Assembly: GCF_030814115.1 (NCBI RefSeq)
Contig: NZ_JAUSUP010000008.1
Span: forward strand, 1 to 64,000
Length of the DNA stretch: 64,000 nt
DNA from: Alkalibacillus filiformis
GTDB lineage: Bacteria; Bacillota; Bacilli; Bacillales; Alkalibacillaceae
Reading direction: 5' to 3'
The first letter of the stretch is position 1; each line of letters begins with the position of its first letter. The notes under the pieces are model-generated. The model saw only the letters and a list, made by a program, of their open reading frames with translations. It did no database searches and was not told where the DNA came from. This document shows positions 1-64,000 of the stretch, in pieces. Position numbers and translations under genes: made by a program.

Positions 1-95
1 GCCACACCTGTTCCCATGCCGAACACAGAAGTTAAGCTCTCTAGCGCCGATGGTAGTTGGGGTTCTTCCCCTGTGAGAGTAGGACGCCGCCGGGC
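1..95 (+). rRNA. rrf: 5S rRNA, 3' part (5' end outside window)
   Basis: The first 95 bases match the 3' four fifths of a Bacillus 5S rRNA. The conserved loop CCGAACACAGAAGTTAAGC, the GCGCCGATGGTAGT segment and the 3' strand GTAGGACGCCGCC are all visible. About 20 bases at the 5' end are missing because the window starts inside the gene. It is presumably the last gene of an rrn operon, since a terminator follows at once and no tRNA follows it. Confidence 0.95.
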
Positions 96-103
96 GAACT
101 TAA

Positions 104-137
104 AGCTAAGAAGTTATTGTCTTCTTGGCTTTTTTTG
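104..137 (+). terminator. Intrinsic terminator of the rrn operon
   Basis: A 10 bp stem (AGCTAAGAAG at 104-113 with CTTCTTGGCT at 121-130, one G-T pair) with a 7 nt loop is followed by seven T. It lies directly after the 5S gene. Confidence 0.9.
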
Positions 138-225
138 TATATGATTGTAATAATAACTTGAATATAAGCGAAGGGAAATTCATATAAAAGTAAAATATAA
201 AGAGGTTTAGTAAGGGGGATATGAG

Positions 226-921
226 TTGATTGATTGGACTGCTTTATTGGGAGAGAATTTTGATGTAATGGTTTACCGCGTCATATTAGCTACTATATTG
301 TGTGGGTTGATTGGGTTTGAACGTGAATTAAAAAAACACTCTGCCGGATTCAGAACGCATATATTAGTAGGTGTTGGTGCATGCGTAATGATGCTTTTAT
401 CAGTATATGGTTTCCAACCTTACATTACTGATCACTACACAATCCGTTTCGATCCAGCTCGTATTCCTTCTTATGTTATAAGTGGAATTGGTTTTTTAGG
501 TGCTGGAACTATTTTAGTCCACGGTATGACAATTAGAGGTCTAACAACAGCAGCATCGATTTGGACAGTAGCCGGTTTAGGTTTAGTAATTGGGGCAGGT
601 ATGTATGCATTAGCTATACTTGCAACGTTAGTCGTGCTGTTAAGCTTAATTTTCCTTAACTCCTTTGAAAAATTGTTTACTAAACAAAAAACGAATAATT
701 GGGTGAACTTACAAGTGACTCAAGATGTTCATTTAGGTGAAGTACTTAACATATTTGATGAATTTGACCTTCTTATTAAGCGAATGGAGATTGAAAGTGA
801 AGATATACTTCAAAGAAATGTCTATATAGAGCTTGAAAAGAACCAAAAATTCAATAAAAATGACCTTTTAGACCGTGTGAGCAAAATTGAAAATGTAACG
901 TATATTTATGAACGAAATTAA
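226..921 (+). CDS. MgtC/SapB family membrane protein
   Basis: This 231 aa protein has a hydrophobic N-terminal region of about 150 residues with several membrane segments, then a soluble C-terminal domain of about 80 residues. The family core is visible: GFERELK followed by GFRTHILVGVGAC near residues 30-55, and ISGIGFLGAGTI with the GLTTAASIW motif near residues 85-115. MgtC-type proteins are linked to growth in low magnesium and to effects on the F-type ATPase in other bacteria; the role here is inferred. The start is TTG, with a GGGGG ribosome binding site at 214-218. It is a single-gene unit between an rrn operon and the ctsR operon and has its own terminator. Confidence 0.85.
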   Translation: MIDWTALLGENFDVMVYRVILATILCGLIGFERELKKHSAGFRTHILVGVGACVMMLLSVYGFQPYITDHYTIRFDPARIPSYVISGIGFLGAGTILVHGMTIRGLTTAASIWTVAGLGLVIGAGMYALAILATLVVLLSLIFLNSFEKLFTKQKTNNWVNLQVTQDVHLGEVLNIFDEFDLLIKRMEIESEDILQRNVYIELEKNQKFNKNDLLDRVSKIENVTYIYERN

Positions 922-927
922 CTAGTG

Positions 928-963
928 ACGCCCCTTACGCATATTTATGTGAGGGGTGTTTTT
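928..963 (+). terminator. Terminator after the mgtC-like gene
   Basis: A C-rich arm starting ACGCCCCTTACG pairs with TGTGAGGGGTGT and is followed by a T run. It lies seven bases after the stop codon. Confidence 0.85.
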
Positions 964-1000
964 GTCTTAAATTATTGAAATTAAGTTTAAATCAAAATGT

Positions 1001-1060
1001 TTGCATCATAATAAATTGTGGGTATAATAAAAGTATAGTCAAAGATAGTCAAAGTCAAAC
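1001..1060 (+). promoter_or_regulatory. ctsR promoter with CtsR operator
   Basis: A sigma-A-like promoter, TTGCAT (1001-1006), 16 bp spacer, TATAAT (1023-1028), is followed by a perfect match to the known CtsR box. That box is a direct heptad repeat AGTCAAA-GAT-AGTCAAA at 1037-1053. A further GTCAAA follows at 1054-1059. The operator covers the expected transcription start, which fits autorepression of the operon by CtsR. Confidence 0.92.
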
Positions 1061-1113
1061 TTATAGCTCTTTGTTCTATGTTTTTTTATAACTGTTTTGA
1101 AGGAGGGAATGCG

Positions 1114-1578
1114 GTGAGGAATATTTCAGACGTTATTGAAGATTATTTAAAAAAGGTAATTAAGTCGAGCAATAGTGACGTTGTTGAATTAAAGCGTAGT
1201 GAAATTGCTGACCGTTTCGAGTGTGTCCCTTCACAAATTAATTACGTCATTAACACCCGTTTTACTTTGGAAAAAGGTTACTTAGTTGAAAGTAAACGTG
1301 GTGGTGGTGGGTATATAAGGATTATCCGATTAAAACCTAAATCAAACCAAGAGTTAATAAGAGAAATGGATTTAATTGCAGAGCATCCTTTACCTCAACA
1401 AGCAGCGTTCGACTTAGTGGAGCGATTAAAAGAGGAAGACTTAATAACAGAACGAGAAAAGCGACTAATGTTCAAGGTTTTACATCGTGACATATTAGAT
1501 ATACCTTTACCGAAACGTGATCATGTTCGTTCTAGAATATTTAAAGAGTTGCTAACAACTATAAAAATGTATGGTTGA
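1114..1578 (+). CDS. ctsR: Transcriptional repressor CtsR
   Basis: CtsR is the class III heat-shock repressor that binds heptad repeats upstream of clp genes. The 154 aa protein has the winged helix-turn-helix (about residues 25-70) with ELKRSEIADRF and the segment VPSQINYVINTRFT. The heat-sensing glycine loop has Arg62 followed by four glycines (63-66); Arg62 is the family residue that McsB phosphorylates. I chose the GTG at 1114 because AAGGAGGG (1100-1107) precedes it and the protein then begins like B. subtilis CtsR; an in-frame upstream ATG at 1078 lacks such a site. It is first in the ctsR-mcsA-mcsB-clpC operon and is preceded by its own operator. Confidence 0.95.
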   Translation: MRNISDVIEDYLKKVIKSSNSDVVELKRSEIADRFECVPSQINYVINTRFTLEKGYLVESKRGGGGYIRIIRLKPKSNQELIREMDLIAEHPLPQQAAFDLVERLKEEDLITEREKRLMFKVLHRDILDIPLPKRDHVRSRIFKELLTTIKMYG

Positions 1579-1592
1579 TTGGAGGGTCTATG

Positions 1593-2138
1593 ATGCAATG
1601 TCAAAAATGCCAACAACATGAGGCATCAGTTCATTACACTCAAGTAGTCAATGGCCAAAAAAAAGAAGTACATTTATGTGAGCAGTGTGCTCATGAAGAA
1701 GGTTATATGAATTTTACAAATGAAAGTTTGTCACTTCATCATTTTCTTACAAACATGTTTCCTTTCGACCAGGCAGTTAACCAACAACCAAAAGAACAAG
1801 TACAACGGGATCAAGGAATGACATGTGAAGGTTGTGGCTTAACGTATGCCCAATTTAGAAAAAAAGGAAAATTTGGCTGTAGTCAGTGTTATGAAACGTT
1901 TGATTCTTATTTAAATCCAATTTTTAAACGTGTTCATAGTGGTAATACTGAACATGTTGGCAAAATACCAAAACGAATCGGTGGTCAGCTTCATAAACGT
2001 AAAGAAATTGATCAATTAAAGAAAGAATTACAGCAATTAATCGAAGACGAAAACTTTGAAGAAGCAGCTGATATAAGAGATCGTATTAGAACGCTGAAGC
2101 AAGAAATAGCTGAATCAGAAAAGGGTGGTGATGCTTAA
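1593..2138 (+). CDS. mcsA: McsA, zinc-binding activator of the McsB arginine kinase
   Basis: McsA activates the protein arginine kinase McsB and helps control CtsR. Four CXXC pairs are visible at residues 3/6, 29/32, 78/81 and 96/99, which would bind zinc. A UVR-type helical hairpin (about 137-172, containing [12 protein letters not shown]) closes the 181 aa protein. The start is set by GGAGGG at 1581-1586, with ATG at 1593 six bases on; an ATG at 1590 and an in-frame TTG at 1575 are alternatives. The stop codon overlaps the mcsB ATG by one base, which indicates translational coupling. Confidence 0.93.
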
Positions 2139-3211
2139 TGTCATTACAAGATTTTATTAACGATGCAATCAGCCCTTGGATGAATAATGAAGGTAATGAT
2201 TCTGATATTGTATTAAGCACACGTATACGATTAGCACGTAACTTAGAGCAAGTACCATTCCCAACAAGTCAGGATCAAGCTTCTCAACAGAAAGTGTTAC
2301 AACATGTTGAACAAGAATTTAATGAACAAAGCTATGAGTCATTTAAACAGTTTCAGCTTGTCAAAATGGGTGAATTAGAACCTATAGAAAAGAGAGTGTT
2401 AGTTGAAAAACATCTCATTAGCCCTAATTTAGCAGAAAATACAGAGACAGGTGCGGTACTTATTTCAGAGAACGAACAAGCATCTATTATGGTTAATGAA
2501 GAAGATCACCTGCGAATTCAACTTTATTATCCAGGCTTTGAATTGTCTGAAGCATTACAACAGGCACAAAAATTAGATGACTGGTTTGAAGAGCGTACAC
2601 GTTATGCCTTTGATGAACATAAAGGTTATTTAACGAGCTGCCCAACGAATGTCGGTACGGGGCTTAGGGCATCCATTATGATGCATTTACCAGCATTAAC
2701 AATCACTAATCAGATGAACCAGATCGTTCCTGAGATTAACAAAATAGGATTAGTCGTTCGTGGTATATACGGTGAAGGGAGCGAGGCTTTAGGTCAGCTT
2801 TATCAGATATCCAACCAAATGACTTTAGGTAAGTCAGAAGAGGATATTGTTGAAGATTTAAAGAGTGTCGTAAAGCAAGTTATTGAAAGTGAGCGAAAAG
2901 CACGTGAATGGGTTATGCAACAATCGGGTATACAGTTAGAAGACCGAATCTTCCGTTCATATGGTGTTTTAGCTCATAGTAGAATTATTGAATCTAAAGA
3001 AGCTGCCAAATGTTTATCTGATGTTCGTTTAGGTATTGACTTAGGTTTAATTAAAAACGTATCAAAAAACATCTTGAATGAGCTTATGGTACTAACTCAA
3101 CCCGGTTTTTTACAACATTACGCAAAAAAATCGTTGCATCCAAATGAGCGTGATTGGTTTAGAGCTAACTTAATTCGTGAAAGATTACAATTAGAGCAGT
3201 ATAAGAATTAG
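2138..3211 (+). CDS. mcsB: Protein arginine kinase McsB
   Basis: McsB transfers phosphate from ATP to arginine side chains, which tags proteins for ClpC-ClpP and inactivates CtsR. It is related to phosphagen kinases. The 357 aa protein has the N-terminal STRIRLARN motif near residues 27-35, a phosphagen-kinase-type [13 protein letters not shown] segment with the active-site cysteine near residue 165, and a C-terminal helical part. Length is close to the roughly 360 aa known for Bacillus. It starts on the last base of the mcsA stop codon and is followed 16 bases later by clpC. Confidence 0.95.
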
Positions 3212-3227
3212 AAGGAGGTCATCAAAT

Positions 3228-5690
3228 ATGATGTTTGGACGATTTACAGAACGCGCACAAAAAGTTCTTGCATTATCCCAAGAAGAAGCCGTTCGATTAG
3301 GGCATAATAATATAGGTACAGAACACATTTTATTAGGATTAATTAAAGAAGGCGATGGGATTGCAGCTAAAGCTTTAAAATCTTTAAATGTAACAGCTGA
3401 ACAGATTCAAGAAGAAGTTGAACAATTAATTGGAACAGGCCAAAGTAACCAACAAACGATCCATTACACGCCAAGAGCGAAAAAAGTCATTGAGCTATCT
3501 ATGGATGAAGCACGTAAGTTAAATCATTCATATGTTGGAACTGAGCATATTTTGTTAGGTTTAATTCGTGAAGGTGAAGGTGTTGCCGCACGTGTATTTA
3601 ACAACTTAGGAGTCAGCTTAAATAAAGCGCGTCAACAAGTGTTACAACTACTAGGTAGTAACGAATCAACATCTAACCAACGTCAACAAAAGCAATCTAA
3701 CAGTGCCAATACACCAACGCTAGATTCATTGGCTCGAGACTTAACGACAGTTGCACGTGAAGGTGGCATTGACCCTGTCATTGGCCGTGGTAAAGAAATT
3801 GAACGTGTCATTCAAGTGTTAAGTCGTCGCCGTAAAAACAATCCTGTGTTAATCGGTGAGCCAGGTGTAGGTAAAACAGCCATTGCTGAAGGTTTAGCTC
3901 AACAAATTGTGAATAATGAAGTGCCTGAAATCCTCCGTGATAAGCGTGTTATGACACTTGATATGGGTACAGTTGTAGCAGGTACGAAATATCGTGGTGA
4001 GTTTGAAGACCGTTTGAAAAAGGTTATGGAAGAGATTCGCCAAGCTAGAAATATTATTCTATTTATCGACGAGTTGCACACATTAATCGGTGCAGGTGGT
4101 GCAGAAGGTGCTATTGATGCATCCAACATTTTAAAACCAGCTTTGGCGCGTGGTGACTTACAATGTATTGGTGCAACGACGTTAGATGAGTATCGTAAGT
4201 ATATTGAGAAAGATGCTGCACTTGAGCGTCGTTTCCAACCTATTCAAGTTGATGAACCAACACCTGATGAATCACAACAAATTTTAGAAGGTTTAAGAGA
4301 TCGTTATGAAGCACACCACCGTGTAACGATTTCAGATGATGCTATAGAAAGTGCTGTACGCCTATCAGACCGTTATATTACGGATCGTTTCTTACCAGAT
4401 AAGGCGATTGACTTGATCGATGAGGCAGCTTCACGTGTAAGGTTAAGAAGTTACACAGCTCCACCGAACTTAAAAGAATTAGAGCAAAAACTAGAAGAAG
4501 TGAAGAAAGAAAAAGATGCAGCTGTTCAAAGTCAAGAATTTGAAAAAGCAGCTTCATTAAGAGATAAAGAGCAAAAGCTAAAAGATGAGCTTGCTAAGAC
4601 GAAAGACGAATGGAAAGAAAAACAAGGTAAAGAAAGTTCTGAAGTGACGTTAGATGATATTGCGCACGTCGTTTCAACTTGGACTGGAGTGCCAGTATCG
4701 AAACTTGCTAAAGATGATAAAGAAAAACTGCTTAACTTAGAAGAAACATTACACGGCCGTGTCATTGGTCAAGATGAAGCGGTTAAGGCTGTTTCAAAAG
4801 CGGTTAGACGTGCACGTGCCGGGTTAAAAGACCCGAAACGACCAATCGGTTCGTTTATCTTCTTAGGGCCAACAGGTGTTGGTAAAACGGAGCTTGCTAG
4901 AGCACTAGCTTCTTCAATGTTCGAAGATGAAGATGCGATGATTCGGATCGACATGTCTGAGTATATGGAGAAACACGCGACCTCTCGTTTAGTAGGTTCA
5001 CCTCCAGGCTATGTCGGTTATGAAGAAGGTGGCCAATTAACTGAGAAGGTTCGTACTAAACCATATTCAGTTATTTTACTAGATGAGATTGAGAAGGCGC
5101 ATCCTGAAGTATTCAATATTCTACTACAAGTGCTAGAAGATGGTCGCTTAACAGATTCTAAAGGTCGAGTGGTCGACTTCCGCAATACGGTGTTAATTAT
5201 GACATCTAACGTTGGTGCTCATGAGTTAAAACGTCAAAAATACGTAGGCTTTAGCGTAAATGACAACCAACAAGATCATAAACAAATGAAATCTAAAGTA
5301 ATGGAAGAGTTGAAAAAAGCGTTCCGTCCAGAATTTCTAAACCGTGTGGATGAAACGATCGTCTTCCATTCACTAGAAGAGAAGCATATTCAAGAAATTG
5401 TCCAGTTAATGGTTAAACAGCTACAAGACCGTTTAACAGATAGTGACATTAATTTCACGCTGACTGAAAAAGCAATTAAACAAATTGCAGATGAGGGTAT
5501 GGATTTAGAATATGGTGCAAGACCATTGCGTCGTTCAATCCAAAAGAACGTGGAAGACTTCTTATCTGAAGAACTACTAAGTGGTACAATTAGTACAGGT
5601 CAAGAAGTTAAAATTGATGTTAACGATGAAGGTGAGTTTTACATTTCATCTACAAAACCACTCGAAAAAGAAACAAGCGAACAGTCATAA
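3228..5690 (+). CDS. clpC: AAA+ unfoldase ClpC
   Basis: ClpC is a hexameric HSP100 unfoldase that feeds arginine-phosphorylated or adaptor-bound proteins to ClpP. The 820 aa protein has two N-terminal Clp repeats (about 1-145), AAA module 1 with Walker A GEPGVGKT at 210-217, a middle domain with a UVR-like coiled coil (about 415-460), and AAA module 2 with Walker A GPTGVGKT at 547-554. The ClpC-type start [11 protein letters not shown] is preceded by GAAGGAGG. It is last in the CtsR-controlled operon, and a strong terminator follows within six bases of the stop. Confidence 0.97.
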
Positions 5691-5695
5691 TGTTT

Positions 5696-5730
5696 AACAG
5701 CCGGATTGACCTATTAAATCCGGCTGTTTT
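5696..5730 (+). terminator. Terminator of the ctsR-clpC operon
   Basis: A 12 bp perfect stem (AACAGCCGGATT at 5696-5707 with AATCCGGCTGTT at 5717-5728) has a 9 nt loop and a T run. It separates clpC from radA. Confidence 0.92.
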
Positions 5731-5788
5731 CCATATTGTGATCGTTTAGTAAACCGTTAATTTGTAATTAGAAAGGGAGACGACCATC

Positions 5789-7162
5789 ATGGCTAAAGCT
5801 AAAGTAATATTTTTCTGCCAAGAATGTGGTTACGAATCACCAAAATGGATGGGGAAATGTCCAGCATGTCATCAATGGAATACGTTAGTAGAAGAAAAAG
5901 TTTCTAAAAAATCCGAGCGACATGAAGTAGGGAGTAATCAATCGAAAAAACGTAAAAAGCCTCAATCACTTAAAGAAGTATCATCAAAAGAAGAATCACG
6001 TTTAACGACTAACATGGAAGAATTAAACCGCGTATTAGGTGGCGGAATTGTTCCAGGGTCACTCGTATTAATTGGAGGAGACCCAGGAATTGGTAAGTCC
6101 ACTTTGCTACTACAGTTATCTTCTCAAGTGGCTAACTTAAATATGAATGTTTTGTACATATCAGGTGAAGAATCGGAAAAGCAAACAAAGCTTAGAGCAG
6201 ACCGCCTTGATGTAAGTGAGAATGATTTGTTTATTATGGCGGAGACGAACATAGAGTATGTGATCGATGCAATTGATGAAATGAATCCTTCATTTGTCGT
6301 CATTGACTCGATCCAAACCGTTTATCATGATGCAGTGACGTCAGCACCAGGTTCTGTTTCACAAGTAAGGGAATGTACAAGTGCGCTGATGAAACTTGCT
6401 AAGTCAAAGGGGATTCCCATTTTTATAGTTGGACATGTGACTAAAGAAGGGGCAATTGCAGGTCCTAGATTGTTAGAGCACATGGTCGATACTGTTTTAT
6501 ACTTTGAAGGGGAACGTCATCATACATTTAGAATTTTAAGAAGTGTTAAAAACCGCTTTGGTAGTACGCATGAAATGGGTATTTTTGAGATGAAAGAAGA
6601 AGGTTTGGTTGAGGTTAATAATCCTTCAGAAATTTTTCTAGAGGAGCGTTCTCAAGGTGTTGCTGGTTCCACCGTTGTAGCGTCTTTAGAAGGGACTAGG
6701 CCGATGTTGGTTGAGATTCAAGCCTTAATCTCGCCTACTCAGTTCGGGCATTCAAGAAGAATGGCTACAGGACTCGATCATAACCGTGTCCCATTACTTA
6801 TGGCAGTATTAGAAAAAAGAGCAGGGCTTCTATTACAAAACCAAGACGCATATGTAAAAGTAGCAGGTGGAGTTAAGTTAGATGAACCTGCGATTGACTT
6901 AGGAGTTGCAATTAGTGTTGCTTCAAGTTTCCGTGATCACCCGACTAGACCTGACGATGTGTTTATCGGTGAAGTAGGGTTAACAGGAGAAGTAAGAAGA
7001 GTCGCACGTATAGAGCAGCGTGTTCAAGAAGCGGCAAAGTTGGGATTTAAACGGATTATTTTACCGCGAAAAAATTTAGGTAGCTTTACAGCGCCGGACG
7101 GGGTGGAGTTAGTAGGTGTTGATTCTGTTCACGAAGCATTGAAAGAAGGTTTAGGTGAATAG
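5789..7162 (+). CDS. radA: DNA repair/recombination ATPase RadA
   Basis: RadA (Sms) is a RecA-related hexameric helicase that processes branched recombination intermediates. The 457 aa protein has an N-terminal zinc finger (C10, C13, C24, C27), Walker [11 protein letters not shown] at 96-105, the family-specific KNRFG motif at 254-258, and a C-terminal Lon-like domain from about residue 280. The start follows GAAAGGGAG. In B. subtilis the next gene is disA, whose product contacts RadA; here no disA follows and the next gene is yacL. Confidence 0.96.
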
Positions 7163-7192
7163 TGTTACAAAATAAAAATATTTGTAACACAA

Positions 7193-7317
7193 TTGACATA
7201 CAATCTTGAGAAGTGATATAATATTTGTTATTTTATTTTGACGTATTTTCGGTGAGCATGGTATAATTTACAATTATAGTTAAAAATCAATAACTGACTT
7301 ATGCTCACCGCTTTTTT
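7193..7317 (+). promoter_or_regulatory. Tandem promoters nested in a terminator-like inverted repeat, upstream of yacL
   Basis: Two sigma-A-like promoters are visible: P1 TTGACA (7193-7198) N18 TATAAT (7217-7222) and P2 TTGACG (7238-7243) N18 TATAAT (7262-7267). A perfect 10 bp inverted repeat, CGGTGAGCAT (7250-7259) and ATGCTCACCG (7301-7310), ends in a run of seven T. P2's -10 box lies in its loop. RNA from P1 would carry both arms, whereas RNA from P2 would carry only the second. Differential termination is inferred. Confidence 0.7.
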
Positions 7318-7348
7318 TGGTGAAACTAGTAAACAGGAGGTGCATAGT

Positions 7349-8440
7349 GTGTTGAAAAGAATTATTCAGCTATTTATAGTAGTAGCTGGTGGTGCGCTAG
7401 GGTATGTCTATTTTTCCGATCTAGCGTCTTTAGCAGGTTTTGAAGAGCCAAGTTGGCTTATTCCGTACATTGGATTAGTGTTAGGTGCAATCATATTATT
7501 TTTATTAACGTTTTGGGTTGTTGATTATGTTGTTGATTTTCTTAAAATTATTGAAGAAAAACTTGTTAAAGCACCAGTTGGCGATTTATTGTTTGGAAGT
7601 TTAGGACTCATTGTCGGGCTAGTGACCGCATTTTTAGTTAATATTTATTTACAAGGGTTTGGTATTCCGCTTGTCTCAGAGATTTTACCAATCTTCGTAA
7701 CCGTTATTCTAGGTTATTTAGGCTTTCAAGTCGGCTTTAAACGTCGAAATGAATTTATTGGCCTTCTAACTAAAGGGCGAAACAAAGATAAAGAGGATGC
7801 AATGATGGGTGACGCTTCAGAAAGCGGAAGCGTACGACCGAAAATATTAGATACTAGTGTCATCATTGATGGTAGAATTGCTGATATTTGTGACACACAT
7901 TTTTTAGAAGGCTCAATCATCATTCCTCACTTTGTATTAGAAGAACTACAGCATATTGCCGATTCTTCAGATGTGCTTAAACGTAATCGTGGTCGAAGAG
8001 GACTTGATATACTTAATCGATTACAAAAAGAAGTACCAGTTGATGTTCAGATCTATGAAGGTGACTTTGAAGATATCCAAGAAGTAGATAGTAAGTTAGT
8101 AAAATTAACGAAACTATTAGACGGCGTTTTAGTAACAAATGATTTTAACTTAAATAAAGTATCTGAGTTTCAAAATGTAACGGTATTAAACATTAATGAT
8201 CTTGCTAATGCTGTTAAGCCAGTTGTTTTACCGGGCGAAGAGATGAATGTTCATGTCATTAAAGCTGGTAAAGAAGATAAGCAAGGCGTTGCTTACTTAG
8301 ATGACGGGACGATGATCGTTGTTGAAGATGGTAAAGGATTCATTGGTGATGCACTTGATGTCATTGTAACGAGTGTGTTGCAAACATCAGCAGGTCGTAT
8401 GATTTTTGCCAAACCGAAAGCAATGGAAAAAGCGCAATAA
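7349..8440 (+). CDS. yacL: PIN and TRAM domain protein, YacL family
   Basis: This 363 aa protein has about four N-terminal membrane segments (about residues 5-130), a PIN-type nuclease fold (about 160-285) starting with [14 protein letters not shown], whose first acidic residue is Asp168, and a C-terminal TRAM domain (about 295-355). PIN domains are usually metal-dependent RNases; the substrate of this membrane-tethered family is unknown to me. The GTG at 7349 is chosen because AGGAGG (7335-7340) lies 8 bases before it and the product then begins LKRIIQ like its Bacillus relatives; an upstream in-frame ATG at 7301 overlaps the inverted-repeat arm. Confidence 0.88.
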
Positions 8441-8450
8441 TATAATTTTA

Positions 8451-8496
8451 AAGGACTGACGCCATTCAATATTTAATGGTTTCGTCAGTCCTTTTT
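8451..8496 (+). terminator. Terminator after yacL
   Basis: AAGGACTGACG (8451-8461) pairs with CGTCAGTCCTT (8483-8493), with an inner CCATT/AATGG stem, and five T close the structure. Confidence 0.92.
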
Positions 8497-8592
8497 ATTT
8501 ATATTTGAGACCGAGAATATGTGTTTATATTGTGAAATTAGTGTAAAATAGGTGGTACATAAGAGAGTTTTTCAAAAGGAAAGGGAATATAT

Positions 8593-9777
8593 ATGGGGAA
8601 CTATCAAGCGATTGTTTTAGCAGCTGGTCAAGGAAAGCGGATGGGCGTCGGTCATAATAAGCAATTGATTACGTTAGGTGATCGGCCGTTAATTGCCCAT
8701 ACCCTTCAAGTATTCGAAGATGATCCATGGTGCTCAGCGATTTATCTCGTTGTCCATCTAGATGAACAGGTCGTTATGCAGGACATTGTTAACGAACACG
8801 GTTTTTCTAAGGTCGTTAAGTTCGTGAGCGGTGGACTTGAAAGACAACACAGTGTTAAACATGCAGTAGATTCATTGACTGATGAAATGATTACTTTTGT
8901 CCATGATGGAGCAAGACCTTTTGTTTCACAAGAAGAATTACATAAGTTGTATGAAGCGACGGTTTTACATGGAGCTGCATTTTTGGCAACACGTGTGACA
9001 GATACTATTAAACAAGTTGAAGGTCATGAGGTGAAAACGTTAGACCGAAGTAAACTATACCAAGCTCAAACACCACAAGCGTTTACTTACAAATGGCTAA
9101 CAGAAGCGCATGATTACGCAGCTGAAAACAAAGAGGTCGCAACTGATGATGTTGCACTGTTAGAGTTAATTAGCAAAAATGCAGCTGTCGTTGAAGGAAG
9201 CTATCACAATTTTAAATTGACAACACGAGAAGATATACAAAAGGCTGAAAATATGCTAAAAATAAATAGGCAAGGAAACTATAAGGAGGACCCTTCATTG
9301 TTTCGGATAGGACAAGGTTTTGATGTGCATCAATTAGTAGAGGGTAGGCCGTGTATCATTGGTGGAGTAACAATTCCGTATGAAAAAGGTTTGTTAGGCC
9401 ATTCAGATGCCGACGTTTTATTACATACAATTGCTGACGCTGCACTTGGCGCAATCGGTGAAGGTGATATCGGAAAGCATTTTCCAGACACTGACCCACA
9501 ATATGAAGGGTTGGACTCAAAAGAGTTATTACAAGAGGTATGGAATAAAGTTGAACAGTCAGGTTACACGTTAGTTAATGTAGACTGCACCATAATGGCT
9601 CAAGCACCGAAGATGGCCCCATATATAGAAGAGATGAGAAGTGTAATTGCTAACTTGTTACAAGCTGATCTAAACCAGGTCAACGTTAAGGCGACTACGA
9701 CTGAGAAGTTAGGCTTTACAGGACGTAAAGAGGGAATTGCATCACAAGCGGTCATTTTATTACAACAAAGAGCTTAA
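8593..9777 (+). CDS. ispDF: Fused IspD-IspF: MEP cytidylyltransferase and MECDP synthase
   Basis: The 394 aa reading frame joins two enzymes of the MEP isoprenoid pathway. IspD (about 1-226) makes CDP-methylerythritol and shows the nucleotide-binding [10 protein letters not shown] at 9-18. IspF (from about 236) forms the cyclodiphosphate and shows GQGFDVHQL with metal ligands Asp244 and His246, then [13 protein letters not shown]. In B. subtilis these are two adjacent genes. Here no stop codon separates them, yet AAGGAGGA and a TTG codon remain at the junction, so separate IspF may also be made. The fused length is close to the sum of the two Bacillus proteins. IspDF fusions are known mainly from alpha- and epsilon-proteobacteria. 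A single-base sequencing error seems unlikely, because both halves share one frame. Confidence 0.93.
9283..9300 (+). promoter_or_regulatory. Internal ribosome binding site and TTG start for the IspF part
   Basis: AAGGAGGA (9283-9290) stands 7 bases before an in-frame TTG (9298-9300). The next codons encode [11 protein letters not shown], exactly where a free-standing IspF would begin. Initiation here would yield a protein of about 159 aa. The site is translated in the fused protein as the linker residues YKEDPSL. Confidence 0.75.
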
Positions 9778-9821
9778 GTTTTGTACAATAGTGATAGGTA
9801 ATATAGAAAGGAGAACGACTC

Positions 9822-11297
9822 ATGACGGAAAAAGTAAGAGTACGTTATGCCCCTAGTCCAACAGGGCATTTGCATATCGGTAACGCAAGAACGGCATTAT
9901 TTAACTATTTATTTGCAAGAAGTACTGGTGGCGAATTTGTCATCCGTATTGAAGATACAGACCAAAAGCGAAATGTCGAAGGTGGAGACATTGGTCAGTT
10001 AAAATACTTAAAATGGTTAGGGATCGACTGGGACGAGAGTGTTGATGTAGGTGGGGATTATGCACCTTACCGCCAAATGGACCGTTTGCATATTTATAGA
10101 AAGTACGCTGATGAGCTTTTAGAAAAAGGTCTTGCTTACAAGTGCTATATGACTGAAGATGAACTTGAGCAAGAACGTGAAGAACAACGTGCTCAAGGAA
10201 AAGTACCAATGTATTCTGGTGCTCATCGTGATTTGACACAAGAGCAAATGGAACAGTTTGAAGCAGAAGGTCGTCAACCAAGCCTTCGTATTCGTGTGCC
10301 AGCAAACGAAACATATACGTTTAGAGACATCGTAAAAGAAAAGATTACGTTTGAATCAAGCGATTTCGGTGATTGGGTAATTATGAAAAAAGACGGTACG
10401 CCAACTTATAACTTTGCGTGTGCGATCGACGATTACTTAATGAAGATTACTCATGTTTTACGTGGTGAAGACCACATTTCAAACACGCCGAAGCAAATGA
10501 TGGTTTATCACTCGTTCGGTTGGGAAGTTCCGACATTTGCTCATATGACGTTAATCGTAAATGAAGAACGTAAGAAATTAAGTAAGCGTGATGAAAGCAT
10601 TATTCAATTTATTGAACAGTATGCAGACTTGGGTTATTTACCTGAAGCGTTATTTAACTTTATTACGTTATTAGGTTGGTCTCCTCAAGGGGAAGAAGAG
10701 CTGTTTACAAGAGAGCAGTTAACAGAGATCTTTGATCCTGAAAGGTTATCGACTTCACCAGCTGTGTTCGACCCACATAAATTAAAGTGGATGAACAACC
10801 AGTACATTAAAGAAAGTTCATTACAACGCGTTGTTGACTTAACGTTGCCGCATTTAATTGAAGCGGGTAAAGTGGATGAAGGTATGGACGAAACAACACG
10901 TCAGTGGGTAGAAGAATTAATTGCTCTATACCATAACCAACTCAATTATGGTGCTGAGATTGTTGAGTTGACAGAGTTGTTCTTCCGTAAAGAAATCAAC
11001 TATAATGAAGAGTGTATGGACGTGTTAAATCAAGAGCATGTTCCGAGTATGCTAGAACACTTTAAGTCAGAGTTAGAACAATTGGATGAACTAACGCCTG
11101 ACAGTGTAAAAGCAGCAACTAAAGCAACACAAAAGGCAACAGGTAATAAAGGTAAGAAATTGTTCATGCCAATTCGTGTAGCAACAACGGCACAAACACA
11201 TGGACCAGAACTACCAAATGCTATTAGCTTATTAGGCAAAGAAACAGTTTTACACCGTTTAGAACAATTAATCAATAAATTAAACTATTCAGCATAA
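9822..11297 (+). CDS. gltX: Glutamyl-tRNA synthetase
   Basis: GltX charges tRNA-Glu; in Bacillus it also misacylates tRNA-Gln for later amidation. The 491 aa class I synthetase shows HIGN at 18-21 within [17 protein letters not shown] and KLSKR at 252-256, then a helical anticodon-binding region after about residue 330. AAAGGAG precedes the ATG. It sits upstream of the cysteine T-box and cysE-cysS, as in B. subtilis. Confidence 0.97.
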
Positions 11298-11334
11298 CAT
11301 GTTTCAAAGCACTTAATATAATATACAAAGCGTT

Positions 11335-11574
11335 GATGAGGAGAAGTAAAACGGTCAAGCTAAACACAGAGAGAGCTACATTTGCTGAGAGTAGCTTTTA
11401 GGTTGGCGTTTGAAATGCACCTCAGAGCCTTCACTTGAAACTTGAGTAGAGTGAAGCGGTTAAGTACCGTTAAACACTTCGAAAGTTGAGAGGAATACCT
11501 CTAAACAGAGTGGAACCGCGTTATTAGGCGTCTCTGTCTATCTAAATAGACAGGGGCGCTTTTTAATTTTTAAC
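11335..11574 (+). promoter_or_regulatory. T-box riboswitch, cysteine specifier, upstream of cysE-cysS
   Basis: The 343 bp gltX-cysE gap holds a T-box leader. The invariant T-box sequence AGAGTGGAACCGCG is at 11507-11520. The specifier is read as TGC (Cys) at 11416-11418, in the context GAAATGCAC of the stem I internal loop. A 14 bp terminator stem (11528-11541 with 11546-11559) is followed by a T run. Uncharged tRNA-Cys would favour the antiterminator. The Cys assignment agrees with the genes downstream. A TATAAT at 11317-11322 may be the -10 box, but no good -35 box is visible. Confidence 0.93.
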
Positions 11575-11640
11575 ATTCATAAGTCGCCTCCAACTTCAAG
11601 GCTTTGCATCTTAGAAACACATAAATAAAGGAGGGATTAT

Positions 11641-12303
11641 ATGTTCAAGTTTTTTAAACTGCTTAAAGATGATGTCGATGTTGTATTTGACCAAGACCCT
11701 GCTGCAAGAAGCAGAATTGAGGTCATTTTAACATATGCTGGAGTTCATGCTATTTGGGCACACCGCGTCGCTCATGGATTCCATAAACGAAGAATGTTCT
11801 TTATTGCCCGGGCGATTTCACAGATTAGCCGATTTTTCACAGGGATTGAAATTCACCCAGGTGCGCAAATAGGTCGACGGTTCTTTATCGACCACGGTAT
11901 GGGGGTTGTAGTCGGTGAAACATGTGAGATCGGTGATAACGTCACCATTTATCAAGGTGTGACATTAGGTGGAACCGGAAAAGAAGGTGGAAAACGTCAC
12001 CCGACATTAAAGGATAACGTCTTAGTCGCAACAGGCGCGAAAGTATTAGGTTCAATTACGATTGATGAACATTCCAAAATCGGTGCTGGTTCAGTCGTCT
12101 TAAAAGATGTACCGAAATACTCAACGGTTGTTGGAATACCTGGTAACATCGTCGTGAAAAATGGAGTTAAAGTGAAAAAGAACTTAGACCATCACAAACT
12201 ACCAGACCCTGTTTCAGAGAAGTGCGATTTGTTAGAGCAAAAAATCGCCGAACTACAAGCGGAAGTTAATGAATTGAAAGGAGCTGACCGTCATGACAGT
12301 TAA
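11641..12303 (+). CDS. cysE: Serine O-acetyltransferase
   Basis: CysE makes O-acetylserine from serine and acetyl-CoA, the first committed step of cysteine synthesis. The 220 aa protein has a helical N-terminal part and then a left-handed beta-helix of hexapeptide repeats (about 65-175), including [22 protein letters not shown] and the VTLGGTGK segment. The C-terminal end is a charged, coiled-coil-like tail. AAAGGAGGG precedes the ATG. It overlaps cysS by 11 bases and lies under the cysteine T-box. Confidence 0.95.
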
Positions 12304-13690
12304 ATTATATAACTCTTTAACGCGCTCAAAAGAAACGTTTGAACCAATTGAAGAAGGAAAAGTAAAGATGTACGTCTGCGGTCCAACAGTATATAACTAT
12401 ATTCACGTAGGTAACGCCAGGCCGGCTATTGTTTTTGATACGATTCGCCGTTACTTTGAGTATGTAGGTTATGATGTTGAATACGTATTGAATTTCACAG
12501 ATGTCGACGATAAGTTAATAAAAGCAGCAGAAGAAATGGGAGAAGAAGTCCCTGAAATTGCTGACCGTTTTATTAATGCATATAAAGAAGATGTTGGCGC
12601 ACTTCATGTAAAAGAAGCGGTTCATCACCCAAGAGTAACTGAAACAATGGATGAGATTTTGCAATTTATTGAAGGGTTAATTGATAAGGGGTATGCGTAT
12701 GAAGCGGATGGTGATGTTTACTTTAAAACACGTGCATTCGATGAGTACGGAAAGTTATCACATCAGTCAATCGATGACTTGCGCTCTGGTGCTCGTATAC
12801 AAGTGGGCGAAAAGAAAAATGACCCATTAGACTTTGCGTTGTGGAAGCAAGCGAAAGAAGGCGAGATTGCTTGGGATAGCCCTTGGGGAAGAGGTCGCCC
12901 GGGTTGGCATATCGAGTGCTCTGCAATGGCGAAAAAGTATTTAGGTGAAACGATTGATATTCATGCTGGCGGCCAAGACTTATCTTTCCCGCACCATGAA
13001 AATGAAATTGCACAATCAGAGTGCATGAATGATCAAACGTTCGCCAACTATTGGTTACACAACGGTTATATCCAGATCGATAATGAAAAGATGTCAAAGT
13101 CACTAGGTAACTTTATTTTAGTCCATGATCTTGTTCGTAACCATAATCCTAATGTCGTTCGTTTCTTCATGTTAAGTGTTCATTATCGTAATCCAATCAA
13201 CTTTAATGATGAATTATTAGCGAGTGCGAAAAATAGCTATGAACGTATTAAAACGGCTTATGACAACTTGAAGCACCGTCGTGAGGCGAGCATGAACTTA
13301 ACTGATGATACAGAGCAATGGAAAGAGAAAATCAACCGACATGTCGAAACGTTTAAACAAGAGATGAATGATGATTTCAATACAGCTAATGCTATTTCTG
13401 TACTGTTCGAACTAGCCAAAGAAGCTAACATTTATATTGACCAAAAACAGACGTCAACAGATGTGATTGATTCTTTCATTAGTACTTTTGACGAACTAAC
13501 GTCTGTATTAGGATTTGAGTTAGCAACAGAAGAGCTTTTAGATGAAGACATTGAGGCTTTAATAGAAGAGCGTATACAAGCAAGAAAAGACCGTAACTTT
13601 AGCCGTGCTGACGAAATTCGTGACGATTTAGCAGATCGAGGAATCATTTTAGAGGATACACCTCAAGGAACGAGATGGAAAAGGCAATGA
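12293..13690 (+). CDS. cysS: Cysteinyl-tRNA synthetase
   Basis: CysS is a monomeric class I synthetase that charges tRNA-Cys. The 465 aa protein shows the zinc ligand Cys29 in [12 protein letters not shown] at 38-41, the zinc-binding region WHIECSAMA and the KMSKS loop at 266-270. Length is almost the same as in B. subtilis. Its start lies in the cysE coding region after GAAAGGAG, so the two are probably translationally coupled. Confidence 0.97.
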
Positions 13691-14085
13691 GTCAAGATTT
13701 AAAACCACACCTTATGAAGAGTTTAACGCTCGCTTACATGGGTGATGTTGTATATGAAAAATATGTACGAGAATATATTATTCAAAAAGGTGAAGTGAAG
13801 CCGCAAGCATTGCACACGATGGCTGTGTCTTTTGTGTCAGCAAAGGCACAGTCGTATGTGCTTCTTCGTTGGATCGAAGATGGTGTGTTAACCGAGCAAG
13901 AAGAAGCGGTCGTTCGAAGAGGGCGAAATGCCAAGTCGAATGTTCCTAAAAATACAGACCCACAAACCTACAGATATAGCACTGCTTTTGAGGCGTTAAT
14001 GGGATATTTATATTTTAACGAGGAGTATGAACGGCTAGATCACCTCGTTTCTCAAGCTATAATGGATATTGAAGAAAGGAGATGA
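13675..14085 (+). CDS. mrnC: Mini-ribonuclease III
   Basis: MrnC is the RNase III catalytic domain without a double-stranded RNA-binding domain; it matures 23S rRNA in Bacillus. The 136 aa protein has [14 protein letters not shown] near the N-terminus, with the acidic metal-binding residue, then [14 protein letters not shown] and [15 protein letters not shown]. The start is uncertain: ATG 13675 has AAGGA six bases upstream, while ATG 13687 would give the classic ATGA overlap with the cysS stop. It continues the cysE-cysS operon. Confidence 0.92.
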
Positions 14086-14090
14086 GAGTT

Positions 14091-14831
14091 GTGAGTGAAG
14101 AGTGGATTACCGGTAAAAATCCTGTTATAGAAACGTTGAAGTCAGGGCGTTCAGTTAATAGAGTACTTGTGCTAGAGACGATGAAGCCTCAAGTACAGAA
14201 ACAAATTTTTGACATCGCAAAGCAACAAGGTGTTTATGTACAAAAAGTCCCTAAACAAAAGCTCGATACAATAGGTGACCATCACCAAGGTGTAGCCGCC
14301 TCAGTAGCTGCTTATGATTACGCTTCACTAGATGACCTGTTTCAAGTGGCTGAGAAAAGACAAGAAGCGCCTTTCTTTCTATTGTTAGATGAACTAGAAG
14401 ACCCGCACAACCTTGGTTCTATTATGCGAACAGCAGATGCTGTTGGTGCGCATGGCATTATTATTCCGAAGCACCGTTCTGTACAACTAACACAAACAGT
14501 CGCAAAAGCTTCGACAGGTGCTATTGAACACATTCCTGTCGTTCGAGTAACAAATATGAACCAAACGATTGAAGAACTTAAAGAACGTGGGCTGTGGATC
14601 GTTGGGACGGATGCGAAGGGTAAGCAAGATTATCGACAGTCTGAATATGATATGCCGATTGCATTAGTTATCGGTAGTGAAGGTCGTGGCATAAGTCGTC
14701 TCGTTGCGAAAAATTGTGATTGGCTTGTCCATATGCCGATGAAAGGTAAAGTGACATCATTAAATGCTTCTGTTTCAGCAGGGATCCTTATGTATGAAAT
14801 ATATCGCAAACGTTATCCGTTAGGGGACTAG
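14091..14831 (+). CDS. rlmB: 23S rRNA 2'-O-methyltransferase RlmB (TrmH/SPOUT family)
   Basis: This SPOUT methyltransferase is expected to methylate the ribose of a G in 23S rRNA domain V. The 246 aa protein has an N-terminal substrate-binding domain (GKNPVIETLKSGRSVNRVLV) and the C-terminal knot with LLDELEDPHNLGSIMRTADA, VIGSEGRGIS and MPMKGKVTSLNASVSAGILMYE. I prefer GTG 14091, nine bases after the AAAGGAG that ends at 14081; ATG 14082 touches that site directly. It is between mrnC and rae1, the order found in Bacillus. Confidence 0.92.
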   Translation: MSEEWITGKNPVIETLKSGRSVNRVLVLETMKPQVQKQIFDIAKQQGVYVQKVPKQKLDTIGDHHQGVAASVAAYDYASLDDLFQVAEKRQEAPFFLLLDELEDPHNLGSIMRTADAVGAHGIIIPKHRSVQLTQTVAKASTGAIEHIPVVRVTNMNQTIEELKERGLWIVGTDAKGKQDYRQSEYDMPIALVIGSEGRGISRLVAKNCDWLVHMPMKGKVTSLNASVSAGILMYEIYRKRYPLGD

Positions 14832-14836
14832 CCGCT

Positions 14837-15346
14837 ATGATTGTACTAGTTGTAGATGGTTACAATATGATTGGTGACTGGCCTGAATTAAAAAGATTGC
14901 GTGATCATGACCTTGAAGCGGCAAGAAACCGTCTGATTGAAATGCTAGCTGAATATCAAGCTTATATTGGTCATAAAGTCGTTGTTGTATTTGATGCTTA
15001 CACCGTAAGAGATGTAGAGCGTCATTATAATCAATTACAAGTTGAAGTCATTTTTACTAAAGAAAAAGAAACGGCAGATGAGAAGATCGAAAAGCTTGTA
15101 AAAGATGTTATGAATGTAAAAACGAAAGTGTATGTCGCCACATCTGATTATGCTGAACAGTGGACGATTTTTTCCCGCGGAGCATTAAGAAAATCAGCGC
15201 GAGAGCTATTGATTGAAATTCAAGCAATCGATGACGATATTCAAAAAGACCTTGAAAAACAAGTAGAAGTTCAACCGAAAGCGAAAATCCCATTAAGTGA
15301 AAACGTGTTGAAAACCTTCGAAAATTGGCGAAGAGGTAATAAATAG
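14837..15346 (+). CDS. rae1: NYN-domain endoribonuclease, Rae1/YacP family
   Basis: The 169 aa protein matches the YacP family, characterised in B. subtilis as Rae1, a ribosome-associated mRNA endonuclease that cleaves in the A site. The NYN/PIN-like core is visible as VLVVDGYNMIGDW at the N-terminus, VVVFDAYTVRD, FTKEKETADEKIEKL and VATSDYAEQWTIFSRGA, which provide the acidic metal-binding cluster. It begins five bases after rlmB stops and ends the operon before the sigH promoter. Confidence 0.9.
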   Translation: MIVLVVDGYNMIGDWPELKRLRDHDLEAARNRLIEMLAEYQAYIGHKVVVVFDAYTVRDVERHYNQLQVEVIFTKEKETADEKIEKLVKDVMNVKTKVYVATSDYAEQWTIFSRGALRKSARELLIEIQAIDDDIQKDLEKQVEVQPKAKIPLSENVLKTFENWRRGNK

Positions 15347-15356
15347 CGAGATTTAG

Positions 15357-15386
15357 TTGACTGAAAATTCGCAACTCCTGTATAAT
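15357..15386 (+). promoter_or_regulatory. Promoter upstream of sigH
   Basis: TTGACT (15357-15362), an 18 bp spacer and TATAAT (15381-15386) form a good sigma-A-type promoter about 120 bases before the sigH start. Confidence 0.75.
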
Positions 15387-15505
15387 AACCTTATATTTAC
15401 ACTATTAGTAATATAAGACCTCAGTTTTAATAGATTTATGGGGAGCGTTTAACCTCATGACTTGCTGATGTACGATAGGTCTGGTTCATTACGGGAGGAA
15501 TCTGT

Positions 15506-16156
15506 GTGAGCATCAAACAAGAAACGAAGAACCATCCTAATTATTCTCAGTACGAAGATGAAAGGGTAGTTGAGTTTGTTCAAGAAGGTGAAGTACAAGC
15601 TTTAGAGTATCTAATTAATAAGTACAGAAGTTTTGTTAGAGCGAAGGCGAGAACGTACTTTTTAATTGGGGCGGATCGCGAAGATATTGTACAAGAAGGA
15701 ATGATCGGGTTATATAAAGCTATAAGAGATTATCAAAATAACAAGCAATCTTCGTTTAAGATGTTCGCTGAGCTTTGTGTAACACGCCAAATCATTACAG
15801 CAATTAAAACAGCAACGAGGCAGAAACACATTCCTTTAAACTCCTATATATCATTGGACAAGCCAGTTTATGAGGAAGATTCTGACCGTACATTAATTGA
15901 TATAATAGCAGAAGATGAAATGTCTGACCCTGAACAACTCCTTATTAACCGAGAGAAATACGGTGATATGGAGATTAAAATGAGGGAGTTATTAAGTGAC
16001 TTAGAACGAGAAGTATTACACTTATATCTTGATGGTCGTACATATCAGGAAATTTCAGTGCTATTGGACCGTCATGTTAAATCAATCGACAATGCGTTGC
16101 AGCGAGTTAAAAGGAAATTAGAGCGTTATTTATCAGTTGGAGAGATCTCCTTATAA
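15506..16156 (+). CDS. sigH: RNA polymerase sigma factor SigH
   Basis: SigH (Spo0H) directs transcription at the transition to stationary phase, competence and early sporulation. The 216 aa protein has region 2 (ALEYLINKYRSFVRAKARTYFLIGADREDIVQEGMIGLYKAI, about residues 34-75) and region 4 with a helix-turn-helix (LSDLEREVLHLYLDGRTYQEISVLLDRHVKSIDNALQRVKRKL, about 160-205). The start is GTG after CGGGAGGAA. Its place between rae1 and rpmG-secE-nusG is the B. subtilis arrangement. Its presence suggests, but does not prove, a spore former. Confidence 0.95.
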   Translation: MSIKQETKNHPNYSQYEDERVVEFVQEGEVQALEYLINKYRSFVRAKARTYFLIGADREDIVQEGMIGLYKAIRDYQNNKQSSFKMFAELCVTRQIITAIKTATRQKHIPLNSYISLDKPVYEEDSDRTLIDIIAEDEMSDPEQLLINREKYGDMEIKMRELLSDLEREVLHLYLDGRTYQEISVLLDRHVKSIDNALQRVKRKLERYLSVGEISL

Positions 16157-16170
16157 GCCTCTATGCTAAT

Positions 16171-16199
16171 TTGACATAATCCTACTAGCGTGGTAGATT
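16171..16199 (+). promoter_or_regulatory. Promoter upstream of rpmG-secE
   Basis: TTGACA (16171-16176), a 17 bp spacer and TAGATT (16194-16199) form a likely sigma-A promoter between sigH and rpmG. The -10 box is imperfect. Confidence 0.6.
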
Positions 16200-16239
16200 A
16201 TTAAAAGTGATAAAATAGGTGATAAGAAGAGGTAGGACT

Positions 16240-16386
16240 ATGCGTAAAAAGGTCGCATTAGCATGCACAGAATGTAATCAACGTAATTATACAACAGAGA
16301 AAACAGCTCAAACCTCTGAACGAATAGAGATTAAAAAGTTTTGTAAAAGGTGTGGTCGACACACACTTCACCGTGAAACGAAGTAG
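16240..16386 (+). CDS. rpmG: 50S ribosomal protein L33, zinc-binding form
   Basis: A 48 aa protein beginning [12 protein letters not shown] matches L33. Two CXXC pairs (C9/C12 and C35/C38) show that this is the zinc-containing C+ paralogue; zinc-free C- copies usually lie elsewhere in the genome and would substitute under zinc starvation. The start follows AAGAGGTAGG. It lies directly before secE, as in most bacteria. Confidence 0.95.
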
Positions 16387-16415
16387 TGTCGGTATTGGTG
16401 TTAGGGGGGAAAAAC

Positions 16416-16583
16416 ATGATTAGCTTCTTAAAAGATGTCAGCCGTGAGATGCGAAAGGTTAGTTGGCCTAAAGGTAATGAACTAACTAAATATACAATCA
16501 TTGTTATTATGACGGTTATATTTGTTACTATTTACTTCACTATTGTTGATTTAGGAATAACACAGATTTTAGAGCTTTTCTAA
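16416..16583 (+). CDS. secE: Protein translocase subunit SecE
   Basis: SecE clamps SecY in the membrane and is essential for the Sec channel. The 55 aa protein is the short Gram-positive type: an amphipathic helix SFLKDVSREMRKVSWPKGNEL followed by one membrane span (about 27-50). The ATG at 16416 is chosen because a run of six G (16404-16409) precedes it; an in-frame upstream GTG at 16386 would add ten residues untypical of the family. Confidence 0.93.
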   Translation: MISFLKDVSREMRKVSWPKGNELTKYTIIVIMTVIFVTIYFTIVDLGITQILELF

Positions 16584-16594
16584 AAGTTTGACGA

Positions 16595-16656
16595 TTGAAA
16601 AGTATAAGAATGTGATATAATGTTAAAAAGAAAAACCCGCATGGTCGGGTTTTTTA
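16595..16656 (+). terminator. Hairpin with T run between secE and nusG, just after a possible extended -10 promoter
   Basis: AAAACCCG pairs with CGGGTTTT (about 16632-16655), followed by more T, which forms a small terminator-like hairpin. Directly upstream, TATAAT (16616-16621) preceded by TGA resembles an extended -10 promoter, with TTGAAA 15 bp before it. A transcript from that promoter would meet the hairpin within a few bases. The hairpin may simply end the sigH-rpmG-secE message. Confidence 0.55.
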
Positions 16657-16744
16657 TATTGGTTTAAAATGGTTTTGTTTCAAGATCTTTTTATATAAAA
16701 ATGAAAGTGAAAGTAATAGGAGGGAAGGCATAAAGCCACATTAA

Positions 16745-17278
16745 ATGGAGAAAAATTGGTATGTTGTACACACGTACTCTGGCTATGAAAACAAAGTAAA
16801 GTTGAACTTAGAGAAGCGTATTGAATCAATGGGAATGGAAGATAAAATTTTCCGTGTGATTGTGCCAGAAGAGGAAGAAACAGAAATAAAAGATGGAAAG
16901 AAGAAAACATCTATGAAGAAGGTTTTTCCAGGTTACGTTTTAACAGAGATGGTCATGACAGATGACTCGTGGTTTGTTGTTCGTAATACACCAGGCGTAA
17001 CTGGCTTTGTTGGTTCGACTGGTTCAGGTTCAAAGCCAATTCCAGTATTACCAGAAGAAGCGGACAAAATCCTAAAACAAATGGGTGTTCAAGATAGCGC
17101 GCAAGAAATTGATCTTGAACTGAAGGAAACAGTTAAAGTAGTAGATGGGCCATTCGCTAACTTTACTGGTACAATTGAAAATATTGACTTAGATAAACAA
17201 AAGGTTAAAGTGCATGTTAATATGTTCGGTCGTGAAACGCCAGTTGAGTTAGATTTCACTCAGGTTGAAAAATTATAA
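16745..17278 (+). CDS. nusG: Transcription elongation factor NusG
   Basis: NusG binds RNA polymerase and affects pausing and termination. The 177 aa protein has the NGN domain (NWYVVHTYSGYENKVKLNLEKR, then FPGYVLTEMVMTDDSWFVVRNTPGVTGFVGS) and a C-terminal KOW domain (about 125-175, VVDGPFANFTGTIENIDLDKQKVKV). No classical GGAGG stands next to the ATG at 16745, although AGGAGGG occurs further up at 16719-16725. The position after secE is conserved. Confidence 0.95.
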   Translation: MEKNWYVVHTYSGYENKVKLNLEKRIESMGMEDKIFRVIVPEEEETEIKDGKKKTSMKKVFPGYVLTEMVMTDDSWFVVRNTPGVTGFVGSTGSGSKPIPVLPEEADKILKQMGVQDSAQEIDLELKETVKVVDGPFANFTGTIENIDLDKQKVKVHVNMFGRETPVELDFTQVEKL

Positions 17279-17357
17279 TCAATCACTTGCATATTCTGAT
17301 TAAAGATGCTAAAATTTTTATGTTTCGTATGGCTTGAAAAAGCTGTTGCAAATATTG

Positions 17358-17395
17358 AGTGGGAGGGGTATAACACATGACCCCAGTTACCACAT
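17358..17395 (+). promoter_or_regulatory. Conserved leader element before rplK (AGTGGGAGG ... ACCACAT)
   Basis: AGTGGGAGG (17358-17366) and ACCACAT (17389-17395) lie 26-63 bases before rplK. The same pair recurs before rplA at 17996-18024. The surrounding leader resembles the Bacillus rplK leader. It is a candidate binding site for ribosomal protein L1, the known autoregulator of L11 operons elsewhere; that role is inference. Confidence 0.5.
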
Positions 17396-17420
17396 CACGG
17401 ACTTTAAGGAGGTGTGTCTC

Positions 17421-17846
17421 GTGGCTAAAAAAGTAGTAGACGTTGTAAAATTACAAATTCCTGCAGGTAAAGCTAACCCAGCTCCGCCAGTAGGTCCTGC
17501 ATTAGGTCAAGCTGGTGTTAATATCATGGGATTCTGTAAGGAATTTAACGCACAAACACAAGATCAAGCTGGTATGATTATCCCGGTTGAAATTTCGGTT
17601 TATGAAGACCGTTCATTTACATTCGTAACGAAAACGCCACCGGCTGCAGTTCTTCTGAAAAAAGCAGCTGGTATCGAATCAGGTTCTGGTGAGCCTAACC
17701 GTAACAAGGTAGCTACTGTTAAGCGTGATCAAGTACGTGAAATCGCTGAAACAAAAATGCCTGATTTAAACGCTGCTGACGTTGATGCGGCAGTACGCAT
17801 GGTTGAAGGTACTGCACGTAGCATGGGTATTACTGTAGAAGACTAA
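17421..17846 (+). CDS. rplK: 50S ribosomal protein L11
   Basis: L11 is part of the GTPase-associated centre and, in the stringent response, is needed for RelA-type activation. The 141 aa protein shows the proline-rich switch [23 protein letters not shown] near the N-terminus and the rRNA-binding C-terminal domain from about residue 70. The GTG at 17421 is selected because AAGGAGGTG precedes it and it gives the normal L11 N-terminus; an in-frame ATG at 17334 would add 29 unrelated residues. Confidence 0.96.
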
Positions 17847-17873
17847 TACTTGTCAGTTCATTAATGCGAAATT

Positions 17874-17906
17874 AGGTTGCGAAAGTACTTTCGCAACCTT
17901 TATTAC
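17874..17906 (+). terminator. Terminator-like hairpin between rplK and rplA
   Basis: A perfect 12 bp stem (AGGTTGCGAAAG at 17874-17885 with CTTTCGCAACCT at 17888-17899) is followed by TTATTA. The two-base gap implies that the terminal pairs open to form the loop. The short T run suggests partial termination, which would set L11 above L1. Confidence 0.7.
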
Positions 17907-17995
17907 GCCAAAAAGCGTAACGACGTTCAGTGAGGTGTAAAAGCCAATACACACACTGTCTTCGCCTAAAGGCTCGTCGCGAACGAGTTGACTTT

Positions 17996-18024
17996 AGTGG
18001 GAGGTTCAACCGTTAAAACCACAT
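17996..18024 (+). promoter_or_regulatory. Second copy of the AGTGGGAGG ... ACCACAT leader element, before rplA
   Basis: AGTGGGAGG (17996-18004) and ACCACAT (18018-18024) repeat the pair found before rplK, here 17-45 bases before the rplA start. The gap between the two halves is 13 bases here and 22 before rplK, so the pair is probably a stem or binding site with a variable loop. Confidence 0.5.
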
Positions 18025-18040
18025 TGAGGAGGAAGTTAAA

Positions 18041-18739
18041 ATGGCTAAAAGAGGTAAAAAGTATCAAGAGGCTTTAAAGCTTGTTGATCGTACGCAAGCA
18101 TATGATGTTAACGAAGCAATTGAGTTAGTGAAGAAAACGACAGTTGCTAATTTTGATGAAACAGTTGAAGCAGCTTTTCGTTTAGGTGTTGACCCTAAGA
18201 AAGCTGATCAACAAATTCGTGGAGCGATGGTTTTACCGCATGGTACTGGTAAAACACAACGCGTTTTAGTAATTGCTAAAGGCGATAAAGCAAAAGAAGC
18301 TGAAGCTGCAGGTGCAGATTACGTAGGCGATCAAGAATACATTGATCAAATCAACAATGGTTGGTTCGAGTTCGACGTAGTTGTTGCAACACCTGATATG
18401 ATGGCTGAAGTTGGTAAGCTAGGTCGTGTATTAGGACCTAAAGGCTTAATGCCTAACCCTAAAACAGGCACTGTAACTTTTGAAATCGAAAAAGCTGTTC
18501 AAGAAATCAAGGCTGGTAAAGTTGAATACCGTGTTGATAAAGCAGGTAACATTCACGTACCAATCGGTAAAGTTTCTTTCGATGATCAAAAGCTAGTTGC
18601 AAACTTCGAAGCAATTACAGAGACGTTGTTCAAAGCAAAACCACAAACATCTAAAGGCACTTACATGCGTAATGCTTCTGTTTCATCTACTATGGGTCCT
18701 GGAATCCGTGTTGATGTTTCAAGTTACGCTAAAAAATAA
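18041..18739 (+). CDS. rplA: 50S ribosomal protein L1
   Basis: L1 forms the mobile stalk near the E site that helps release deacylated tRNA, and it is a translational repressor of its own operon in many bacteria. The 232 aa protein shows the conserved [19 protein letters not shown] loop (about residues 127-145) and the C-terminal [20 protein letters not shown] segment. GAGGAGG precedes the ATG. A leader of about 190 bases with a terminator and a repeated element separates it from rplK. Confidence 0.97.
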
Positions 18740-18769
18740 TTGACTTTAGTTTTGAATATGTTTTATAAT
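18740..18769 (+). promoter_or_regulatory. Promoter of the rplJ-rplL operon
   Basis: TTGACT (18740-18745), an 18 bp spacer and TATAAT (18764-18769) begin immediately after the rplA stop codon and precede the L10 leader. Confidence 0.8.
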
Positions 18770-18800
18770 AGTTTTGTTGTAAAACTTAATGATAATTATA

Positions 18801-18929
18801 CCGTAGACAGTAGGAGCGGATAATCGCTTAAATATTCCTGCCGAGGTGTGTTAACGTATATTTTGTACAAGAATGTTATGTGCAATTTTATCTAACCATA
18901 CCTCCATGTCTGCATGGAGGTATTTTTTT
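18801..18929 (+). promoter_or_regulatory. L10 leader RNA with attenuator
   Basis: The segment starting CCGTAGACAGTAGGAGCGG and containing TTCCTGCCGAGGTGTG matches the conserved ribosomal protein L10 leader, which binds L10(L12)4. A terminator follows: ATACCTCCATG (18898-18908) pairs with CATGGAGGTAT (18913-18923), then a T run. Excess L10 would stabilise the leader fold and allow termination before rplJ. Confidence 0.93.
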
Positions 18930-18978
18930 GGGCGAAAACACCGATCGGTATGATGAGAAATAATTAGGGGGTGGAACA

Positions 18979-19488
18979 ATGAGCAAAGGTCAAGTACTAG
19001 AACACAAAAAGCAACAAGTTGAAATGATTGCTGAAGGTTTCCAAAACAGCAAAACATCTGTACTTGTTGATTACCGTGGCCTAAACGTTGATCAAGTAGG
19101 CGAACTTCGCCAACAACTACGTGAAGCAGGTGTGGATTTCCGTGTTTACAAAAACACAATGACTCGCCGCGCTGTTGAGCAAGTTGGATTTGAAGAGTTA
19201 AACGATGCGTTAGTTGGTCCAACTGCAATCGCATTCTGTGAAGATGATGCAGTAGCACCAGCGAAAGTGCTAGGGCAATTCGCTAAAGAAAATGAGGCAC
19301 TTGAAATTAAAGGTGGCGTAATTGAAGGTCAAGTTGCAACTGTTGATCAGTTGAAAGAACTTGCTGAATTACCATCATATGAAGGTCTTGTATCTATGCT
19401 ACTTAGCGTACTACAAGCTCCAGTACGAAACTTCGCATATGCTACTCAAGCAATTGCGGATCAAAAGAACGAAGAGGAAGGCGCTTAA
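18979..19488 (+). CDS. rplJ: 50S ribosomal protein L10
   Basis: L10 anchors the L7/L12 dimers to 23S rRNA at the stalk base. The 169 aa protein has the N-terminal rRNA-binding domain ([25 protein letters not shown]), [12 protein letters not shown] and [11 protein letters not shown], then a C-terminal helix that carries L7/L12. AGGGGGTGG precedes the ATG. It follows its own leader RNA and is 56 bases before rplL. Confidence 0.97.
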
Positions 19489-19544
19489 TATAGCTGCCTA
19501 GTCGAGATTAATAAATTTAAAAAAACTTAAGGAGGAACTTAATC

Positions 19545-19910
19545 ATGACTAAAGAACAAATCATTGACGCGGTTAAGGAAATGTCAGTTTTAGAATTAAA
19601 TGAATTAGTAAAAGCTATCGAAGAGGAGTTTGGTGTTTCTGCAGCAGCTCCAGTAGCAGCAGCAGGTGCGGCAGCAGGTGCTGAAGCTGAAGAAGAACAA
19701 ACTGAATTCGACGTTGTATTAGAAGACGCTGGTGCTTCTAAGATCAAGGTTGTTAAAGCAGTTCGCGAAATCACTGGCCTAGGCTTAAAAGATGCTAAAG
19801 AGCTAGTTGACAACGCTCCTGGAACAATCAAAGAAGGCGTTGCTAAAGAAGAAGCTGACCAAATGAAAGAACAGTTAGAAGAAACTGGCGCGAAAATCGA
19901 ATTAAAATAA
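19545..19910 (+). CDS. rplL: 50S ribosomal protein L7/L12
   Basis: L7/L12 forms the flexible stalk that recruits translation factors. The 121 aa protein has the dimerising N-terminal domain (1-33), an Ala/Gly/Glu-rich hinge (about 35-54) and the globular factor-binding domain with [35 protein letters not shown] precedes the ATG. A strong terminator ends the operon. Confidence 0.97.
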
Positions 19911-19927
19911 ATTTATTGATAAGTTAA

Positions 19928-19965
19928 ATAAGCTCGCTGATTTTTTCAGCGAGCTTATGTTTATT
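19928..19965 (+). terminator. Terminator after rplL
   Basis: A 13 bp perfect stem (ATAAGCTCGCTGA at 19928-19940 with TCAGCGAGCTTAT at 19946-19958) has a five-T loop and is followed by GTTTATT. The near-symmetrical A/T flanks could also serve the other strand. Confidence 0.88.
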
Positions 19966-20031
19966 GTAAAAATATTTTTTAATATAAACATCTATATTTT
20001 ATTAGACTATTCTTCAAGAAGGTGAATGCTC

Positions 20032-20637
20032 ATGAGTGATCACTATTATGTTAATAATCCTCAAAAACAAAGTAACCCATCCCGTTTTCAAACCACAATC
20101 AACTCTTACAACTTGATTTTCCAAACAGATGACGGTGTTTTCTCAAAAAAACAAATTGATTATGGAACCCGTGTGCTAATAGACCAATTTGAATCACCGG
20201 AGATTGAGGGTGATTTATTAGATGTCGGGTGTGGTTATGGTCCGATTGGGGTTGTGTTAGCTAAAAGTAATAAAAATCACAATGTAGTTATGATCGATAT
20301 TAATGAAAGAGCGGTCAATTTAGCTAATCAAAACATTGAAAAAAATGGCGTGACCAACGCAACTGCTTATGTGAGTGATGGACTTTCTGGAGTTAAGCAA
20401 AAAGGTTTTGCAGCTATTGTGACAAATCCTCCGTTTCGAGCTGGTAAGGATGTTGTTGTTAACATTATTGAAGAAAGTCGTGAAAAACTTAAGGAAGATG
20501 GATACTTTTGGCTTGTTGCGCAGAAGAAGCAAGGGGCTCCCTCTTTGAAGAATAAAATGGAAGAAGTTTTCGGAAATGTAGAAGTCGTTAAACGTGATAA
20601 AGGGTACTATGTACTTAAGTCCAAAAAAATTGACTAG
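20032..20637 (+). CDS. Class I SAM methyltransferase, RsmC-like (YbxB family)
   Basis: This 201 aa protein has a Rossmann methyltransferase fold: motif I LDVGCGYGPIGVVLA (about 65-80), motif II VVMIDINERAVNLANQN, and the NPPF motif of N-methyltransferases at about residue 130. The family is related to RsmC, which methylates guanine N2 in 16S rRNA; the exact target of the Bacillus member is not certain to me. I chose ATG 20032, eight bases after AAGAAGGTG; ATG 20026 lies too close to that site. It lies alone between rplL and rpoB, as in B. subtilis. Confidence 0.88.
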   Translation: MSDHYYVNNPQKQSNPSRFQTTINSYNLIFQTDDGVFSKKQIDYGTRVLIDQFESPEIEGDLLDVGCGYGPIGVVLAKSNKNHNVVMIDINERAVNLANQNIEKNGVTNATAYVSDGLSGVKQKGFAAIVTNPPFRAGKDVVVNIIEESREKLKEDGYFWLVAQKKQGAPSLKNKMEEVFGNVEVVKRDKGYYVLKSKKID

Positions 20638-21005
20638 CTATTTTCTGTGTGATAATATTAAAAAATGCCAATAGATACGTTTTGTTGTCAAGTTCTTTTT
20701 TTAGAAAGTTTTAAAACGTATATCTTGTTGTTTTAAAACCAATAATGTAAACATTGGGTATTTATAGATATATAGTTTATCATCTTTTCAATAAATTGTA
20801 TATCCTTTGATTTATAGTTTGATATTACGTTTGTCATTGAGACAGATGTTCTATATAGGCTTGTGAAACATTGTTGATCAAGCAAGTTCGGCATGCCTTT
20901 TTGTCGAACCGTTTTTAGTAGTTGAGAGAGTTGAATCTCTTTCAGTGCTCCATAAGGGTAACTTAGGCTTTCATCATAAGTAATTGGTGATCATCTAAGT
21001 TTTCT
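20630..21005 (+). promoter_or_regulatory. rpoB promoter and long structured leader
   Basis: The 404 bp gap before rpoB has no gene. TTGACT (20630-20635) N17 TAATAT (20653-20658) is a promoter overlapping the end of the upstream gene. The leader contains ATACGTTTT (20675-20683) with AAAACGTAT (20713-20721), a CCAAT...ATTGG hairpin near 20740-20758, an AGTTCGGCA...TGTCGAACC hairpin near 20884-20911, AGAGA...TCTCT near 20925-20940, and a long imperfect stem CTTAGG...CTAAG (about 20962-21000) ending TTTTCTTT. The last resembles an attenuator. I recognise no known riboswitch class. Confidence 0.6.
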
Positions 21006-21041
21006 TTATATAAATATTTGGTTGTTTGAGGGGTGAAGCAG

Positions 21042-24000
21042 TTGACAGGTCAACTAGTTCAATATGGTCGACACCGCCAGCGTAGAAGTTACGCTCGAAT
21101 TAGCGAAGTGCAGGAATTACCGAATCTAATCGAAATTCAGACTGCATCTTATCAATGGTTCTTAGATGAAGGTTTAAGGGAGATGTTTGCTGACATTTCT
21201 CCAGTAGAAGATTTCACAGGAAATCTCTCTTTAGAGTTTGTAGACTATTCATTAGGAGAACCTAAGTATTCTGTTAATGAAGCGAAGGAACGTGATGTGA
21301 CGCATAACGCACCTTTACGTGTTAAAGTTCGTCTTCTAAACAAGGAAACAGGAGAAGTGAAAGAGCAAGAAGTCTTCATGGGTGACTTCCCATTGATGAC
21401 AGATACAGGTACTTTCATTATTAATGGTGCTGAACGTGTAATCGTATCACAGCTTGTTCGTTCTCCAAGTGTATATTTCAACGAAAAGATTGATAAGAAC
21501 GGTAAGCATGGATTTACAGCAACTGTAATCCCAAGCCGTGGTGCTTGGTTGGAATTTGAAACAGATGCTAAAGACGTCGTACACGTAAGAATTGACCGTA
21601 CTCGTAAATTACCGATTACGGTGTTGTTGCGTGCATTAGGGTTTAGTTCAGATGATGAAATTATAGACCTATTAGGCGACAATGAGTATATACGAAACAC
21701 CTTAGAGAAAGACAACACTGAGGATAGCGAAAAAGCGTTAATCGAAATTTATGAACGCTTGCGCCCTGGTGAGCCACCAACGGCTGAGAATGCCAAAAGC
21801 TTATTATATTCACGTTTCTTTGATCCGAAACGTTATGACCTAGCTCGTGTAGGTCGTTATAAAATGAATAAAAAGCTTCATATTAAGGATCGCCTGTTTA
21901 ACCAAACGTTAGCAGAAACAATTGCAGATGAAGATACAGGTGAAGTCATCGCGCGTAAAGGCGATAAACTAAACCGTCGTTTGTTAGATAAGTTATTACC
22001 ATACTTAGAGCAGGAAGAAGAAGCTGTTGGAGAAAAGGTTATTGAGCCTCAAGACGGTGTTTTAGATGACCCTGTTAAAATTCAGTCAGTTAAAATTGTA
22101 GACCCTACTGATCCTGATGGTGAGAAGACGTTAAATGTTATTAGTAACGGTAATGTTGATGAAGAGCTTAAGCATATTACTTATGCTGACATTATCGCAT
22201 CAATTAGCTACTTCTTTAATATTTTACACACTGTCGGAAATACAGATGACATTGACCACCTAGGTAATCGTCGTTTACGTTCAGTTGGTGAATTATTACA
22301 AAACCAATTCCGTATCGGTTTATCCCGTATGGAGCGTGTGATTCGTGAGCGTATGTCGATTCAAGACACTGAGTCAATCACACCGCAACAATTAATCAAT
22401 ATTAGACCGGTCATTGCATCAATTAAAGAGTTCTTTGGTAGCTCGCAATTATCGCAGTTTATGTATCAAACAAACCCGTTAGCAGAGTTGACGCACAAGC
22501 GTCGTCTATCAGCATTAGGGCCTGGTGGTTTAACGCGTGAACGTGCTGGTATGGAAGTGCGTGACGTTCACTATTCTCACTATGGACGTATGTGTCCGAT
22601 TGAAACGCCAGAAGGGCCAAACATTGGTTTAATTAACTCACTTTCATCTTATGCGAAAGTAAATCCATTTGGTTTCATTGAGACGCCATATCGTAAAGTG
22701 GATCATGAAACAGGTCAAGTAACTGAACGAACGGATTACTTAACTGCAGATGAAGAGGATAACTATATCGTTGCTCAGGCTAACGCGAAGTTAAATGAAG
22801 ACGGTTCGTTTGCTGAAGAAGAAGTTATTGCTCGTTTTCGTGGTGAAAACACAGTCGTTTCTCGTGATCAAATTGATTATATGGACGTATCACCGAAGCA
22901 AGTTGTATCAGCTGCAACAGCATGTATCCCATTCTTAGAGAACGATGACTCCAACCGTGCACTTATGGGTGCGAACATGCAACGTCAGGCTGTCCCTTTA
23001 ATTGAACCTGAAGCACCAACTGTTGGTACAGGTATGGAGTATGTATCAGGTAAGGACTCTGGTGCAGCAATCGTATGTCAACATGATGGAATTGTTGAAA
23101 AGGTCGAAGCAAAAGAAGTTCATGTTAGACGAATCGAAGTAGTAGACGGTAAAGAAGTTGAAGGTGACTTAGATCGCTACCGTTTCCAAAAATTCATCCG
23201 TTCGAATCAAGGTTCTTGTTATAACCAAAAGCCGATCGTATCTAAAGGTGACCGCCTGCAGAAAGGTGAGGTTATTGCTGATGGACCATCGATGGATAAT
23301 GGTGAGCTAGCATTAGGTCGTAATGCACTAGTTGCCTTTATGACATGGGACGGTTACAACTACGAGGACGCTGTCATTATGAGTGACCGCCTTGTAAAAG
23401 AGGATGTTTTCACTTCTATTCATATTGAAGAATTTGAATCAGAAGCTAGAGATACAAAGTTAGGTCCAGAAGAGATTACGCGTGATATTCCTAACGTAGG
23501 TGAAGACGCACTGAAAAACTTAGATGAGAACGGCATTATCCGTGTCGGTGCAGAAGTAACTGATGGCGACATTTTAGTTGGTAAAGTTACGCCTAAAGGA
23601 ATGACGGAGCTTTCTGCAGAAGAGCGTTTATTACATGCGATCTTTGGTGAAAAAGCTCGTGAAGTAAGAGATACTTCATTACGTGTACCACATGGTGGAG
23701 GCGGCATTGTTCATGATGTTAAAGTGTTCAACCGTGTAGACGGTGACGAGCTATCTCCTGGTGTTAACAAGCTAGTCCGTGTTTATATTGTGCAGAAGCG
23801 TCGTATTTCTGAAGGTGACAAGATGGCAGGTCGTCACGGTAACAAAGGTGTTATATCACGTATTTTACCTGAAGAAGATATGCCATACTTACCAGATGGA
23901 ACGCCTGTAGACGTTATGCTTAACCCGTTAGGTGTACCGTCTCGTATGAACATTGGTCAGGTGCTAGAATTGCACTTAGGAATGGCTGCACGTGAATTAG

Positions 24001-24596
24001 GTATTAAAGTAGCTACACCAGTTTTTGACGGTGCAAATGAGGAAGATGTTTGGGAAACAATTGAAGAAGCTGGCTTACCACGAGATGGTAAAACAGTTCT
24101 TTACGATGGACGTACAGGTGACGCATTCGATAACCGTGTATCAGTTGGTGTCATGTACATGATTAAACTTGAGCACATGGTAGACGATAAGCTACACGCT
24201 CGTTCAACTGGACCATATTCACTTGTTACACAACAACCGTTGGGTGGTAAAGCTCAATTCGGTGGTCAGCGTTTCGGTGAAATGGAGGTATGGGCTCTTG
24301 AAGCATACGGTGCTGCTTATACACTACAAGAGCTGTTAACAGTTAAATCTGACGACGTAGTTGGTCGTGTGAAGACTTATGAAGCCATTGTTAAAGGTGA
24401 GAATTTACCTGAACCTGGTGTTCCGGAGTCCTTCCGCGTACTAATTAAAGAGTTACAAAGTCTTGGTATGGACGTTAAGATGTTAACGGATGATGAAACA
24501 GAAATCGATATGCGTGACTTAGAAGATGATGAACAATCTTCAGATCAATTAAACGTTAACATTGAGAAAAATGAACCTGAAGAATCAACAGAGTAA
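21042..24596 (+). CDS. rpoB: RNA polymerase beta subunit
   Basis: RpoB is the beta subunit that forms half of the active-site cleft. The 1184 aa protein aligns by eye with B. subtilis RpoB over its whole length. I chose TTG 21042, seven bases after GAGGGGTG, because it gives the family N-terminus [16 protein letters not shown]; the in-frame GTG at 21033 overlaps that ribosome binding site. The rifampicin-binding segment reads [22 protein letters not shown]: Tyr475 replaces the aspartate known as D516 in E. coli, while the His (H526) and following Ser (S531) positions are unchanged. The remaining rifampicin region is standard. The C-terminus is short and acidic. rpoC follows after 48 bases. 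Confidence 0.98.
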
Positions 24597-24644
24597 TCAA
24601 CACTTTTACAATTATTGTTGGAAAAAATAAGGGAGGTAGGCTCC

Positions 24645-27600
24645 TTGATCGATGTAAATAGATTTGAGTATATGAAAATTGGATTGGCTGCATCGGAGAA
24701 AATACGTGCGTGGTCATACGGTGAGGTCAAAAAGCCTGAAACAATTAACTACCGTACGTTAAAACCAGAAAAAGATGGGCTTTTCTGTGAGCGAATTTTT
24801 GGACCAACAAAAGACTGGGAGTGCCACTGTGGTAAATACAAACGAGTTCGCTACAAAGGCATTGTTTGTGACCGCTGTGGTGTAGAAGTAACAAAAGCAA
24901 AAGTTCGTCGTGAGCGCATGGGGCACATTGAGTTAGCTGCCCCTATATCTCACATTTGGTATTTCAAAGGAATTCCGAGTCGTATGGGGTTAGTTCTTGA
25001 TTTATCCCCTCGTGCGTTAGAAGAAATTATTTATTTTGCGGCTTATGTCGTTACTGAACCAGGCGATACGCCACTTGAGAAAAAGCAATTGTTATCAGAA
25101 AAGGAATACCGTGCTTATTACGATAAATACGGCAAATCATTCCAAGCTCAGATGGGCGCTGAAGCAATCCGCAAACTTTTACAAGATGTCGAGTTAGAAA
25201 ATGAAGTTGCGGAACTTAAGGAAGAGCTAAAAACCGCTCAAGGTCAACGTCGTACTAGAGCAATTAAACGTTTAGAAGTATTAGAATCATTCCGTAACTC
25301 AGGAAATGACCCGTCATGGATGATTTTAGATGTACTTCCGATCATCCCACCAGAACTTAGACCAATGGTTCAATTAGATGGTGGTCGTTTTGCGACATCT
25401 GACTTAAACGATTTATACCGTCGTGTAATCAACCGTAATAATCGTCTAAAACGTTTACTTGATTTAGGTGCGCCAACAATTATCGTTCAAAACGAAAAGC
25501 GCATGCTTCAAGAATCGGTTGACGCATTAATTGATAATGGACGTCGTGGACGCCCAGTTACTGGACCAGGTAACCGTCCGTTGAAGTCGTTATCTCACAT
25601 GTTGAAAGGTAAGCAAGGACGTTTCCGTCAAAACTTACTAGGTAAACGTGTAGACTATTCAGGTCGTTCTGTAATTGTTGTAGGACCAAACTTGAAAATG
25701 TATCAGTGCGGTTTGCCGAAAGAAATGGCAATTGAACTATTTAAGCCATTTGTTATGCGTGAACTTGTTGAGCGAGGTTTAGCACACAACATTAAGTCGG
25801 CTAAACGTAACATTGAACGTTTAAGACCAGAAATTTGGGATGTATTAGAAGATGTAATTAAAGAACACCCAGTGTTACTAAACCGTGCGCCAACATTACA
25901 CCGTTTAGGTATTCAATCATTTGAGCCGGTATTAGTAGAAGGTCGTGCGATACGTCTTCACCCACTAGTTTGTACGGCTTATAACGCAGACTTTGACGGT
26001 GACCAAATGGCGGTACACGTACCGTTATCACCTGAGGCTCAAGCAGAAGCTAGAGTGCTAATGTTAGCAGCTCAAAACATCCTGAACCCTAAGGACGGTA
26101 AGCCAGTTGTTACACCTTCACAGGACATGGTATTAGGTAACTACTATTTAACACTTGAGCGTGAAGCAGCTCTTGGTGAAGGTAGAGTTTTCTCTAATCC
26201 AGCTGAAGCATTAACAGCATACGACAATGGATATGTACACTTACACAGTAGAATTGGCTTGCAGGCTAGTTCGTTACAAAATCCGAGATTTACAGAAGAG
26301 CAAAACAAGAAGATTTTACTTACAACAGTTGGTAAGATCATCTTTAATGAAATTTTACCAAGCTCGTTCCCTTACATTAACGAGCCAACATCATCTAACT
26401 TAGAGATTGAAACACCAGATCAGTATTTTGTTGAACCTACAGAAGATGTTAAAGAAGCACTTAAATCACGTGATTTAGTACAGCCGTTCAAGAAGGGTAT
26501 TTTAGGTGACATTATTGCTGAAGTCTTTAAGTATTATAAGCTTTCAGAAACGTCTAAAATGCTTGACCGCATGAAAGACTTAGGTTTCAAGTACTCAACA
26601 AAAGCAGGTATTACAATCGGTGTGTCTGACATCGTTGTATTAGGTGATAAAGAGGTAGTGCTTGAAGAATCGCAATCAAAAGTTGATAAAGTGTTAAAGC
26701 AATTCCGTAGAGGTCTTATTACAGAAAGTGAACGTTATGATCGCGTTATTGCTATTTGGACTGAAGCGAAAGATGTGATTCAAGAGAAGCTAATGAATTC
26801 ACTTGATACCTTAAACCCTATCTTTATGATGAGTGATTCAGGTGCACGTGGTAACGCATCAAACTTTACGCAGCTTGCAGGTATGCGTGGTTTAATGGCT
26901 AACCCGTCAGGTAAGATCATTGAACTACCAATCAAATCAAGCTTCCGTGAAGGTTTAACAGTACTTGAATACTTCATTTCAACTCACGGTGCACGTAAAG
27001 GTCTAGCCGATACAGCGCTTAAGACTGCAGACTCAGGTTACTTAACGCGTCGACTAGTAGACGTTGCACAAGATGTGATCATCCGTGAAGAAGATTGTGG
27101 AACTGACCGTGGTATGAAAGTTGAAACGTTACGTGAAGGTAATGAGATTATTGTTCCATTATATGACCGTTTAGTTGGTCGTACAGCATTCAGGTCAGTT
27201 AAGCACCCTGAAACTAATGAAACATTAATCCAACGTAACGAATTAATGACTGAAGATATCGCTAAAGCAATTGTAGAATCTGGAGTAGAAGAAGTTGTCA
27301 TCCGTTCTGTATTCACTTGTAATACACACCACGGTGCTTGTAAGAAGTGTTATGGACGTAACATGGCAACAGGTGAACAAGTAGATGTCGGTGAAGCAGT
27401 AGGGATTATTGCAGCACAGTCAATCGGTGAACCTGGTACACAGTTAACGATGCGTACATTCCACACGGGTGGTGTTGCAGGTGATGACATTACCCAAGGT
27501 CTACCGCGTATCCAAGAAGTGTTTGAGGCTCGTAATCCTAAAGGTCAAGCGTCAATTAGTGAAATTCACGGTACTGTAAAAGAAATTAATGAATTTAAAG

Positions 27601-28268
27601 ATAAGAAAGAAATTGTAATCCAAGGTGATGTTGAACCAAGAACTTACACAGCGTTATATAATGCGCGTATGAAAGTTCAAGAAGGAGATGTAGTTACTCC
27701 AGGGCAACCGTTAGTAGAAGGTTCAATTGATCCGAAAGAGTTAATTAACGTTCAAGGCTTGCAAGGTGTTCAAGAGTACTTACTAAGAGAAGTACAAAAA
27801 GTATACCGTATGCAAGGTGTTGAAATCAGCGATAAGCACGTTGAAGTTATGGTTAGACAAATGCTTCGTAAAGTGCGCGTCGTTGAAGCTGGTGATACAG
27901 ACTTGCTACCTGGTTCGCTTATGGACTTCCAACAGTTCAAGGATGCAAACCATGATGTGCTAGTCCAAGGTGGTCAACCAGCGGTAGGTAAGCCAATCAT
28001 ATTAGGTATCACAAAGGCATCTCTAGAAACCGATTCATTCTTATCAGCTGCATCATTCCAGGAGACAACTAGAGTCTTAACAGATGCTGCAATTAAAGGT
28101 AAGTACGATGAATTAATGGGTCTAAAAGAGAATGTTATCATCGGTAAGCTTGTTCCAGCTGGTACTGGTCTAAATCGTTACCGCAATTTACAGCCAGAAA
28201 AAGAAGAACAAGAAGTAGAAGAAGTTGAAGTTGAAGAAGGAACAGAAGAGGTTACGACTGAGTTGTAA
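24645..28268 (+). CDS. rpoC: RNA polymerase beta' subunit
   Basis: RpoC carries the catalytic magnesium site. The 1207 aa protein shows the N-terminal zinc ligands C60, C62, C75 and C78, the catalytic NADFDGD with Asp449, Asp451 and Asp453, the bridge helix and trigger loop region ([20 protein letters not shown] ... [19 protein letters not shown]), and the second zinc site CGTDRG ... [13 protein letters not shown]. The TTG at 24645 is chosen because GGGAGG (24631-24636) lies eight bases upstream and the product then begins IDVNRFEYM like other Bacillus proteins. The C-terminal tail is very rich in Glu and Val. Confidence 0.98.
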
Positions 28269-28274
28269 TATAAT

Positions 28275-28298
28275 GGGCACTGTCATTAGGCAGTGCTC
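28275..28298 (+). terminator. Weak hairpin after rpoC
   Basis: GGGCACTG (28275-28282) pairs with CAGTGCTC (28291-28298, one G-T pair). The T run (CTCTTTT) starts four bases later, so termination efficiency is doubtful. Confidence 0.45.
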
Positions 28299-28380
28299 AA
28301 CCTCTTTTAATTTTATTTACCAAACAGGTTGATCGCACCAATGGTTGAACAAAATATCACAGTTTTTATTACAATATTCG

Positions 28381-28409
28381 TTGACATAAATTATTCTCAG
28401 TGATAATAT
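28381..28409 (+). promoter_or_regulatory. Promoter upstream of rplGB-rpsL
   Basis: TTGACA (28381-28386), a 17 bp spacer and TAATAT (28404-28409) form a promoter 45 bases before the rplGB start. The -10 context TGATAATAT is the same as at the rpoB promoter. Confidence 0.75.
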
Positions 28410-28454
28410 ATCAAAGGTGCTTCATTTAACCTTGTTACTTTGGAGGATGAAGAA

Positions 28455-28706
28455 ATGTCTTATGAAAAAGTAGCACAGGCACAAAAGCGATTAAGAATTG
28501 GAGCAAAGCAAGTGCTTAAATCCATTAAAAATGGAGAAGTACTAGAAGTCGTTATTGCAGCTAATGCAGAACGACACGTCACAGATAAAATAGTTAAATT
28601 AGCTGAACAACACAATGTCCCTGTTACTGAAGTCGACTCGATGAAAGAGTTAGGTCAAGCAAGTGGAATAGATGTTGGTGCAGCAACAGTGGCAATTGCA
28701 AAGTAG
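28455..28706 (+). CDS. rplGB: L7Ae-family ribosomal protein (YbxF)
   Basis: The 83 aa protein is a compact L7Ae/L30e/S12e/Gadd45 domain. In B. subtilis the YbxF family binds kink-turns in RNA. Visible features are KRLRIGAKQVLKSIKNGEVLEVVIAANAERHVTDKIVKLAEQHNVPV and the DVGAATVAIAK end. I chose ATG 28455 after TGGAGGATGA; an in-frame ATG at 28440 would add MEDEE. It precedes rpsL as in Bacillus. Confidence 0.9.
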   Translation: MSYEKVAQAQKRLRIGAKQVLKSIKNGEVLEVVIAANAERHVTDKIVKLAEQHNVPVTEVDSMKELGQASGIDVGAATVAIAK

Positions 28707-28800
28707 CCTTATATGCGTCTTGCGTATAAAGTTTCTTTTTTGCCTAATTATGAACCACCTGGATGTGTGGTATTACAAAAAATGAAGGGAGGACAATAAA

Positions 28801-29214
28801 TTGCCTACTATTAATCAATTAGTTCGTAAAGGACGCAAAACTAAAAGAGCAGGTTCAGATGCTCCAGCATTAAACAAAGGTTATGACTCTCAAAGAAAGC
28901 GTCAAACTGATAATCCTGCACCTCAAAAGCGTGGTGTGTGTACTCGTGTTGCAACTATGACACCGAAGAAGCCAAACTCTTCACTTCGTAAATATGCACG
29001 TGTACGTTTATCAAACCAAATTGAGGTTACAGCATATATCCCTGGTATTGGTCACAACTTACAAGAACACAGTGTTGTACTAATCCGCGGTGGACGTGTT
29101 AAGGACTTACCGGGTGTACGTTATCACATCGTTCGTGGTGCATTAGACACTGCAGGCGTTGAAGGACGTAAGCAAGGTCGTTCTAAGTACGGAACTAAGC
29201 GACCAAAGAAATAA
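28801..29214 (+). CDS. rpsL: 30S ribosomal protein S12
   Basis: S12 lies at the decoding centre and affects accuracy and streptomycin response. The 137 aa protein has [15 protein letters not shown] and [17 protein letters not shown], with the lysines of the streptomycin-resistance positions unchanged, so no resistance substitution is seen here. The start is TTG after GGGAGGAC, giving the family N-terminus [11 protein letters not shown]. It begins the str cluster rpsL-rpsG-fusA-tuf. Confidence 0.97.
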
Positions 29215-29249
29215 AATTAATTAAACAACAAGCGAAGGGAGGATAACCC

Positions 29250-29720
29250 ATGCCACGTAAAGGAGCAGTACCAAAGAGAGATGTACTACCAGATCCAATT
29301 CACAACTCTAAGCTAGTTACTCGTTTGATCAACCAAATCATGATCAACGGTAAGAAAGGTACAGCGCAAAAGATTTTATACAAAGCTTTTGATTTAGTAC
29401 AAGAGCGTAGCGGTCAAAATCCTATGGATGTATTTGAAGAGGCTATGAAAAATGTAATGCCTGTACTAGAAGTTAGAGCTAGACGTGTTGGTGGTTCAAA
29501 CTACCAAGTACCAGTTGAAGTACGCCCAGAACGTCGTCAAGCACTAGGTCTACGTTTTATCGTAAACTATGCTAGACTTCGTGGTGAAAAGACTATGGAA
29601 GAACGTCTTGCTAATGAAATTCTAGATGCTGCAAATAATACAGGTGCAGCGGTTAGACGCCGTGAAGAAATGCACAAGATGGCTGAAGCGAACAAAGCAT
29701 TCGCTCACTATCGTTGGTAA
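29250..29720 (+). CDS. rpsG: 30S ribosomal protein S7
   Basis: S7 nucleates assembly of the 30S head and in other bacteria represses the str operon. The 156 aa protein begins [15 protein letters not shown] and contains [22 protein letters not shown], the rRNA-binding face. GGGAGGA precedes the ATG. It is 35 bases after rpsL and 41 before fusA. Confidence 0.97.
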
Positions 29721-29761
29721 TCATCTTAACTTAATTCCAAATAGAGGAAGGAGAAATTGTT

Positions 29762-31840
29762 ATGCCAAGAGAGTTCTCCTTAGACAAGTATCGAAATATC
29801 GGGATCATGGCACACATCGATGCCGGTAAAACAACAGCTACTGAACGTATTCTGTTCTATACAGGTCGTATTCATAAGCTGGGAGAGACTCACGAAGGTG
29901 CATCCCAAATGGACTGGATGAGCCAGGAGCAAGAACGTGGTATCACGATCACTTCTGCAGCTACAACAGCTCAATGGAATGACCATCGTATCAATATTAT
30001 CGATACACCAGGACACGTAGACTTCACAGTAGAGGTTGAGCGTTCGTTACGTGTACTAGACGGTTCTGTAGCATTACTTGACGCTCAGTCAGGAGTTGAA
30101 CCACAAACAGAAACTGTTTGGCGACAAGCTACTACCTATGGAGTTCCCCGTGTTGTATTCATCAACAAGATGGACAAAATGGGAGCTGACTATTTATACT
30201 CTGTAGGTACTTTAGAAGATCGTCTAGGTGCAAACGCGCACCCAATTCAGTTACCAATCGGTGCTGAAGATGACTTTGAAGGAATCATCGACTTAGTAGA
30301 AATGAAAGCTTACTTCTATGGAGATGATTTAGGTAACAAAATTACTACTGAGGAAATCCCTGATGAGTACAAAGATCAAGCTGAAGAGTACCGCACTCGT
30401 TTAGTTGAAGCAGTCGCTGAATTAGACGAAGATCTAATGGAAAAGTATTTAGAAGGTGAAGAGTTCACAATCGATGAATTAAAGAAAGCAATTCGTCGTG
30501 CTACTTGTGATGTTGAGTTCTACCCAGTATTAGTAGGTTCAGCGTTCAAGAACAAAGGTGTTCAACTACTTCTAGATGCGGTAATTGATTACCTACCTTC
30601 TCCATTAGACGTACCTGCAATCGAAGGTCATAGACCTGACACGGACGAAGAAATTATCCGTAAGTCTGATGATAGCGAGCCATTCTCAGCTCTTGCTTTC
30701 AAAGTTATGACAGACCCTTACGTTGGTAAGTTAACATTCTTCCGTGTTTACTCAGGAACTCTAAAGAGCGGTTCATATGTTAAGAACGCGACTAAGAACA
30801 AGCGTGAGCGTGTTGGTCGTATCTTACAGATGCACGCAAATCACCGTGAAGAAGTATCAGAAGTATTCGCTGGTGACATTGCTGGTGGTGTAGGTCTAAA
30901 AGACACAGCTACAGGTGACACTCTATGTGACGAGAAGGACTTAGTAATCCTTGAATCTATGGAATTCCCTGACCCAGTAATTGCGGTAGCAATTGAACCA
31001 AAATCAAAAGCTGACCAAGATAAAATGGCAGTAGCTTTAGGTAAGCTTGCTGAGGAAGATCCAACATTCAAAACTGAAACTAACGAAGAGACTGGTCAGA
31101 CGATCATTCATGGTATGGGTGAACTTCACCTAGACATTATCGTTGACCGTTTGAAGCGTGAGTTTAGAGTAGAAGCTAACGTTGGTGCTCCACAAGTTGC
31201 TTACCGTGAAACATTCCGTGCTTCTGCAGAAGTAGAAGGAAAGTTCGTACGTCAATCTGGTGGTCGTGGTCAATACGGTCACGTTTGGGTTAAGTTCGAG
31301 CCTAACGAAGAAGGTGCTGGCTACGAATTCCACGATAAAATCGTTGGTGGTGTTGTACCACGCGAATACATTCCTTCTGTAGGTAAAGGAATTGAAGAAA
31401 CGATGGAAACTGGTGTAGTTGCTGGTTATCCATTAATCGACATCAAAGCAACATTATTTGATGGTTCATACCACGATGTAGACTCGAACGAAACAGCGTT
31501 CAAAGTAGCTGCATCAATGGCACTTAAAGAAGCGAAAAACAAGTGTAAGCCAGTACTTCTGGAGCCAATGATGAAAGTAGAAATCGTTGTCCCTGAAGAG
31601 TACATGGGTGATATTATGGGTGACGTTACTTCACGTCGTGGACGCGTAGAAGGTATGGGTACACGTGGTACCGCATCTGTAGTAGACGCATTCGTTCCAC
31701 TATCTGAAATGTTCGGTTACGCTACATCATTACGTTCGAACACGCAAGGTCGCGGAACTTACACAATGCACTTCAGTCACTATGAAGAAGTGCCAAAATC
31801 AATTTCAGAAGAGATTATTAAGAAAAATAGTGGTCAATAA
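29762..31840 (+). CDS. fusA: Elongation factor G
   Basis: EF-G drives translocation and, with RRF, ribosome recycling. The 692 aa five-domain GTPase shows G1 AHIDAGKTT near residues 17-25, the G2 threonine in [12 protein letters not shown]3 DTPGHVDF and G4 NKMDK. Domain IV begins with [29 protein letters not shown] precedes the ATG. It is the third gene of the str cluster. Confidence 0.98.
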
Positions 31841-31883
31841 TTGATTTTTTCGCTCAAATTTCGTATAAAGGGTATTGTAAGAA

Positions 31884-31914
31884 GTTATCTTTCGGGTTTA
31901 ACTCGAAAGATAAC
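31884..31914 (+). other. Perfect hairpin in the fusA-tuf gap, no T run
   Basis: GTTATCTTTCG (31884-31894) and CGAAAGATAAC (31904-31914) form an 11 bp perfect stem with a 9 nt loop, 47 bases before the tuf ATG. It lacks a T run, so it is more likely an RNA-processing or stability element than a terminator. Confidence 0.6.
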
Positions 31915-31960
31915 CTAACAATATAAATACATTAAAAACATTTTTAAGGAGGAAATATAA

Positions 31961-33151
<1,191 letters not shown>

Positions 33152-33167
33152 TAACGCTTAAGCTTAA

Positions 33168-33197
33168 AAGCTGCCGAGTTGATCTCGGCAGCTTTTT
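33168..33197 (+). terminator. Terminator of the str operon, after tuf
   Basis: An AAGCTGCCGAG arm pairs with CTCGGCAGCTT across a five-base loop and is followed by TTTT. It lies 17 bases after tuf. Confidence 0.92.
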
Positions 33198-33257
33198 TAA
33201 GTGGGTTTAAACTATCTATATGAATTAGTGCAAACATTCATAGATGTTAGAGTGGAT

Positions 33258-33290
33258 AAAAACTCGCTGGGGAACACAGCGAGTTTTTAT
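33258..33290 (+). terminator. Second, bidirectional terminator-like hairpin
   Basis: AAAAACTCGCTG (33258-33269) pairs with CAGCGAGTTTTT (33277-33288). A-rich and T-rich flanks make it symmetrical, so it could act on both strands. It abuts the 20 bp repeat array and may be a backup for the tuf terminator. Confidence 0.8.
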
Positions 33291-33384
33291 CAGCGCTCAA
33301 ACAAATTTATCAGCGCTCAAACAAATTTATCAGCGCTCAAACAAATTTATCAGCGCTCAAACAAATTTATCAGCGCTCAAACAA
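33286..33384. repeat. Five-copy 20 bp tandem repeat
   Basis: The unit TTTATCAGCGCTCAAACAAA occurs four times in full (33286, 33306, 33326, 33346) and a fifth time from 33366 with 19 bases matching. Each unit contains the palindrome AGCGCT. The copies are identical. There are no spacers, so this is not a CRISPR array. The first T of the array belong to the T run of the preceding hairpin. Confidence 0.97.
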
Positions 33385-33457
33385 CACTTTAAAATGAACA
33401 ATGTCACACTTAGTAAGTAACTTAAATTATCATAAATTCTGAATATTACTGTGAAGG

Positions 33458-33486
33458 TTGAAATAACTATATAGGATTTGTATAAT
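33458..33486 (+). promoter_or_regulatory. S10 operon promoter P1
   Basis: TTGAAA (33458-33463), a 17 bp spacer and TATAAT (33481-33486) form a strong sigma-A-type promoter in the tuf-rpsJ gap. Confidence 0.82.
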
Positions 33487-33523
33487 AATTTGAGTGGCTG
33501 TGATAGAAATATAGACACCACAC

Positions 33524-33552
33524 TTGAAAATTCGTGTGTGATTTACTATAAT
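33524..33552 (+). promoter_or_regulatory. S10 operon promoter P2
   Basis: TTGAAA (33524-33529), a 17 bp spacer and TATAAT (33547-33552) repeat the P1 hexamers 66 bp downstream. Two equally strong tandem promoters fit the high demand for ribosomal proteins. Confidence 0.82.
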
Positions 33553-33583
33553 AAGTAATGTTGCAGTCAAACAAGGCGATGAA

Positions 33584-33643
33584 GTGGAAGGTTGCTGACA
33601 CACCCGGCCCCTTTGCCATGGCAAGGTGTGGGGAAATTTCCAC
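33584..33643 (+). promoter_or_regulatory. Structured S10-operon leader RNA
   Basis: Three nested arms can pair: GTGGAA (33584-33589) with TTCCAC (33638-33643), CACACC (33599-33604) with GGTGTG (33625-33630), and the palindrome TTGCCATGGCAA (33613-33624) at the tip. It lies between P2 and rpsJ. It resembles Firmicute S10 leaders thought to mediate ribosomal-protein feedback; the ligand (for example L4) is inferred. Confidence 0.65.
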
Positions 33644-33688
33644 GGAGAATGTCTGTTGAGAAGATAGGCGAAAAAAGGAGGGAAAATA

Positions 33689-33997
33689 ATGGCAAACGAA
33701 AAGATTCGTATCAGATTAAAAGCTTATGATCACAAGGTTTTAGATCAATCAGCTGAAAAAATCGTAGACACGGCAAAGCGTGCGGGAGCAGAAGTTTCTG
33801 GCCCAATCCCATTGCCAACAGAACGCTCTGTATATACAATCTTACGTGCAACGCATAAGTACAAAGATGCTCGTGAGCAATTTGAGATGCGTACACATAA
33901 GCGTTTGATTGATATTTTGAGCCCAACTCCACAAACAGTGGATTCTTTAATGCGTTTAGATTTACCATCTGGCGTAGATATCGAAATTAAACTATAA
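33689..33997 (+). CDS. rpsJ: 30S ribosomal protein S10
   Basis: S10 is a 30S head protein that also serves as NusE in antitermination with NusB. The 102 aa protein starts [26 protein letters not shown] and contains the loop [48 protein letters not shown] precedes the ATG. It is the first gene of a very long S10-spc-alpha operon, preceded by two promoters and a structured leader. Confidence 0.97.
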
Positions 33998-34017
33998 ATT
34001 TTTAGGAGGTGTAACGG

Positions 34018-34644
34018 ATGACGAAAGGAATCTTAGGACGTAAAATCGGTATGACACAGCTTTTCTCTGATAATGGAGAGCTAGTTCCAGTAACAGTTAT
34101 TCAAGCTGAAGGCAATACTATTCTTCAGAAAAAAACTGATGAAAATGACGGCTATGAAGCAGTTCAGATCGGTTTTGCTAACCAAAAGAAAAATAACGTA
34201 AAAAAAGCAGAAAAAGGTCATGCTGAGAAAGCAGGAGCTGAACCTAAGCGCTTCGTTCGTGAAGTCCGTGACGCTGAGCTTGACGAATATGAAGTTGGTC
34301 AAGAATTAAGCGTTGATCTTTTTGAAGCTGGACAGTATGTTGATGTTACAGGAACTTCAAAAGGTAAAGGTTATCAAGGTGCAATTAAGCGCCATAATCA
34401 AGGACGTGGACATGAGACGCACGGTTCACACTTCCATCGCTCACCAGGTTCAATTGGTGTAATGGGAGCAGCACGTGTATTTAAAGGTATGAAAGGCGCT
34501 GGACAAATGGGTGGCGAAACAGTAACAATCCAAAACCTAGAAGTGGTTAAAGTTGATGCTGAAAACGACCTAATCCTAATTAAAGGAAATGTACCAGGCC
34601 CGAAAAAGTCTTACGTAAAAATCGAAAGTGCGGTTAAGGCGTAA
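34018..34644 (+). CDS. rplC: 50S ribosomal protein L3
   Basis: L3 binds early to 23S rRNA and sends an extension to the peptidyl transferase centre. The 208 aa protein shows [14 protein letters not shown] at its N-terminus and the extension [20 protein letters not shown] near residues 125-145. AGGAGGTG precedes the ATG. It is second in the S10 cluster. Confidence 0.97.
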
Positions 34645-34672
34645 CAATTAACTAACGAAGGGAGGATATGTC

Positions 34673-35296
34673 ATGCCTAAAGTAGCACTATATAACCAAT
34701 CAGGTTCACAAGTTGGTGATGCAGAACTTGTAGAAAGCGTGTTTGGTATTGAGCCTAACGAAAATGTTTTACATGATGCTGTAGTAATGCAAAAAGCAAG
34801 CCAGCGTCAAGGAACTCATAAAGTAAAAGGTCGCTCTGAAGTTAATGGTGGAGGACGTAAGCCGTGGCGCCAGAAAGGTACAGGACGTGCACGTCAAGGG
34901 TCAATTCGCTCACCTCAATGGGTTGGTGGTGGAACAGTATTTGGTCCAACGCCTCGCAGTTATAGCTACAAGCTACCTAAAAAAGTTCGTCGTTTAGCTT
35001 TAGTTTCAGCTCTAGCAACGAAGGTGAAGACTGACGACATCTACGTGTTAGATGAATTAAACATCGACGCACCAAAAACGAAAGAGATTGTTACAATGTT
35101 AAACAACTTCAACTTAGAAGGTAAAACATTAATCGTAACAGCAAATCAAAACGAGAATGTTGAACGTTCAGTTAACAACATTCCTGGAGTAGATGTATTA
35201 TCAGTTAATGAGATTAACGTATTAGATTTAGTGAAGCATGACACGCTGCTTATTACTAAGGAAGCAGCTGATCAAGCAGGGGAGGTGCTTGCATAA
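34673..35296 (+). CDS. rplD: 50S ribosomal protein L4
   Basis: L4 lines the exit tunnel with L22 and in many bacteria represses the S10 operon. The 207 aa protein contains the tunnel loop [23 protein letters not shown] (about residues 60-82), with none of the usual macrolide-resistance changes visible. GGGAGGA precedes the ATG, and its stop overlaps the rplW start by one base. Confidence 0.97.
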
Positions 35297-35586
35297 TGAA
35301 AGAACCAAGAGATATCATTAAGCGCCCAGTAATTACAGAACACTCTGCGGATTTAATGGCTGAGAAGAAATACACGTTTGAAGTTTCTACTAAAGCTAAC
35401 AAGACTGAGATCAAAAGTGCTGTAGAAGAAATCTTTAACGTAAAAGTAGAAAAAGTTAACACGTTAAACTTAAAAGGTAAGTTTAGAAGAATGGGTCGTT
35501 ACGGTGGTTATCGTCCAGATCGTAAAAAAGCTATTGTTCAACTTACTCAAGACAGTGAAGACCTAGACTTTTTCGAAACAGTATAA
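35296..35586 (+). CDS. rplW: 50S ribosomal protein L23
   Basis: L23 lies at the tunnel exit and docks trigger factor and SRP. The 96 aa protein shows [45 protein letters not shown], the standard L23 core. The ribosome binding site GGGGAGG lies inside rplD, and the start codon shares one base with the rplD stop, so coupling is likely. Confidence 0.96.
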
Positions 35587-35616
35587 ATAATAAACTTATA
35601 AAAGGAGGGAAACAAG

Positions 35617-36447
35617 ATGGCGATCAAAAAGTATAGACCAACTACAAACGGACGTCGTTTTATGACAACATTAACAAATGATGAAATCACGACGTCTACG
35701 CCGGAAAAAACCCTGCTTGCACCAGTTAAGAAGCGTGCAGGTCGTAACAATCAAGGGAGAATTTCAATTCGTCATCAAGGTGGAGGCCACAAACGTAAGT
35801 ATCGTATTATCGATTTCAAGCGTGACAAAGATGGTATACCAGGTCGCGTTGCTACTATCGAATATGATCCAAACCGTTCAGCGAACATCGCATTAGTTCA
35901 TTATGCAGACGGTGAAAAGCGTTATATCCTTGCACCAAAAGGTCTAAAAGTAGACCAAGAAATTATGTCAGGTGAAAATGCAGATATCCAATTAGGTAAT
36001 GCATTACCACTTAAAAACATCCCAGTAGGTTCAACAATTCATAATATCGAGCTTAAACCAGGTCGTGGTGGACAGTTAGTACGTTCAGCTGGTTCGCAAG
36101 CACAAGTATTAGGACGCGAAGAGAAGTACGTATTAGTACGTCTTGCTTCAGGTGAGACTCGTCGTATTCTATCAACTTGCCGTGCGACAATCGGTCAAGT
36201 CGGTAACAATGAACATGAACTTGTAAAAGTAGGTAAAGCAGGTCGTAGTCGTTGGAAAGGTATTCGTCCAACAGTACGTGGTTCTGTTATGAACCCTAGC
36301 GATCACCCACACGGTGGTGGTGAAGGACGTGCACCTATCGGAATGCCGTCTCCTGTTACTCCATGGGGTAAACCTACGCTTGGTTATAAGACACGTAAGC
36401 GTAACAAGAACTCAGATAAATATATTGTACGTCGTCGTAAGAAGTAA
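35617..36447 (+). CDS. rplB: 50S ribosomal protein L2
   Basis: L2 is a primary 23S rRNA-binding protein needed for subunit association and peptidyl transfer. The 276 aa protein has the N-terminal [14 protein letters not shown], the OB-like and SH3-like domains, and the signature [17 protein letters not shown] with the conserved histidine near residue 229. AAAGGAGGG precedes the ATG. Confidence 0.97.
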
Positions 36448-36498
36448 TGGTGGTAAGCAACCCAAAGAAGTTGCTTAAACTCGAAGGGAGGTTTATTG

Positions 36499-36777
36499 AT
36501 GGGTCGTAGTTTGAAAAAAGGGCCTTTCGCGGATGATCATCTGATGAAGAAGATCGAAAAGTTAAATGAAACTAAGGATTCGCAAGTTATTAAAACTTGG
36601 TCTCGTCGTTCTACAATTTTTCCACAGTTCGTAGGACATACAATTGCTGTATATGATGGTCGTAAACATGTACCTGTATATGTAACAGAAGATATGGTTG
36701 GGCACAAACTAGGTGAGTTTGCACCAACACGCACGTTCAAAGGTCACTCTGGTGACGATAAGAAAACAAAACGCTAG
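36499..36777 (+). CDS. rpsS: 30S ribosomal protein S19
   Basis: S19 forms the head contact with S13 and with 23S rRNA. The 92 aa protein begins [19 protein letters not shown] and contains [30 protein letters not shown]. The ATG at 36499 is chosen, seven bases after AAGGGAGG; the TTG at 36496 is in frame but gives an extra residue before the family start. Confidence 0.96.
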
Positions 36778-36793
36778 ATGAGAGGAGGTTTGC

Positions 36794-37141
36794 ATGATGC
36801 AACAAGCTAAAGCTGTAGCTAAAACGGTTCGTATCGCTCCTCGTAAAGCTCGTTTAGTTATCGATTTAATTCGAGGAAAAGATGTAGGCGAAGCTTTCGC
36901 AACACTAAAGCACACAAACCGTGCAGCATCACCGCACATTGAAAAAGTTTTAAACTCTGCAGTAGCGAACGCAGAGCACAACTATGAATTAGATGTTGAT
37001 AACTTAGTTGTTTCTGAAGCATATGTAAATGAAGGTGTAACTCTTAAGAGGTTCCGCCCGCGTGCACAAGGTCGTGCAAGCGCAATTAACAAGCGCACAA
37101 GCCACATTACAGTTGTGGTATCAGAAAAGAAGGAGGGATAA
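36794..37141 (+). CDS. rplV: 50S ribosomal protein L22
   Basis: L22 lines the nascent-chain tunnel with a long beta hairpin. The 115 aa protein contains [21 protein letters not shown] and the hairpin [31 protein letters not shown] precedes two adjacent ATG codons (36794 and 36797), and either may be used. Confidence 0.96.
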
Positions 37142-37144
37142 GTA

Positions 37145-37786
37145 GTGGGTCAAAAAATCAACCCTAAAGGTCTTCGTGTTGGCATAATTCGTGACTGGGA
37201 GTCAAAATGGTACGCTGAAAACGACTATGCTGAACTATTACATGAAGACATTAAAATTCGTGAATATATTCAAGATCGTCTAAAAGACTCAGCGGTTTCA
37301 AAAGTTGATATCGAGCGCGCAGCTAACCGTGTTAACATTTCAGTTCACACTGCTAAGCCAGGTATGGTTATTGGTAAAGGTGGTTCAGAAGTTGAAAACC
37401 TACGTAACCAACTAAACCATTTAACTGGTAAACGTGTTCATATCAACATCGTTGAAGTTAAGAAACCAGAATTAGATGCAACTCTAGTTGCTGAGAATAT
37501 TGCTCGTCAATTAGAAAATCGTGTATCTTTCCGTCGAGTACAGAAACAATCAATCCAACGCGCAATGCGTTCAGGAGCTAAAGGTGTTAAAACACAAGTT
37601 TCAGGTCGTCTAGGCGGAGCAGACATTGCACGTGCTGAACAATACAACGAAGGAACTGTACCACTTCACACACTTCGTGCAGATATCGACTATGGTACTG
37701 CAGAAGCAGACACTACTTACGGTAAGTTAGGTGTTAAAGTGTGGATTTATCGTGGTGAAGTCCTTCCAACAAAAACTGATGAATAA
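37145..37786 (+). CDS. rpsC: 30S ribosomal protein S3
   Basis: S3 forms the mRNA entry tunnel and has helicase function with S4. The 213 aa protein begins [23 protein letters not shown], includes the KH domain [15 protein letters not shown] (about residues 75-90) and the C-terminal [19 protein letters not shown]. The start is GTG after AAGGAGGG, four bases after rplV. Confidence 0.97.
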
Positions 37787-37804
37787 GGAAGGGGGATCAG
37801 CAAT

Positions 37805-38432
<628 letters not shown>

Positions 38433-38451
38433 TTGAGAGGAGGTTACCTCA

Positions 38452-38715
38452 ATGGCTGAACGTAATTCTCGTAAGGTGTATAATGGTCGTGTTGTTTCAG
38501 ATAAAATGGATAAAACAATTACTGTTTTAGTTGAAACGTATAAATTCCACCCACTATACGGTAAGCGTGTTAAATACTCAAAGAAATTAAAAGCACATGA
38601 TGAAAACAATCAAGCGAAAAAAGGTGACGTTGTAAGCATTATGGAAACTCGTCCATTATCAGCAAGCAAACGTTTCCGCTTAGTCGAAATCGTAGAAGAA
38701 GCTGTTGTTATTTAA
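38452..38715 (+). CDS. rpsQ: 30S ribosomal protein S17
   Basis: S17 is an OB-fold primary 16S-binding protein. The 87 aa protein has [39 protein letters not shown] and the C-terminal [29 protein letters not shown] precedes the ATG. It follows rpmC by 19 bases. Confidence 0.97.
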
Positions 38716-38757
38716 TAAAGATCGCTCGGATTAGTTCCGAAGGGAGGTTGTATTTGT

Positions 38758-39126
38758 ATGATTCAACAAGAAAGTCGTTTAAAAGTTGCTGACAACTCTG
38801 GTGCTCGTGAAGTACAAACGATTAAAGTACTAGGTGGCTCTGGACGTAAAACAGCTAACATTGGTGATGTAATTGTTTGTTCAGTGAAACAAGCAACACC
38901 AGGCGGCGTTGTTAAAAAAGGCGAAATTGTTAGAGCTGTAATTGTACGTTCCAAGAGTGGTGCTCGTCGTAAAGATGGTTCATACATTCGTTTCGATGAA
39001 AATGCGGCTGTTATCGTACGCGAAGATAAAAGCCCACGCGGAACTCGTATTTTCGGACCTGTTGCACGTGAACTACGTGAAAACAAGTTTATGAAGATCG
39101 TTTCCCTAGCTCCAGAAGTTTTATAA
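38758..39126 (+). CDS. rplN: 50S ribosomal protein L14
   Basis: L14 forms intersubunit bridges and binds the silencing factor RsfS. The 122 aa protein begins [27 protein letters not shown] and ends [16 protein letters not shown]-like, with [13 protein letters not shown] before it. Its length is the standard 122 aa. AAGGGAGG precedes the ATG. It begins the spc part of the cluster. Confidence 0.97.
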
Positions 39127-39162
39127 AAGAGAAAAAAAGCCTTGTAAGGAGGTGCACGATTC

Positions 39163-39474
39163 ATGCATGTAAAAAAAGGCGATAAAGTAAGAGTTATTTC
39201 CGGTAAAGATAAAGGAAAAGAAGGCACAATTCTTGAAGCATTTCCTAAGAAGGATCGTATTGTGGTAGAAGGTGTTAACTATATGAAAAAGCACACACAG
39301 CCTTCTCAAGAAAACCCACAAGGCGGAATATTAAACCAAGAAGCATCAATTCATGTTTCTAATGTTATGCCTATTGATCCAAACACTAATGAACCGACTC
39401 GTGTTGGTTATGAAGTTCGTGACGGTAAAAAAGTTCGCATAGCTAAGAAGTCTGGTGAACCTTTAGATAAATAG
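39163..39474 (+). CDS. rplX: 50S ribosomal protein L24
   Basis: L24 is one of the two initiators of 50S assembly. The 103 aa protein begins [39 protein letters not shown], which is a KOW motif. GAPL-type variation is limited to the C-terminal tail. AAGGAGGTG precedes the ATG. Confidence 0.97.
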
Positions 39475-39501
39475 TTCTTGTGATGAAAGGAGGTCTACTT
39501 G

Positions 39502-40252
<751 letters not shown>

Positions 40253-40281
40253 GCCCATAGCAGGGAAGGAGGTAATGAGAA

Positions 40282-40680
40282 ATGGCAATGACAGATCCAA
40301 TTGCAGATCTATTAACAAGAATTCGTAATGCAAACATGGTACGTCATGAACAATTGGAAGTACCTGCTTCGAAATTGAAGCAACAGATCGTTGAAATCTT
40401 AAAGCGTGAAGGTTTCATTCGTGACTACGAATATATTGAAGACAACAAGCAAGGCGTGCTACGTCTTTTCCTAAAATACGGTTCTAGTAATGAGCGCGTT
40501 ATTACAGGAATTAAGAAGATTAGTAAGCCAGGACTACGTGTTTACGCGAAAGCTGAAGAGCTTCCTCGTGTTTTAAACGGTCTAGGTATCGCTGTTATTT
40601 CAACTAGTAAAGGTGTTTTAACGGATAAAGAAGCTCGTCAACAAGCGGTAGGCGGCGAAGTGCTAGCTTACGTTTGGTAA
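40282..40680 (+). CDS. rpsH: 30S ribosomal protein S8
   Basis: S8 binds helix 21 of 16S rRNA and represses the spc operon in E. coli. The 132 aa protein begins [21 protein letters not shown] and ends with the signature [40 protein letters not shown] precedes the ATG; an ATG two codons downstream (40288) is the usual family start. Confidence 0.97.
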
Positions 40681-40711
40681 TCACTATTGAACAGTCAGGA
40701 GGTGTAAAGGA

Positions 40712-41248
40712 ATGTCTCGTGTAGGTTTAAAGCCAGTAGAAATTCCAAACGATGTAGAAGTTAACGTTGATGGAACTTTAGTATCTGTAAAAGGCCCTAA
40801 AGGTGAACTATCACGTACAATTCATGAAGATATGAAAGTTAACATTGACGGCAATGTTTTAACTGTTGAGCGTCCAAGCGAAAACAAAAAGCACCGTTCA
40901 GTTCACGGTACAACACGTAGTAACATCGCTAATATGATCGAAGGTGTATCTAAAGGTTTTGAAAAAGCTTTAGAAATCCAAGGTGTTGGTTACCGTGCAC
41001 AATTACAAGGTCAAAAGCTAGTTGTTAACGCTGGTTACTCTCACCCAGTAGAGATCGATCCTGTAGAAGGTATCGATATTGAGTGCCCAACTAACACTCG
41101 TATCCTTGTAAAAGGAATTGATAAGGAACTAGTTGGTGCGGTTGCAGCAAATATCCGCGCAATCCGTACGCCAGAGCCTTATAAAGGTAAAGGTATTCGT
41201 TACGAAAATGAACGTGTACGTATTAAAGAAGGTAAGACTGCTAAATAA
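40712..41248 (+). CDS. rplF: 50S ribosomal protein L6
   Basis: L6 lies near the sarcin-ricin loop. The 178 aa protein consists of two similar domains, beginning [20 protein letters not shown] and ending [30 protein letters not shown], which is the family signature. CAGGAGGTG precedes the ATG. Confidence 0.97.
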
Positions 41249-41280
41249 TATCCGTTAAAAGACAGAAAGGAGTGACCTAT

Positions 41281-41643
41281 ATGATTACGAAGCAAGATAA
41301 AAACGCTACTCGTAAAAAGCGTCATGGCCGTGTTCGTCGTCATTTAACCGGTACATCTGAGCGTCCTCGCTTAAATGTTTACCGTTCAAATAAGCACATT
41401 TATGTCCAATTGATTGATGATCTTGCTGGTGTAACTGTTACAAGCGCATCTACAGTTGATAAAGAGTTTAATGGTGAATCAACAGGTAACGTTGAGGCTG
41501 CAAAGCAAGTTGGCGAGTTAGTCGCAAAACGCGCTGTAGAAAAAGGTTATAAATCAGTTGTCTTTGACCGCGGTGGTTACTTATACCATGGTCGTGTTGA
41601 AGTTCTAGCTGAAGCTGCTCGTGAAGCAGGATTAGAATTTTAA
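41281..41643 (+). CDS. rplR: 50S ribosomal protein L18
   Basis: L18 bridges 5S rRNA and the 50S central protuberance. The 120 aa protein contains [28 protein letters not shown] and ends [28 protein letters not shown]. The ATG at 41281 gives the standard 120 aa; an in-frame ATG at 41272 would add MTY and lies on the ribosome binding site AAAGGAGTGA. Confidence 0.96.
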
Positions 41644-41667
41644 TCAACTCGTAAAGGAGGGAAAGGC

Positions 41668-42171
41668 ATGAATAAACAAATCGATCCAAGCAAGCTTGAT
41701 ATAGAAGAGCGTGTAGTTACTGTAAATCGTGTATCTAAAGTTGTGAAGGGTGGTCGCCGTTTCCGTTTCACAGCACTAGTTGTTGTTGGTGACAAGAATG
41801 GTCACGTTGGCTTCGGTACTGGTAAAGCACATGAGGTACCAGAAGCGATTCGTAAAGCTATTGAAGAAGGTAAGAAGAACTTAGTACGTGTACCTATCGT
41901 TGGAACGACAATTCCACATCAAATCCATGGTCAGTTTGGCGCTGGAAACATCTTATTGAAGCCAGCTTCAGAAGGTACTGGAGTTATCGCAGGTGGTCCG
42001 GTTCGTGCAGTGTTAGAACTAGCAGGTGTTCATGACATCTTATCAAAATCATTAGGTTCAAACACTCCAATCAACATGGTACGTGCTACAATCCAAGGCT
42101 TAAGCGAACTTAAGTCTGCTGAAGACGTAGCGAGACTACGCGGTAAATCAGTTGAGGAACTGTTAGGATAA
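41668..42171 (+). CDS. rpsE: 30S ribosomal protein S5
   Basis: S5 lines the mRNA entry and affects accuracy. The 167 aa protein has the double-stranded RNA-binding-like domain [40 protein letters not shown] and the C-terminal domain with [30 protein letters not shown]. The loop linked to spectinomycin resistance (VKGGRRF) is normal. AAAGGAGGG precedes the ATG. Confidence 0.97.
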
Positions 42172-42183
42172 GGAGGGATAACA

Positions 42184-42366
42184 ATGGCAAATAAAGTAGA
42201 AATTACCCTCACACGCAGCGTGATCGGTCGTAAACAAGATCAACGTGATACAGTAAAAGCTCTAGGCTTAAATAAAATTAGCCAAACAGTCGTTCATGAT
42301 GATACAGAAGCTATTCGTGGCATGGTCAATAAAGTGTCTCACTTAGTAGAAGTAAAAGAAGCGTAA
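42184..42366 (+). CDS. rpmD: 50S ribosomal protein L30
   Basis: The 60 aa protein [56 protein letters not shown] is standard short L30. AAGGAGGGA precedes the ATG and lies 12 bases after the rpsE stop. Confidence 0.97.
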
Positions 42367-42400
42367 GTAACGATTATCGTAAAGAGGAGGTGCTCGACGG

Positions 42401-42840
42401 ATGAAACTTCATGAGTTAAAAAGAGCTGAAGGCTCTCGTAAAAAACGTAATCGTGTAGGTCGTGGAATGTCTACAGGCAATGGTAAAACATCAGGCCGTG
42501 GTCATAAAGGACAAAAAGCACGTTCAGGCGGCAACGTACGTCCTGGTTTCGAAGGTGGTCAAATGCCTCTATACCAGCGCCTACCAAAACGTGGTTTTAC
42601 GAACATTAACCGAAAAGAATATACAATTGTCAATTTAGACACTCTTAATCGTTTTGAAGAAGGAACTGAAGTAACACCAGAACTTCTATTAGAAACAGGT
42701 GCAATCAGCAAGATTAAAGCAGGAGTTAAAGTACTAGGTAATGGTAGCCTAGATAAAAATCTGACTGTTAAAGCTGATAAGTTCTCTGCTTCTGCTAAAG
42801 AAGCTATTGAAGCGGCAGGCGGTCAAACTGAGGTGATTTA

Positions 42841-42841
<1 letters not shown>
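42401..42841 (+). CDS. rplO: 50S ribosomal protein L15
   Basis: L15 is a late-assembly protein with a long basic N-terminal extension. The 146 aa protein begins [22 protein letters not shown] and contains [46 protein letters not shown] precedes the ATG. Its stop overlaps the secY start by one base, which couples ribosome and translocon synthesis. Confidence 0.97.
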
Positions 42842-45571
<2,730 letters not shown>

Positions 45572-45587
45572 GTGAAGGTGATGACGG

Positions 45588-45926
45588 TTGAACGAAGGAG
45601 ATTCGGGTTGTCCTAAATTAGGACAGTTAGTGAGGATTAAACAAGGTCGTGAATCAGAACAATATGCAATAATTATTGGCTTTGATGATCGGAAGTTTGT
45701 TAAGCTAGCAGATGGCGAAAAACGTAAGTTCGATCGGCCGAAGCGCAAAAACCTTCATCATGTCGAATTAATCGATTATGTTTCTCCAGAAGTAGCACGC
45801 AGCTTAGAAGAAACTGGTCGAGTCACAAACGGAAAACTTCGCTTCGCAATATCAAAATTTGTCAACGAATCGATGACAGGTTGGAAGAAGGGAGATTCTC
45901 TCGATGGCGAAAGACGATGTAATTGA
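45588..45926 (+). CDS. KOW-domain RNA-binding protein, L14e-like
   Basis: This 112 aa protein matches the small KOW-type protein found between map and infA in Bacillus (similar to YbzG). The N-terminal half, [50 protein letters not shown], is a KOW-like RNA-binding domain; a helical stretch, [27 protein letters not shown], follows. The start is TTG after GAAGGTGA. Its last 23 bases overlap infA in another frame, so the infA ribosome binding site lies inside it. The function is not known to me; a ribosomal or translational role is inferred from fold and position. Confidence 0.8.
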
Positions 45927-46122
45927 GATGGAAGGAAAAGTGCTTGAGACTTTACCAAACGCAATGTTTAAAGTAGAGTTAGAAAATGGGCATGAAATCC
46001 TTGCACACGTATCAGGTAAAATTCGTATGCACTTCATCCGTATTTTACCAGGAGATAAAGTTACGGTAGAGATGTCACCTTATGATTTATCAAGAGGTCG
46101 AATCACATATCGTTATAAATAA
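45904..46122 (+). CDS. infA: Translation initiation factor IF-1
   Basis: IF-1 blocks the A site during initiation. The 72 aa OB-fold protein reads [71 protein letters not shown], which is typical. AAGGGAGA precedes the ATG inside the upstream KOW gene, so its translation may depend on that of the upstream gene. Confidence 0.97.
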
Positions 46123-46269
<147 letters not shown>

Positions 46270-46292
46270 TTTTAAGGAGGTGCAATGCACGC

Positions 46293-46658
46293 ATGGCTCG
46301 TATTTCAGGTGTAGATATACCACGTGAAAAGCGTATTGTTATCGCGCTAACGTACATTTATGGTGTTGGTCATACAACTGCAAGTAAAGTTGTAGAAGCT
46401 GCAGGTGTTGATGCAACAACTCGTGTACGTGATTTAACAGAAGAAGAACTATCGAACATTCGTAAAGAAATGGATCAATACACGGTAGAAGGTGACCTTC
46501 GTCGTGAAACGTCTCTAAATATTAAGCGTTTAATCGAGATCGGCTCTTATCGTGGACTCCGTCATCGTCGTGGCCTACCAACACGTGGACAGAAGACAAA
46601 GAACAATTCTCGTACACGTAAAGGTCCACGCCGTACAGTAGCGAATAAGAAAAAATAA
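46293..46658 (+). CDS. rpsM: 30S ribosomal protein S13
   Basis: S13 is a head protein that contacts P-site tRNA and the 50S subunit. The 121 aa protein starts [29 protein letters not shown] and ends with the basic tail [38 protein letters not shown] precedes the ATG. Confidence 0.97.
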
Positions 46659-46682
46659 TTGAACAAAGGAGGTATGCTAGTC

Positions 46683-47084
<402 letters not shown>

Positions 47085-47156
47085 TTGGAAGTATATAATT
47101 TGTCAACCCGTCTATAATGGGATATGATGGCTTTAAATAGCTTTGCACGGTTATAT

Positions 47157-47200
47157 GGGGTTTAGTTCCGCGTTTCCTGCGTGGAACCTACCCGTTTTTT
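47157..47200 (+). terminator. Attenuator-like hairpin before rpoA
   Basis: GGGGTTTAGTTCCGCG (47157-47172) pairs imperfectly with CGTGGAACCTACCC (47180-47193), then GTTTTTT. It lies in the 173 bp gap between rpsK and rpoA and could terminate a fraction of the long ribosomal-protein transcript. Upstream, TATAAT occurs at 47094 and 47113, but neither has a good -35 box at normal spacing. Confidence 0.7.
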
Positions 47201-47214
47201 GGAATTTCGATGAA

Positions 47215-47227
47215 AACGATCATCGTT
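47215..47227. promoter_or_regulatory. Perfect dyad AACGAT-C-ATCGTT before rpoA
   Basis: A six-base dyad, AACGAT and ATCGTT, is separated by one C. Flanking TCGA sequences extend the symmetry imperfectly (about 47208-47234). It lies between the hairpin and the rpoA ribosome binding site and could be an RNA hairpin or a protein site. Confidence 0.45.
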
Positions 47228-47257
47228 GTTTCGACGTTTTGAAGGAGGGTTTTGTGA

Positions 47258-48202
47258 ATGATTGAAATTGAAAAACCGAAAGTTGAAACGATTGAAGTTA
47301 GCGAAAATGCTAAGTTCGGTAAATTTGTTATTGAACCATTGGAACGTGGATATGGTACTACAATGGGTAACTCCTTGCGTCGTATCTTACTATCCTCACT
47401 TCCAGGAGCAGCAGTAACGTCTGTTCAAATTGAAGGCGCGTTACATGAATTTACAACATTAGACTATGTTGTTGAAGATGTAACTACGATTATCTTAAAT
47501 CTTAAAAAGTTAGCTTTAAAGATTTATTCAGATGATGAAAAAACGCTAGAAATTGATGTCCAGGGAGAAGGGGAAGTAACTGCAGCAGACATTAAACATG
47601 ATAGTGATGTTGAAGTGCTTAACCCTGAATTAAAGATTGCAACAATCACTGGTAACGGTAAGCTTAACATGAGAATTTTCGCAGCGAAGGGTAGAGGATA
47701 TCGCCCAGCTGAAGAAAATAAGCGTGATGAGCAACCGATCGGTGTCATTCCAGTTGATTCAATCTTCACACCAGTAGAACGTGTAACGTACCAAGTCGAA
47801 AACACGCGTGTAGGTCAAGTTGCAAATTTCGATAAGCTGACATTAGACGTATGGACTGATGGCAGCACTCGCCCAGAGGAAGCTATTTCTCTAGGTGCTA
47901 AAGTGTTTACTGAACACTTAAATGTATTTGTTGGCTTAACTGATGAAGCGCAAAAAGCGGAGATTATGGTTGAGAAAGAAGAAGACCAAAAAGAAAAAGT
48001 GTTAGAAATGACAATTGAAGAACTAGACTTATCAGTTCGTTCTTACAATTGCTTAAAGCGTGCGGGTATTAATACAGTACAAGAACTAACACAAAAATCC
48101 GAAGAAGACATGATGAAAGTGCGTAACTTAGGACGTAAATCCTTAGACGAAGTTAAAAATAAACTTGATGCCCTGAACTTAGGCTTACGTAAAGAAGATT
48201 AG
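47258..48202 (+). CDS. rpoA: RNA polymerase alpha subunit
   Basis: The alpha subunit dimer nucleates polymerase assembly and contacts activators and UP elements. The 314 aa protein has the N-terminal dimerisation domain ([35 protein letters not shown]) and a C-terminal helix-hairpin-helix domain (about 245-310, [47 protein letters not shown]). GAAGGAGGG precedes the ATG. rplQ follows. Confidence 0.98.
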
Positions 48203-48243
48203 TATAAGCATCAGTGAATTCCTAAACAAAGGAGGTTTAAAGG

Positions 48244-48606
48244 ATGGCAAAAGCGAAATTAGGTCGTACGACTGATCAACGTTTAGCTCTTCTACGTAAT
48301 TTAGCGACTGATTTAATCGTTCATGAGCGCATTGAAACGACAGAAACTAAAGCTAAAGAGCTAAAACCAGTTGTTGAAAAAATGATTACATTAGGTAAGC
48401 GTGGAGACCTTCATGCCCGTAGACAGGCAGAGTCATATCTACGTAAAGTAGAAACTGACGAAGAAGGAACTAACGCATTACAAAAGCTATTCTCTGACAT
48501 TGCTCCACGTTTTGAAGACCGCCAAGGTGGATACACTCGTATTCTTAAACTAGGTGAGCGTAAAGGTGACGGAGCAAAAACAGTGATTATTGAATTAGTT
48601 GACTAA
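48244..48606 (+). CDS. rplQ: 50S ribosomal protein L17
   Basis: L17 lies near the tunnel exit. The 120 aa protein has [49 protein letters not shown] and the C-terminal [34 protein letters not shown] precedes the ATG. It is the last gene of the alpha cluster. Confidence 0.97.
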
Positions 48607-48645
48607 TTGAATGATTAAAGAAAGAGGGGTGTTCAGATTCCATGT

Positions 48646-48671
48646 AAAAGTGGGAGCTGGGCCCTTTTTTT
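48646..48671 (+). terminator. Weak terminator-like sequence after rplQ
   Basis: AAAAG-T-GGG (48646-48654) can pair with CCC and the following T run (48662-48671) around a seven-base loop. The GC stem is only three pairs plus A-T pairs, so strength is doubtful, but the run of seven T after it and the ECF operon beyond make a terminator plausible. Confidence 0.4.
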
Positions 48672-48756
48672 ATGGTTAAAGACAACGATCTACTCTAGTT
48701 CAACATTTAAAATTATATGATACAATTGATAAAAAGTTATTAGAGGGGTGCTGTTA

Positions 48757-49584
48757 TTGATTCAGTTCGATCAAGTGTCTTATCAATATAAATCAAATTC
48801 ACCCTATGTACTTAATGATGTTAATCTAAGTATTGACGAAGGTGAGTGGGTTTCAATTCTTGGACAGAACGGCTCTGGTAAGTCTACAGCAGCAAAGTTA
48901 CTTAACGGCTTATTACGACCGGTAGAAGGGCGAGTTATAATCGACGATACGGAAATAACTGATGATACAGTTTACCAAGTTCGTAGACATGTAGGTATGG
49001 TCTTTCAAAATCCAGAAAACCAGTTTGTTGGCACAACAGTATTAGACGACGTAGCCTTCGGTTTAGAGAATATAGGCGTACCTCGTGAAGAAATGATCAA
49101 AAGAATTGATGAAAGTTTAAAGCAAGTTGATATGCTTGAGTATAAAAACCATGAACCAACTAAACTATCTGGTGGTCAGAAGCAACGAATAGCTATTGCT
49201 AGTGTATTAGCTATGAGGCCTGAAATTATTGTATTTGACGAAGCAACATCGATGTTAGACCCGATTGGGAAAAAAGAGATTATTGAAACGATGCGATATT
49301 TACATGAACAATATAACTTAACGATCATTACGATTACACACGATTTAAATGAAGCGGCATACTCTGATCGAGTGATTACGCTTCATAATGGGAGTATTTG
49401 GTTTCAAGGCACACCGCGCCACCTTTTTCAATATGGTGAAAAGTTAGAAGAAGTCGGCTTAGAACCAACATTAATTACAAAAGTGTATCACTCGTTGAAG
49501 CGGGAGTCATTTGCAGTTAAAGAAGAACCATTACATTTTAAGGAATTGGTGGACGAACTATGGACATTGTATTTGAAAACGTAA
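48757..49584 (+). CDS. ecfA1: ECF transporter ATPase EcfA1
   Basis: EcfA1 is one of two ATPases that power the shared energising module of energy-coupling factor vitamin and metal transporters. The 275 aa protein has Walker A GQNGSGKST near residue 38, the signature LSGGQKQR and Walker B IIVFDEATSMLDP. The start is set at TTG 48757 after GAGGGGTG; an in-frame GTG at 48748 overlaps that site. It overlaps ecfA2 by 25 bases. Substrate-binding S components are not in the window. Confidence 0.95.
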   Translation: MIQFDQVSYQYKSNSPYVLNDVNLSIDEGEWVSILGQNGSGKSTAAKLLNGLLRPVEGRVIIDDTEITDDTVYQVRRHVGMVFQNPENQFVGTTVLDDVAFGLENIGVPREEMIKRIDESLKQVDMLEYKNHEPTKLSGGQKQRIAIASVLAMRPEIIVFDEATSMLDPIGKKEIIETMRYLHEQYNLTIITITHDLNEAAYSDRVITLHNGSIWFQGTPRHLFQYGEKLEEVGLEPTLITKVYHSLKRESFAVKEEPLHFKELVDELWTLYLKT

Positions 49585-50426
49585 ATTATACATATCAACC
49601 GAACACACCATTTAGTCACCAAGCGTTGAAAGACATTTCTTTGGAAATAAAATCTGGTTCGTTCGTGGCGATTGTCGGTCACACTGGGTCTGGTAAGTCA
49701 ACCTTGCTTCAACACTTAAATGCGTTATTACAGCCGACAAGTGGCCGTATAACTTTAGGTAACACCGAGTTGCCTGGAGCTGATCATGAGCAAATAAAAA
49801 CGATAAGACAAAGAGTGGGCCTTCTATTTCAATATCCAGAGCATCAGTTATTTGAAGAAACAGTGAAGAAAGAGCTACTGTTTGGTCCTAAAAACTTTGG
49901 TTTCGATTTAAAACAAGTCGAAACAGAATTAAGTGAAGCGCTACAAGAAGTAGGGTTAGATGAGTCAGCTCTTGGCCGGTCTCCCTTTGAATTAAGTGGT
50001 GGCCAAATGAAACGAGTTGCGCTAGCTAGTATGTTATTAGCCAAGCCACAAGTGCTAGTTTTAGATGAGCCAACAGCAGGGTTAGACCCGCTAGGTCAAA
50101 AAAAGATGATGCAGCTATTTCAGAGCTTACATGAAAATAAGCAACATACCGTTGTGTTAGTCACACATAATATGGATGATGCAATGAAATACGCCGAGAA
50201 GGTCGTTGTGTTAAACCAAGGAACAGTTGATTGTTTCAAAAGTCCACGTGAACTCATAAATGAGCGTGAGCGCTTAAAGGCAATAGGTCTTGAAGTACCT
50301 GAACCTGTAGAGTTTGTTGAGTATATGAAGGCCCATTTAGGAGTGTTATGGGAAGAAGAGGACATCAATGAACAAACGATTAGTCGCACATTAATTAAGC
50401 ATTTGAAAGGCGGTGCGACGTCTTGA
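49560..50426 (+). CDS. ecfA2: ECF transporter ATPase EcfA2
   Basis: EcfA2 pairs with EcfA1 as a heterodimer. The 288 aa protein has Walker A GHTGSGKST near residue 38, the signature LSGGQMKR and Walker B VLVLDEPTAGLDP. It begins within ecfA1 and overlaps ecfT by four bases (ecfT starts with TTG), which indicates tight coupling of the three subunits. Confidence 0.95.
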   Translation: MDIVFENVNYTYQPNTPFSHQALKDISLEIKSGSFVAIVGHTGSGKSTLLQHLNALLQPTSGRITLGNTELPGADHEQIKTIRQRVGLLFQYPEHQLFEETVKKELLFGPKNFGFDLKQVETELSEALQEVGLDESALGRSPFELSGGQMKRVALASMLLAKPQVLVLDEPTAGLDPLGQKKMMQLFQSLHENKQHTVVLVTHNMDDAMKYAEKVVVLNQGTVDCFKSPRELINERERLKAIGLEVPEPVEFVEYMKAHLGVLWEEEDINEQTISRTLIKHLKGGATS

Positions 50427-51220
50427 ATCAATCTTTGATTATCGGCCAATATGTACCAGGAGAATCAATTGTCCATAAAATTGATCCAAGGCTTAAATTA
50501 ATTATTATTTTTATCTTTGTGTTTGCTGTTTTTATGGCGAACAATCTTTGGAGTTATGTGTTATTATACTTTTTTGTCTTTACGAGTGTGGCGCTATCAC
50601 GTATTCCTGTATCGTATATCTTAAAGGGATTAAAGCCAGTTTGGTGGATTATCATTATAACCTTTATGTTTCACTTGTTTTTTAATAGTGGAGGAAACGT
50701 TTTAGTTAGCTTTTTAGGAATAAACGTGTATGAACAAGGGGTATATCAAGGAGCTAGTATAGCAACTCGATTTTTCTTATTAATCGTGTTAGCCACGCTA
50801 TTAACGTTATCGACCACACCTATTGCTGTTACAGATGCAATAGAGGCACTCTTAAAGCCATTAAAGAAAGTGCGTTTTCCTGTTCATGAAGTAGCCCTAA
50901 TGATGTCGATCTCGCTAAGGTTTATCCCAACATTTATGCAAGAGATGGACAAAATTTCAAAAGCACAAGCAGCTCGAGGGTTAGATTATACAAAAGGAAA
51001 ACTTAAAGACCGTTTTAAAGCTTTATTACCTTTACTTATTCCGTTACTCATCAGTTCTTTTAAACGAGCGGAAGATTTAGCTTTAGCAATGGAAGCTAGA
51101 GGTTATCAAGGGGAAGAAGGACGAACAAAGCTACGTCAGTTATCGTTTGGTAAAATGGATTATATAGTCATTATGAGTTTAATTGCTTTTCTTGTAAGTT
51201 TTTATATGATTAGAGTGTAA
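50423..51220 (+). CDS. ecfT: ECF transporter transmembrane protein EcfT
   Basis: EcfT links the two ATPases to interchangeable S components. The 265 aa protein has about five membrane segments and the two cytoplasmic coupling motifs with Ala-Arg-Gly: AARGLDYTKG and EARGYQGEEG (about residues 190-235). The start is TTG. The ecfA1-ecfA2-ecfT-truA order is the usual Bacillus arrangement. Confidence 0.95.
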   Translation: MNQSLIIGQYVPGESIVHKIDPRLKLIIIFIFVFAVFMANNLWSYVLLYFFVFTSVALSRIPVSYILKGLKPVWWIIIITFMFHLFFNSGGNVLVSFLGINVYEQGVYQGASIATRFFLLIVLATLLTLSTTPIAVTDAIEALLKPLKKVRFPVHEVALMMSISLRFIPTFMQEMDKISKAQAARGLDYTKGKLKDRFKALLPLLIPLLISSFKRAEDLALAMEARGYQGEEGRTKLRQLSFGKMDYIVIMSLIAFLVSFYMIRV

Positions 51221-51231
51221 GGAGTAGAATC

Positions 51232-51969
51232 ATGGAACGAATAAAGCTTCATATAGCCTATGATGGAACGAATTTTGCAGGGTACCAAGTGCAGCTTAAT
51301 CAACGAACCGTTCAACTAGTTATTGAACGAGCCTTATCGAAAATGCACCGACAAGAAATGAAAGTGTATACATCTGGTCGAACGGACTCTGGTGTTCATG
51401 CCAATGACCAAGTTATTCATTTTAATTCACCGATGACCTTAGACTGTTCGGCATGGCGTAACGCACTACAAACTTTGTTCCCAAGTGATGTACAAATAAA
51501 GCATGTCGAAAAAGTAGACGAATCGTTTAATGCTCGAAAAAGTGCAAAAGAGAAAGTTTATCGTTACCAAGTCATTAATCAACGAGAATATGATTTGTTT
51601 AAAAGGTTGTATGAATGGCATGTTATTAAGCCGCTTAGTATGGAGCGAATGAGGTCAGCCGCTAAATTACTAGAAGGTACACATGACTTTACAGCCTTCT
51701 CTGCTTCAAAATCAAACGTAAAAGGCGATAAAACGCGGACAATTAAGTCGATTGATATTTGGGAGGAAAATGGACGAATTATATTTGAAGTAAGAGGAAA
51801 CGGCTTTTTAACTCATATGGTTCGCATTATCGTTGGCACGTTAGTAGAGGTTGGGTTAGGAAGAAAAGATGAAACGTGTATTACACAGGCATTAGAAACG
51901 TTAGATCGCAAAGTGGTTGGTATGACAGCACCTAGTCATGGGTTGTGTTTATGGAAAGTTATTTACTAA
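51232..51969 (+). CDS. truA: tRNA pseudouridine(38-40) synthase
   Basis: TruA converts uridines 38-40 of tRNA anticodon arms to pseudouridine. The 245 aa protein has the catalytic Asp52 in SGRTDSGVHAND, plus KVYRYQVINQ and FEVRGNGFLTHMVRIIVGTLVEVG. AAGGAG precedes the ATG. In B. subtilis rplM and rpsI follow; here the purine operon control region begins at once. Confidence 0.96.
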   Translation: MERIKLHIAYDGTNFAGYQVQLNQRTVQLVIERALSKMHRQEMKVYTSGRTDSGVHANDQVIHFNSPMTLDCSAWRNALQTLFPSDVQIKHVEKVDESFNARKSAKEKVYRYQVINQREYDLFKRLYEWHVIKPLSMERMRSAAKLLEGTHDFTAFSASKSNVKGDKTRTIKSIDIWEENGRIIFEVRGNGFLTHMVRIIVGTLVEVGLGRKDETCITQALETLDRKVVGMTAPSHGLCLWKVIY

Positions 51970-52012
51970 AAACCGAACATTAATTCGTCAATCATATATT
52001 TTTTTCGGATTT
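51969..52012 (+). promoter_or_regulatory. Pair of PurBoxes, PurR operator
   Basis: AAAACCGAACATT (51969-51981) is an exact match to the B. subtilis PurR box AWWWCCGAACWWT. An inverted, two-mismatch copy lies at 52000-52012 (core TTCGG). The 18 bp between the boxes and the position just upstream of the -35 box resemble the B. subtilis pur control region. PRPP-sensitive repression by a PurR is inferred; purR itself is not in the window. Confidence 0.85.
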
Positions 52013-52026
52013 TAATGAAAATGTCA

Positions 52027-52054
52027 TTGATTGTTCCGTGAACCATGTTATAAT
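52027..52054 (+). promoter_or_regulatory. Promoter of the pur operon
   Basis: TTGATT (52027-52032), a 16 bp spacer and TATAAT (52049-52054) form the promoter, between the PurBoxes and the riboswitch. Confidence 0.8.
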
Positions 52055-52083
52055 ATATATGTAAATACGAAATTTAACAACTA

Positions 52084-52249
52084 CATACCCTCATATAATA
52101 TTGGGAATATGGCCCAAAAGTCTCTACCCGGTTGCCGTAAACGACTGGACTATGGGGGAGTAATCTGGCTACAAGGGTGTAGTATATAGTTTTGAACATT
52201 TATGCAGATTGCTTTCCTCATACGGGAGAGTAGTCTGCATTTTATTTTT
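52084..52249 (+). promoter_or_regulatory. Purine riboswitch, guanine class, with terminator
   Basis: The aptamer (about 52084-52163) has P1 CCCTCATA (52088-52095) with TATGGGGG (52151-52158), P2 TTGGG/CCCAA with its ATATGG loop, and P3 with a CCGTAAA loop. The specificity base is C in GGACTATG, which predicts guanine or hypoxanthine rather than adenine. The terminator pairs ATGCAGA (52202-52208) with TCTGCAT (52234-52240) and ends in T. The competing antiterminator is clear: 52151-52167 (TATGGGGGAGTAATCTG) can pair with 52205-52222. The leader is an OFF switch for the pur operon. Confidence 0.96.
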
Positions 52250-52270
52250 CTCAAGGAGAGGATGACCTAG

Positions 52271-52771
52271 ATGGAAGCAATGGTAGGTGTCATTATGGGA
52301 AGCACGTCGGATTGGGAGACGATGAAGCATACGTGTGAACTGTTGGAAGAGTTGGAGATTCCGTATGAAAAAGAAGTCGTGTCTGCTCATCGTACGCCTG
52401 AGAAGATGTTTACATATGCGGATCAAGCTTACGAACGAGGATTAAAAGTGATTATAGCTGGTGCAGGTGGAGCTGCTCACTTACCGGGTATGGTTGCTGC
52501 TAAAACAGTATTACCGGTAATTGGTGTACCTGTTCAATCGAAAACTTTAAATGGATTAGATTCGTTACTATCAATTGTACAAATGCCAGCTGGTGTGCCT
52601 GTAGCGACAGTAGCGATTGGTAAGGCCGGAGCGAAAAACGCTGGCTTATTAGCAGCTCAACAGTTAGGAGCATTTGACTCATCAATCTATGAAAAACTAA
52701 AAAGATATCGTGAAGCGATGAAAGATAAAGTGGAAACTAGTAATGAGGAGCTTCAATCATGGAACGTTTAA
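52271..52771 (+). CDS. purE: N5-carboxyaminoimidazole ribonucleotide mutase, PurE class I
   Basis: PurE moves the carboxyl group of N5-CAIR to give CAIR. The 166 aa octameric enzyme shows [27 protein letters not shown], the conserved SAHRTPEKM and [24 protein letters not shown] precedes the ATG at 52271; ATG 52280 is a possible alternative. It is the first gene of the pur operon and overlaps purK by 13 bases. Confidence 0.96.
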
Positions 52772-53907
52772 TTAGACCAGAATCAACCATTGGAATTATT
52801 GGTGGAGGACAACTTGGACAAATGATCGCACTTTCAGCAAAGGCGATGGGGTTTAAAACCGCCGTTTTAGACCCTACACCTAACTCACCGACAGGGCAAG
52901 TAGCGGATGAAGAAATCATCGCACCGTATTCAAGTCTAGAAGCGGCTAAGAGGTTAAAAGATGTAGCTGATGTGATCACATACGAATTCGAGAATGTCGA
53001 TGTGAAAGTGCTGGAGTATTTAGATCAAGAAGCGTATCTACCACAAGGAGGCCAATTGATTCAAACGACACAAGACCGTGCTTTTGAAAAAGAAGCAATC
53101 GAAAGAAGTGGTGCAAAAGTTGCTTCTTATAAATTGGTAGATACTAATAGTGACTTACTTGAAGCGGTCAACCAAATCGGTCTTCCGTCGATTCTTAAGA
53201 CGAGACGATTCGGTTATGACGGTAAAGGTCAAGTCGTTATTGAATCTAATATTGATTTAAATGAAGCAAGCCAACTGTTAGAACAAGGTCCTTGCATATT
53301 AGAAGAGAAAATTAATTTTAAACAAGAATTATCAGTCATGGTCGTTAGAAGTACTACAGGCGAAGTGATGACGTACCCAGTGTCTGAAAATATTCACGTC
53401 AATCATATTTTACATCAATCAATCGTGCCAGCACGATTGTCTGAACAAGTTGAAGAGCAAGCAAGGGAAGTTGCGATTGCTGTGGCTGAAACGCTTGATG
53501 TCATTGGCGCGTTAGGTGTCGAGTTATTTTTAGGTCAAGACGACACAATCTATGTGAATGAAGTAGCACCAAGGCCGCACAACTCAGGGCACTATACGAT
53601 GGATGCTTGTATAACTTCACAATTTGAACAACATGTTAGAGCGATTTGTGGTTGGACGTTGGGTGAAGGAACGCTAATGAACCCCGTTGTTATGACAAAC
53701 ATTCTCGGTCAACACTTAGAAGGAGCAAGGGAGAAAGTCGTCAGCTTACCCCAAGCCAAGCTTCACTTATATGGGAAAGCCGAAGCTAAACAAAATCGAA
53801 AAATGGGTCATATAAACTTTGTCGGAAACGATGTTAATGATATGTTAAAACAGATTGAACAATTAAACATTTGGAGGGAACAACATGATCGAGCGTTATA
53901 CACGTGA
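52759..53907 (+). CDS. purK: N5-carboxyaminoimidazole ribonucleotide synthetase
   Basis: PurK uses ATP and bicarbonate to carboxylate AIR. The 382 aa ATP-grasp enzyme has [29 protein letters not shown] at the N-terminus, the ATP-binding [29 protein letters not shown] and the [13 protein letters not shown] metal site. It overlaps both neighbours, purE by 13 and purB by 23 bases. Confidence 0.96.
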
Positions 53908-55180
53908 AGAAATGGGCAATATTTGGACAGAAGAAAATAGGTTTCAAGCATGGTTAGAAGTTGAAATTTTAGCTTGTGAAGCTTGGGCTGAGTTAGGCGA
54001 CATACCAAAAGAAGACGTTGAGAAAATCCGAAAAAACGCTTCTTTTGATGTCAATCGCATTCATGAGATTGAACAAGAAACACGTCATGATGTGGTCGCA
54101 TTTACACGTGCTGTTTCAGAAACGTTAGGTGAAGAAAAGAAGTGGGTGCATTACGGCTTAACGTCAACAGATGTTGTTGATACCGCATTATCGTACTTAA
54201 TTAAACAGTCAAACGATATCATCCGTCAAGACTTAGATCGCTTCTTATCAGTCATTAAGGCGAAAGCTGAAGAGCATAAATATACGATTATGATGGGACG
54301 TACGCACGGTGTTCATGCTGAGCCAACAACTTTCGGGTTGAAGCTTGCGTTATGGTATGAAGAGATGAAGCGCAATATTGAACGTTTTGATGCGGCAGCT
54401 AAAGGAATTGAAGTAGGAAAATTATCAGGTGCTGTTGGTACATATGCCAATATCGATCCGTTCGTAGAGAAATATGTTTGTGAAAACCTTGGTCTTACAC
54501 CATCACCGATTTCAACTCAAACACTTCAACGAGACCGTCATGCTGATTACATGTCAACGTTAGCGTTAATCGCATCATCCATTGAAAAAATGTCAGTTGA
54601 AATCCGCGGTCTACAAAAGAGTGAAACGCGTGAAGTTGAAGAGTTTTTCGCAAAAGGGCAAAAAGGATCATCTGCTATGCCTCATAAACGTAACCCGATC
54701 GGTTCAGAAAATATGACAGGGATGGCACGCGTGATCCGTGGATATATGATGACCGCTTACGAAAATGTCGCACTATGGCATGAACGCGATATCTCACATT
54801 CATCGGCTGAACGTGTCATTATTCCAGATGCTACGATTGCGTTAGATTATATGCTAAGTCGTTTTTCGGGCATCGTTGAGAAGTTAACCGTGTTTGAAGA
54901 CAACATGAAAGCTAATATGGACCGTACATACGGCCTGATCTATTCTCAGCGTGTGTTACTGACGTTAATTGATCAAGGTTTCTCACGCGAGCGAGCTTAT
55001 GACCTCGTACAGCCGTTAGCGATGCAAGCTTGGGAAGAAGGCGTTTCGTTCCCAGATCTTATTCGCACAACAGATGAAATCACTAGTTCTATTAGCGAAG
55101 AGGACTTAGAAGCATGCTTTGATCCAACTTACCACTTGAAAAACGTTGATATGATCTTTGAACGTTTAGGGCTTAACTAA
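53885..55180 (+). CDS. purB: Adenylosuccinate lyase
   Basis: PurB acts twice, on SAICAR and on adenylosuccinate, releasing fumarate. The 431 aa protein has the family signature around Ser262-Ser263, [15 protein letters not shown], plus [13 protein letters not shown] and [20 protein letters not shown] within the end of purK precedes the ATG. Confidence 0.97.
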
Positions 55181-55208
55181 AACGAGTTGAACATAAGGAG
55201 GCATCTCT

Positions 55209-55931
55209 TTGGAAAAGCGAGCATTGTTGTATGAAGGAAAAGCAAAACAATTATTTGAGACAAACGATCCCAACATTCTTCGGGTTCAATATAAAGACGC
55301 TTTAACAGCTTTTAATGGGGAAAAGAAGGAACGAGCGAAAGGTAAAGGACGGTTAAACAACGAAATATCATCCATTTTATTTCACCAACTTTCAACAGTA
55401 GGCATAGCAAACCACTTTGTTAAACGCCTTTCTGAAACAGAACAGCTCGTTAAAAAGACGTCGATCATTCCAATTGAAGTAGTTGTTCGCAATGTTGCAG
55501 CAGGCAGTCTATCAAGAAGGCTTGGCTTAGAAGAAGGGGTGCCATTAAACACTACAGTAGTCGAGTTTTACTATAAAGATGATGATTTAGGCGACCCGTT
55601 AATCAATGAAGATCACATTCAACTATTAGACTTAGTTTCTATTAATCAATTAAATGAAATGAAAGAAATGGCACTTCAAGTAAATGACCATTTAACGAAT
55701 CATTTTAAAGCGTGTGACGTAAAGCTCGTCGATTTTAAACTAGAGTTTGGCTTTGATGAAGAAGGAAAGTTAATTTTATCAGATGAAATATCTCCGGATA
55801 CGTGCAGGCTTTGGGACGTTCATACGAATGAAAAACTAGATAAAGATGTTTTCCGTGAAGGAATTGGGCAAATAGACCAAGCGTATGAAACGATATTAAC
55901 GCGTTTAAAAGGCGCGGTTGTAACTGACTAA
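55209..55931 (+). CDS. purC: SAICAR synthetase
   Basis: PurC joins CAIR to aspartate with ATP. The 240 aa protein begins EKRALLYEGKAKQLFETNDPNILRVQYKDALTAFNGEKK and contains PIEVVVRNVAAGSLSRRLG and the LILSDEISPDTCRLWD metal site. The start is TTG after AAGGAGGC. Confidence 0.96.
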   Translation: MEKRALLYEGKAKQLFETNDPNILRVQYKDALTAFNGEKKERAKGKGRLNNEISSILFHQLSTVGIANHFVKRLSETEQLVKKTSIIPIEVVVRNVAAGSLSRRLGLEEGVPLNTTVVEFYYKDDDLGDPLINEDHIQLLDLVSINQLNEMKEMALQVNDHLTNHFKACDVKLVDFKLEFGFDEEGKLILSDEISPDTCRLWDVHTNEKLDKDVFREGIGQIDQAYETILTRLKGAVVTD

Positions 55932-55946
55932 AATAAGGGGTGCTGA

Positions 55947-56207
55947 ATGGTGATTAAAGTAAAAGTATACGTAACGTTGAAAGCAGGAGTTCTTGATCCT
56001 CAAGGTAAAGCAATTGAGCAGGCGCTAGAAGCAATGGACGTTAACAACGTAGAAGGTATGCGTGTTGGTAAGTATATGGAGTTTCACCTTGAACCAGAAA
56101 AAGGTCAAACAGTTGATGAACAAGTAACAACTATGTGTGAACAACTGTTATCTAACCCAGTTATTGAAGATTACCGTTATGAAACAGAGGAGGTTATCAC
56201 ACCATGA
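55947..56207 (+). CDS. purS: FGAM synthase subunit PurS
   Basis: PurS is the small dimeric bridge of the three-subunit FGAM synthase of Gram-positive bacteria. The 86 aa protein reads [46 protein letters not shown]. The ATG at 55947 (or GTG 55950) follows AAGGGGTG. It overlaps purQ by four bases. Confidence 0.95.
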
Positions 56208-56887
56208 AGTTTGCTGTCATAGTGTTTCCGGGTTCTAACTGCGATATGGATCTGTTTCATGCCATTGAATCAGGTTTAGGTGAAGAAGTAGATTACGTCT
56301 TTCATACAGAAACTAAATTAGAAAACTATGATGCTATTCTACTTCCAGGTGGATTTTCGTATGGTGATTACTTACGTTCAGGAGCGATTGCAAGTTTTTC
56401 TAACGTGATGGAGTCGGTGAAGCAATTTGCGGAGTCTGGTAAGCCTGTATTAGGGATCTGCAACGGTTTTCAAGTTTTACTAGAGGCAGGGTTACTACCA
56501 GGAGCTATGAAGCGGAATGAGGCGCTAAAGTTTATTTGTCGCCCTGTTGAGTTAACAGTCGAGAATAACGAAACATTTTTCACAACAAGCTACGACTTGA
56601 ATGAGAAAGTTAATGTTCCAATCGCTCATGCTGAAGGTAATTACGAGTGTGATGAAGAAACGCTAAAACACCTTGAACAAAACAACCAAATTGTATTTAG
56701 ATATGTTGATAACCCGAACGGTTCAGTTAGTGATATTGCTGGGATTATAAACGAACGAGGTAACGTATTAGGAATGATGCCTCATCCAGAAAGAGCGGTT
56801 GATGAGTTATTAGGTAGCGATGATGGGCTGAAATTATTTCAGTCAATGTTAGCGAATTGGAGGGAACACCATGCCATTACTTCTTGA
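56204..56887 (+). CDS. purQ: FGAM synthase glutaminase subunit PurQ
   Basis: PurQ releases ammonia from glutamine for PurL. The 227 aa class I amidotransferase has the nucleophile Cys86 in GICNGFQVL and the His-Glu pair in [17 protein letters not shown] precedes the ATG. It overlaps purL by 17 bases. Confidence 0.96.
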
Positions 56888-59096
56888 GCCAAATACAGAA
56901 GAGGTTAAAGAAAAGAAGCTTTATCGTGAAATGGGATTATCGGATGAAGAGTTTAAGCTCGTTGAACGCATTTTAGGGCGTTTGCCGAACTATACAGAAA
57001 CCGGGATTTTCTCGGTTATGTGGAGTGAGCATTGTAGTTACAAAAAGTCTCGTTCATTGTTAAAGAAATTCCCGACAACAGGTCGCCACGTTTTACAAGG
57101 TCCTGGTGAAGGAGCAGGTGTTGTAGATATTGGGGATGGGCAAGCGGCTGTTTTCAAAATCGAAAGCCATAATCACCCGTCTGCGATTGAGCCATATCAA
57201 GGTGCTGCAACAGGTGTCGGTGGGATTATTCGTGACGTGTTTTCAATGGGAGCCCGCCCTGTTGCTCTATTAAACTCTCTTCGTTTTGGTGAGCTTGATC
57301 AGCCTCGTACGAAGTATTTGTTTGAAGAAGTTGTGGCTGGTATTGCTGGCTATGGTAACTGTGTCGGTGTTCCAACAGTTGGTGGTGAAATTCAGTTTGA
57401 CGATTGTTATAAAGGAAACCCACTCGTTAATGCGATGTGTGTTGGATTAATTGACCATAATCATTTACAAGTCGGTCAGGCAAAAGGGATTGGCAATACG
57501 GTTATGTATATCGGTTCAAAAACAGGACGTGACGGTATTCACGGTGCTACTTTTGCTTCTGAAGAATTAACCGATGATTCACAAGAAGACCGTCCAGCCG
57601 TTCAAGTTGGCGATCCATTTATGGAGAAGTTGTTAATCGAAGCTTGTTTAGATTTAGTCCAATCGGATGCATTAGTCGGGATTCAGGATATGGGAGCTGC
57701 AGGCTTAACATCATCCGCAAGTGAAATGGCTAGTAAAGCAGGTACCGGAATTGAAATGAATTTAGATTTAGTCCCGCAACGTGAACAAGACATGACACCA
57801 TATGAAATGATGTTATCAGAATCTCAAGAACGTATGCTTGTCGTTATTGAAGAAGGTCGCGAACAAGAGATTAAAGATATTGTCTCAAAATATGGGATTG
57901 AAGCTGTTGAAGTTGGAACAGTAACTGATGACAAGAGGTTGCGGTTAACTTTCAAAAATGAAGTGGTGGCTGATATGCCAGTTGATGCATTAGCAGAAGA
58001 AGCGCCAGTCTATCATTTACCTTCAAAAGAACCTGAAGCTTTTAAACGTAATCAGTCTATGAATCTAGAACTTCCAAAAGTAAAGGATGCGAATAAGTTA
58101 TTAGTTAATCTATTGAAAGCACCGACGATTGCAAGTAAAGAATGGGTCTATGATCAATACGATTACATGGTCCAAACGAATACGGTCACCGCACCTGGGT
58201 CAGATGCAGCTGTCATTCGAATTAAAGGGACGAACAAAGCGTTAGCAATGACGACAGATTGTAATTCACGTTATTTACAATTAGACCCGAAAACAGGTGG
58301 CGAAATCGCGGTTGCTGAAGCGGCTCGTAATATTATTTGTTCAGGTGCAGAACCATTAGCCTTAACGGATTGCTTAAACTTTGGTAATCCAGAAAAAGAA
58401 GAAAATTTCTGGATGATGGAAAAAGCGACAGACGGCATGGCAGAAGCAGCAAGTCAGCTAAGTACCCCTGTTATTAGTGGAAATGTATCGCTTTATAACG
58501 AAACGAACGGCACAAGTGTTTATCCTACCCCTGTTGTTGGGATGGTCGGTTTAATTCACGATGTTGAGCATATTACAAAGCAACAAGTTCAACTTGAAGG
58601 TGATTTAGTTTACGTTATTGGTGAAACAGCACTTGATCTTGGTGGAAGCGAAGTTCAAAAGCAACTATTCGGAAAATATGAAGGCGCTGCACCGAAGATC
58701 GATTTACAAGTTGAACAACAACGTCAAGCACAGCTTCTAAAGGCGATTCAGCAAGGTGTGATCGAATCGGCACACGATGTATCAGAAGGTGGTTTAGCCG
58801 TTGCGCTTGCAGAAAAAGTGATGGGCACTTCATATGGTTTAAATGTGGCGCTTCAAGGTGAGCATTTACTAGAGTTGTTTAGCGAAACACAATCACGTTT
58901 TATCGTAACAGTTTCTAAGGAGAATAAGGACAGTTTTGAGCAAGTGGTTTCTAATTTTAAATTAATAGGTGAAGTGACTAGTGGTGCCAATTTAAATATT
59001 AAATGGAATGAACAAAGCGTAATTAATCAAAATGTCGAGTCTTTAACAGACCAATGGAAAGGAGCTATACCATGCTTGGTGAAATCAAAGGGCTAA
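56871..59096 (+). CDS. purL: FGAM synthase large subunit PurL (small type)
   Basis: PurL turns FGAR into FGAM with ATP and PurQ-derived ammonia. The 741 aa protein is the short form that needs PurS and PurQ. Visible are [59 protein letters not shown] and the second PurM-like half with [22 protein letters not shown] precedes the ATG. It overlaps the next gene's ribosome binding site region. Confidence 0.97.
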
Positions 59097-60523
59097 ACGA
59101 AGAATGCGGAATTTTTGGTGTTTACAATCATATTCAAGCGGCTCATATGACTTACTACGGTCTTCATAGTTTACAGCACCGTGGGCAAGAAGGGGCAGGA
59201 ATCGTCGTTTCTAATGGTGATACATTAGAACAATCTAAAGGTCACGGATTAGTCACTGAGGTGTTTGATGAAGAACGTTTAGCCAAGTTGCCAGGTCATA
59301 GCGCAATCGGTCATGTTAGGTATTCGACAGCCGGAGAAAAGTCGTATGAAAACATTCAACCTCTATTGTTTCACTCTCACACAGGCTCATTATCTGTAGC
59401 CCATAACGGTAATTTAGTTAATGCGACAAAGTTACGGTCTGAACTAGAAGATGAGGGAAGTATTTTTCAAACGACGTCTGACACAGAAGTCATTGCTCAT
59501 TTAATTCGAAAAGGTGGAAAAAAGCCACCGCATGATCGAATTAAAGCCTCGCTAAAACAGCTTGAAGGTGCTTTTGCGATTGTCATGTTACTTGAAGATC
59601 AATTAATAGCAGCACTAGATCCTAGAGGGATGCGTCCGTTGTCTTTAGGTAAAGTAGGTGAGTCATACGTCGTCGCATCAGAAACGTGTGCTTTTGATGT
59701 CGTTGGTGCAGAATATGTTCGTGAAATTCAGCCTGGTGAGTATTTAGTTATTGATCAAGACGGTTTACATTCAAGTACATTTGCTGAGAAACAGGACCGT
59801 TCCGTTTGTACGATGGAATATGTTTATTTTGCAAGACCAGATAGTCAAGTCGATGGTGACAACATTCATAGTACGAGAAAGCAACTCGGGAAAAAGTTAG
59901 CGGATATTGCCCCTGTTGAAGCGGACGTTGTAACAGGTGTACCGGATTCTAGCATTTCTGCAGCGATTGGTTATGCTGAACAAGCGAATATTCCTTATGA
60001 ACTGGGCCTTATTAAAAACCGTTATGTTGGCCGCACGTTTATTCAACCATCACAAGAAATGCGTGAACGTGGAGTAAGGATGAAGTTATCACCTGTTCGT
60101 AAAATTGTGGAAGGCAAACGTGTCGTCATGGTGGATGACTCAATCGTTCGTGGTACGACTTCAAGAAGAATCGTATCGATGCTTAAAGAAGCTGGAGCGA
60201 AAGAGGTGCATGTCAGAATTAGTTCCCCACCGATTAAACATCCGTGTTTTTATGGGATCGATACATCTACATCATCAGAATTAATCGCAGCGAATAATTC
60301 AATTGAAGAAATTCGAGAAGAGATCGGTGCTGATTCAATAAGCTTTTTACCAACTGATGAAATGGTCGAAGCGATTGGTCGTGATGATTCTAGTCCGAAT
60401 TGCGGTCACTGTTTAGCATGTTTCACAGGAAACTATCCGACAGATATTTATGAAAATTCAGTGTTACCACATGAGAAAGACCAATTAGTCCAAGAAGTCG
60501 TTAAGCAAGGGGCGAGTTACTAA
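59072..60523 (+). CDS. purF: Glutamine PRPP amidotransferase
   Basis: PurF commits PRPP to purine synthesis. The 483 aa protein has an 11-residue propeptide before the catalytic Cys12 in LNEECGIFG, the PRPP site [18 protein letters not shown] and cysteines that bind the 4Fe-4S cluster ([16 protein letters not shown]). The ATG at 59072 lies seven bases after AAAGGAG and gives the B. subtilis-like propeptide; ATG 59054 is upstream of that site. The start overlaps purL by 25 bases. Confidence 0.97.
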
Positions 60524-61560
60524 TGTCAGAAGCATACCGTCAAGCAGGTGTTCATATTGAAGCAGGTTATGAAGCTGTTCATAGAATGAAGTCACATGTT
60601 GAACGAACGAAGCGAAAAGGTGTAGTAGGTGCATTAGGTGGATTCGGTGGCCTATTTGATCTATCACAGTTAAATTATCAAGAACCTGTATTAGTTTCAG
60701 GAACTGATGGAGTAGGCACGAAGTTAAAGCTCGCCTTTATGACTGATCAACACGATACAATCGGAATCGATGCAGTAGCAATGTGTGTGAATGATATTGT
60801 GGCACAAGGTGCAGAGCCGCTATACTTTTTAGACTATTTAGCGTTAGGTGAAGCAAACCCTGAGAAAATTGAGCAAATAGTAAAAGGTATTGCGGATGGT
60901 TGCGAACAATCTGGTTGTGCTTTAATCGGTGGTGAAACAGCTGAAATGCCAGGTCTTTATGAAGCAGGTGAGTATGATGTCGCTGGGTTTGTCGTCGGAG
61001 CAGCTGAAAAACGAGATCTCATTACGGGAGAAGGCATTGAACCAGGTGATGTATTAATTGGCCTTCCTTCAAGCGGAATTCATAGTAACGGCTTTTCACT
61101 CGTTAGAAAAGTGTTGTTAGAAGAGCAGAACCTTGATTTAAATACAACTTACCCGCCATTCACTTCACCATTGAAGGATGTATTGCTTACACCAACTATG
61201 ATTTATGTTAAGCAAATTTTAGCCTTAATTCAACGTGTCGATGTAAAAGGTGTCGCTCATATTACAGGTGGGGGATTCGATGAAAATATCCCTCGTATGT
61301 TACCTGATAGCCTTGGGGCAACGATTGACTTAACAACATTTCCTAAGCCTGATATATTTACATTTATTGAAGAGCAAAGCAACATTGCATCACGTGAAAT
61401 GTACAAAGTTTTTAATATGGGGATTGGGATGGTTGTTGCTATTAATAGCCGTGATGTTGACGAAGCGTTGCAAACGATTAAAGAGTTAGGTGAAGAAGGT
61501 TATGTCATTGGCTCAGTTAATGAAACAGGTGAACTGTTACTAACAGGGGAGGCAGAATAA
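60523..61560 (+). CDS. purM: AIR synthetase
   Basis: PurM cyclises FGAM to AIR. The 345 aa protein has [48 protein letters not shown] and [11 protein letters not shown]. It overlaps purF and purN by one base at each end. Confidence 0.97.
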
Positions 61561-62135
61561 TGAAGAAGCTTGCCGTATTAGCTTCAGGAAGTGGATCGAA
61601 TTTTGAAGCGATTGTTAAACAGTCAACAGGGGCATATGAAGTCGTTTTATTAATTACGGACCGTGATGATGCCTACGCATTACAACGCGCCACAAAGCTA
61701 GGCATTCCTACTAAAAGTATTTCGCCGAAAAACTTTGAAGATAAAGCAACGTATGAGCAAGCTGTATTGGATGTCATTCGAAAATATGGTGTTGATTGGA
61801 TTGCTTTAGCTGGTTATATGCGTATTGTCAGCCTAACGCTATTAAAGCCATATGAAGGAAGGATTGTGAACGTTCATCCTTCTTTACTGCCCAAGTTCCC
61901 TGGTAAAGATGCGATTGCTCAAGCGCTAGATGCTGAAGTGACGAAAACAGGCGTAACCGTTCATTACATTGATGAAGGGGTCGACACGGGTCCGATCATT
62001 TCTCAAGAAGTTGTAGAAGTGACAAAGCAAGATACATATGAAACGTTGCAACAGAAAATTAGGCAAGTTGAACATGAACTTTTTCCAAAGACGTTAACGA
62101 AAGTCATACGAGAGGATGAGCTAGTTGGAAAATAA
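61560..62135 (+). CDS. purN: Phosphoribosylglycinamide formyltransferase PurN
   Basis: PurN formylates GAR with 10-formyl-tetrahydrofolate. The 191 aa protein has LAVLASGSGSNFEAIVKQ, the GYMRIVS segment and the catalytic NVHPSLLPKFPGKDAIAQAL with Asn and His. GGGGAGG precedes the ATG. It overlaps purH by 11 bases. Confidence 0.96.
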   Translation: MKKLAVLASGSGSNFEAIVKQSTGAYEVVLLITDRDDAYALQRATKLGIPTKSISPKNFEDKATYEQAVLDVIRKYGVDWIALAGYMRIVSLTLLKPYEGRIVNVHPSLLPKFPGKDAIAQALDAEVTKTGVTVHYIDEGVDTGPIISQEVVEVTKQDTYETLQQKIRQVEHELFPKTLTKVIREDELVGK

Positions 62136-63657
62136 GCGAGCATTAATTAGCGTTTCTGATAAAACAGGTGTAATTGATTTTGCAAAGCAGTTAGCAGAGT
62201 TAGGTTATGACGTCATCTCAACCGGTGGGACGAAAAAGACTTTAGAAGAAGCGGGGTTAAACGTAACGGGAATTTCTGATATTACTCATTTCCCGGAAAT
62301 ATTAGATGGTCGAGTGAAGACGTTACACCCTAATGTCCACGCTGGTTTATTAGCTAAACGTGATAACGATCACCATATGGCCGCGTTGAAGGAGCAAGCG
62401 ATTGGGACAATTGACCTTGTTGTCGTCAACTTATACCCATTTAAAGAAACGGTTGCGAAAAAAGATGTGTCGTTTGAAGAAGCGATTGAAAATATCGATA
62501 TCGGTGGTCCAGCCATGTTGCGCGCCGCAGCTAAAAACCATCAAGACGTAACAGTCGTTGTCGACCCAACCGACTACAGTCGTGTCATCGACCACTTAAA
62601 AGATGCTAGCCATTTAAAAGATTTGAACCGTAAACTAGCGGCGAAAGTTTACAGGCATACCGCTCAATATGATGCGCTTGTGGCTGATTATTTAACGGAA
62701 CAAGTAGAAGAAAGGTTCCCTGAAACGAAGACTGTGACATACGAACGTCAACAAACGTTGCGCTACGGTGAAAACCCTCACCAATCAGCTGCTTTTTATA
62801 AACACCCGTTTGCGGAGGATTCGTCACTTGTTCATGCTAACCAATTACATGGAAAAGAGCTTTCGTACAACAACATTCAAGATGCTGATAGTGCGTTAAC
62901 GATTGTAAAAGAATTTGAAGAACCAGCTGCTGTTGCTGTGAAACATACTAACCCGTGTGGTGTTGGAATCGGTCAAACGTTAAAAGAAGCTTATGACCGA
63001 GCCTATGATGCAGATCCAGTTTCAATCTTCGGTGGGATCGTCGCATTTAATCGAGAAGTCGATGACGTCGTAGCACAAGATTTAAGTCAAATATTTATAG
63101 AAATTGTAATTGCACCAAGTTTTACAGAAGAAGCTTTAATTATCTTGACGCAAAAGAAAAACATTAGACTTTTAGAAGTTTCAGTTCATCAAGGAGAACC
63201 TCAAGAGAAGCTAAGCACTGTATCGGGTGGTTTACTCATTCAAGATGAAGACAGATACCCAGAAAGTGACATGCAGTATGACATAGTAACAGACCGCGAG
63301 CCGTCTGAAGAAGAATGGACGAATATGAAGTTTGCTTGGAAAGTAATGAAGCATGTGAAGTCGAATGCGATATTACTGGCGAATGAAAAGCAAACAATTG
63401 GTGTTGGTGCTGGTCAAATGAACCGCGTTGGCGCAGCGATGATCGCTATTGAGCAAGCAGGCGAAAAAGCAAAAGGTGCTGTCATGGCGTCAGATGCTTT
63501 TTTCCCGATGGATGATACTGTTGAAGCCGCACACCAAGCAGGTATTACAGCGATTATTCAACCAGGTGGCTCTAAGCGTGATGCCGATTCGATTAAGAAG
63601 TGTAATGAATATGGCATTACGATGGTATTTACCGGAGTGCGTCACTTTAAACATTAA
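62125..63657 (+). CDS. purH: Bifunctional AICAR formyltransferase/IMP cyclohydrolase
   Basis: PurH carries out the last two steps to IMP. The 510 aa protein has the N-terminal cyclohydrolase domain (SVSDKTGVIDFAKQLAELGYDVISTGGT ... FPEILDGRVKTLHP) and the C-terminal transformylase domain with GKELSYNNIQDADSAL, VAVKHTNPCGVG and SDAFFPMDDTVEAAHQAGITAIIQPGGSKRD. The start is TTG. It is the last tightly packed gene; a 116 bp repeat-bearing gap follows. Confidence 0.97.
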   Translation: MENKRALISVSDKTGVIDFAKQLAELGYDVISTGGTKKTLEEAGLNVTGISDITHFPEILDGRVKTLHPNVHAGLLAKRDNDHHMAALKEQAIGTIDLVVVNLYPFKETVAKKDVSFEEAIENIDIGGPAMLRAAAKNHQDVTVVVDPTDYSRVIDHLKDASHLKDLNRKLAAKVYRHTAQYDALVADYLTEQVEERFPETKTVTYERQQTLRYGENPHQSAAFYKHPFAEDSSLVHANQLHGKELSYNNIQDADSALTIVKEFEEPAAVAVKHTNPCGVGIGQTLKEAYDRAYDADPVSIFGGIVAFNREVDDVVAQDLSQIFIEIVIAPSFTEEALIILTQKKNIRLLEVSVHQGEPQEKLSTVSGGLLIQDEDRYPESDMQYDIVTDREPSEEEWTNMKFAWKVMKHVKSNAILLANEKQTIGVGAGQMNRVGAAMIAIEQAGEKAKGAVMASDAFFPMDDTVEAAHQAGITAIIQPGGSKRDADSIKKCNEYGITMVFTGVRHFKH

Positions 63658-63659
63658 GT

Positions 63660-63756
63660 TTTTCGGCGTTCGCCGGAATACGATGTGAATTCGCCGGATT
63701 AATTTAATTTTCGCCAGAAAAATCTCAAAATCGCCGAATTAACAAATTTTGGCGGT
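63660..63756. repeat. Degenerate ~20 bp-phased TCGCC repeats between purH and purD
   Basis: TCGCC occurs at 63670, 63691, 63711 and 63731, and an inverted GGCG at 63751, a spacing of 20 to 21 bp. The flanks share the pattern TCGCCGGAATT/TCGCCGGATTAA/TCGCCAGAAA/TCGCCGAATTAA. The units are not identical. An additional CGGCG at 63664-63668 opens the array with a short hairpin. Confidence 0.75.
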
Positions 63757-63773
63757 GAAAGAGGGGTGTCAAA

Positions 63774-64000
63774 ATGAAAGTGTTAGTCGTTGGACGCGGA
63801 GGTCGTGAGCATGTTTTAGCGTGGAAATTGAACCAAAGTGAGCGTGTAGATCAAGTAGTCGTTGCACCAGGGAATGATGGGATGACGGATGTAGCACACG
63901 TTGAACCGATTGAAGAGCATCGACATGAACAGTTAATCGATTATGCAAAAGCCAATCAAATGGACTTAACGATTATTGGTCCAGAAGCGCCGCTCATGGA
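63774..64000 (+). CDS. purD: Phosphoribosylamine-glycine ligase (partial, 5' end)
   Basis: PurD makes GAR from phosphoribosylamine and glycine. Only the first 75 codons are in the window: MKVLVVGRGGREHVLAWKL with the nucleotide-binding glycines, then VVVAPGNDGM and IIGPEAPL, all typical of the ATP-grasp family N-terminal domain. GAGGGGTG precedes the ATG. It continues the purine operon after the repeat-bearing gap; the rest lies beyond the window. Confidence 0.94.
   Translation, partial: MKVLVVGRGGREHVLAWKLNQSERVDQVVVAPGNDGMTDVAHVEPIEEHRHEQLIDYAKANQMDLTIIGPEAPLM

Follow-up and report, generated by a model that had tools for sequence, protein, structure and literature searches.

The locus described here lies in a 64,000-nucleotide stretch of an Alkalibacillus filiformis contig (hereafter the window), and consists of a single open reading frame on the forward strand, ispDF, running from the ATG at position 8593 to the stop codon ending at position 9777 and encoding 394 amino acids. 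A purine-rich, Shine–Dalgarno-like stretch, read from the sequence, precedes the start codon (8574–8586, forward strand). The surrounding genes, named by inspection and after the B. subtilis gene order, are presumably clpC, radA and yacL on one side and gltX, cysE and cysS on the other; the neighbours of ispDF are presumably the same as in B. subtilis. Three segments, all on the forward strand, can be distinguished along the frame: an IspD domain (residues 6–223, positions 8608–9261; PF01128, E-value 3.8e-58), a linker corresponding to the gap between the two domain matches and holding the internal ribosome binding site (residues 224–235, positions 9262–9297), and an IspF domain (positions 9298–9777; PF02542, YgbB/IspF, E-value 1.3e-70 over residues 237–390).

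Both Pfam and NCBIfam place the two domains in one unbroken chain, the single-domain models TIGR00453 and TIGR00151 each scoring above their own cut-offs, and residues 236–392 of the fused protein align to residues 1–157 of the IspF chain 5iwx. Since the frame is uninterrupted, with no stop or frame shift at the junction, and both domains are matched, the one-frame IspD–IspF fusion proposed by the first-pass annotation is confirmed. Both enzyme domains are complete, and both activities are predicted to reside in the fused chain. The score against NF006899, the equivalog model for bifunctional IspDF, was 398.9 bits and thus under the curated cut-off of 417, so that we refer to the gene as an IspD–IspF fusion and not as a member of that family; none of the 398 genomes sampled from the phylum passed this cut-off, though many of them contain fusions. 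The AlphaFold2 model of the protein has a mean pLDDT of 88.8, falling below 50 at linker residues 228–234. The source is closely related to Alkalibacillus haloalkaliphilus, whose fused protein (locus L002) shows 92% identity.

Within the linker, an internal Shine–Dalgarno (SD) sequence, AAGGAGGA (9283–9290, forward strand), is followed after 7 nt by an in-frame TTG (9298–9300, forward strand), the predicted start of a free IspF of 159 amino acids. The duplex energy (E) of this SD is −11.1 kcal/mol, and none of the gene's 19 other in-frame NTG codons pairs as strongly as 9298. The pairing energies were computed with a presumed anti-SD sequence; the exact 16S 3'-end pattern, searched for as confirmation, was not found in the draft assembly. 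As a background count, 50 long open reading frames of the window were listed mechanically: E of −10 or below was reached at 3 of their 475 internal in-frame NTG codons, 9298 among them. The pattern made of AAGGAGG, a spacer and TTGNNNCG occurs once in the 64-kb window, against 0.04 occurrences expected from shuffles. The retained internal ribosome binding site and TTG that had been noted earlier at the junction are present, and the internal start codon is preceded by a well-spaced SD, as looked for in a dual-product gene. TTG is a weaker start codon than ATG. The best fold predicted for the local RNA makes up only 4% of the ensemble; in it the AAGGAGGA element is unpaired and the TTG is paired. 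A regulatory role of local RNA structure was unsupported (z 0.67), and Rfam at the gathering threshold gave no match at the ispD–ispF junction.

Among 299 genomes drawn evenly across the order, with full-length matches at the head of the match list, at least 26 carry the fusion, and all of those among the matches listed belong to three GTDB families, namely that of the window (f1) and two others (f6 and f36). Most of the 299 genomes are unfused, as is B. subtilis, in whose record ispD and ispF are annotated as separate genes, in agreement with what the first-pass annotation had stated. Specifically, the fusion is uninterrupted in 18 of the 22 f1 genomes and in 6 of the 9 f36 genomes, while family f6 comprises 39 fused genomes out of 44, 4 with separate genes and 1 without a match. 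Once loci with the same 360 bases surrounding the junction had been collapsed, these families provided 63 distinct fused loci (18 from f1, 39 from f6 and 6 from f36). Fusions are also present in Bacillota genomes of other classes.

An in-frame NTG codon (ATG, TTG or GTG) was found at the ispF start in all 63 distinct fused loci, which share ancestry and are not independent samples. The mean SD energy at these inner starts is −9.0 kcal/mol, compared with −2.45 for the other in-frame NTG codons within these fused genes (n = 1171), and it equals the mean at 73 unfused ispF starts (−9.0); the f1 (−11.1) and f36 (−10.6) means are at least as strong as that of the unfused starts. The f1 profile shows a conserved six-base block, GGAGGA, at positions −13 to −8, flanked by a variable linker. 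Counted on the tree for the 18 f1 loci, the six positions of the block have undergone 1, 0, 1, 1, 1 and 2 changes, whereas the other linker positions have mostly undergone 5 to 9 (3 and 5 at −15 and −14). The three positions of the f1 start codon show 3, 0 and 0 changes: TTG occurs in 11 loci, ATG in 5 and GTG in 2, so that the encoded amino acid differs while T and G are constant. These two bases show no change across the whole tree of fused loci (52 rows), and the f6 ATG is unchanged over 29 rows.

Two of the six positions of the GGAGGA block are wobble bases. In f1, G is the third base of the Lys/Glu codon in 11 of 12 cases at −15 and in 16 of 17 at −12; in f36, Lys/Glu codons inside the SD end in G in 5 of 5 cases at each of two positions, and in f6 in 32 of 34 (−18), 5 of 9 (−15) and 17 of 17 (−12). 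Family-wide usage of G-ending Lys/Glu codons is only 28–44% (in f1, 34% AAG and 28% GAG). For wobble G, the two aligned columns in which the SD lies in the majority of f1 rows take the top two ranks among 39 Lys/Glu columns; in f36, a G fraction of 1.0 is shared by four such columns, two of them outside the SD. The SD wobble sites changed once each, a low but not unique figure, given that outside the linker 0 or 1 changes are also seen in 5 of 37 columns coding for Lys or Glu. The signal is conserved beyond the encoded protein, as would be the case in a dual-product gene, and the per-gene synonymous test is weak: when synonymous codons were resampled with the linker peptide fixed, the SD reached p<0.05 in 3 of 18 f1, 3 of 39 f6 and 2 of 6 f36 loci, with medians of 0.09, 0.20 and 0.07, respectively. 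This weakness arises partly because the linker peptide itself follows from the SD.

As controls, we used IspDF fusions from outside the Bacillales, requiring an NTG that lies at most three codons upstream of the first residue of the IspF motif, together with E of −7 or below. The set included 50 loci from other Bacillota classes, mostly chosen for an uninterrupted frame, 44 of which were called fused (L168 being counted among them although the search reported a stop inside its match), and 9 proteobacterial fusions (three from Azospirillum, two from Sinorhizobium and one each from Shinella, Paracoccus, Sphingomonas and Sulfurovum). NTG alone was present in 63/63 Bacillales, 28/44 other Bacillota-class and 3/9 proteobacterial fusions, and NTG with E of −7 or below in 47/63, 14/44 and 1/9, respectively. 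The inner signal is particularly well kept in the Bacillales fusions, above all in those of families f1 and f36. Moreover, the control junctions often lack an NTG, which indicates that a fused IspDF has no need of Met, Leu or Val at this position. Four loci from other Bacillota classes (L184, L190, L198 and L210) combine an NTG with a strongly pairing SD (E −10.6 to −11.5) at their junctions, and inner starts may thus occur in fusions of these classes too.

These comparisons bear on the alternative that the fused IspDF is the only product of importance and that the SD and the NTG are undecayed leftovers of a formerly separate ispF. Such a relic could account for the weak outcome of the synonymous test, for the 30 of 44 other Bacillota-class and 8 of 9 proteobacterial fusions in which the combined signal is missing, and for the SDs with E above −6 found in 9 of the 39 f6 loci (L084, L105, L127 and L129–L134), where the ATG is still kept and where the inner start may be fading. 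However, a mere leftover would not be expected to keep the GGAGGA block and the last two bases of the start codon nearly unchanged in f1 while the linker around them turned over, nor to let Leu, Met and Val replace one another and yet always as NTG, nor to pair in f1 and f36 at least as strongly as unfused ispF starts. We therefore regard the relic explanation as unlikely.

According to a second alternative, the SD-like stretch is no start site at all and instead slows ribosomes between the domains, aiding the folding of IspD. Its place at the domain boundary and the low confidence with which the linker is predicted would suit such a pause, but pausing leaves unexplained the downstream NTG in every one of the 63 loci, as well as a codon whose first base varies while its T and G are constant, and it is very improbable as the explanation. 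We give slightly less credence still to proteolysis, in which both proteins exist but the free IspF is cut from a flexible linker with no internal initiation: the pLDDT values below 50 at residues 228–234 fit a cleavable segment, whereas cleavage predicts no conservation of SD and NTG nucleotides where the amino acids change.

The phylogeny of the locus indicates that the fused and separate states have alternated. A tree of 122 rows places the fused Bacillales rows in a single region (SH-aLRT 95), where split rows are interspersed among them; it requires 6 changes of state, 5 of them imposed by well-supported branches. A tree of 77 rows, built with more care, requires 7 fused/split changes. 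A single fusion without later change was rejected by constraining the fused rows to one clade (52 versus 25, AU p 1.8e-68). The split relatives inside the clade retain the inner SD and start. Two of them, L065 and L067, carry a stop codon immediately before the TTG, and two Piscibacillus species (L007 and L013) have different stops upstream. A few relatives with a stop just before the start codon might recall a stop or frameshift missed in assembly, but this can be ruled out for the fusion itself, because the comparison of sister species proposed in the first-pass annotation found the same open junction in independent assemblies, with 63 distinct fused loci in three families, and makes the frameshift or stop that would undo the fusion unlikely.

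In the Alkalibacillus–Piscibacillus part of the tree, the split genes retain some linker peptide at the IspD end, a remnant that by inference favours splitting there. Over the whole clade, the history may have been either one fusion followed by several splits or several fusions. With 5 to 7 changes between the two forms, the fused arrangement is a long-lived state; the earlier view of a passing intermediate of gene fusion does not hold, as fusion and inner start persist in 63 loci and the forms alternate. In a quick tree, which has many long branches elsewhere, a branch of SH-aLRT 100 sets the 47 Bacillales rows, both fused and split, apart from the remaining rows. This separates the Bacillales fusion from the other Bacillota and proteobacterial fusions sampled, and the independence from proteobacterial IspDF that had been suggested is upheld for those sampled.

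In conclusion, the comparison across species favours a functional internal start, as the first-pass annotation had supposed, and we think that the ispDF locus is probably a stable two-product gene, under selection to give both IspDF and free IspF. Ribosomes starting at the ATG at 8593 would read through to produce the bifunctional IspDF, while others would start on the same mRNA at the internal AAGGAGGA–TTG (9283–9300) and produce a free IspF of normal length; the use of the internal site and the making of free IspF are what we infer from the sequence comparisons. The free IspF, expected to form trimers, would mix with or supplement the fused enzyme, untying IspF from a 1:1 ratio with IspD. 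The B. subtilis enzymes are reported to be a dimer (BsIspD) and a trimer (BsIspF) (PMC5821942), and, more speculatively, free IspF could give trimers that lack one or more of the three IspD arms. As a tentative extension, less probable than the two-product gene itself, a preserved inner start might make fusion and separation nearly interchangeable and so permit repeated toggling between them, with IspF trimers of mixed make-up, some subunits bearing IspD and others not, and with an IspD:IspF ratio set by the strength of initiation at the junction.

Both parts of the two-product arrangement have precedents. Bifunctional IspDF enzymes are established in proteobacteria, that of Campylobacter jejuni being reported as bifunctional (PMC5821942), and the IspDF proteins of C. 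jejuni, Agrobacterium and Mesorhizobium (PDB 1w55; NF006899) likewise join IspD and IspF, in this order, in a single chain. The proteobacterial fusions sampled differ from that of the window in their separate origin and in the scarcity of the inner signal, present at 1 of the 9 junctions read. The separate ispD–ispF pair of B. subtilis and most Bacillales has an equally strong SD at the ispF start, as judged from the 73 unfused starts, but a stop lies between the two genes, whereas in the window ispD runs into ispF. Internal in-frame starts that yield a C-terminal subunit are described for the aspartokinase gene lysC, with its alpha and beta products (PMC6011933, PMC11955535), and for Salmonella spaO, whose internal start gives a C-terminal product of SpaO (PMC13059759). 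As reported for lysC and spaO, and as predicted for ispDF, one frame gives two products, and the shorter of them corresponds to the C-terminal part; unlike in those genes, the predicted inner product of ispDF is a complete second enzyme, encoded by a separate gene in relatives.

The main text of the C. jejuni ribosome-profiling study (PMC11955535) makes no mention of ispDF, and among the matches listed, covering titles and the beginnings of abstracts, the literature contained neither an IspDF with an internal start nor this fusion in these genera. Fused IspDF enzymes are known, as are in-frame starts inside genes; their combination, with an inner start preserved in dozens of species and with relatives that alternate between fused and split forms, was not found among the matches listed from the literature searched. 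The clade comprises strong, weak and possibly fading inner starts beside split forms, and this mix makes selection after fusion on the independent expression of the second gene directly testable in a central biosynthetic pathway. In addition, annotating such loci with one product may overlook a protein.

Some other features of the window are worth recording. Two further internal in-frame TTG codons with a strong SD, at 43030 (E −11.2, within the frame 42841–44133) and at 53056 (E −10.6, within the frame 52759–53907), are possibly misplaced starts or additional inner starts. Between radA and yacL, positions 7162–7301 hold no disA, a gene that occupies this position in B. subtilis; the genome has a single match to the diadenylate cyclase domain, in a 280-aa frame on contig C6. 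Rfam identified a T-box leader (11324–11538) between the genes that we take to be gltX and a cysE-like gene and, at the gathering threshold, a ribosomal protein L10 leader (18783–18937) and a purine riboswitch (52071–52172).
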